DNA of 35,487 nt from Microbacterium sp. 13-71-7 (GTDB lineage: Bacteria; Actinomycetota; Actinomycetes; Actinomycetales; Microbacteriaceae), in the NCBI RefSeq assembly GCF_002257455.1, contig NZ_NCKN01000007.1:1-35487 (forward strand), given 5' to 3'. Position numbers and translations under genes: made by a program. Shown piece by piece: positions 1 through 35,487 of this stretch (within the stretch, counting starts at the first letter, position 1; every line of letters begins with the position of its first letter). Below the pieces are notes generated by a model, which worked only from the letters and a program-made list of their open reading frames with translations, did no database searches and was not told the origin of the DNA.

Positions 1-1
1 C

Positions 2-2290
2 TTCCGCGGCGAGCGCTCGGTGAGCCGAGACACGCGCGTCGAGTTCGTGACCGCGGGCGTGCTGCTGCGCCGCATGCTCGGCGATCCCGGCCTCGACGGC
101 GTGGACGCCGTCGTCATCGACGAGGTGCATGAGCGCGCCCTCGAGACCGACCTCCTGATCGGCCTGCTCGGGGAGGTGCGCGAGCTGCGCGACGACCTCG
201 TGATCGTCGCGATGTCGGCCACGCTCGACGCCGCCCGGATCGCATCCGTGATCGGCGGCACCGGCGCGCCCGCGCCGATCGTCGAGCACACCGTCCCCGC
301 GCATCCGCTCACGGAGCGCTGGGCGCCGAGCCCGGTCCCGCGACTGGACGAGCGCGGCGTCACCCGGGGCTTCCACGATCACGTGGCGCGCACCGCGGAG
401 GACGCCGCCCGGGACCTGGTCCGCGAGGATCCCGCCGCGGACGTGCTGGTCTTCGCGCCGGGCGCCCGCGAGGTCGCCGAGATCGCCCGTCGCCTCCGCG
501 ACGGCGGGCCGGGGTTCGACGTCCGCGAACTGCACGGCCTGATCCCGGCGGCGGAGCAGGATGCGGTGATCCGCGGCCGGCGCCCCTCCGAGGCGCCGCG
601 CATCATCGTCACCACATCGCTCGCCGAATCGTCGCTCACCGTGCCCGGCGTGCGCCTCGTGGTCGACAGCGGACTGTCCCGGTTCCCGCAGCGCGACACG
701 GCCCGCGGCATGAGCGGGCTCGTGACGGCTGCGGCCGCCCGTTCCTCCGCCGTGCAGCGCGCCGGCCGCGCCACCCGGCAGGGACCCGGCACGGTCATCC
801 GCTGCCTCGACGAGCGGACGTTCGCGGCGGCTCCCGCCCGGCCCGCCCCCGAGATCGCGACCGCGGACCTCGCCGATGCCGCGCTGCTGCTGGCGTGCTG
901 GGGCGCCCCCGGCGGGGCAGGGCTGCGCCTGATCGATTCGCTCCCCGCCGATGCCCTCGCCGAGGCGCAGGCCGTGCTGCACGATCTCGGCGCGACGGAC
1001 ACGGACGGCCGCGCCACGGACGAGGGGCGCGCACTGGCCCGGATCCCCGTCGACCCGCGCCTCGCCCGCGCCCTGATCGAGGGCAGCGGGCTCGTGGGCG
1101 ACCGGCTGGCGGCGGAGGTGGTCGCGCTGCTCGGCGGAGACCTGCGCGTGCCGGACGCCGACGTCGCCGCCGCGCTCGTCGCACTCCGGAACGGCCGGGG
1201 TCCCGACGCCCGCCGCTGGGCGCAGGAGGCGGAGCGGCTGCGACGATTCCTCCCGCCGGTGTCGCGCTCCACGCCCGCTGCGGCCGGGGTCGACGACGCA
1301 GGGCTCGTGATCGCACTCGCCTTCCCGGCACGCGTGGCCCGAAGGGTCGAGCGCACCCCGGACGGAGCGACGTTCCTGCTCGCGTCGGGAACCCGCGCGG
1401 GCGTTCGGGGATCACTCGCCGGCGTCGACTGGCTGGCCGTCGCCGACGTCGCGCGCGCCTCCGGGCGGGTGGCGGACGGATCAGGGGCCGTCATCCGCGC
1501 CGCGGCGGCGATCACCGAGGCCCAGGTGGAGCGGGCCGCCGACCACCTGATCACGGATCGGGTGGAGGCGGAGTTCGCCGGCTCCCGCGTCACCGCCCGG
1601 CGCGAGCGCAGGGTGGGCGCGATCGTGCGCTCCTCCGCGCCTGTCCGGGCAGGCGCGGAGGAGGGCCGCGATGCGGTGCGACGCGCCCTGCACGCGCAAG
1701 GACTCGACGTGTTCGCCTGGTCGGAGGCCGCGGATCAGCTGCGCCGCAGGCTCGCCCTGCTGCATCGCGCCCTCGGATCCCCCTGGCCCGACGTCTCCGA
1801 CACCGCGCTCACCGCCGCGCTCGACGACTGGCTCGGCCCCGAGATCGACGCACTCGCCACCGGGACTCCGACGACGAGGATCGACCTCGCGCCGGCGCTC
1901 CGCCGCCTCCTGCCCTGGCCCGCCGCGGCGGAGTTCGACGCGCTCGTCCCAGAGCGCCTCGAGGTGCCGAGCGGCTCGCGGGTCCGCATCGTCTACCCCG
2001 CGCACGACGATCCGGACGCACGCCCCGTGGTGGCGGTGAAGCTGCAGGAGTGCTTCGGCTGGGCTGAGACGCCGCGCCTCGCCGGAGGGCGCGTGCCCGT
2101 GCTCTTCCACCTGCTCTCCCCCGCCGGGCGCCCGCTCGCGATCACCGACGATCTGGCCTCGTTCTGGACGGGACCCTACGCCCAGGTGCGCGCCGAGATG
2201 CGCGGGCGCTATCCGAAGCACCCCTGGCCGGAGGATCCATGGCAGGCCGCACCGACCCGCCACACGAAGAACCGCGCCGCGCGCGACTAG
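2..2290 (+). CDS. hrpB: ATP-dependent helicase HrpB, 5' partial
   Basis: DExH-box helicase of the HrpB type (superfamily 2). The frame is open at the left edge, reading F-R-G-E-R-S-V-S-R from base 2, so the true start and the Walker A region lie upstream of the window. Visible in order: the R-V-E-F-V-T-A-G-V-L-L-R-R segment typical of HrpB/HrpA, motif II as DEVHER, motif III as SATLD, motif V as TTSLAESSLTV, motif VI as QRAGRATRQGPG, then a long C-terminal part ending in the HrpB-specific region with K-L-Q-E-C-F-G-W and P-V-L-F-H-L-L-S-P. About 762 residues are present against roughly 810-850 for the family, so only a small N-terminal part is missing. It converges on the ABC exporter permease gene with a 16-base gap. 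The family identity is firm; the biological role of HrpB proteins is poorly known. Confidence 0.93.
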   Translation, partial: FRGERSVSRDTRVEFVTAGVLLRRMLGDPGLDGVDAVVIDEVHERALETDLLIGLLGEVRELRDDLVIVAMSATLDAARIASVIGGTGAPAPIVEHTVPAHPLTERWAPSPVPRLDERGVTRGFHDHVARTAEDAARDLVREDPAADVLVFAPGAREVAEIARRLRDGGPGFDVRELHGLIPAAEQDAVIRGRRPSEAPRIIVTTSLAESSLTVPGVRLVVDSGLSRFPQRDTARGMSGLVTAAAARSSAVQRAGRATRQGPGTVIRCLDERTFAAAPARPAPEIATADLADAALLLACWGAPGGAGLRLIDSLPADALAEAQAVLHDLGATDTDGRATDEGRALARIPVDPRLARALIEGSGLVGDRLAAEVVALLGGDLRVPDADVAAALVALRNGRGPDARRWAQEAERLRRFLPPVSRSTPAAAGVDDAGLVIALAFPARVARRVERTPDGATFLLASGTRAGVRGSLAGVDWLAVADVARASGRVADGSGAVIRAAAAITEAQVERAADHLITDRVEAEFAGSRVTARRERRVGAIVRSSAPVRAGAEEGRDAVRRALHAQGLDVFAWSEAADQLRRRLALLHRALGSPWPDVSDTALTAALDDWLGPEIDALATGTPTTRIDLAPALRRLLPWPAAAEFDALVPERLEVPSGSRVRIVYPAHDDPDARPVVAVKLQECFGWAETPRLAGGRVPVLFHLLSPAGRPLAITDDLASFWTGPYAQVRAEMRGRYPKHPWPEDPWQAAPTRHTKNRAARD

Positions 2291-2306
2291 TGCTCGACCC
2301 GCGCGT

Positions 2307-3041
2307 TCAGGACGTGCGCCGGCGCAGCGTGAGCGGCGCGAGCACGAGGAAGGCCACCGCGAAGCCCGCCACGATCAGCACCGGACGCCACAGGTCCCAG
2401 TCGCCGGTGCCGGCGGTCACCGCTTGGATCGCGTCGATCGCATGGCTGAGCGGCAGCCAGTCCGAGATCGTGTAGAGCACGTCGGGCATCTTGTCCCGCG
2501 GCATGAACAGGCCGCCCAGGATGATCTGCGGGAACACCAGCAGCGGCATGAACTGCACGGCCTGGAACTCGGTCTGCGCGAACGCGCTCGCGAGGAGTCC
2601 GAGCGAGGTGCCCAGCAGCGCGTCCACGACCGCGACGAGCCCGAGCTGCCAGAGCGGACCGTCCACGGTGAGCCCGCACACGTAGACGGCGAACGCGACC
2701 GTGACGACGGCCTGCACCACCGCCATCAGGCCGAATGCGAGCGCGTAGCCGAGCACGAAGTCGGCCTTGCCGAGCGGGGTCGTCATGAGCCGCTCGAGCG
2801 TGCCGGAGCGACGTTCGCGCAGCGTCGTGATCGAGCTCACCAGGAACATCACGATGAACGGGAACAGCCCGAGAATGGCTCCGCCGAAGGTGTCGAACAC
2901 GCCCTTCGTGTCGGTGAACAGCCAGGCGAAGAGTCCGACGAGCAGGCTCGGCGCGACCACCATGAGCGCGATCGAGCGCGGATCGTGCCGCAGCTGGGTG
3001 AGCACCCGGCCCGCGGTCGCGAACATCCGGCGCGGGTTCAC
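2307..3041 (-). CDS. ABC-2 type transporter permease
   Basis: Membrane subunit (244 residues) of a DrrB-like ABC-2 exporter. It has an N-terminal cytoplasmic stretch, a first hydrophobic segment around residues 20-40, and further hydrophobic segments giving about six in total. The family motif R-E-R-R-S-G-T-L-E-R-L-M-T-T-P-L follows the second membrane segment, and the characteristic G-G-L-F-M-P segment is present near residue 185. The GTG start at 3041 overlaps the TGA of the ATP-binding gene (bases 3038-3041 read GTGA), so translation is probably coupled. The reading frame stays open far upstream, but that part lies within the ATPase gene in another frame and is not used. It pairs with the upstream ATPase as an efflux pump; the substrate (drug, lipid or other) cannot be read from sequence. 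Confidence 0.92.
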   Translation of the reverse strand: MNPRRMFATAGRVLTQLRHDPRSIALMVVAPSLLVGLFAWLFTDTKGVFDTFGGAILGLFPFIVMFLVSSITTLRERRSGTLERLMTTPLGKADFVLGYALAFGLMAVVQAVVTVAFAVYVCGLTVDGPLWQLGLVAVVDALLGTSLGLLASAFAQTEFQAVQFMPLLVFPQIILGGLFMPRDKMPDVLYTISDWLPLSHAIDAIQAVTAGTGDWDLWRPVLIVAGFAVAFLVLAPLTLRRRTS

Positions 3042-3811
3042 GATGCCGCCGCCTCTCGCTGCTCCCGGCGCGTCTGCGGTCTGCTGCCCGTATCCGCGGT
3101 CTCGTCCCGGGCGATGAGCACGAGGAACGCCTGCTCGGGATCGGTCTTGCCGGTGTCCGCCAGCAGCTCGGCGGATGTCGTGTCGGACACGATCCGCCCC
3201 TCGCGCATCAGCAGGAGCCGGTCGCAGCGCAGCGCCTCGTCCATCACGTGGCTGGAGACGAGCATCGTCGTGCCGGCCTCCGCGATCCGGCGGAACAGGT
3301 CCCACAGCTCCGACCGCAGCACCGGGTCCAGTCCCACGGTCGGCTCGTCGAGGACCACGAGTTCGGGCGAGCCCAGCAGCGCGACCCCGAGCGACACCCT
3401 GTTCGCCTGTCCGCCGCTGAGCGCGGAGACCCGTTGCCCCGCGGACGCTGTCAGCCCGACCTGCTCCATGACGCGGTCGGCATCGGTGTGGCCGACCCCG
3501 AGCACCGCGGCGAAGTAGCGCAGGTTCTGCCGCACCGTGAGGTCGGAGTACACGGCGGCGCCCTGCGTGCCGTATGCGACGCGATGGCGGAGCGAGGCGG
3601 ATCCGGCCTTCTCGCCGAGCACCGTGACCTCGCCGGAGCGGATCCGCTGCACGCCCACGATCGCGCGCATGAGCGTCGTCTTGCCGCAACCGGACGGGCC
3701 GAGCAGCCCCGTCACCTCGCCGCGCGGGATCGTCAGCGCGAGGCCGTCGAACACGTCGTGCCGCCCGCGCCGCACGTGCAGCCCGTCGATCACCACCGCG
3801 TTATTCATCAT
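3038..3811 (-). CDS. ABC transporter ATP-binding protein
   Basis: Nucleotide-binding subunit of a DrrA-type exporter, 257 residues. Seen: Walker A G-P-S-G-C-G-K-T-T near residue 40, Q-loop region Y-G-T-Q-G, signature L-S-G-G-Q, Walker B L-V-V-L-D-E-P, and the switch histidine in S-S-H-V-M-D-E-A. The first ATG of a double ATG (3811) is chosen because a good promoter places transcription start on it: TTGACC, 17 bases, CATAAT, then 7 bases to the A of this ATG. The message would be leaderless. An in-frame TTG at 3847 is rejected because it coincides with the -35. The permease follows with a GTGA overlap, and a TetR gene lies just upstream on the same strand, so the pump is probably repressor-controlled. 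Confidence 0.92.
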   Translation of the reverse strand: MMNNAVVIDGLHVRRGRHDVFDGLALTIPRGEVTGLLGPSGCGKTTLMRAIVGVQRIRSGEVTVLGEKAGSASLRHRVAYGTQGAAVYSDLTVRQNLRYFAAVLGVGHTDADRVMEQVGLTASAGQRVSALSGGQANRVSLGVALLGSPELVVLDEPTVGLDPVLRSELWDLFRRIAEAGTTMLVSSHVMDEALRCDRLLLMREGRIVSDTTSAELLADTGKTDPEQAFLVLIARDETADTGSRPQTRREQREAAAS

Positions 3812-3820
3812 GTGATGAAT
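3803..3820 (-). promoter_or_regulatory. Palindromic operator over promoter and start codon of ABC exporter
   Basis: Perfect inverted repeat ATTCATCA-TG-TGATGAAT with 8-base arms and a 2-base centre; extended to 10-base arms it has one mismatch. It covers the end of the -10 hexamer, the predicted transcription start and the ATG codons of the ABC ATPase gene. The position suits a repressor, most simply the TetR protein encoded next door. Binding itself is inferred. Confidence 0.7.
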
Positions 3821-3847
3821 TATGGATCCGCAGGGGTCGCGGGTCAA
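3819..3847 (-). promoter_or_regulatory. Sigma70-type promoter of ABC exporter, leaderless
   Basis: Reading the minus strand: -35 TTGACC (3847-3842), 17-base spacer, -10 CATAAT (3824-3819), then 7 bases to the ATG at 3811. Both hexamers are close to consensus and the spacing is optimal. No Shine-Dalgarno sequence fits between -10 and ATG, so a leaderless message is predicted. Confidence 0.72.
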
Positions 3848-3914
3848 GGTCCCTGAGGTCGTTCACGCGAGCGCAGCGAGAGGAAACGGCGTGCGCCGGC
3901 GAGGGCCGGAGCCC

Positions 3915-4502
3915 CTACTCGAACAGGTAGCGCTGGATCGTGGGCCCGACGCGCGCGACGAGCTCGTCGACCGGCGCGTCCGCGATGGGCTGCAGGCGCG
4001 CCACGTAGCGGGTCACGATCAGCCCGGCGATCTGCGATGCCACGAGAGTGGCGCGCAGAGCCGCGTCGGGCGTCTCGAGACGCGTCGTGATCCGCCCGAT
4101 CAGCTCGCGGGACAGGAAGCCCACGAGCGGCGGCGACATGACCTTGGATCCGAGCGCGACGCGGATCAGCGTCACTCCGCGGCGGCGCACATCCGGCCGC
4201 TCGAACGCCTCGAGCACGTAGCGCACCACACGTTCGCCGACCTCGTCGCGCGGCCCCTGCAGGATCGTCGGGACGTCGACGTCCGGCCGCAGCGGGATGC
4301 CGATCACCTCCGCGAACAGGTCGGCCTTGGCGCCGAAGTAGTGGTGCACGAGCGCGGAGTCGACGCCCGCGCGCGCGGCGATCGCCCGGATCGTGGCGCC
4401 GTCGTAGCCGTTCTCGCCGAACTCGTGCTCCGCGGCGACGACGATCCGCTCCCGGGATCCGGACTCCCCCTTGGGGCGCCCGCGGCGACGCGTCGTGCTC
4501 AT
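3915..4502 (-). CDS. TetR family transcriptional regulator
   Basis: One-component repressor of 195 residues, a normal TetR length. The basic N-terminus S-T-T-R-R-R-G-R-P-K precedes the helix-turn-helix at about residues 20-60, with G-A-T-I-R-A-I-A-A-R-A-G-V-D and the typical L-V-H-H-Y-F-G-A-K-A-D-L-F at the end of the DNA-binding domain. The rest is an all-helical ligand-binding domain of the TetR C-terminal type. It starts 42 bases after the serine deaminase stop and ends about 100 bases before the exporter ATPase start, all on one strand. The palindrome at the exporter promoter is its most likely target. The ligand is unknown. Confidence 0.92.
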   Translation of the reverse strand: MSTTRRRGRPKGESGSRERIVVAAEHEFGENGYDGATIRAIAARAGVDSALVHHYFGAKADLFAEVIGIPLRPDVDVPTILQGPRDEVGERVVRYVLEAFERPDVRRRGVTLIRVALGSKVMSPPLVGFLSRELIGRITTRLETPDAALRATLVASQIAGLIVTRYVARLQPIADAPVDELVARVGPTIQRYLFE

Positions 4503-4544
4503 CTGCTCACCCTACGACGGGTGCCGGCAGCGCGCGCCTCGGGC

Positions 4545-6047
4545 TCAGCACTCGATGACGTTCACCGCGAGGCCGCCCTCGCTCGTCTCCTTGTACTTCG
4601 TGGACATGTCGAGGCCGGTCTGCCGCATGGTCTCGACGACCGCGTCGAGCGAGACGTAGTGCTGGCCGTCGCCGCGCAGCGCGAGCCGGGCGGCGGTCAC
4701 GGCCGTGGAGGCGGCGATCGCGTTGCGCTCGATGCACGGGATCTGCACGAGCCCGCCGATGGGGTCGCAGGTGAGCCCGAGGTGATGCTCCATGGCGATC
4801 TCCGCGGCGTTCTCGATCTGCCGGTTCGTGCCGCCCATGACGGCGGTGAGCCCGCCCGCGGCCATCGCGCATGCGGATCCGACCTCGGCCTGGCAGCCGC
4901 CCTCGGCTCCGGAGATCGACGCGTTCGCCTTGAACAGGGATCCGAGCGCGGTCGCGGTGAGCAGGAAGCGGCGGATGCCGCGCCGGCGGTTGGCCTCGGC
5001 GAGCGTGTCCGGGTCTTCGATCGCGCCGACGGCGACGAGCGACGCTTCGGCGCCGAACCCCATCAGCGCGCTGCCGACCAGCTCGCCGTACGGGGTGACC
5101 GCGTTGCCCGCGCCGAGGCCGGAGTCGGCGAGGAAGCGCCACCAGTACATCGCCACCGCAGGCAGGATCCCGGCGGCGCCGTTCGTGGGAGCGGTGACCA
5201 CGCGCCCGCCCGCCGCGTTCTCCTCGTTCACGGCGAGGGCGAACGCGCCCAGCCACTCGCCGGGGATCGCGGGGTGCCCTTCGGATTCGACCTCGTCCAG
5301 CTGCTCGCGGATCGCTCCGGCGCGGCGCTTGACCTTGAGGATGCCGGGCAGTGTGCCCTCGGCGTGCAGGCCCGCATCGACGCACGCGGCCATCGCGTTC
5401 CAGATCGCGTCGAGCCCTGCGGCAACGTCCTCCTCGCTGCGCAGCGCGGTCTCGTTGCGTCGCGCGAGCTCGGCGATCGTGAGCCCGTTCTCGTCGCACA
5501 GCTCCAGCAGTGAGGCCGCGTCCTTGTACGCGAAGGGGAAGGCGGCCTTGTCCAGCGCCCGGCCGGGGTCCTCGCCGTCGCGGCGGATGAACCCGCCGCC
5601 GATCGAGTAGTACGTCTCCTGCGCGAGGTGGATCCCGTCGGCGTCGAGCGCCCGCAGGGTCATCGCGTTGGGGTGGCCCGGCAGGCGCGTGCGCGGCTCG
5701 AACGTGATGTCGTCCTTCTCGAAGACCACCTCGTGCGTGCCGTTCAGCGCGAGCGGGGATCCATCGGTCCAGTCGGCCCAGGCGCGGCGGACGTCGGCGG
5801 GATCGCAGGTCTCGGGGGTGAGGCCGCGCAGCCCCGCGACGACCGCGTCCGGCGTGCCGTGGCCGAGCCCGGTCGCGCCGAGGGATCCGTAGAGCGAGCA
5901 GGTGACGCGCGCCACCTGCTCGAGCGTGCCGTTCACGGCGAGCCGGGCGGCGAAGTCGACGCCGGCGCGCATCGGGCCCACGGTATGGGAGCTCGACGGT
6001 CCTACACCGATGGAGAACAGATCGAAGGCCGAGACGTACGCAGTCAC
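4545..6047 (-). CDS. sdaA: L-serine ammonia-lyase, iron-sulfur type, single chain
   Basis: Deaminates L-serine to pyruvate and ammonia using an oxygen-sensitive 4Fe-4S cluster; cytoplasmic. The beta domain opens with F-D-L-F-S-I-G-V-G-P-S-S-S-H-T-V-G-P-M and the alpha domain carries T-A-P-T-N-G-A-A-G-I-L-P-A. Candidate cluster cysteines are C385 (G-G-C-Q-A-E), C427 (T-C-D-P-I-G-G) and C438 (I-P-C-I-E-R); the 42 and 11 residue spacings equal those of the E. coli enzyme. At 500 residues it is longer than the usual ~455, through an insertion around residues 308-355. The last residue is Cys (V-I-E-C); in a Legionella homologue a C-terminal Cys enters the active site as a ligand. The GTG start overlaps the kinase stop (GTGA, 6044-6047), implying coupled translation. 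Confidence 0.95.
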   Translation of the reverse strand: MTAYVSAFDLFSIGVGPSSSHTVGPMRAGVDFAARLAVNGTLEQVARVTCSLYGSLGATGLGHGTPDAVVAGLRGLTPETCDPADVRRAWADWTDGSPLALNGTHEVVFEKDDITFEPRTRLPGHPNAMTLRALDADGIHLAQETYYSIGGGFIRRDGEDPGRALDKAAFPFAYKDAASLLELCDENGLTIAELARRNETALRSEEDVAAGLDAIWNAMAACVDAGLHAEGTLPGILKVKRRAGAIREQLDEVESEGHPAIPGEWLGAFALAVNEENAAGGRVVTAPTNGAAGILPAVAMYWWRFLADSGLGAGNAVTPYGELVGSALMGFGAEASLVAVGAIEDPDTLAEANRRRGIRRFLLTATALGSLFKANASISGAEGGCQAEVGSACAMAAGGLTAVMGGTNRQIENAAEIAMEHHLGLTCDPIGGLVQIPCIERNAIAASTAVTAARLALRGDGQHYVSLDAVVETMRQTGLDMSTKYKETSEGGLAVNVIEC

Positions 6048-7609
6048 CCCTCCAGCGTAATCCGCCGGGAGGCGTCCGGATCCACGTCCGGCCCCGCGAC
6101 CGGCAGCGTCACCACGAAGGCCGCGCCGGGCCCCTGGCTCACCGTGATCGTGCCGCCGTGCGCCTCGACCACGGCGCGGGCGATCGCCATGCCGAGGCCG
6201 GTGCCGCCGCCCTCGCGGGAGCGCGAGGTCTCCCCGCGCGCGAAGCGCTCGAACACGGTGTCGCGGACGGCCTCGGGGAGGCCAGGGCCGTCGTCCGAGA
6301 CCGTGATCCGGACGGATCCGATCTCCTCACCCGTGCGCACCTCATCGAGCCGCACGCGCACGGTCGTCCCCTCCGGGGTGTGCACGCGGGCGTTGCCGAG
6401 CAGGTTGTCGACCACGCGGCGCAGATCCCCGGCGTCTCCTCGGACGAGCGCGGCATCCTCGCCGAGCTCCAGGATCCAGGTGTGGTCGGGGCCGGCGAGA
6501 CGGGCGGCGAGCACGGCCTCGGCGAGCAGCAGCCTCAGATCGACCTCGTCCTGTGCGAGGGCGGGCAGGGCGTCGAGGCGCGCGAGCAGGAGCAGCTGGT
6601 CGATGAGCGCGCCCATCCGCACTCCCTCGACGTCGATGAGCGCGGCGTTGCCGCGGATCTCGGGCTCCTCCGCCTCGGGTCGATCGGAGAGCTGCGCGTA
6701 GGCGCGGATCGTGGCCAGCGGGGTGCGCAGCTCGTGGCTGGCGTCGGCGACGAAGCGTCGCATGGTCGACTCGCTGGCCTCGCGCTGGGCGAGAGCGCTC
6801 TCCACGTGGTCGAGCATGTCGTTCAGGGCCGTGCCGACCTGGCCGACCTCGGCGGTGGAGGCGATGTCGCGCGCCTCGACCCGCCCGGCGAGCCGCACCT
6901 CGCCCCGATCCAGCGGTACCGAGGTGACGGCCGCCGCGGTGTGCGCGACGCGGCGCAGCGGGTGCAGCGCGCGCCCCATCGCGATGGCGGCCGCCGCGAT
7001 GGCGAGCACGATGCAGGCGATGCCGACCAGCGCGACCACGAGCGTCAGCCGTCCGGTCACGGCCGTGACGGAATCGAGCGGCAGCGCCGTGACCACGCCC
7101 ACGCCGCTGGGCGTGGTGCGCCCGGCCACGCGGTAGTCGCCGAGCGCGCCGCCGAGGTCGAGGGTGACCGGGGCCGTGCGATCCGCGGGTCGGGTCGGCA
7201 GGCGCGCGGCGAGGAGCTTCTTCTGCGCGGCGGTGAGATCGTGCCGCACCCCGTCCGAGGCGATCCATCCGCCGATCTCGAACCTGCCGTCGCGGAAGAT
7301 CGCGGTGATCGTGCCGGCGGACTGGCCGGGGGCGCCGACCACGTCGTTGCGGCTGGGGCGCGTGGGAGGCGTGGGAGCCGGGGTCGTTGCGGGGCCTGTC
7401 GGCGACGCGCCAGGCGCCGATCCCGGCCCTCGTCCGCCCGCGATGTCGGCGCCGCGCGCCGCCGCGCCGTTCAGACGCGCGTCGACCTGGCTCAGCAGGT
7501 AGTCGTGCAGCGAGAGCACCGCGACCACGCCGACGACGATGCTCACCGCCGCGACGAGGGCCGAGGCGATGAGCACCACCTGCAGGCGCAGGCTGCGAGG
7601 ACGCCTCAT
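6044..7609 (-). CDS. Sensor histidine kinase, HAMP/HisKA type
   Basis: Membrane sensor of 521 residues. A first membrane segment spans about residues 10-33, followed by an extracytoplasmic domain of ~150 residues with a Pro/Gly/Ala-rich stretch at 58-87, and a second segment at about 187-211. Next come a HAMP linker, HisKA with D-A-S-H-E-L-R-T-P-L (phospho-acceptor H292) and an HATPase domain with N-box N-L-L-G-N-A, D-D-G-P-G-L and G-G-T-G-L-G-M. The ATG at 7609 overlaps the regulator stop (ATGA), which fixes the start; the much longer open frame upstream is a shadow of the regulator gene. The TrcS/BaeS-like architecture gives no signal identity. It is cotranslated with its regulator and with the serine deaminase that follows. 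Confidence 0.93.
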   Translation of the reverse strand: MRRPRSLRLQVVLIASALVAAVSIVVGVVAVLSLHDYLLSQVDARLNGAAARGADIAGGRGPGSAPGASPTGPATTPAPTPPTRPSRNDVVGAPGQSAGTITAIFRDGRFEIGGWIASDGVRHDLTAAQKKLLAARLPTRPADRTAPVTLDLGGALGDYRVAGRTTPSGVGVVTALPLDSVTAVTGRLTLVVALVGIACIVLAIAAAAIAMGRALHPLRRVAHTAAAVTSVPLDRGEVRLAGRVEARDIASTAEVGQVGTALNDMLDHVESALAQREASESTMRRFVADASHELRTPLATIRAYAQLSDRPEAEEPEIRGNAALIDVEGVRMGALIDQLLLLARLDALPALAQDEVDLRLLLAEAVLAARLAGPDHTWILELGEDAALVRGDAGDLRRVVDNLLGNARVHTPEGTTVRVRLDEVRTGEEIGSVRITVSDDGPGLPEAVRDTVFERFARGETSRSREGGGTGLGMAIARAVVEAHGGTITVSQGPGAAFVVTLPVAGPDVDPDASRRITLEG

Positions 7610-8403
7610 GCGCCGGGCTCTGGATCCGCGACCCGCAGCACGTAGCCGACCAGCCGCACGGTCTCCAGGTTCAGCACGGCGGACCCGGCGAGCTTGCGGC
7701 GCAGGCTCGACACGTACACCTCGACCAGGTTCGACTCGGTGCCGAAGTCGTAGCCCCAGACCGCCTCGAGGATCTGCGCGCGGCGGAGCACGCGCCCGGC
7801 GTTGTTGGCGAGCAGGAGCAGCAGCTCGAACTCCGTGGGGGTCAGCTCGAGCGGGGTTCCGCCCAGCTCGGCCGTGGCCTCTGCCTTGTCCACGGCGAGG
7901 TCGCCGACGCGCAGCTGCGACTCGGCCGGCCGCGCGATCGCGGCGGCGGTGCGGGCCAGCACCCGCACCCTCGCCTGCAGCTCGGCGATCGCGAAGGGCT
8001 TCGTGAGGTAGTCGTCGCCGCCCGCGCGGAGGCCCGCGATGCGGTCGTCGTGACCGTCCAGGGCGGTGAGGAACAGCACCCGGATCTCGGGCCGGATCGC
8101 CCGGATCCGCTCGAGGGTGTCGAGCCCGTCGATGTCCGGCATCATGATGTCGAGCACGACCACGTCCGGCTGGAACTCGCGCACGGCGATGAGGGCGCTG
8201 CGCCCGCGATGCTCGATCCGCACCTCCCAGCCGTCGGCGCGGAGGGATCCGCCCACGGCCGCGGCGAGCGCCTGCTCGTCGTCGACCACGAGCGCCCGCG
8301 CCGGCGATCCATCGGAGCGGACCACGGGAGGCAGGCCAAGGGGCAGGGAGCTCGCGACGGAGGTCCCCGCCCCGTCGCCGTCCTGCGGCACCGCCTCCGC
8401 CAT
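7606..8403 (-). CDS. OmpR family response regulator
   Basis: Two-component regulator of 265 residues. The receiver domain starts at about residue 36 (A-L-V-V-D-D-E), with phosphorylation site D85 in V-L-D-I-M-M-P-D and conserved K135 in Y-L-T-K-P-F. The C-terminal winged helix has T-P-T-E-F-E-L-L and V-E-V-Y-V-S-S-L-R-R-K-L. A roughly 35-residue N-terminal extension before the receiver is unusual. The ATG at 8403 has a strong ribosome site, GGAGGAGG about 6 bases upstream, so the extension appears to be translated. The gene heads an operon with the kinase (ATGA overlap). Promoter elements in the 118 bases to the MFS gene were not convincing. Confidence 0.93.
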   Translation of the reverse strand: MAEAVPQDGDGAGTSVASSLPLGLPPVVRSDGSPARALVVDDEQALAAAVGGSLRADGWEVRIEHRGRSALIAVREFQPDVVVLDIMMPDIDGLDTLERIRAIRPEIRVLFLTALDGHDDRIAGLRAGGDDYLTKPFAIAELQARVRVLARTAAAIARPAESQLRVGDLAVDKAEATAELGGTPLELTPTEFELLLLLANNAGRVLRRAQILEAVWGYDFGTESNLVEVYVSSLRRKLAGSAVLNLETVRLVGYVLRVADPEPGA

Positions 8404-8521
8404 GTCCGTCCTCCTCCGGGCCCGCTCCGCACGCCCGGATCCATGGTCCGAGTCCCCCCGACGCAACTCCTGTGAGGCAGCTATGCGGCGGATGAGGATC
8501 CACGCTCGCCATGCACTCCGA

Positions 8522-9814
8522 TCATGCCCCGTAGGCGACGGATGGGCGAGCGCGCCCGCGGAAGGTGTGGAAGAGCACCACGGTGAGGGCGATGAGAGCG
8601 GGCGCACCGCCGGCGAGCAGGAAGGTGATCTCGCCACCCAGCGCGTGCACTGCCCAGCCCGCGGCGAGCGCCCCCGCCGCCTGCATGCCGGTCATGCACA
8701 CGACGTAGAGCGACACCACTCGCCCGCGGATCGCGCCGTTGGCCGAGAGCTGGGTGAGGGAGTCGTTGCCGATCATGAAGGCGGTCCGCATCAGCATCGA
8801 CGCGACCAGTCCGACGACGAACAGCCCGGCGAAGGGCGCGAGCCCGGAGAACGCCCAGACCAGCCCAGAGCCCGCGAGCAGCAGCGCGCTGTCGCGGAGG
8901 CGCAGCTGCCGCCGACGTGCCGCCAGCAGGCTGCCCAGCAGAGCACCGACCGCCGACGCCGTCTGGAACAGGGTGTAGCCGAGCGTGCCGAGGCCATAGC
9001 GCTCGTTCGCCGACCAGGCCATGAGGATCGACGCCGTGAGCGCGAAGAACGCGAGCGATGAGATCAGCAGCAGGGCGGTGCGGATCTCCGGCTTGCGCCG
9101 CACGTAGTGGATGGCCTCTCGTATCTGCCCCCGCCGGGCGGCGACCTTGATCGCCGGGTGCAGCGCGGAGCGCCGGATCCCGAGCAGCATCACGATGCCC
9201 GCGAGCGGCCCGACGGGCGCCGCCACGAGCGCCCATCCGGATCCGATGATCGCGACGAGACCGGCCGTGAGCAGGGCGCCGAGGATCCCGGCGAGCTGCT
9301 GCACCGCGGCGTTCAGACTCATCGCGTTGGGCAGCGCGCGGGTGCCGACGACCTGTACGAGCAGTACCGCGCGGGCCGGTGCCTCGAACGCCGCCGCGAC
9401 GCCGAGCAGAAGGGAGGAGGCGACGATCAGCGGCACGCCGGCCGCGCCGAGGATCGCCGGCACGCCCAGGCAGAGTGCCGCCAGCACCACGACGAGCTGG
9501 GTCAGCACGACCGTCCGCCGCGGTGCGAAGCGGTCGCTGAGCACCCCTCCCCACGGTCCGAGCACGATGGACGGCAGCAGCTGCGACGCGACGACCAGAG
9601 CGACGAGGCCGACATCGCCGGTGAGCTCGATCATCAGCGAATCCGTGGCCAGCCGCGCCAGCCATCCCGCTGCGGAGGTCGCCGCGAGGCCGGCGAAGTA
9701 GAGCCGGAAGTTCGCCTCCTGCAGCGCCGCGAAGGTCGCGCGGAAAGTCGGTCGGGTCGCGAGCACCGGCAGCGGCTCGGTGATCGGATGATCCACGGCC
9801 GACACGGAAGACAT
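8522..9814 (-). CDS. MFS transporter, EntS-like exporter
   Basis: Major facilitator of about 430 residues with 10-12 hydrophobic segments. It resembles the MFS_3/EntS group (N-F-R-L-Y-F-A-G near the N-terminus, the loop motif G-G-V-L-S-D-R-F-A-P-R-R after the second segment, and R-G-R-V-V-S-L-Y in the second half). Such proteins usually export siderophores, drugs or similar small molecules; the substrate is unknown here. The start at 9814 (M-S-S-V-S-A) is preferred because the family begins close to it, but an in-frame ATG at 9865 would add 17 residues and cannot be excluded. It is divergent from a LysR regulator, which probably controls it. Confidence 0.88.
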   Translation of the reverse strand: MSSVSAVDHPITEPLPVLATRPTFRATFAALQEANFRLYFAGLAATSAAGWLARLATDSLMIELTGDVGLVALVVASQLLPSIVLGPWGGVLSDRFAPRRTVVLTQLVVVLAALCLGVPAILGAAGVPLIVASSLLLGVAAAFEAPARAVLLVQVVGTRALPNAMSLNAAVQQLAGILGALLTAGLVAIIGSGWALVAAPVGPLAGIVMLLGIRRSALHPAIKVAARRGQIREAIHYVRRKPEIRTALLLISSLAFFALTASILMAWSANERYGLGTLGYTLFQTASAVGALLGSLLAARRRQLRLRDSALLLAGSGLVWAFSGLAPFAGLFVVGLVASMLMRTAFMIGNDSLTQLSANGAIRGRVVSLYVVCMTGMQAAGALAAGWAVHALGGEITFLLAGGAPALIALTVVLFHTFRGRARPSVAYGA

Positions 9815-9850
9815 GACCTCAACGGTACGGAGGACCACCCGATCACTCAC

Positions 9851-9877
9851 GATAATGATGGACATAACTGTTATCGG
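9851..9877. promoter_or_regulatory. Inverted repeats between MFS and LysR genes
   Basis: The divergent spacer holds CGATAA, 15 bases, TTATCG, and inside it ATAAC-T-GTTAT. Such AT-rich dyads in a LysR-target intergenic region are the usual form of a LysR binding site. It overlaps the alternative upstream start of the MFS gene. Assignment to this LysR protein is inferred from position. Confidence 0.5.
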
Positions 9878-9915
9878 ATCTGTGAATGAGCAGGACCTCG
9901 GCGGGAGGAACGAGC

Positions 9916-10800
9916 GTGTACGAGCCCGATCTGCTGCGCTGCTTCGTCGCCGTAGCCGAGAACCGCAGCTTCTCCGAGGCCGGGAGACAGCTCGGAATCA
10001 GCCAGCCCACCGTCAGCCAGCGGGTGCGACGCCTCGAGGAGCAGACCGGTCGCGCGCTCTTCGCCCGGGACACCCACAGCGTCGGCCTCACCGACGGCGG
10101 CGAGGCGATGCTCGCGTTCGCGCGCCGCGTCCTCGCCGTGCTCGATGAGGCGCACGCGTACTTCTCCGGCCCGGCGGAACGCGCCACGGTGCGTTTCGGC
10201 ACCGCTGACGACCTCGCCCTCACCCACCTGCCCGGGATCCTCCGCGATTTCCGCCGGAAGAACCCGCTCGTCGACGTCGAGATCACGGTCGGGCAGTCCG
10301 CCGCATTGGTCCGGCGCCTACGGGCCGGCGCGCTCGATCTCGTCTACGTGCGACAGGAGCCCGGGATCGCGGAGGGCCACGTGGTCCGGCGCGAGCAGCT
10401 GATCTGGAGTGCGCACCCGTCGCTGCGACTCGACCCGAGTGACGTGGTCCCCCTGGTCACGTATCCCCGACCGAGTCATTCTCGCGCCGCCGCGGTCGCC
10501 GCGCTCGAATCCGCGGGACGACGCTGGAAGGCGACCTGCACAGTCCGGGACATCGCCGGGGTCCTTGCCGGCGTCCGCGCAGGCCTCGGCGTCGCCGTCT
10601 TCCCCGGCGGGATGATGCCGCCCGATCTGGTCCGCGCGGACGCCACGCTCGGCCTCCCGCGGCTGGGCACCCTCGACTTCGCACTCATCGACGACCCGGC
10701 GGCTCCGCGTGCGCCGATCGAGGCGCTGAGCACGGCGATCATCGACTCCCACACCAACGAGGCCCGCCAGCTCCCCGGCACGCGTCCGCGGACCGATTGA
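9916..10800 (+). CDS. LysR family transcriptional regulator
   Basis: 294 residues, the normal LysR length. The N-terminal winged helix has L-L-R-C-F-V-A-V-A-E-N-R-S-F-S-E-A-G and I-S-Q-P-T-V-S-Q-R-V-R-R-L-E. A periplasmic-binding-protein-like effector domain follows (V-R-F-G-T-A-D-D at about residue 95, then a weaker second lobe with V-R-A-G-L-G-V-A-V-F-P). The GTG at 9916 is chosen because GGGAGGA lies about 6 bases upstream and the helix-turn-helix then begins at the usual distance; a start 30 bases earlier lacks a ribosome site. It is divergently transcribed from the MFS exporter. The effector is not predictable. Confidence 0.92.
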   Translation: MYEPDLLRCFVAVAENRSFSEAGRQLGISQPTVSQRVRRLEEQTGRALFARDTHSVGLTDGGEAMLAFARRVLAVLDEAHAYFSGPAERATVRFGTADDLALTHLPGILRDFRRKNPLVDVEITVGQSAALVRRLRAGALDLVYVRQEPGIAEGHVVRREQLIWSAHPSLRLDPSDVVPLVTYPRPSHSRAAAVAALESAGRRWKATCTVRDIAGVLAGVRAGLGVAVFPGGMMPPDLVRADATLGLPRLGTLDFALIDDPAAPRAPIEALSTAIIDSHTNEARQLPGTRPRTD

Positions 10801-10833
10801 CGACAGGACCGGGATCCGGGTCAGGGCCCCGGT

Positions 10834-11760
10834 TCACGGAAGGACTGAGTCGCCCAGGGCCTTCGCGAGGCCGGTGATGTCGGCCGGGCCGTATCCGCAG
10901 CAGCCGCCGAGGTAGCGGGCGCCGGCCGCGACCCATCCGCCGATCAGCGCGTGGTCGACGGTGTGCCCCTGCGACCAGGATTTGGCGACGCTGTCCCAGA
11001 CGCCGCCGCGGTTCGGGTACGCGACACCAGGAAGGCCTGTGACCTGCACCGACGTCGTGATCGCTCCGAGCACGTCCGCCTGGTCCGAGCAGTTGACCCC
11101 CGCGGCGATCAGCGCGGACGAGTCCGCGAGAGCGGCGTAGGCGTCGGCGAGCGGCTGACCGGCGCAGGTGGCCGTCCCGCGCACCGAGTAGCTGAACCAG
11201 GCCGGAAGCCCGAGGTCGTCGAGCAGGGCGACCAGCACGACCGCCTCCTCGACATCCGGGATCGTCTCCACGGCGAACAGGTCGGGTCCGGCCTCCGCGA
11301 GCAGTTCCAGCCGCGGGGCGTGGAAGTCCCGCAGCCGGGCCGCGGAGAGCCCGTAGCCGCCGCGATACTCCGAGCCGTCGCCGAGCACGGCGCCGTACGG
11401 GCCGACGGACGCCGCGACCCGCAGTCCGGGGCGGAGCGAGGCGACCTCGTCGCGCACCTCGCAGGCGATCGTCACTCCTCGGCGGATCAGAGCACGGGCC
11501 TGGTCGTCATCGAATCCCGCGGCGAGGAACCCGCGCTCGCTGGCCTGATACGTCGCGGTGGTCGCGACGTCCGCCCCTGCCGCGAAGAAGTCCCGGTGCG
11601 CCCGGGCGATCCGCTCCGGCTCGTCCGCGAGCAGTCGCGCGGTCCACAGCGCACCGTCCACGACGGCCCCCTGCTGCTCGAGGGCCGTCGACAGGCCGCC
11701 GTCCAGGATCGTGACGGGCGGCAGCCGCTCCGCGCCGCTCGCAGACACTCCAGGGGTCAT
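10834..11760 (-). CDS. mmuM: Homocysteine S-methyltransferase
   Basis: Zinc enzyme that transfers a methyl group from S-methylmethionine (or the wrong-handed S-adenosylmethionine) to homocysteine, giving methionine. At 308 residues it is family length. The zinc-binding cysteines are visible in G-V-N-C-S-D and G-G-C-C-G-Y-G-P, and the N-terminal I-L-D-G-G-L-S-T and T-A-T-Y-Q-A-S motifs are typical. The ATG at 11760 has GAGGGAG about 10 bases upstream. Immediately before it is a 3-codon frame, ATGACGCGATGA, whose stop overlaps the real start; this may be chance. It is divergent from an IclR gene. In this window it belongs to an amino-acid-metabolism neighbourhood. Confidence 0.92.
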   Translation of the reverse strand: MTPGVSASGAERLPPVTILDGGLSTALEQQGAVVDGALWTARLLADEPERIARAHRDFFAAGADVATTATYQASERGFLAAGFDDDQARALIRRGVTIACEVRDEVASLRPGLRVAASVGPYGAVLGDGSEYRGGYGLSAARLRDFHAPRLELLAEAGPDLFAVETIPDVEEAVVLVALLDDLGLPAWFSYSVRGTATCAGQPLADAYAALADSSALIAAGVNCSDQADVLGAITTSVQVTGLPGVAYPNRGGVWDSVAKSWSQGHTVDHALIGGWVAAGARYLGGCCGYGPADITGLAKALGDSVLP

Positions 11761-11798
11761 CGCGTCATCGCTCCCTCTTCGCCCGGCTGGGATCCGCG

Positions 11799-11827
11799 TG
11801 AGACCGGATACGGCGGTCGAGTACGCT
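11799..11827 (+). promoter_or_regulatory. Possible leaderless promoter of IclR gene
   Basis: TGAGAC (11799-11804), 17 bases, TACGCT (11822-11827), then 6 bases to the ATG at 11834. There is no Shine-Dalgarno sequence before that ATG, which fits a leaderless message. The -35 is a weak match, so this is tentative. Confidence 0.4.
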
Positions 11828-11833
11828 CGTGCC

Positions 11834-12643
11834 ATGCCGACCGCCGAAGATCTCGCCCAGGTCAGGACCAGCATGGGCCGCGGCTTCGACGTCCTCTCCG
11901 CGCTCGCCGAGCTCCTGTCCGACTCCCCCGCCGGCGCCACGGTCCAGGACGTCGCGCAGACGCTCGGTCGCGAGCGCTCGCAGGTCTCCCGGACGCTGTC
12001 CGCGCTCGCCGACCAGGGTCTCGTGGTGCGCGGAGAGGACCACCGCTACCGCCTCAGCTGGGGCTGGTACGCGGCCGCGCAGGATCTGACCGACCGACGC
12101 ATGCGCACCACGGGCCTTGAGGTGCTCGACGAGCTCGCCACGTCGGTCGGCGAGGCGTGCTTCCTCGGCATCCTGCAGGGCGACAGCACGCTGACGATCG
12201 TGGAGAGCATCCCGGCGGGATCGCGCATGATCGGGTCCTGGATCGGCCGCGCCTATCCGGCGTTCTGCAGCGACGCCGGCCAGGCCGTGCTGTGGGACGC
12301 GAGCGACGACGAGGTGCGCACGGTGTTCGCCCGCACCTCGTTCACCAGCACCGGCCCGAACGCGCCCGCGTCGGCGGAGGACTTCCTCGCCCGCCTGCAC
12401 ACGGCCAGGGAGCGCGGATACGCGATCGTGGATCAGGAGGCCGAGCCCGGCCTCTACTCGGTGTCGGCCCCGGTGTGGGACTTCCGGGGCGAGACTGCGG
12501 CCGCCGTCCAGATCGTCGGCGAGCGCCAGACGCTGCACCCGCGCACGACGGAGCTCGCGGCGGCCTGCGTCGCGGCGGCGGAGGCGCTTTCGGCCGCACT
12601 CGGAGCACCCGGCGGGCGCCGGGACCCGCACCGGGCTCACTGA
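11834..12643 (+). CDS. IclR family transcriptional regulator
   Basis: 269 residues. An N-terminal winged helix (R-G-F-D-V-L-S-A-L-A-E-L-L, then V-Q-D-V-A-Q-T-L-G-R-E-R-S-Q-V-S-R-T-L-S-A-L) is followed by an IclR effector domain (G-E-A-C-F-L-G-I-L-Q-G-D, Y-P-A-F-C-S-D-A-G-Q-A-V-L, and G-Y-A-I-V-D-Q-E). The ATG at 11834 fits a leaderless start. Its 3' end overlaps the tail of a second, broken IclR gene by 7 bases in convergent orientation. It is divergent from mmuM, which it may regulate; the ligand is unknown. Confidence 0.9.
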   Translation: MPTAEDLAQVRTSMGRGFDVLSALAELLSDSPAGATVQDVAQTLGRERSQVSRTLSALADQGLVVRGEDHRYRLSWGWYAAAQDLTDRRMRTTGLEVLDELATSVGEACFLGILQGDSTLTIVESIPAGSRMIGSWIGRAYPAFCSDAGQAVLWDASDDEVRTVFARTSFTSTGPNAPASAEDFLARLHTARERGYAIVDQEAEPGLYSVSAPVWDFRGETAAAVQIVGERQTLHPRTTELAAACVAAAEALSAALGAPGGRRDPHRAH

Positions 12644-13388
12644 CCGCTCGCGGCGGCGCTGAGCCGGTCGCCGACCTCGCGCAGCGCCGTCAGCGCCGCA
12701 CGCGTTCGGCGAGAGCTCTGAGGGGCGCCACTGACCGCGATCGACGCCACGATCCCCGAGCGCCCGAACACCGGGAGCGCGAACTCGACGACGCCTTCCG
12801 CGTACTCGTCGACGGCGGAGATCACCCCGGCGGTCCTGTCGCGTTCGAGGAGAGCGTGCACCTCACCGATCGTGCGTGCCGCCGCGGGTCCTCCGACGCC
12901 GACGAACTGGACGTCCTGGAGCAGCCGGGCGAGCTCATCCCGGGGGTGGTCCCAGAGCAGCGCACGGCCGGCGCCGGTGCACCAGATCGGGTGACCGCCC
13001 CGTACCGGGTGGACAGGTCGGTCGCGCCGACGCCCGTCTCGGCGCGCAGCACGAGCGCCGCCGCGCCGTCCGCGGCGCAGATCCGTGCGGTCATCCGCAG
13101 CGTCGACGCCAGCGTCCGCAGCTCCTGCCGCGCGCCCTTCAGCCACGGGGCGTCGAGGGCGGCCGCGATGCCGAAGTAGGCGTCGCCGGCGCGGAGGACG
13201 GCATCCTCGTCGCGCTGCAGGAACCGCAGCGCGCGCAGCTCCTGGGTGAGGCGCGAGACGCGGCTGCGTTCGATCCCCGTGGCGTCGGCGAGACGGGAGG
13301 CGTTGTACCCGGATCGTCCGGCCTGCTCGCGCGCGACGGCCGATCCGAGCAGCGCCAGGCCCTGCGACAGCGATGAGGGAGCCGACAT
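12637..13388 (-). pseudogene. IclR family regulator, frameshifted
   Basis: Two minus-strand frames together make one IclR protein. The first encodes M-S-A-P-S-S-L-S-Q-G through the winged helix (A-D-A-T-G-I-E-R-S-R-V-S-R-L) to L-S-T-R-Y-G-A. The second continues with G-H-P-I-W-C-T-G-A-G-R-A-L-L-W-D-H-P to the stop at 12637. The switch lies at about 12994-13001 in the run GGGGCGG and needs one extra base, or a -1 slip, to rejoin. The joined product would be about 250 residues, exactly the family length. The ATG at 13388 has GGGGAGG about 5 bases upstream; an ATG at 13475 overlapping the racemase stop (ATGA) is an alternative. This could be a true pseudogene, a sequencing error, or less likely programmed frameshifting. 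It was probably cotranscribed with the racemase and permease and regulated them. Confidence 0.8.
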
Positions 13389-13471
13389 CCTGCCTCCCCG
13401 GTTGCTGCGCCGTTCTCCGGATGCGGCGGCTCCGGATCCGGGTCCGGCCAGCCTATCCGGCGCCTCCGCGA

Positions 13472-14599
13472 TCATGTCGCCTCCCGCTCCGCCCGTGCGC
13501 GCCGCGGGAGGAGGCGACCCCACGCGGTGTACAGGTCCGCGGCGATCTGCCCCGATGCCTCCTCGAGGTCCCGTGCGAGGATCGCGCCGCCGTCCTGTTC
13601 GCCCGCCAGGACGACCTCGTCTGCGATCCGCGCTTCGGGAACAGCGGTGACGTCGAGCACCAGGGAGTTCATGGCGAGCCTGTCGACGACGGGGACCCGC
13701 TGCCCCCGCACCAGCGCATGGGCGCGCCCTCCGAGCACCCGGTGGAAGCCGTCCGCATATCCGAGCGGGACGACGGCGAGACGCGCCGCGTCCGCGATCC
13801 GGTGGGTGCGGTCGTAACCGACCGTGCTGCCGGCGGGGTAGGTGTTGATCGCGGCGATCCGGGAGACCAGCCGCAGCGCCGGACGGAGCCCTGACACCGG
13901 AGCGGCCGTGTCCCCGTAGAGCGCCGCTCCCACGCGCACGAGGTCGAACCTCGACGACGCGACCGTGAGCGCCGCATAGGAGGTCGCGCAATGCCGCTCG
14001 AGGTCGGGCGCCCCGCCGAGCAGGCCGACGGCCTCGGCGGACTGCGCACGGAACACCTCGGCTCCTGCGGCGACGTCCGCCTCGTCCTCGCAGGGGAAGT
14101 GGGAGCAGACGCCGATCGGCTGCAGCCCGGCGAGCTCACCGATCCCGGCGAGCTCCGCCCTGCCGCGCCCGCCGCCGAGCTCGACGCCGTCACGGCTGAG
14201 TCCGGTCGAGTTCAGGGAGACGTGCACGGGGATCCTCCTCCCCGTGGCGCGCGCGGCCGCATCGATCTCCCGCGCGTGCGCGAGGCCGCCCGCCCACTCC
14301 TCGACGCCCGCTGACACGGCGTCCTCGATCTCATCGCGAAGCGCCGTGCGCAGCCGCATGATGCGACCCCGGAATCCGAGCCCGCGGGCGCGGCTCGCCT
14401 CCTCGTTCGAGGTGACGCCGATCGCGGTGACGCCCGCGTTCATGAGGACCGGGAGGACGAGGTCGACGCCGTGCCCGTAGGCGTCGGCCTTCACCACACC
14501 GCACAGCGGCGTCGCGGAGCCGATCGCCTTCCGGACGACCTCGACGTTGTGCGCGATCGCGTCGAGGTCGACCTCGATCCATCCCGGCCCGAGGGTCAT
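13472..14599 (-). CDS. Alanine racemase family protein, broad-specificity (Bsr) type
   Basis: Fold-III PLP racemase of 375 residues. The PLP lysine is K38 in V-V-K-A-D-A-Y-G-H-G, and the second catalytic base is Y262 in V-G-Y-D-R-T-H. In place of the alanine-racemase T-G-M-N-R-x-G segment it has S-L-N-S-T-G-L-S-R-D-G-V-E-L, and the active-site segment reads Y-P-A-G-S-T-V-G-Y-D-R-T. Both features resemble broad-spectrum amino acid racemases rather than cell-wall Alr. No signal peptide is seen, so a cytoplasmic enzyme is expected, unlike the exported Bsr of Gram-negatives. The ATG at 14599 overlaps the permease stop (ATGA), tying it to amino acid uptake and suggesting a catabolic role on an imported amino acid. 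Substrate range is inferred. Confidence 0.85.
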   Translation of the reverse strand: MTLGPGWIEVDLDAIAHNVEVVRKAIGSATPLCGVVKADAYGHGVDLVLPVLMNAGVTAIGVTSNEEASRARGLGFRGRIMRLRTALRDEIEDAVSAGVEEWAGGLAHAREIDAAARATGRRIPVHVSLNSTGLSRDGVELGGGRGRAELAGIGELAGLQPIGVCSHFPCEDEADVAAGAEVFRAQSAEAVGLLGGAPDLERHCATSYAALTVASSRFDLVRVGAALYGDTAAPVSGLRPALRLVSRIAAINTYPAGSTVGYDRTHRIADAARLAVVPLGYADGFHRVLGGRAHALVRGQRVPVVDRLAMNSLVLDVTAVPEARIADEVVLAGEQDGGAILARDLEEASGQIAADLYTAWGRLLPRRARAEREAT

Positions 14600-16131
14600 C
14601 GCCGGTGGCCTGCGAGCGGCTCCTCGGCGGCAGGATCCTCGCCGACCTCGACCGGAGCCTCCTCCGAGACCACGACCGCCGCCTTCGCCCCGCGACGCCC
14701 GTAGCGCCACCAGAAGAACAGGTAGCAGAGGCCGACGAAGGGGATGCCGAAGTACAGCGCCGCGATCTGGTTGGGATCGAACGCGATCGCGATCACCGAG
14801 ATGAGCAGCAGCACGAAGGCCACGATCGGGAGGATGGGGAAGAGCGGCGTCCGGTAGGGCAGCGTCGACAGGTCGCCGCCGCGGCGGAGGAAGGCGCGCC
14901 GGTGGAAGAACTGCGACGCCACGATCGACATCCACACCGCGACGACCGCGAAGCCCGCGATCGAGACCAGCGCGAGGTACACGGTCTCCGCCGCGATGAC
15001 GCTGGACAGCAGCGAGACGAGGCCGAGCGCCATGCTGACGCTCAGTGCCACGATCGGGATCCCGCGCCGGGTGAGCCGCGTGAACGACCGCGGGGCGTGT
15101 CCCTCCTCCGCGAGCGAGAACAGCATCCGCGCGCAGGAGAACAGGCCGCTGTTGCCGGCGGAGAGCAGGGCCGTGATGATGACGAAGTTCATGATGTCCG
15201 GCGCGAAAGGCACGCCGGCGTACGCGAAGACGTCCACGAACGGACTGCTGGTGACGCTCGCCTTGTCATAGGGCAGGATCGCGGCGATGACCGTGATCGA
15301 CCCCACGAAAAGGACCAGCAGTCGCAGCACCGTGGACTTCAGCGCGCGCGGGATGTTCTTGCCCGGATCCTTCGTCTCGCCGGCGGCCACCCCGATCAGC
15401 TCGGATCCGCTGAACGCGTAGAAGACGGCGAGCGAGGTCATCAGGACTCCGCCGACGCCGCCGGGGAAGAGCCCGTGCGGGGTCGCGAAGTTGCTGAACA
15501 GCACGGCGCCGGGGTGCGTGTCCGAAAGCGGGGTGAAGCCGAAGATCGCCGCCCCGCCGAGCACGATCAGCGCGACGATCGCGACGACCTTGATGAGCGA
15601 GAACCAGAACTCGGTCTCGCCGAAGACGCGCGCCGAGATCGCATTGATGGAGAACAGCACGGCGGCGAAGATGAGGCACCAGACCCAAACCTGCACGCCG
15701 GGGAACCAGCGCTGCATGAGGATCCCGGCGGCGGTGAACTCGGATCCGAGCGCCACCACCCAGCACAGCCAGTACAGCCAGGCCGTGGTGAACCCCGTGG
15801 CGGGGCCGATCGAGCGCGCGGCGTAGATGTGGAACGCGCCGGAGACCGGGTACGCGGTCGCGAGCTCGCCGAGGCACGCCATCACCAGGTAGACGACGAG
15901 CGCGCCGATGAGGTACGCGATGATGGCGCCGAGCGGACCCGCCTGGCTGATCGTGTAGCCGGAGCTGAGGAACAGCCCGGATCCGATCACGCCGCCCAGG
16001 GCGATCATGATCAGGTGTCGCGCGTCCATGGAGCGCTGCAGTCGTCGCAGCGGCACCTGGGTGGCGGTGGTGTGGGGCATGGCGTTGGGCAGCGCCTTCT
16101 CCCCGGGAAGTGGGCTCATGATGTCTCGCAT
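14596..16131 (-). CDS. Amino acid permease, APC superfamily (AAT family)
   Basis: Integral membrane amino acid/proton symporter, 511 residues with about 12 membrane segments. The first segment has the family motif I-A-L-G-G-V-I-G-S-G-L-F-L-S-S-G; E-L-A-T-A-Y-P-V-S-G-A-F follows the second, and G-S-E-L-I-G-V-A-A-G-E is in the sixth region. These are hallmarks of the AAT group (LysP/ProY/YifK-like). The C-terminal tail is charged and cytoplasmic. The start is uncertain: ATGs at 16131, 16119 and 16080 are all in frame and none has a strong ribosome site. It is translationally coupled to the racemase downstream and divergent from homoserine dehydrogenase. The substrate could be homoserine or a related amino acid, by context only. 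Confidence 0.9.
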   Translation of the reverse strand: MRDIMSPLPGEKALPNAMPHTTATQVPLRRLQRSMDARHLIMIALGGVIGSGLFLSSGYTISQAGPLGAIIAYLIGALVVYLVMACLGELATAYPVSGAFHIYAARSIGPATGFTTAWLYWLCWVVALGSEFTAAGILMQRWFPGVQVWVWCLIFAAVLFSINAISARVFGETEFWFSLIKVVAIVALIVLGGAAIFGFTPLSDTHPGAVLFSNFATPHGLFPGGVGGVLMTSLAVFYAFSGSELIGVAAGETKDPGKNIPRALKSTVLRLLVLFVGSITVIAAILPYDKASVTSSPFVDVFAYAGVPFAPDIMNFVIITALLSAGNSGLFSCARMLFSLAEEGHAPRSFTRLTRRGIPIVALSVSMALGLVSLLSSVIAAETVYLALVSIAGFAVVAVWMSIVASQFFHRRAFLRRGGDLSTLPYRTPLFPILPIVAFVLLLISVIAIAFDPNQIAALYFGIPFVGLCYLFFWWRYGRRGAKAAVVVSEEAPVEVGEDPAAEEPLAGHRR

Positions 16132-16154
16132 TCGAAGGGTGTGGGGGTGAGACG

Positions 16155-16187
16155 AACATCTGCGTGCTATATCACCACATCAATGTG
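16155..16187. promoter_or_regulatory. Putative regulator site shared with lrp promoter region
   Basis: AACATCTGC, 3 bases, CTATAT, 3 bases, CACAT on the plus strand, followed by a short dyad CACAT-CA-ATGTG (16176-16187). A similarly ordered set of words, with different gaps, occurs on the minus strand at 19356-19382 in front of lrp. It lies in the 277-base permease-hom spacer, where the only other clear signal is the hom ribosome site. Confidence 0.4.
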
Positions 16188-16408
16188 CCGATGTCGCACG
16201 CAGTGTTTCCGGACATTACCGCGAGGAGTCCGCCCGCACAACCGTTCGCGGAGCCCGTCCGCCCCTGAGCGCCATTTCGGGCGAAACGTCATCGCGGCGG
16301 GCACAACGGCAGTGCGCTCGGACGATCGGGCAGGCGCGCACCGACACCCGGCCCGCTCAGGATGGATCGCGACCTGCCCATCCCTTCCGAGCATCGAAGG
16401 AGCACGAC

Positions 16409-17464
16409 GTGAATCGTCATGACCTCGCCCTCATCGGCTTCGGCGGCGTGAACCGCGCCCTCGCCGAGATCATCCACGTTCGCGGAGAGGAGCTCGCGGC
16501 CGAGCTCGGCTTCGCACTGCGCGTCGTCGCGATCACCGATCTGCGCCTGGGCTCGCTCATGCAGTCCGAGGGCATCGACCTCGGCGCCGTGTTCCGGATG
16601 GCCGATGACGCGACCTTCGCGGGCCTCCCGGGAGGCGTCGCCGTGCCGCAGAACGACTACGTGATCCGCAGCACCACGGCCGACATCGTCGTGGAGGCGA
16701 CCTTCACCAACCCGGTGGACGGCGAGCCGGCGGTGTCGCACGTGCGCGCAGCCCTGGAGAGCGGCAAGAGCGTCACGACGACCAACAAGGGCCCGGTCGC
16801 GCTCGCGGGCACCGAGCTCAACCGCATCGCGGACGCGCGGGGCGTGCGCTTCGAGTACGAGGGCTCCGTGATGAGCGGCACGCCCGTGCTCCGCTTCGCC
16901 TCCGACGCGCTGCCTGGCCTCCGGATCTCGGCCGTGCAGGGGATCCTGAACGGCACGAGCAACTATGTGCTCGGGCAGATGGAGTCCGGCATGACGCTCG
17001 CGGACGCCGTCGCGGAGGCCCAGTCGCTCGGCTACGCGGAGGCGGATCCGACGGCCGACATCGAAGGATCCGACGTGCTGCTGAAGGTCGTCATCCTCGC
17101 CAACGAGATCCTCGGCGCGAACATCACGACGGCCGACGTCGAGCGGCGCGGGATCTCCGGCATCACCCAGGAGGACATCGTCGCAGCGGCCGCCGACGGC
17201 CGCCGGTGGAAGCTGATCGGCACCGCCCGCCGCGACGACGCGGGCGAGATCGTCGCCACGGTCGAGCCCGTCGCGCTGCCCTCGACGCATCCGTTGGCCG
17301 GCATCTCGGGGCCCATGAACGCCGTGTCCTTCGACACGGACCTGCTCGGCGCCGTCACCGTCTCGGGCCCCGGCGCCGGTCGGATGGAGACGGCGTACGC
17401 GCTCCTCTCCGACATCATCGCGATCGACGCGCACCAGCGCGCCCTCGCCGAGGCGAGCCGATGA
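16409..17464 (+). CDS. hom: Homoserine dehydrogenase
   Basis: NAD(P)-dependent interconversion of L-aspartate 4-semialdehyde and L-homoserine; cytoplasmic. At 351 residues it is the short form without the C-terminal ACT domain. Seen: Rossmann motif L-I-G-F-G-G-V-N near the N-terminus, T-T-N-K-G-P in the coenzyme region, G-I-L-N-G-T-S-N-Y and A-E-A-D-P-T-A-D-I-E-G-S-D of the catalytic domain. The GTG start has AAGGAG about 6 bases upstream. It overlaps the aldehyde dehydrogenase by ATGA. Absence of the feedback-inhibition ACT domain and the pairing with a dehydrogenase rather than threonine or methionine biosynthesis genes suggest a catabolic direction, homoserine to aspartate semialdehyde. 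This direction is inference. Confidence 0.93.
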   Translation: MNRHDLALIGFGGVNRALAEIIHVRGEELAAELGFALRVVAITDLRLGSLMQSEGIDLGAVFRMADDATFAGLPGGVAVPQNDYVIRSTTADIVVEATFTNPVDGEPAVSHVRAALESGKSVTTTNKGPVALAGTELNRIADARGVRFEYEGSVMSGTPVLRFASDALPGLRISAVQGILNGTSNYVLGQMESGMTLADAVAEAQSLGYAEADPTADIEGSDVLLKVVILANEILGANITTADVERRGISGITQEDIVAAAADGRRWKLIGTARRDDAGEIVATVEPVALPSTHPLAGISGPMNAVSFDTDLLGAVTVSGPGAGRMETAYALLSDIIAIDAHQRALAEASR

Positions 17465-18876
17465 GCGCGCCCGTCATCATGGAACCCCTCGACGTGGCGG
17501 AGCCGGCGGCGCTGGCCGTGCGCAGCCCGTTCGACGGCCGCACGATCGGCTCCGTCCGCCAGAGCACGCCCGACGACGTGGCGGGGATCCTGCAGCGGGC
17601 GCGCGCCGGCTTCGCGATCTCGCGCACGCTCTCGCGCTTCGCCCGGCACGAGATCCTCGACCGCGCGGCGGGTCTGCTGCGCGAACGGGCGGACGAGGCG
17701 GCCTCGCTCATCGTGGGCGAGGCCGGCAAGACCATCCGGCAGGCGCGCAAGGAGGTGCGCCGTGCGGTGACGACGCTGTCCCTCTCCGCCGAGACCGCGC
17801 GCTCGCACGCGGGCGAGGTGATCCCCTTCGACGCCTTCGAGGGATCCGAGAAGCGCCGCGGCTGGTTCACCAGGGAGCCGCTCGGCGTCATCGTCGCGAT
17901 CACGCCCTACAACGACCCGCTCAACCTCGTCGCGCACAAGCTCGGCCCGGCGGTGGCCGCCGGGGACGCGATCATCCTGAAGCCCTCCCCGCTCGCCCCG
18001 CTCACCGCGGAGTTCCTCGTCGCCCTTCTCGTGGAAGCCGGACTGCCCGCCGAGGTCATCACGACGGTCCACGGCGAGCCCGCGGTCGCGCAGGCTCTCG
18101 TGGCCGCGCACGACGTCCGCCTGATCTCGTTCACCGGCGGGTTCGCGACCGGTGAGGCCATCGCGCGCAGCGCGGGGCTGAAGCGGCTCGCGATGGAGCT
18201 CGGCGGCAACGCCCCCGTCCTGGTGTTCGCGGACGCCGACATCCCGGCGGCGGTCGAGGCCTGCGTCTCCGGCGCCTTCTGGGCCGCCGGTCAGAACTGC
18301 GTGGGAGCGCAGCGGATCCTGGTGCAGCGCGAGGTGCACGAGCGCTTCCGCGACGCGTTCGTCGCCCGCACGAGGGAGCTCATCGCCGGCGACCCCGCGG
18401 ACGAGCGCACCGACGTCGGCCCGATGATCTCGGCGGACGCCGCCGAGCGCGCGCAGCGCCTCGTCGACGACGCCGTCGCCGTCGGAGCACGCGTGCTCGC
18501 CGGGCACCGCCGTGAGGGCTCGGTGTACTGGCCGACCGTCCTCGACACCGTGCCGTACTCCTGCGCACTGTGGCAGGACGAGGCGTTCGCCCCGGTCGTG
18601 GCGCTCGCTCCCTTCGACACGGAGGAGGAGGCGATCGCCCTGGCGAACGAGACCGACTATGCCCTGCATGCCGGGGTCTTCACGGCGGATCTCACCCGGG
18701 CGCTCAGGGTCTCCGAGCAGATCGAGGCGGGTGGCGTGATGATCAACGACTCCTCGGACTACCGCGTCGACAGCATGCCGTTCGGCGGCGCGAAGCACGG
18801 CAGCATGGGCCGCGAAGGCGTGCGGTTCGCCTATGAGGAGCTGACCCAGCCCAAGGTGGTGGCCATCAGCACCTGA
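17461..18876 (+). CDS. NAD(P)-dependent aldehyde dehydrogenase
   Basis: Aldehyde dehydrogenase superfamily, 471 residues. Visible landmarks: N151 in T-P-Y-N-D-P, K174 in I-L-K-P-S, general base E246 in M-E-L-G-G-N-A-P, catalytic C280 in G-Q-N-C-V-G-A, and P-F-G-G-A-K near the C-terminus. The ATG at 17461 is fixed by the ATGA overlap with the hom stop; the open frame further upstream is a shadow of hom. Coupling to homoserine dehydrogenase suggests its substrate is aspartate 4-semialdehyde, giving aspartate, but succinate semialdehyde and others are possible. A strong hairpin ends the transcription unit. Confidence 0.92.
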   Translation: MSAPVIMEPLDVAEPAALAVRSPFDGRTIGSVRQSTPDDVAGILQRARAGFAISRTLSRFARHEILDRAAGLLRERADEAASLIVGEAGKTIRQARKEVRRAVTTLSLSAETARSHAGEVIPFDAFEGSEKRRGWFTREPLGVIVAITPYNDPLNLVAHKLGPAVAAGDAIILKPSPLAPLTAEFLVALLVEAGLPAEVITTVHGEPAVAQALVAAHDVRLISFTGGFATGEAIARSAGLKRLAMELGGNAPVLVFADADIPAAVEACVSGAFWAAGQNCVGAQRILVQREVHERFRDAFVARTRELIAGDPADERTDVGPMISADAAERAQRLVDDAVAVGARVLAGHRREGSVYWPTVLDTVPYSCALWQDEAFAPVVALAPFDTEEEAIALANETDYALHAGVFTADLTRALRVSEQIEAGGVMINDSSDYRVDSMPFGGAKHGSMGREGVRFAYEELTQPKVVAIST

Positions 18877-18881
18877 CCCGC

Positions 18882-18910
18882 GATCGGCGCCGGCCGGTCC
18901 GGCGCCGATC
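18882..18910. terminator. Hairpin between convergent ALDH and lrp genes
   Basis: Perfect inverted repeat with 12-base arms (GATCGGCGCCGG and its complement) and a 5-base loop, just past the ALDH stop and touching the lrp stop. The GC-rich stem without a clear T-run fits a bidirectional actinobacterial terminator. Confidence 0.7.
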
Positions 18911-19337
18911 AGGGCCTGTCGATGACGCGCGTGAGCGAGAGCGCCGTGACCGTGTTCTCGACCCCGGGCAGGGCGGCGATCATCTCCCAGATCTCGCCGA
19001 TCCGGTCCATGGTGTCCGCCCGCACGGTGACGAAGAGGTCGAACTCCCCGGAGAGGATGTCGCAGCGCACCACCTCCGGGATCCGCTCGAGCGCCGTCAC
19101 GACATGCGCACCGCGCATGCGATCCGCGCGGTAGACCATCACGATCGCGGTCACCCGTCGCGCCGCCGCCGCACCGCGCACCACGGTGTACCCCGCGATC
19201 ACGCCGTCGCGCTCCATGCGCTCGATCCGCTGCTTCACGGCGTTGCGCGACAGATGCACCCGGCCCGCGAGCTCCACCAGGGCGACGCGGGCATCCGCCG
19301 TCAGCTCCGCCAAGATGCGGTGATCCGTCCCATCCAC
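18909..19337 (-). CDS. Lrp/AsnC family transcriptional regulator
   Basis: 142 residues. The N-terminal helix-turn-helix reads D-H-R-I-L-A-E-L-T-A-D-A-R and L-A-G-R-V-H-L-S-R-N-A-V-K-Q-R-I-E-R-M-E, followed by G-V-I-A-G-Y-T. The C-terminal RAM ligand-binding domain has I-P-E-V-V-R-C-D-I-L-S-G-E-F-D-L-F-V. The GTG start at 19337 has AGGTGA just upstream; there is no ATG at the right place. It is divergent from the PLP gamma-lyase-family gene and convergent with ALDH. Lrp-type regulators usually respond to an amino acid and control its own uptake or catabolism genes, so the flanking hom-ALDH and PLP genes are likely targets. Confidence 0.92.
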   Translation of the reverse strand: MDGTDHRILAELTADARVALVELAGRVHLSRNAVKQRIERMERDGVIAGYTVVRGAAAARRVTAIVMVYRADRMRGAHVVTALERIPEVVRCDILSGEFDLFVTVRADTMDRIGEIWEMIAALPGVENTVTALSLTRVIDRP

Positions 19338-19355
19338 GCTTCACCTACTTCGTTC

Positions 19356-19382
19356 ATGTGCAATATAGACAATTGCAGATGT
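19356..19382 (-). promoter_or_regulatory. Putative Lrp operator region
   Basis: An AT-rich island in GC-rich DNA. It holds TGCAAT-N7-ATTGCA (19359-19377). On the minus strand it also carries AACATCTGC, 6 bases, CTATAT, 2 bases, CACAT, similar to the hom/permease spacer at 16155-16180. Its place between lrp and its probable target suggests an autoregulated Lrp site. Confidence 0.5.
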
Positions 19383-19401
19383 TGATATCACACGTTAGCG
19401 T
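19373..19401 (+). promoter_or_regulatory. Promoter of PLP gamma-lyase-family gene
   Basis: TTGCAG (19373-19378), 17 bases, TAGCGT (19396-19401). The -35 overlaps the right arm of the TGCAAT/ATTGCA dyad, so a regulator bound there would compete with polymerase or contact it. Confidence 0.5.
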
Positions 19402-19449
19402 AATGCCGATGCGATGACCACGCTCATCGCCCAGACCCAGGAGGACCCC

Positions 19450-20649
19450 ATGACGGATCGTCCAGACCGCACCCGCCCCGCAACCCTGTCCGACGCGAGC
19501 CTCGCCGTCCACGCGGGCATCCACGTCGACTCGACCAAGGCCCTGCGAACGCCGCTCGTGATGGCCAACTCCTACCTCCTGCCGGAGGATCCGAGCGACA
19601 TCAGCTGGTCGGCGACGGCGCCCGGCCTCTACACGCGCAACACGGGTGTCAACCAGCAGGCGCTGCAGGAGAAGCTCGCGGCGCTCGAAGGCGGAGAGGA
19701 CGCCGTCGCGCTGGCATCAGGGGTCGCGGCGCTGCACGCCGTGTTCTTCACGCACGTCCGCGTGGGAGACCATGTGGTCGTCAGCGATGTGACCTACGAG
19801 GCGACCTGGCGCCTGTGGACCGAGCTGCTGCCGCAGCGGTACGGCATCGAGGCGACGTTCGTCGACATCACCGACCACGACGCCGTGCGGGCGGCGATGC
19901 GGCCGAACACCCGCCTCGTGTGCGTCGAGGCGATGGCGAACCCGACGACGCAGGTGACCGACGTCGCGGCGATCGCCGACATCGTGCACGATGCGGGCGC
20001 CATCCTCATGGTCGACTCCACCTACACGCCCCCGCCCTTCTACCGCCCCCTCCGCGACGGCGCGGATCTGGTCGTCCACTCCCTGACCAAGTTCATCAAC
20101 GGGCACGGCGACGCCATGGGCGGGGCCGTCATCGGCCGGCACGAGCTCATCGAGCCGATCAAGGCGGACGCGATGGTCGACGTCGGCGGGATCATCTCGC
20201 CGTTCAACGCCTGGCAGATCCAGCGCGGATCCGTCACCCTGCCGCTGCGGATGCGTCAGCATCTCGCGTCGGCGCAGGCGATCGCCGAGCTGCTCGCCGA
20301 TGACCCGCGCGTCGCCTACGTGTACTACCCTGGGCTCCCCTCGCATCCGCAGCACGAGCTCGCGGCCCGCCAGTTCGACGGCGCGTTCGGCGGGATGATC
20401 GCCTTCGCCGTCGACGGCGACCCAGACACGCAGAACCGCTTCGTCGCCAACCTGCGCCTGATCACCTCGGGCTTCTCGCTCGGCCACGACGACTCCCTCA
20501 TCGTGCACACGGGGACCGAGGGCGGGCGCGTGTCCACGTACCCCGAGCCTTTCCGCAGGCTGGGCCACCTGCGCCTGTCGGTCGGGCTGGAGGACACGGA
20601 CGACCTGCTCGCGGATCTGCGCGCGGCGCTCGACGCCACCTTCCGCTGA
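19450..20649 (+). CDS. PLP enzyme of the cystathionine gamma-synthase / methionine gamma-lyase family
   Basis: Fold-I PLP enzyme of the trans-sulfuration (Cys/Met metabolism) family, 399 residues. PLP lysine K214 lies in H-S-L-T-K-F-I-N-G-H-G-D; Y61 and R63 in Y-T-R bind the phosphate of the neighbouring subunit; the C-terminal S-V-G-L-E-D segment is conserved. The usual N-P-T after Y-x-R is replaced by T-G-V-N, marking a divergent subgroup. The ATG at 19450 has AGGAGGA about 5 bases upstream, better than the upstream in-frame ATG. Reactions in this family include gamma-elimination of methionine, homocysteine or activated homoserine to 2-oxobutyrate. Context with hom, ALDH and Lrp points to homoserine- or methionine-related catabolism. 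Confidence 0.88.
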   Translation: MTDRPDRTRPATLSDASLAVHAGIHVDSTKALRTPLVMANSYLLPEDPSDISWSATAPGLYTRNTGVNQQALQEKLAALEGGEDAVALASGVAALHAVFFTHVRVGDHVVVSDVTYEATWRLWTELLPQRYGIEATFVDITDHDAVRAAMRPNTRLVCVEAMANPTTQVTDVAAIADIVHDAGAILMVDSTYTPPPFYRPLRDGADLVVHSLTKFINGHGDAMGGAVIGRHELIEPIKADAMVDVGGIISPFNAWQIQRGSVTLPLRMRQHLASAQAIAELLADDPRVAYVYYPGLPSHPQHELAARQFDGAFGGMIAFAVDGDPDTQNRFVANLRLITSGFSLGHDDSLIVHTGTEGGRVSTYPEPFRRLGHLRLSVGLEDTDDLLADLRAALDATFR

Positions 20650-20763
20650 GATCACGGCCGCCGCCGGTCCGGCGAGCCCGATGCGCGGATCCGACTCCGC
20701 CGGGCGCGGATTCGGCAATCCTACGGATGGCGGCGGCCATGGCCGGGGCACAGGCTTTTGCGC

Positions 20764-21471
20764 ATGACCGATCGCCCCCGCATCCTGCTCGTCCACGGCG
20801 CCTGGGTGGGCGCCTGGGAATTCGCCGACGCCATCGCCCTGCTGCGCGAGGGGGGCTGGGAGGCGGAAGCCCTCGACCTGCCCTCGACGGGATCGACCGC
20901 CGGGATGGACGCCGACGCCGCCGCGGTCACCGCCGCGCTCGATGCGATGCCCGGCCCCGTGATCCTCGTGGGTCACTCGTACGGGGGCGTGCCGATCACG
21001 CAGGCGGGCGATCATCCCGCGGTGCAGCACCTCGTCTACGTGGCCGCCTTCGCCCTCGATGCCGGCGAGAGCGTGCAGAGCTCCCTCGGCGGTGCGCTTC
21101 CCGAGCTCTGGCACGTCGAGGGCGGCCAGGTCTTCCTCGGGCCGGATCGCGCGGCGCGCATCGCGATGGTGAGCGCCGACTTCCCACCGGGAACCCCGCC
21201 CGAGGCCGCAGAGCAGCTGGCCGAACTGTTCCGCCCGCAGTCGCTCGCGTCGCTCCAGGGCGAGGCGAGCCGCGTCGCGTGGAAGCGCAAGCCGGCGACG
21301 TACGTGCTCACCGAGAACGACGTGCTCGTCCCGCCGCCGTTCCAGGAGCTGCTCGCGACCCGCGCCGGCGCCGAGATCGTGCGCGTCCCCACCGGGCACG
21401 CGCCCTTCCAGGAGGATCCGACCGGTTTCGTCGCAGTGATAGAGGCGATCGCGGCGACTCAGGAGCCTTGA
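20764..21471 (+). CDS. Alpha/beta hydrolase
   Basis: 235-residue alpha/beta hydrolase of the EstC/salicylate-esterase-like type. The oxyanion segment L-L-V-H-G-A-W-V-G-A-W is at residues 8-18, the nucleophile elbow G-H-S-Y-G-G has Ser72, and the catalytic His is in T-G-H-A-P-F near the C-terminus. The ATG at 20764 is preferred over a TTG two codons earlier; no strong ribosome site precedes either. It follows the PLP enzyme after 114 bases on the same strand. The substrate is unknown; the family hydrolyses small esters or amides. The 114-base gap holds GC-rich short repeats but no clear gene. Confidence 0.88.
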   Translation: MTDRPRILLVHGAWVGAWEFADAIALLREGGWEAEALDLPSTGSTAGMDADAAAVTAALDAMPGPVILVGHSYGGVPITQAGDHPAVQHLVYVAAFALDAGESVQSSLGGALPELWHVEGGQVFLGPDRAARIAMVSADFPPGTPPEAAEQLAELFRPQSLASLQGEASRVAWKRKPATYVLTENDVLVPPPFQELLATRAGAEIVRVPTGHAPFQEDPTGFVAVIEAIAATQEP

Positions 21472-21524
21472 CAGGGGAACTTCACGGCCGAGAGGGTGGA
21501 TCTCATTCGAGAAGCGAGGTCGGG

Positions 21525-21890
21525 ATGGCAAGGGCGCAACGCCTGTACGGAGCGGCCCTCGTCGTTCTCGCAGCACTCGTCACTGCGGGCTGCGCACCCA
21601 CGACACCCCCTCCGGGCCAGCTCGTCGGCAAGGACCTGGAGCAGACCCAGGACAGCCTCGGGGGGCCTTTCATCATCATCGACATCACCCCGAACGTCAT
21701 CGACCAGCCGGCCGCGTACAACGACGGGAAGGACCCCGCGGGGTGGTCGGTGCTGGTCGCCTGCGCGTCCGACTCTGGCGAGGGATACGTCGTGGGCGTG
21801 ATCCCGAAGGCGTCGGCGACGACGAGCATCATCCGCTCGGCCAAGGCCGGCGACTACGACTCCTACGTCGCGGGCTGCGCCAAGAGCTAG
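21525..21890 (+). CDS. Small secreted lipoprotein with PASTA-like segment
   Basis: 121 residues. A signal peptide (R-A-Q-R-L-Y, then a hydrophobic run A-A-L-V-V-L-A-A-L-V) ends in V-T-A-G-C, giving a probable lipidated Cys23, though the -3 position is T rather than the usual L/V/I. The mature part begins with Pro/Thr spacer residues, then L-V-G-K-D-L-E-Q-T-Q-D-S-L, which resembles the start of a PASTA repeat, the domain of actinobacterial Ser/Thr kinases and PBPs that senses peptidoglycan. Two later cysteines (V-A-C-A-S and A-G-C-A-K) may form a disulfide. The ATG has GAGG about 6 bases upstream. It stands alone with its own terminator. The function is not known. Confidence 0.8.
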   Translation: MARAQRLYGAALVVLAALVTAGCAPTTPPPGQLVGKDLEQTQDSLGGPFIIIDITPNVIDQPAAYNDGKDPAGWSVLVACASDSGEGYVVGVIPKASATTSIIRSAKAGDYDSYVAGCAKS

Positions 21891-21907
21891 CGCCGACCGG
21901 GAAAAGC

Positions 21908-21935
21908 GAAACGGCCCGCCGAAGCGAGCCGTTTC
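21908..21935 (+). terminator. Rho-independent-like terminator after lipoprotein gene
   Basis: Inverted repeat GAAACGGC / GCCGTTTC with a 12-base loop, followed by TTACT. It lies 18 bases after the lipoprotein stop. Confidence 0.7.
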
Positions 21936-22022
21936 TTACTGTCAGATCGTCACGGTCGACGGTGCGAGCATTGTTGACCTTTTGGTCGACGACGTGCTGC
22001 TCGATCGTGGACGCGACCCCTG

Positions 22023-22064
22023 TGGAGGATCCATCAAACAGGGCGAGAATGTTCTCCCGGCCGG
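22023..22064 (-). repeat. 42-bp direct repeat, copy 1
   Basis: About 34 of 42 bases match the segment at 22976-23017, in the same orientation. In one minus-strand frame it reads G-R-E-N-I-L-A-L-F-D-G-S-S, and most differences from copy 2 are synonymous or conservative in that frame, hinting at ancestral coding. No convincing start or complete gene is seen around it. Confidence 0.6.
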
Positions 22065-22093
22065 AACAGGCCGCGGCGTCGACTTACGACTAC

Positions 22094-22657
22094 TCAAGGG
22101 CTTGGTGCAGTGCTCACCGTGCATTGAGGGTTGGCGCCGAGCACTCCGGCCGAGGCTGTCGCCACGAGCCAGCTCGAGGTCCATCCACCGGGACCAACGA
22201 AACGGATCCCGAAGCTCATCGAATTGCCGAGGAGGCCCGAGAGCAGGCCGCCGTTCATCACGGTCGTGTACGCCGTGGTCGTACCGGTTGTGGTCACATT
22301 GCTCAGGAGCGGGCCGGTGATGGGCGTCAGCAAGCCCTGGTTCGTGCTGCCGTACTGCGCGTTGCTTGAGCTGTATCCGGTCACCCCCGCCGGTACGCGC
22401 CACGAGATCGTCAGGACGGGGTTCGCGCCGAGCAGTCCGGGATCGAGCACGCACCCCGGCGTCTGCGAACTGACCGGGGCAGGAACCGTGAGCGCGGTCA
22501 GCGTGCCGCTCGCTGCGAACTCACCGTCAGTGAACGATGCGTCCGTCGTCTCTTCGTGCGGCCACGTCAGCAGTGTCAGGAATGACGCGGTGGTGACGGC
22601 CGCGAGCACAGCAAGGACTCTGCGACGGCTGCGTGCGCGAGACGCCTCGGTAGCCAT
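22094..22657 (-). CDS. SipW-type (alternate signal) exported protein
   Basis: 187 residues. The N-terminus has basic residues (R-A-R-S-R-R-R), a hydrophobic stretch at about 14-32, then T-T-D-A-S-F-T-D-G-E-F-A. This arrangement is typical of actinobacterial proteins cleaved by SipW-type signal peptidases (TasA/camelysin-like or alternate-signal-mediated exported proteins). The mature part is Ser/Thr/Gly-rich beta-type sequence with two cysteines (P-G-C-V and P-Q-C-T) that could form a disulfide. The ATG at 22657 has AAGGAA about 6 bases upstream; an upstream open frame is not supported. No SipW peptidase gene is in the window. It is flanked by the 42-bp direct repeats. The role is presumably at the cell surface or in biofilm matrix; the exact function is unknown. 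Confidence 0.75.
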   Translation of the reverse strand: MATEASRARSRRRVLAVLAAVTTASFLTLLTWPHEETTDASFTDGEFAASGTLTALTVPAPVSSQTPGCVLDPGLLGANPVLTISWRVPAGVTGYSSSNAQYGSTNQGLLTPITGPLLSNVTTTGTTTAYTTVMNGGLLSGLLGNSMSFGIRFVGPGGWTSSWLVATASAGVLGANPQCTVSTAPSP

Positions 22658-23054
22658 GATGTTCCTTACGGTCAGGCCTGTGGCCCCCATCCTGGATCGA
22701 GGAATACTGGTATGCAAGACCTTCGCACGAGGACGACCAGTCCGCCGGGACACCGCAATCCCCTCGAGACGCCGGGGCCCGGATCCTCACCGCCATATGA
22801 AGCGACGGCGTGCGGCTTTCTTCCCCTCGCCGCTGAAGGCGGCCTGCTGGGCGCATCGTCAGCAGGCCAATGCGAGATGAAGAATCGGGTAAAGGGCGTC
22901 CGTCGCCGTCGAATTCGCTTCGCCCCGTCTGGGCGACACACCTGGCTCGAACCGGTGTCAAGCTCGACCACGCGGTGGAGGATCCGTCGGAGAGGGCAAT
23001 CATGTTCTCTCGGCCGGGGTCTCAAGAACTATCAAGAGTCTCGATCCGGTGACG
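22658..23054. other. Gene-poor spacer upstream of SipW-type gene
   Basis: About 400 bases without a supportable gene. It contains the ribosome site of the exported-protein gene, a weak promoter candidate reading on the minus strand (TTGCAT, 17 bases, CAGGAT) within the ~60 bases before it, and copy 2 of the 42-bp repeat. Short open frames on both strands lack starts with ribosome sites and show no family features. It may be a long leader or the remains of a decayed tandem unit. Confidence 0.5.
22976..23017 (-). repeat. 42-bp direct repeat, copy 2
   Basis: Matches the 22023-22064 segment at about 81 percent in the same orientation, reading G-R-E-N-M-I-A-L-S-D-G-S-S on the minus strand. It lies about 320 bases upstream of the exported-protein start, while copy 1 lies just downstream of its stop. 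Confidence 0.6.
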
Positions 23055-23468
23055 CTACATGCGCCGGCGGAAGGCGCGTCCTGACACGGATGTCGGGTGG
23101 ATACGCACCCACCGGTCTTTCGGCTCCGGCGCCCACGGTGTGACCCCGGTCTTCTCGGCGTCGAGCGTGTCCGCGTCCCGGTCGAACTCCTCGGCGACGC
23201 CCTTCACCATCACGCTGAACGCTTCGGGTCCGTCGGTCCCGTCGATCTCGAAGACGACACGCTGCCGTATGGTCAACTTGAGCAGTTTCGTGCCTGCGGA
23301 GGTCCGGAACACGATCATCCCGTCGAGTACGCCGTGGTTGATCGGGAAGACGTCGATCTCGTCCGCCGCGGCGACGGCGATGCGCCCGTACGGGGCCGCG
23401 TGGATCCGCTCCCAGCATTCGCTTTCGGTGAGCGCGCGTGTCGGCTCCCTGCCCTCTTCGGTGTCCAT
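23055..23468 (-). CDS. Pyridoxamine 5'-phosphate oxidase family (PPOX) protein
   Basis: 137 residues of the split-barrel flavin-binding family. The pattern E-C-W-E-R-I-H-A-A-P-Y-G-R-I-A-V, then F-P-I-N-H-G-V-L-D-G-M-I-V-F-R-T and G-T-K-L, is typical of DosR-regulon proteins of the Rv2004/Rv3131-neighbourhood type and other small F420 or FMN binding PPOX proteins. The ATG at 23468 is chosen by family length; the upstream open frame is a shadow. A DosR-box-like sequence lies 48 bases before this ATG. It sits downstream of the P-type ATPase on the same strand with a 67-base gap. The redox substrate and cofactor (FMN or F420) are unknown. Confidence 0.85.
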   Translation of the reverse strand: MDTEEGREPTRALTESECWERIHAAPYGRIAVAAADEIDVFPINHGVLDGMIVFRTSAGTKLLKLTIRQRVVFEIDGTDGPEAFSVMVKGVAEEFDRDADTLDAEKTGVTPWAPEPKDRWVRIHPTSVSGRAFRRRM

Positions 23469-23502
23469 GGCCCGATGATCCCCGGCTCGGCGGCTCCGGA
23501 CC

Positions 23503-23516
23503 GGGCCTAAGGTCCC
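23503..23516 (-). promoter_or_regulatory. DosR-box-like site upstream of PPOX gene
   Basis: Minus strand GGGACCTTAGGCCC. Against the mycobacterial DosR core GGGACTWWAGTCCC it differs at two symmetric positions, so the dyad is kept. Its first base is 48 bases before the PPOX ATG. Confidence 0.6.
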
Positions 23517-23535
23517 GTCGCGCTGGCGGACATGG

Positions 23536-26235
23536 TCAGCCGTGCGCACGCCTCGGACGGCCGGAGGGTGCGGTGAAGCGCGCCGCGCGACGAAGGACGC
23601 TCCGCGCACCGGGCCGGGGCGTCACAGCGGCGGCAGGATGTGCGCTCATCCGCCGGAAGTACCAGAGTTTGGCGAGTTCGACGAGCACCAGGTAGATGAT
23701 CAGCATCGCGACGAGCGCGAGGAAGAACGGCGCCGGCAGCGGTGTGAATCCCAGCAGCCCATTCGCGGGCGAGTAGGGCAGCCAGGCTCCGACGGCGATC
23801 GCGGCGAGCACCGTGACGACCAGCAGCGGAGCCGGACGGCTCCGTGTGAACGGCACCCTGCGGGTGCGGATCGCGAAGACGATGAGCGTCTGGGTCGCGA
23901 TGGACTCGATGAACCAGCCGGAGCGGAACTCGGGCGCGCCCGCGTGGAAGACAAACAGCATGAGTCCGAAAGTCGCGAAGTCGAAGAGCGACGAGATCGG
24001 CCCGAACAACAGCATGAACCGGCGAACGGCGCCGATGTCCCAGTGCGATGGCGCTCGCAACTGCTCGGGATCCACCCGGTCGGCGGGTATCACGAGCTGG
24101 CTGGCGTCGTAGAGCAGATTGTTCAGCAGGATCTGGCCGGGGAGCATCGGCAGGAAGGGCAGGAAGATCGAGGCGGCGGATGCGCTGAACATGTTGCCGA
24201 AGTTGCTGGACGTGCCCATCATCACGTACTTGATCGTGTTGGCGAAGATGCGCCGGCCCTCGGTCACCCCGTCAGCCAGCACATCGAGGTCTTTGTCGAG
24301 CAGCAGGACGTCCGCCGCGTCTTTGGCGACATCGACGGCAGAGTCCACCGAGATACCGATGTCGGCGCCGTGCAGCGCGAGGGCGTCGTTCACACCGTCA
24401 CCGAGGAATCCCACCGCACGGCCGCGATGCCGCAGCGCCCGCACAATTCGCGCCTTCTGCTCGGGCGAGACCCTGGCGAAGATCGTGGTCCGCTCGGCCG
24501 CACCGATGAGCTCGGTGTCGTCCAGCGCATCGACTGCCTCGCCGGTGAGCACCGCCGTCACATCCATGCCCAGGTCGCCTCCGGTGCGGGCTGCGACTAC
24601 CGCACTGTCGCCGGTGCAGACCTTGACTGCGACGCCGAGTTCCGCGAGCCGCTGCAGAGAGGCGCGGGCACCTGGCTTGATGGCATCGGAGAAGACGAGG
24701 AAGCCGCCCAGCGCGAGCCTCGCATCGATCCCCGGTGCCAGGACGTGGGCTCCCGGCGCCGCGCCGTGGGCGACAGCGACCACTCGGAACCCTTCGCGAT
24801 ACAACTCGTCCAGAGCCGTGGTCGCGGTCGCCGGCACCGATACACAGCGCGGAAGGACCGATTCCGCCGCTCCCTTGACGATCACCATCGGGCTCAGGCC
24901 CTCGCGCTGGACGAGCACGGTCGTCGTGCGGCGTTCGTGATCGAAGGGGATCGCGTCGAGACGGCGCCACGCGTCGAGGTCGGCGCCGTCGCGCAGGCCC
25001 GCCAGGAGTGCGGCATCGAGCGCATTGAGCCCGACCGTGGAGAGCGCGTGCAGATCCGCATCGGAAGCGAGCAGGCCCCACTCGACCAGGGGCGCATCCG
25101 CATCGCCCTCGACAGGGACCCCGCGTTCGAAGGAGATCTCCCCCGTCGTCAACGTCCCGGTCTTGTCTGTGACGAGAAGATCGAGATCTCCCAGGTCCTC
25201 GATGCACACCATGCGCTTGACGAGGACACGGCGGCGAGCCATCGCCCTCGACCCCGCCGCGAGGCTCGTGCTGACGACCGCCGGCAGAAGCTGCGGCGTG
25301 ATCCCGACCGCGATGGCGAGGGAGAACAGCAGCGACTGGATCAGCGGTCTGCCCAGCGCCACCGCGATGACGAAGATCGTCGCGGTGAGCACGATCGCCA
25401 CGAGCAGCAGGAAAGTCGAGAAACGTCCGAGACCGCGTTGGAACTCGGTCTGCGGCTCCCGCGCGGCGAGCCCGGCGGCGATCCGCCCGAATTCGGCATC
25501 GGCGCCGGCCGCCACGACCACTCCTGTCCCGGTGCCCGCGTGCACGACCGTGCCCATGAGCGCACAGCAGGTGAGGTCGCCGACTCCCATGCCCGCGGGC
25601 ACGGGAGTCGTACTCTTGACCGCCGCCAGCGCCTCACCGGTGAGGATGCTCTCATCGCATTCGAGTCCCTCGGAGTGCAACAGGCGCAGGTCCGCCGGCA
25701 CGACGGTTCCCACCGAGAGCGCCACCACATCCCCGACCACGAGCTCCGTCACATCCACGCGCTGAGCCTCGCCGGCCCGGTGCACAATCGCCGTGTGGCG
25801 CAGCCGATCGTGCATCGCGTCCGCGGCCCGCTCGGCACGGAACTCGTTGACGAAGCCGAGGCCGACGCTGAGCAGCAGGATCGCCCCGATGACCACGGCA
25901 TCCGTGGCATCGCCGACGAAACCCGCGACGATCGCCGTCCCGAACAGCATCAGCACGATCGGACTCCGCAGCTGCCTGCCCAGCACGCGCCAAGGACGGG
26001 CTCGTCGGCTGCGGATCGCATTCGGGCCCTGCCGCGAGAGCCGCTCGCGGGCATCGTCCGGGCTCAGCCCGCTTTCGATCGATCCGCACTCGGCCAGCAC
26101 CTGCGCGACGCCCTCGACGGCGCATCGGCGCACCGCGCTCGGCGAGGCAAGGGAGCCGGTCTGGGCCGGCCGCACTGCCCCTGCGCCCTCGCCCGCGGCT
26201 CTCGTCATCGCGTCCGTGGCCCGCTCAGCGGACAC
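23536..26235 (-). CDS. P-type ATPase, MgtA-like magnesium transporter
   Basis: Membrane cation pump of about 899 residues. In order: an N-terminal cation-ATPase domain ([16 protein letters not shown]), membrane pair, actuator domain with L-T-G-E-A near 199, membrane pair with G-I-T-P-Q-L-L-P, phosphorylation site D357 in [10 protein letters not shown], nucleotide domain with K-G-A-A-E, hinge G-D-G-V-N-D-A, and a C-terminal membrane domain. [15 protein letters not shown] is close to the MgtA (P3B) signature, so Mg2+ import is likely. The GTG at 26235 overlaps the phosphoketolase end by 11 bases and has GGAG about 8 bases upstream; an ATG at 26208 is an alternative. It is cotranscribed behind phosphoketolase in the dormancy cluster. 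Confidence 0.9.
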
Positions 26236-28663
26236 GGCTCCAGCTCCACTCGGCCACCTCGGGGATGTCCTCGCCGTGTTCGCGCGTGTAGGCGCGGGCG
26301 CGCAGCCGCGCGTCCTGCAGGTCCTGACGCAGCCCCGCGCAGCGCTGGGCGAGCCCCGGCACGCGGTCGATCGCATCGATCGCGAGCTGGTAGCGGTCGA
26401 GGTCGTTGAGCATGACCATGTCGAACGGCGTGGTGGTCGTGCCGTTCTCCTTGTACCCGCGCACGTGCAGGTCGTCATGCCCGTGCCGTCGGTACGCGAG
26501 CCGGTGGATGAGCCACGGGTAGCCGTGATAGGCGAAGATCACCGGCCGGTCCGCCGTGAAGATCGCGTCGTACTCCCGGTCAGGCAGCCCGTGCGGATGC
26601 TCGCTCTCCGACTGCAGGCGCATCAGGTCCACCACGTTGACCACGCGCACGCGCAGCTCCGGCAGCGCATTCCGCAGGATCTGGGCGGCGGCGAGGACCT
26701 CGAGGGTGGGGATGTCGCCCGCGGCGGCGAGCACGACATCCGGATCCTCTCCCGCGACCTCGGTGCCCGCCCATTCCAGGATCCCGAGTCCGCGCGTGCA
26801 ATGGTTCACGGCCTCGTCCATCGTGAGCCAGTTCGCAGCCGGCTGCTTCCCCGCCACCACGACGTTGACGTAGTCCACCGACCGCAGGCAGTGGTCGTAG
26901 GTGGACAGCAGCGTGTTCGCGTCGAAGGGGAGGTAGACCCGCACCACCTCCGCGCTCTTGTTCACGACGTGGTCGATGAATCCCGGGTCCTGATGGCTGA
27001 ATCCGTTGTGGTCCTGCCGCCAGACGTGACTCGTGAGCAGGTAGTTCAGGCTGGAGATCGGACGCCGCCAGGGGATCTCCCGTGTGACCTTGAGCCACTT
27101 CGCGTGCTGATTGAACATCGAGTCGACGATGTGGATGAACGCCTCGTAGCAGGTGAACAGGCCGTGGCGTCCGGTGAGGAGATAGCCCTCGAGCCACCCC
27201 TGGCACTGATGCTCGCTGAGCATCTCCATGACCCGGCCGACCCGGGCCAGGTGGTCGTCCGAGGGCAGGATCTGCGCGACCCACTGCTTGTCCGTGGCCT
27301 CGTAGACCGGTGGGGCGAGCCGGTTCGACGCGGTCTCGTCGGGGCCGAAGATCCGGAACGTCGTCGGGTTCCGCCTGATCACCTCGGCGAGCCAGGTGCC
27401 GAGCACCCTCGTGGCCTCGGCGGTCGTCGAGCCCGGCGCCGGCACGTCGACCGCGTAGTCGCGGAAGTCGGGCAGCGACAGGGGCGTCCGCAGCAGCCCG
27501 CCGTTCGCGACCGGGTTGGCGCTCATCCGCCGCTCCCCCTCCGGCGCGATCCGGCCGATGAGCTCGACGGGAGCGCCCTGGGCGTCGAAGAGCTCCTCGG
27601 GGCGGTAGCGACGCATCCAGTCCTCGAGGATCCGGAGGTGCTCCGGCGTGTCCCTGGCGTTCGCGAGCGGCACCTGATGCGCGCGGTAGGTGCCCTCCAC
27701 GAGCACGCCGTCGACCTTGTGCGGGCCGGTCCATCCCTTGGGCGTGCGCAGGATGATCATGGGCCACTCCGGCGTCGCCGTCACGGGATCGTCCGAGCGG
27801 TCCCGGCCTTCCGCCGCATCGGCGCGGATGCGCGCGATCTCGTCGAACACCTCCTCGAGAAGGGCCGCGAACCGCCGATGGATGCTCCGCGGATCCTCGT
27901 CGTCGAACCCTCCGGTGAAGATGTGCGGCGCGTAGCCGTACCCGCGGAAGAGCTCGACCAGGCGGCGCTCCGGGATGCGGGCGAGCACCGTGGGGTTCGC
28001 GATCTTGTAGCCGTTCAGATGCAGGATCGGCAGGACCGTGCCGTCCTGCACGGGATCCAGGAACTTGTTCGAGTGCCATCCCGTCGCCGCGGGTCCCGTC
28101 TCGGCCTCGCCGTCGCCGACCACGCACGTGACGACCAGGTCGGGGTTGTCGAACGCGGCGCCGAAGGCATGGCTCAGCGAGTAGCCCAGCTCGCCGCCCT
28201 CATGGATGGAACCCGGCGTCTCCGGGGCGACATGGCTCGGGATCCCCCCGGGGAACGAGAACTGGCGGAACAGGGCGCGCACCCCGTCCTCGTCCCGCGA
28301 GATCCGCGGGTAGACCTCGGAGTACGTGCCGTCCAGATAGGCGTTCGCCACCATCCCCGGTCCTCCGTGGCCGGGGCCGGTCACGAAGATCGAGCTCAGC
28401 GCCCGGTCGCGGATCACCCGGTTCAGGTGGGCGTAGAGGAAGTTGAGCCCCGGCGTCGTGCCCCAGTGTCCGAGCAGGCGGGGCTTGACGTCCTCCGGCG
28501 TCAGGGGCCGGTGCAGCAGCGGGTCGTCGAGCAGATAGATCTGGCCGGCACTGAGGTAGTTCGCCGCGCGCCACCACGCGTCGATGCTCTCCAGATCCAC
28601 CTCGGGGACGTCGCCGCCCGTGGTCGGCGCGGCGGTCTTCGTGTGCGTGTCGCTCGTGGTCAC
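26225..28663 (-). CDS. xfp: Phosphoketolase
   Basis: Thiamine-diphosphate enzyme that splits xylulose 5-phosphate (and often fructose 6-phosphate) with phosphate into acetyl phosphate plus a sugar phosphate, allowing ATP gain without oxygen. 812 residues, full length. Seen: N-terminal [23 protein letters not shown], the ThDP motif [16 protein letters not shown], and C-terminal [13 protein letters not shown]. The GTG start at 28663 has GAGAGGA about 7 bases upstream. It heads a minus-strand unit with the ATPase. The spacer to the divergent universal stress gene carries a DosR-like box. Its presence fits a hypoxia or energy-limitation response. Confidence 0.95.
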
Positions 28664-28744
28664 AACCGGGTCCTCTCACTGTCTTCCCACGGCGCACCGC
28701 GCCGCCTCCGGCTCCACACTGTCGCCCTCATGCCCTCCATACAA

Positions 28745-28758
28745 GTGACTTTCGTCCC
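28745..28758 (+). promoter_or_regulatory. DosR-box-like site between xfp and usp genes
   Basis: GTGACTTTCGTCCC, an imperfect dyad close to the mycobacterial DosR core. Its first base is exactly 49 bases before the ATG at 28794. The same 14 bases plus the next A recur at 34363-34377 before the second usp gene. Being nearly symmetric, it could also serve the divergent phosphoketolase gene 95 bases away. Confidence 0.7.
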
Positions 28759-28793
28759 AACCACTGCGACGCCCACGTCAAAAGATGAACGTC

Positions 28794-29264
28794 ATGAACA
28801 CGACTGAGAAAGCTCCCGTCCTCGTCGGCGTCGACGGCTCCGACTCCTCGCTCGACGCCCTCCGCTACGCCGCGAAGATTGCGGCAGCACTCGGAGCGCC
28901 GCTGCGAGCGATCACGACGTGGGACTACCCCGCTCTCATCGACCTTTGCCCGACGCCGGGCTGGATCCCGGACGAAGACGCGGCGGACATCCTCAATGCG
29001 GCCATCGGGAACGTGTTCGCCGGGGATCCCCCCGCCGAGCTGTCCGCCGCGGTCGTGGCAGGACCCCCTGCGTCCGTGCTCATCAAGGAGAGCCGCGACG
29101 CCGAGATGCTCGTACTCGGCAGCCGCGGACGCGGAGGCTTCACGGGACTTCTTCTCGGCTCGGTGAGCTCGACCTGTTCAACGCACGCGCATTGCCCCGT
29201 TCTCATCGTGCGGCACGAGCGGCACGAGCGGCACGACGAGAACGCCGAGCGCACCGAGAGCTGA
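28794..29264 (+). CDS. Universal stress protein UspA family
   Basis: 156 residues, single Usp domain. It opens with V-L-V-G-V-D-G-S-D-S-S and has the ATP-binding pattern G-S-R-G-R-G-G-F-T-G-L-L-L-G-S-V-S near residue 110, so it should bind ATP. The ATG at 28794 is chosen over one three codons earlier because it lies at the same 49-base distance from the DosR-like box as two other genes; no ribosome site is visible, so a leaderless message is possible. The C-terminus is His/Arg/Glu-rich (R-H-E-R-H-E-R-H-D-E). Usp genes are the commonest DosR-regulon members in mycobacteria. It converges with devR. Confidence 0.92.
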   Translation: MNTTEKAPVLVGVDGSDSSLDALRYAAKIAAALGAPLRAITTWDYPALIDLCPTPGWIPDEDAADILNAAIGNVFAGDPPAELSAAVVAGPPASVLIKESRDAEMLVLGSRGRGGFTGLLLGSVSSTCSTHAHCPVLIVRHERHERHDENAERTES

Positions 29265-29275
29265 CCGCGATCGAC

Positions 29276-29310
29276 GGTCGGACCCGCGGTCAGGCGCCGC
29301 GGGTCCGACC
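29276..29310. terminator. Bidirectional hairpin between usp and devR
   Basis: Perfect inverted repeat with 14-base arms (GGTCGGACCCGCGG and complement) around a 7-base loop. The right arm lies inside the 3' end of devR, whose stop codon is in the loop. No T-run follows, as is common for actinobacterial terminators. Confidence 0.75.
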
Positions 29311-29934
29311 TCGCTCGATCTCGAAGACCGCGGCCTGCGTACGGTGGTCGAGCCCAAGCTTGCTGAGTAAACCCGAGACGTAGTTCTTCACCGTCTTCTC
29401 CGCCAGGCCCAGCCGTTCGCCGATCTGCCGGTTCGTGAGCCCGTCGGCGATGAGCGCCAGGATCTGCCGCTCGCGCAACCCCAACGATCCGAACCGAGGA
29501 TCCTCACCGGGCGCTTCGCGCATCCGCTGCATCGCATTGCGTTCCGCACTCGGATGCAGCAGTCGCTTGCCCGCCGCGACTTCGCGGATGGCCTTAAGCA
29601 GCTCCGCGGCGCGGACGCTCTTCAGCAGGTACCCGGCGGCGCCGGCGACGACGACGGCGGCGAACATCGCGTCATCGTCGTCGTAGGCCGTGAGGATGAG
29701 GCACTGCACCTCAGGATGGTCCTGACGGATCTGCCGGCACAGGTCGATACCGTTCCCGTCCGGGAGCCGGACGTCGAGCACTGCGACGTCCGGGCGCGTC
29801 GCTGCGATCCGTGCCAGTGCGTCACGCGTGGTGGCGGCCTCACCGATCACCGCCAGATCCGGCTGCCCGTTGATCACTCCGGCGAGCCCCTGGCGAACGA
29901 TCTCGTGATCGTCGACGAGGAAGACAGTGCTCAT
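29290..29934 (-). CDS. devR: DevR/DosR-like response regulator, NarL/LuxR type
   Basis: 214 residues and strongly DosR-like throughout. The receiver has V-F-L-V-D-D-H-E-I-V-R-Q-G-L, phosphorylation site D54 in V-A-V-L-D-V-R-L-P-D-G-N-G-I, and K105 in Y-L-L-K. The LuxR helix-turn-helix has L-A-E-K-T-V-K-N-Y-V-S-G-L-L-S-K-L-G; the K-T-V-K-N residues that contact DNA in mycobacterial DosR are kept, so a similar DNA site is expected. The ATG has GGGAGGGAG about 6 bases upstream. Unlike the mycobacterial devR-devS operon it is divergent from the kinase gene, with a 122-base spacer. It is predicted to activate the surrounding stress and redox genes when phosphorylated. Confidence 0.93.
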   Translation of the reverse strand: MSTVFLVDDHEIVRQGLAGVINGQPDLAVIGEAATTRDALARIAATRPDVAVLDVRLPDGNGIDLCRQIRQDHPEVQCLILTAYDDDDAMFAAVVVAGAAGYLLKSVRAAELLKAIREVAAGKRLLHPSAERNAMQRMREAPGEDPRFGSLGLRERQILALIADGLTNRQIGERLGLAEKTVKNYVSGLLSKLGLDHRTQAAVFEIERGRTRGA

Positions 29935-30010
29935 GAGATCTCCCTCCCGTTCTGTTCATCATGCCCCCAGGCGTAGCGAACCACGGGGCGAAGGTCCTGC
30001 GCTGACTCTA

Positions 30011-30044
30011 GACTGCCAAGGGTCAGGGACTGCCAAGGGCCAGG
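30011..30044 (+). repeat. Tandem 17-bp repeat in devS leader
   Basis: GACTGCCAAGGGTCAGG is followed directly by GACTGCCAAGGGCCAGG, one mismatch, and then a GACAGAGG start of a third unit that provides the ribosome site. It ends 12 bases before the devS ATG. Each unit boundary makes GGGAC, a DosR half-site word. Confidence 0.75.
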
Positions 30045-30056
30045 GACAGAGGTGCC

Positions 30057-31712
30057 ATGGACGACGATCCGCTCACGTTCCCCGATCTTCCTCGGCTGGA
30101 GCTCGAGAAGAACATCGCGGAGCTGATGGCCCGCGCCCAGCAGGTCCTTACGGCTCAGGGACGTCTGCGCAGCCTTCTCAGCGCCACACGTGCCGTGAGC
30201 GAGGATCTGGACCTCGACACAGTGCTGCGGCGCATCGTCAATGCGGCCATCGAGCTCGTCGGTGCTCGCTACGGGGCGCTCGGAGTGATCGACGAGGACG
30301 GTCTGCTCGAGCGCTTCATCCACCAGGGCATCTCCCCCGAGATCGTCGAGGAGATCGGTGCTCCTCCCCGAGGGCACGGGCTGCTCGGCGCCGTGATCGA
30401 TGCCGGCGAGACGATCCGGATTCCGCGCATCGCCGATGATCCGCGCTCGGTCGGCTTCCCAGAGCATCATCCGCCCATGGATGCGTTCCTGGGCGTACCG
30501 ATCCGCGTGCGGGACCAGACCTTCGGCAATCTCTACCTGACAGACTCCGACAAGCCGACCTTCTCGCACGAGGACCAGGAGATCATCGAGGCGCTCGCGA
30601 CCACGGCCGGGGTGGCGATCGAGAACGCCCGTCTCTACGCGGAGACGCGACGGCGCGAACGTCTCGGCACCGCGATCTCCGAGATCACCGCGGCCCTGCT
30701 GTCGCCCGATTCAGTGGACGCCCTGGGCATCGTGGCGGACCGGGTGGCCTCGATCATCCCCACCGATCTCGTCACGATCATCGTTCCTGACGAGGACGAC
30801 AGGCTCCGTATCAACGTCGCTCGCGGGGTGGGCGCCAGGGATTTGGAGGGCGCTCGCTACCCGGCGGCCGATTCGATCGCCGCCATCGCGATCGCCGAAG
30901 GCCGACCGGTCGTCGGCCGTCTCCCCGATCCCGTCGACGTCGTGCTGCGCCCGTTCGGCTTCACCGTGGCAGTGCCGCTCATCACCGCCGGCGACACTGC
31001 CGGCGCCCTGTGCGTGTCACGCAGGGGAAGCACGTTCACGCGCACGGAACTGCTCACGATCACGGACTTCGCTTCGCAGGCGGGGATTGCCATCTCGCTG
31101 GCGCGCGCCCGCGAGCAACGCCAGATCCTCGACATCGTCGAGGACCGCGGCCGCATCGCCCGCGACCTCCACGACCACGTGATCCAGCGCCTGTTCGCCA
31201 CAGCGCTCGGACTGCAAGGGCTGGCGTCAGCGCATCCAACAGTCGCCACCGATCTCGATCGCCACATCGAAGAACTCGACGGCGCGATCTCAGACATCCG
31301 CACGGCGATCTTCGCCCTTCGCGCACACGACAGCGCGACCAGCGGTCTTCGGCGCCGTCTGCTCGCGATCATCTCCGACTACGATCCGCGCCCAAGGATC
31401 TCCTTCACCGGACCAGTGGACCTGGTCGTCACCGGCGACCTCGCCGACGACCTCGTCGCGGTTGTGCGCGAGTCACTCGCGAACGTCACCCGACATGCAC
31501 AGGCATCGTCCGCGCTCGTAGACGTCCGGCTCTCGGACACCGAGGTGATGGTCACGATCGAGGACGACGGCGTCGGTCTGCCTGCGAAACTGACGCCAAG
31601 CGGCACCGCCAACCTCGCCGCCCGCGCGGCCCGACGTGACGGTGAATACGCCATCGGGCGTCGACCAGAGGGCGGCACCCGCGTCCTCTGGAGCGCCCCC
31701 CTCCAGGGATGA
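30057..31712 (+). CDS. devS: DevS/DosS-like GAF-GAF sensor histidine kinase
   Basis: Soluble sensor kinase of 551 residues. A first GAF domain spans about 55-195 with Y-G-A-L-G-V-I-D-E-D-G, F-I-H-Q-G-I and S-V-G-F-P-E-H-H-P-P-M; the H137-H138 pair matches the region holding the haem-ligand His of mycobacterial DosS. A second GAF follows at about 215-350, then HisKA_3 with R-I-A-R-D-L-H-D-H-V-I-Q-R-L-F (H372 phospho-acceptor), and an HATPase domain with E-S-L-A-N-V-T-R-H-A and D-D-G-V-G-L. No membrane segment is present. The ATG at 30057 has AGAGG about 5 bases upstream. It likely senses O2, NO, CO or redox state through haem and phosphorylates DevR. Haem binding is inferred. Confidence 0.93.
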   Translation: MDDDPLTFPDLPRLELEKNIAELMARAQQVLTAQGRLRSLLSATRAVSEDLDLDTVLRRIVNAAIELVGARYGALGVIDEDGLLERFIHQGISPEIVEEIGAPPRGHGLLGAVIDAGETIRIPRIADDPRSVGFPEHHPPMDAFLGVPIRVRDQTFGNLYLTDSDKPTFSHEDQEIIEALATTAGVAIENARLYAETRRRERLGTAISEITAALLSPDSVDALGIVADRVASIIPTDLVTIIVPDEDDRLRINVARGVGARDLEGARYPAADSIAAIAIAEGRPVVGRLPDPVDVVLRPFGFTVAVPLITAGDTAGALCVSRRGSTFTRTELLTITDFASQAGIAISLARAREQRQILDIVEDRGRIARDLHDHVIQRLFATALGLQGLASAHPTVATDLDRHIEELDGAISDIRTAIFALRAHDSATSGLRRRLLAIISDYDPRPRISFTGPVDLVVTGDLADDLVAVVRESLANVTRHAQASSALVDVRLSDTEVMVTIEDDGVGLPAKLTPSGTANLAARAARRDGEYAIGRRPEGGTRVLWSAPLQG

Positions 31713-31747
31713 GCACGATCACCGGCCCGGCGGCGTACCCGACTCAC

Positions 31748-31761
31748 GTGACAAAGGTCCC
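31748..31761 (+). promoter_or_regulatory. DosR-box-like site upstream of RNase-dehydrogenase fusion
   Basis: GTGACAAAGGTCCC, a weaker dyad with the GTGAC and GTCCC halves kept. Its first base is exactly 49 bases before the ATG at 31797, as for the two usp genes. Confidence 0.6.
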
Positions 31762-31796
31762 TCCCCGCGCGTCGCGGCGCGTGTTGTGTGACCTCT

Positions 31797-34343
31797 ATGA
31801 GCGCAACACTGACCTTCCTCGGAGCAACCGACACCGTCACAGGATCCCGTTACCTGGTCGAGACGGGCAAGAACAGAATCCTTGTCGACTGCGGGCTCTT
31901 CCAGGGCTACAAGATCCTGCGCGAACGGAACTGGGCGCGCTTCCCCGTGGAACCAGCGAGCATCGACGCCGTCGTCGTCACGCACGCGCACCTCGACCAC
32001 ACCGGTTACCTGCCTGCGCTCGTACGGGACGGGTTCCGGGGAGCCATCCACACCACCGTCGGAACAGCCGAGCTCAGCACACTGGTGCTGCCGGACAGCG
32101 GCCGTCTCCAGGAGGAACAGGCAAACTACGCCGAGCGTCGACATAGCTCGAAGCATGCGCACCCACGGCCGCTGTACACGGAACGCGACGCCATGGCGGC
32201 ACTCGATCGCTTCGAGCCGCACCCGTTCGACGTCGGCTTCGAGGTCGGCGACATCGGGGTCTCGTTCGCACCCGCCGGACACATCCTGGGTGCTGCACAG
32301 GTGCGCCTCGACGTGGACGGCACCCGCGTGCACTTCACCGGCGATCTGGGCCGCGCCGACGACCCGCTGATGTGCGCACCCCGCGACCTCGAAGCGACGG
32401 ATGTGCTCGTCTCCGAATCGACCTACGGAGACCGCGCCCACCCCGCCGAGGACCCGGAGGCCGCGCTCGCCGACATCATCACCAGGGTGTGCCGGCGCGG
32501 TGGCGTCGTGCTGCTGCCGGCCTTCGCGATCGGCCGGGCAGAGACGCTGCTGCTGCACCTCAGCCGTCTGCGCGCCGCCGGCAGGATCCCTGACGTACCA
32601 CTGTTCCTGAACAGCCCGATGGCGGTGAGCGGCGCCGAGATGTACGCCCGCCACCCCGAGGAACACCGCATCTCCGCCGACGAGTTCCAGCGCATGTACA
32701 AAGATGTGACGCTGGTGCGCAGCATCGAGGAGTCCAAGGCGCTCAACACCCGCGGAGGTCCGGCGATCATCATCTCCGCGAGTGGAATGCTCGAAGGCGG
32801 ACGGATCCTGCATCACCTCGCCTCCTACGCGCCGGACCCGCGCAACGCGATCGTGCTGACAGGGTTCCAAGCCGGGGGCACACGCGGAGACGCACTGCAG
32901 CGCGGCGAGCGCACCCTGCGGATCTACGGACAGGATGTGCCGATTCTCGCCGAGGTCCACTCGCTGGAGATGCTCTCCGCACATGCCGACGCCAGACAGA
33001 TCCTCGACTGGATGCGCACCGCCCCGCAGGCACCCGCGCAGGTGTTCCTCACCCACGGCGAGCCAGGCTCATCCGACACCCTGCGTGGTCGGATCCGTCG
33101 CGAACTCGGCTGGAGCGTTCGAGTGCCGCATCTGGGAGAAGCGGTCGAGCTGGACACACTCCGCCGCAGGGCGTCCGACGAGCCCGCGTCCATGTCCTCG
33201 GTCTCTCCTGCCGTTTCCACCGCCCCTAACGCCACCGAAGCGACGAGCCCGGTCACGGTGGCGCCGGAGGCTCTGGACACCGCACCGGCAGACTCCGAGG
33301 CTCCGTCCGCGACGATGCGCGCCGCGGTCGTCTCATCGTTCACCGAGCCCATCACGGTGCAGGACGTGCCCGTGCCTGTCCCGGGCACTGGGCAGGTGCT
33401 CGTGCGCATCGAGATGAGCGGTCTCTGCCACACCGACATCCATGCCGCGCGCGGCGACTGGCCGGTGAAGCCACCGCTGCCCTTCATCCCGGGACACGAG
33501 GGCATCGGCCGCGTGGACGGCCTCGGTCCGGGAGCCACCGCTCCTGCTGCCGGGACGCGCGTCGCACTGGCGTGGCTCGGATCCGCATGCGGCTCCTGCC
33601 GGTACTGCGTGACCGGGCGTGAGAACCTCTGCCTGGCCCAAAAGAACACCGGTTACGCGGTGAACGGAGCGCACGCAGAATATGCGGTGATCGACGCCCG
33701 CTTCGCCGTGCCTGTCCCAGACTCCGTCACGTCGCTCGATGCCGCACCGCTGACCTGCGCCGGGGTCACGACCTACGCCGCGATCAAGGCCGCCCGTGTG
33801 ACGCCGTCCGAGCGCGTCGCCGTCTTCGGGATCGGCGGCCTCGGGCACCTCGCGATCCAGTACGCGCGCCTCGTCGGAGCGGAGGTCATCGCCGTCGACG
33901 TGAGCGATGAGAAACTCGAACTCGCCACGATGCTCGGCGCAGACCACGTCGTCAACGCTGCGAAGACGGATCCGGTCGAGGCGATCAGGGCGCTCGGCGG
34001 TGCGGACGCCTGTATCGTGCTCGCCGTCGCTCCCGCCGTGTTCGACCAGTCCTATCGTGCTCTCGCTCGGGGCGGACGGCTGGTGCTCGTCTCGCTGCCG
34101 AAGGACGGCACTTTGACGTTCCCCGTATTCGATACGGTGCTGAACGGCATCGAGATCATCGGATCCATCGTCGGCACACGCGAAGATCTCGCCGAGGTCT
34201 TCCGGCTGCACGCCCTCGGTCGCACAACCGTCGTCGCACAGACACGGGACCTGTCCACGGTGGCCGCGTCGATGCAGGAAGTGCTCGATGGTTCCGTACC
34301 GGCTCGACTCGTCTTCGACTTCGACGTCGAGGACGCCAGCTGA
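31797..34343 (+). CDS. Fusion: beta-CASP metallo-beta-lactamase RNase plus zinc alcohol dehydrogenase
   Basis: 849 residues in one uninterrupted frame. Residues 1 to about 460 are a CPSF/Ysh1-like MBL RNase: metal motif T-H-A-H-L-D-H (H63, H65, D67, H68), G-H-I-L-G-A-A, F-T-G-D-L-G-R, beta-CASP region S-E-S-T-Y-G-D-R, and RMMBL motif V-H-S-L-E-M-L-S-A-H-A-D. An Ala/Pro/Ser/Thr linker spans about 460-506. Residues 507-849 form a complete medium-chain AdhP-like dehydrogenase: G-L-C-H-T-D, G-H-E-G-I-G, C-G-S-C-R-Y-C structural zinc site, and G-I-G-G-L-G-H-L coenzyme site. The ATG at 31797 sits 49 bases after a DosR-like box; a GTG three codons earlier is less likely. Each half is individually common in stress clusters; I know of no established fused form. 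RNA decay and aldehyde/alcohol redox are the inferred activities. Confidence 0.9.
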   Translation: MSATLTFLGATDTVTGSRYLVETGKNRILVDCGLFQGYKILRERNWARFPVEPASIDAVVVTHAHLDHTGYLPALVRDGFRGAIHTTVGTAELSTLVLPDSGRLQEEQANYAERRHSSKHAHPRPLYTERDAMAALDRFEPHPFDVGFEVGDIGVSFAPAGHILGAAQVRLDVDGTRVHFTGDLGRADDPLMCAPRDLEATDVLVSESTYGDRAHPAEDPEAALADIITRVCRRGGVVLLPAFAIGRAETLLLHLSRLRAAGRIPDVPLFLNSPMAVSGAEMYARHPEEHRISADEFQRMYKDVTLVRSIEESKALNTRGGPAIIISASGMLEGGRILHHLASYAPDPRNAIVLTGFQAGGTRGDALQRGERTLRIYGQDVPILAEVHSLEMLSAHADARQILDWMRTAPQAPAQVFLTHGEPGSSDTLRGRIRRELGWSVRVPHLGEAVELDTLRRRASDEPASMSSVSPAVSTAPNATEATSPVTVAPEALDTAPADSEAPSATMRAAVVSSFTEPITVQDVPVPVPGTGQVLVRIEMSGLCHTDIHAARGDWPVKPPLPFIPGHEGIGRVDGLGPGATAPAAGTRVALAWLGSACGSCRYCVTGRENLCLAQKNTGYAVNGAHAEYAVIDARFAVPVPDSVTSLDAAPLTCAGVTTYAAIKAARVTPSERVAVFGIGGLGHLAIQYARLVGAEVIAVDVSDEKLELATMLGADHVVNAAKTDPVEAIRALGGADACIVLAVAPAVFDQSYRALARGGRLVLVSLPKDGTLTFPVFDTVLNGIEIIGSIVGTREDLAEVFRLHALGRTTVVAQTRDLSTVAASMQEVLDGSVPARLVFDFDVEDAS

Positions 34344-34362
34344 GCCGCCCGACCAGGTCCGC

Positions 34363-34376
34363 GTGACTTTCGTCCC
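34363..34376 (+). promoter_or_regulatory. DosR-box-like site upstream of second usp gene
   Basis: GTGACTTTCGTCCC, identical to the site at 28745-28758. It starts 20 bases after the fusion gene stop and 49 bases before the usp ATG. Confidence 0.7.
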
Positions 34377-34411
34377 AGTCCCGGCCGAACCCGCGGAGGA
34401 ACCTCGACCGC

Positions 34412-34870
34412 ATGGACAGCATCGACAGCAACCGGATCATCGTCGGCGTCGACGGATCAGCCTCCTCCGTCGCCGCTCTGCGCTATGCCGCCCGGCTCGC
34501 GGACGTGCTCGACGCACCTCTCGAGGTCGTGACCACCTGGTACTACTCATCGATCACGGGAGCGGAACTCGTGATCGAGTGGACTCCTGAAATCGTCGCA
34601 GACGACACCCTGGCTAAGACCATCGACAGGGCCTTCAGCGACGCCCCGCCGACACGCCTGATCCGCACCGTTGCCGGAGGCACGCCGGCCGCGACACTGA
34701 TCGAGATGAGCAAGAGCTGCCAGATGCTCGTCGTCGGCAACCGCGGCCACGGCGGATTCGTCGGCCTGCTGCTGGGATCGGTCAGCGCCGCATGCGTGCG
34801 GCACGCGCACTCACCCGTCCTCGTCGTCCGCCCGTGTGATCTCTACACCAACACCGAGGAAGCATCATGA
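34412..34870 (+). CDS. Universal stress protein UspA family
   Basis: 152 residues, a paralogue of the usp at 28794 with the same layout: I-I-V-G-V-D-G-S-A-S-S at the start, T-T-W-Y-Y at the end of the second strand, and the ATP-binding pattern G-N-R-G-H-G-G-F-V-G-L-L-L-G-S-V-S. The ATG at 34412 has GGAGGA about 10 bases upstream and an upstream DosR-like box at the same distance as its paralogue. It follows the RNase-dehydrogenase fusion by 68 bases and probably has its own promoter. It is the last recognisable gene of the dormancy cluster. Confidence 0.93.
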   Translation: MDSIDSNRIIVGVDGSASSVAALRYAARLADVLDAPLEVVTTWYYSSITGAELVIEWTPEIVADDTLAKTIDRAFSDAPPTRLIRTVAGGTPAATLIEMSKSCQMLVVGNRGHGGFVGLLLGSVSAACVRHAHSPVLVVRPCDLYTNTEEAS

Positions 34871-34999
34871 TGCACTGACAGGGGCAACTACTGGTCGCTG
34901 ACATGGACGGCGTTCGCGACTGTGGCCTTTCGTCAACTAGCTCACGAAGGCGCTGCAGGTGTTCGCCCTCGTCTTTCTGCCGCTAGTCGTGCGAGCTTT
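34871..34999. other. Spacer with possible decayed coding sequence
   Basis: Between usp and the last gene. Plus-strand frames read N-Y-W-S-L-T-W-T-A-F-A-T-V-A-F-R and, after a frame change, L-T-K-A-L-Q-V-F-A-L-V-F-L-P-L-V-V-R-A-F. They look like pieces of a membrane protein, but no start, ribosome site or family was identified. Confidence 0.25.
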
Positions 35000-35487
35000 T
35001 CACGGAAGATCGACGCCGACGCTCGCCCCCCGACCTGAAGGTTGCGGCGTAGGTCGCACAACTAGCGGCGTGGAGTCACAAGATGTCGCAGGGTCAATCA
35101 CGGGAAGGTGAAGTGTGATGCGTGCCTCAGCGGCCGCGGGGCCACCGGCCGTGTCGATCGGCAGCTTCAACGCGATCATCTCGGCGATCGTGTCAGTCGC
35201 CGCGATGCGGCGGTAGTAGGCGCCGTAGACCCTGAGCTCGAGCGTGGTCAGATCACTCCGCACGGCTTCGGGCCACCGGGCGTTGGCGGAGGTGAGCGCG
35301 CCAGCCTCGCGGGCCGCGACCTGCGCCGCATGAGCAGCTGCCGACCTGATCCGAGCCGTCTGGGTCGAGTCGAACGCGAATGTCAGTTCGTAGGCCGCCG
35401 CGTTCCCTGGGCACACGATCTCGAGGTACTTCGGCGCGGCCTGCGCGACAGTCATCATGGTCGGGGTCGGTTTCGGTGCGTGGGCTG
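35000..35487 (-). CDS. Hypothetical, probably exported protein, 5' partial
   Basis: The frame is open to the right window edge, so the true start is probably beyond it. The visible N-terminal part reads A-H-A-P-K-P-T-P-T-M-M-T-V-A-Q-A-A-P-K-Y; the Pro/Thr run suggests a linker after a signal peptide or lipobox outside the window. The body has two cysteines (I-V-C-P-G and T-S-C-D-S) that could form a disulfide, and an Ala-rich helical stretch (A-A-A-H-A-A-Q-V-A-A-R-E-A). Alternatively the gene starts at the double ATG ending at 35458, giving 152 residues. No family recognised and no link to the dormancy cluster is evident. Confidence 0.55.
   Translation of the reverse strand, partial: AHAPKPTPTMMTVAQAAPKYLEIVCPGNAAAYELTFAFDSTQTARIRSAAAHAAQVAAREAGALTSANARWPEAVRSDLTTLELRVYGAYYRRIAATDTIAEMIALKLPIDTAGGPAAAEARITLHLPVIDPATSCDSTPLVVRPTPQPSGRGASVGVDLP

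Follow-up and report, generated by a model that had tools for sequence, protein, structure and literature searches.

The window analysed here, a stretch of 35,487 nucleotides from Microbacterium sp. 13-71-7, carries an open frame in which a predicted beta-CASP RNase continues into a predicted zinc alcohol dehydrogenase. We put at roughly three in four the probability that this frame encodes a genuine bifunctional single chain, which would have arisen when two genes belonging to one DosR/OsdR-type cluster were joined, a single time, in a small Microbacterium-like clade. The gene and its neighbourhood comprise the following features.

26225–28663, minus strand: phosphoketolase (XFP), by Pfam XFP_N, XFP and XFP_C.
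28745–28758, plus strand: DosR/OsdR-like box flanked by the divergently oriented phosphoketolase and universal stress protein genes, by pattern search.
28785–29264, plus strand: universal stress protein, by Pfam Usp.
29290–29934, minus strand: DevR/DosR-like response regulator; best solved match DevR 3c3w, E 5.9e-66.
30057–31712, plus strand: DevS/DosT-like sensor kinase with two GAF domains, HisKA_3 and HATPase, by Pfam.
31748–31761, plus strand: DosR/OsdR-like box GTGACAAAGGTCCC, 49 bp before the fusion ATG, by pattern search.
31797–33146, plus strand: MBL/beta-CASP/RMMBL RNase domain, residues 1–450, by Pfam, the TTHA0252 match and motifs.
33147–33314, plus strand: Ala/Pro/Ser/Thr-rich linker, residues 451–506, located where two-gene relatives have their intergenic region.
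33315–34343, plus strand: AdhP-like zinc alcohol dehydrogenase, residues 507–848, and stop, by Pfam, NCBIfam and the 1rjw match.
34363–34376, plus strand: DosR/OsdR-like box GTGACTTTCGTCCC preceding the universal stress protein gene that follows the fusion, by pattern search.
34412–34870, plus strand: universal stress protein downstream of the fusion, by Pfam Usp.

The frame at 31797–34343 (plus strand) runs from ATG to TGA and encodes 848 residues (~90 kDa) with zero internal stops; an in-frame GTG at 31788 is an alternative start that would add three residues. Five Pfam domains scored above the curated cut-offs, namely Lactamase_B (19–195), Beta-Casp (250–367), RMMBL (380–444), ADH_N (531–642) and ADH_zinc_N (681–804). 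At the sequence level this confirmed a genuine single-frame two-domain gene with both halves complete, in agreement with the 849-codon single frame reported in a preliminary description of this DNA; the metal and cofactor motifs that it had ascribed to both halves were likewise recovered, residue by residue, in an alignment of the five fusions introduced below. No close second copy of either half was found in the genome, where the nine other matches all lay in the dehydrogenase half, some extending into the linker, and the strongest of them by E-value had 34% identity.

In the N-terminal half, the MBL, Beta-Casp and RMMBL domains follow one another in order, each above its gathering score, and the closest solved structure is the Thermus thermophilus RNase TTHA0252 (residues 8–450, E 1.5e-70). 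The residues D31, HAHLDH (63–68), H162, D183, E207, H396 and H420 are all present, as aligned to TTHA0252 and read by eye in the five fusions; they include the HxHxDH signature and what we take to be motifs 1, 3, 4, A, B and C. This half is thus a predicted RNase of the TTHA0252 type, with RNA cleavage as its predicted activity.

The best solved match to the C-terminal half is 1rjw (E 8e-109, over residues 1–336 of that half), with which its zinc ligands and NAD motif align. C544, H567, E568, C598, C601, C604, C612, C654, GxGGLG and D701 are identical in all five fusions, and presumably represent the catalytic and structural zinc ligands, the Rossmann GxGGxG and the Asp at the end of beta2. 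The NCBIfam AdhP equivalog model (NF006940) gave 327 bits against a cut-off of 344, and we therefore describe the half as an AdhP-like zinc, NAD-type dehydrogenase rather than a certified AdhP, with predicted ethanol/acetaldehyde activity. Known AdhP relatives are homotetramers with ethanol/acetaldehyde activity. Over the 10 pairs of fusions, dN/dS was 0.10–0.23 for the RNase part and 0.045–0.14 for the dehydrogenase part; both halves are under purifying selection.

Between the aligned domains, the linker of the window gene measures 56 codons (residues 451–506). In the AlphaFold2 model (mean pLDDT 76, pTM 0.53), residues 461–503 fall below a pLDDT of 50, which makes the linker of ~45 residues given in the preliminary description a fair estimate. 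The input alignment for this model had 16 rows (five fusions, one RNase and 10 dehydrogenases), only 6 of which cover the RNase half, and that half has its own stretches under 50, such as 34–45, 66–69 and 329–345; because of this, the model supports a floppy joint but no arrangement of the domains. The linker is probably disordered, as judged from the model, which argues for two independently folded domains.

The window genome is a draft of 426 contigs, and two genes could have been joined by a sequencing or assembly error. The chance of this is next to nil, because the fusion recurs in other genomes, where its linkers are always in frame. In a species-wide scan (one genome per species, GTDB 220), the domain order proposed earlier for searching in related genomes was found, as the same full-length fusion, in at least four further genomes among the 80 loci listed: the MAGs SZAS-4 and CK_MAG-45 and the isolates Microbacterium sp. 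USTB-Y and M. azadirachtae DSM 23848 (L009, L011, L010 and L012, respectively). They share with the window gene 82–86% identity in the RNase half and 92–95% in the dehydrogenase half. Since the fusion DNA of SZAS-4 is identical to that of locus L089 in genome G064, there are at least five distinct fusion sequences among the matches listed. Their linkers count 56, 54, 73, 50 and 39 codons (117–219 bp), all stop-free and with the frame kept, and are hardly alignable in sequence. The longest, in USTB-Y (73 codons), contains short near-repeats of the ARGAE/ARGAK type, which suggests growth by repeat expansion.

Beyond these genomes the fusion appears rare. In the genus sample (198 genomes) it was present only in G000 and G064 among the matches listed, which reach down to about E 1e-41 and in which the fusions rank top. 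In the family (199 genomes), order (198) and phylum (198) samples, each taken from a larger group and overlapping with one another, it was found only in G000, and among 359 matched plasmid records none covered 80% of the fusion query. Several candidates were rejected on opening their DNA. A listed frame of 1277 aa at the RNase and dehydrogenase of G002 proved to be two frames with a universal stress protein between them; the loci of long listed frames in G017, G508, G422 and G427 had no fused partner; and a match in G761 spanning query residues 6–802 was two frames separated by a stop. Matches to other long listed frames (e.g., G440 and G481) cover the RNase half only. The G761 locus (L171, contig C98, 4562–7093), from a distant actinobacterium, encodes an RNase relative (39% identity), a stop and then, in the same frame, a different zinc dehydrogenase (35%), and so gives a further, separate example of such genes as neighbours.

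Relatives with two separate genes had been named beforehand as an observation that would speak against the fusion. The four closest relatives among the matches listed are all fused, whereas other genomes of the genus have the two genes apart. For the trees of each half, rows were chosen from 156 loci by length, identity and absence of stops, giving 37 distinct RNases and 97 distinct dehydrogenases. The five fusions formed one clade with SH-aLRT 100 in both of these quick trees, built without bootstrap, and a single origin of the fusion fits this result, since the same clade is recovered from the two halves separately.

We opened 18 genus loci with a standalone RNase, leaving out a nineteenth, weaker match in G109. 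Six of the 18 have, within the stretch opened, an AdhP-like gene that is at least 64% identical: it follows the RNase directly in G001 and G144, is separated from it by a universal stress gene in G002, precedes it in G172, and lies at a distance of about 5 kb in G097 and G086. The remaining 12 had none within the stretch opened; in one of these, G145, an AdhP-like gene lies about 21 kb off. In both G001 and G144, 109 bp separate the RNase stop from the dehydrogenase ATG, and this interval holds a box-like site (two mismatches) and a strong Shine–Dalgarno (SD) sequence. Because the fusion linker occupies the place of the intergenic region in such a pair, read-through of an adjacent RNase–dehydrogenase pair would be the simplest history. 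The adjacent two-gene ancestor is only inferred, as the closest standalone genes of either half are arranged differently: of the nearest RNases, G252 has its dehydrogenase about 8 kb away and G190 has none in the 16 kb opened, and around the nearest standalone dehydrogenase (G085) no such RNase was present in the 13 kb opened.

The existence of the adjacent arrangement in G001 and G144, together with a linker sequence that is hardly conserved, would also suit a neutral history, in which loss of a stop codon between co-regulated neighbours was simply tolerated and each half works as before. This is possible, although we rate it below an even chance: the gene is unsplit in all five fusions found, whose pairwise dS is 0.34–0.83, and the separate control signals of the dehydrogenase are gone or weak. 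The neutral history overlaps with the preferred reading of a bifunctional chain, which needs no gain from tethering, and the odds of the two are not exclusive.

The control signals were examined by searching the 200 bp upstream of each gene for GKGAC-N4-GTCCC in either orientation, with expectations taken from shuffles. All five fusions have an exact box at −48 or −49 before the RNase start. Exact boxes precede 8 of the 37 RNase genes (the five fusions and 3 of 32 standalone genes) against 0.1 expected, and boxes with at most one mismatch precede 15 of 37 (10 of 32 standalone) against 1.6 expected; the other 22 standalone genes, including those of G190, G252, G001 and G144, have no box within 200 bp. 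Before the dehydrogenases, 61 of the 98 sequences have a box when up to one mismatch is allowed (5.4 expected) and 11 have an exact copy (0.24 expected), the 98 including the five fusions. No fusion (0/5) has a box with at most one mismatch within 200 bp before its dehydrogenase start.

The ribosome-binding signals, taken as the computed energy with which the bases directly upstream of the start pair to the 16S tail, point in the same direction. Before the dehydrogenase start the energy was −2.5 to −5.9 kcal/mol in all five fusions, compared with −7.2 to −11.3 kcal/mol in all 18 standalone relatives of the genus (at least 64% identity), which supports the earlier remark that no internal ribosome site stands out. 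A weak SD is by itself compatible with internal initiation, because among standalone relatives across the Actinomycetota 26 of 95 are also weaker than −6 (the median, computed over 94, was −7.5). In the fusions, then, the separate control signals of the dehydrogenase are gone (the box) or weak (the ribosome site); as the fusion is apparently a single event, the SD and box comparisons amount to one evolutionary observation, not five.

These figures bear on whether two working products are made, AdhP and the RNase being freed either by internal initiation at 33315 or by proteolysis of the linker. The start Met of the dehydrogenase is retained in all five fusions, the window gene has a GAGG 14 nt before this ATG (−5.9 kcal/mol, the strongest of the five), and an exposed, probably disordered linker may be prone to proteases. 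We consider such a pair of products unlikely, however: all 18 standalone genus relatives have a stronger SD, a box before the dehydrogenase is absent from all five fusions, and the linker keeps its frame in five genomes although its length changes.

The fusion's own ATG in the window lacks a clear ribosome-binding site (31739–31796, −5.1 kcal/mol); the corresponding pairing is stronger in three of the four other fusions (−8.7 to −9.5). With the box 49 bp upstream, the fusion transcript may be leaderless.

The neighbours of the fusion (a DevR-like regulator, a DevS-like kinase, two universal stress proteins and a phosphoketolase) appear to mark the cluster as DosR-type. The five best solved matches of the kinase all lie over its first GAF region, four of them titled DevS, and its C-terminal region matches DosT and DevS chains. 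The features of DosR/OsdR systems found here are thus a DevR-like regulator with a DevS-like GAF kinase, and a palindromic putative box upstream. The exact sequence GTGAC-N4-GTCCC occurs 15 times in the genome, compared with three for the reversed control pattern, and 3 of the 15 sites fall in the cluster, one ahead of the fusion and one ahead of each of the two universal stress genes. A universal stress relative also follows the fusion in USTB-Y, CK_MAG-45 and M. azadirachtae; none was matched after that of SZAS-4. The label "stress-induced" given to the fusion in the preliminary description rests on the DosR/OsdR-like box and the neighbouring genes; the chain is probably produced when oxygen is low.

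From 28785 onwards, the five genes of the cluster (28785–34870) have a GC3 of 0.82–0.83, with 0.88–0.94 in many other frames of the window and 0.84 in the neighbouring ATPase gene; the cluster is possibly acquired DNA. At 35000–35458 (minus strand) lies an open frame of 152 aa, without a Pfam match, whose GC3 is 0.77.

Under the preferred reading of a bifunctional chain, low oxygen would lead the DevS/DevR-like pair to turn on one mRNA for the whole protein. The beta-CASP half would degrade RNA, slowing translation and releasing nucleotides, and the AdhP half would reduce acetaldehyde to ethanol and regenerate NAD+, alongside the neighbouring phosphoketolase. The flexible linker would fix production at 1:1 and could put four RNase heads on one AdhP tetramer, so that tethering perhaps serves to display the RNase there; allosteric communication between the halves would not be required.

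A stronger proposal is that RNA cutting by the tethered RNase is gated directly by what the AdhP tetramer has bound, NAD(H) or substrate. The motifs are retained in both halves, genes of the two types lie close together in 6 of the 18 genus loci opened, and an RNase stands beside a different zinc dehydrogenase in the distant actinobacterium of L171; but the linker, which is long, probably disordered and variable in both length and sequence, does not resemble an allosteric connector, and we find direct gating improbable. Of the earlier interpretation as a whole, the genuine and unusual fusion with both halves complete, the DevR/DevS-like cluster and the upstream box stand, and redox control of RNA decay by the fusion is possible as a hypothesis. 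Its fullest form, a redox-responsive RNA-decay machine in which an AdhP tetramer bears four RNase heads and the binding of NADH/NAD+ or alcohol/aldehyde tunes their cutting, is a long shot. If true, oxygen loss would directly set the rate of mRNA or rRNA breakdown, and freed ribose would supply both the phosphoketolase encoded nearby and the ethanol step of the chain itself. More generally, a natural fusion is a hint that its halves serve one process. This one links a predicted RNase to a dehydrogenase of fermentative type, and its place in a DosR-type cluster suggests that cells entering dormancy may break down RNA and dispose of NADH as parts of one task. Split-gene relatives provide ready controls, and M. 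azadirachtae DSM 23848, an isolate in a strain collection, makes the fusion testable.

Among known systems, TTHA0252 (PDB 2dkf, 3iek) resembles the RNase half over residues 8–450 and differs in being a 431-aa chain without a dehydrogenase. According to its published study, this enzyme has 5′–3′ exo- and probably endo-RNase activity, and its disruption affects global mRNA levels, with a larger number of genes changed in log phase than in stationary phase (PMC4229858); this speaks somewhat against a role in dormancy. The NCBIfam model of the related Type VII CRISPR beta-CASP protein Cas14 (NF045584) matches the RNase half with E 2.6e-110, but its 369.6 bits lie far below the cut-off of 800; the model of the archaeal aCPSF1, also a related beta-CASP protein, gave E 1.3e-73 and 248.3 bits, again far below its cut-off of 580.2. 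In two alphaproteobacterial plasmids (L166 and L167, ~8980–12811, those opened of the 359 matched records), the RNase is followed by annotated thymidine phosphorylase family and ribose-phosphate diphosphokinase genes, a gene order that suggests RNA-to-sugar-phosphate salvage. Such a pathway is not supported in the window, since its genome has one 28% match to that phosphorylase and, of 167 loci compared, the other 165 have none.

The dehydrogenase half differs from 1rjw, a standalone chain of 339 residues, in being the C-terminal domain of a fusion. The DosR (DevR)/OsdR regulons of Mycobacterium and Streptomyces have in common with the window cluster a DevR-like regulator, a DevS-like kinase, universal stress proteins and palindromic boxes, and the OsdR consensus AGGGCCGATCGGCCCT, as given in the OsdR paper (PMC5069765), is similar but not identical to the window box. 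In the same paper, two of the targets predicted for OsdR in Streptomyces are a gene for a zinc-containing dehydrogenase and a universal stress gene that shares its transcript with a "zinc-deprived alcohol dehydrogenase", each with an upstream site (PMC5069765); a dehydrogenase in such a regulon is therefore already known. Words starting with "lactamase" or "phosphoketolase" do not occur in the main text of that paper. A literature search of titles and abstract openings found no report of a fusion of a beta-CASP RNase with an alcohol dehydrogenase. Compared with these systems, the domain architecture appears to be new and so far restricted to one clade; the families that it combines are both known, and so is the type of regulon in which it lies.
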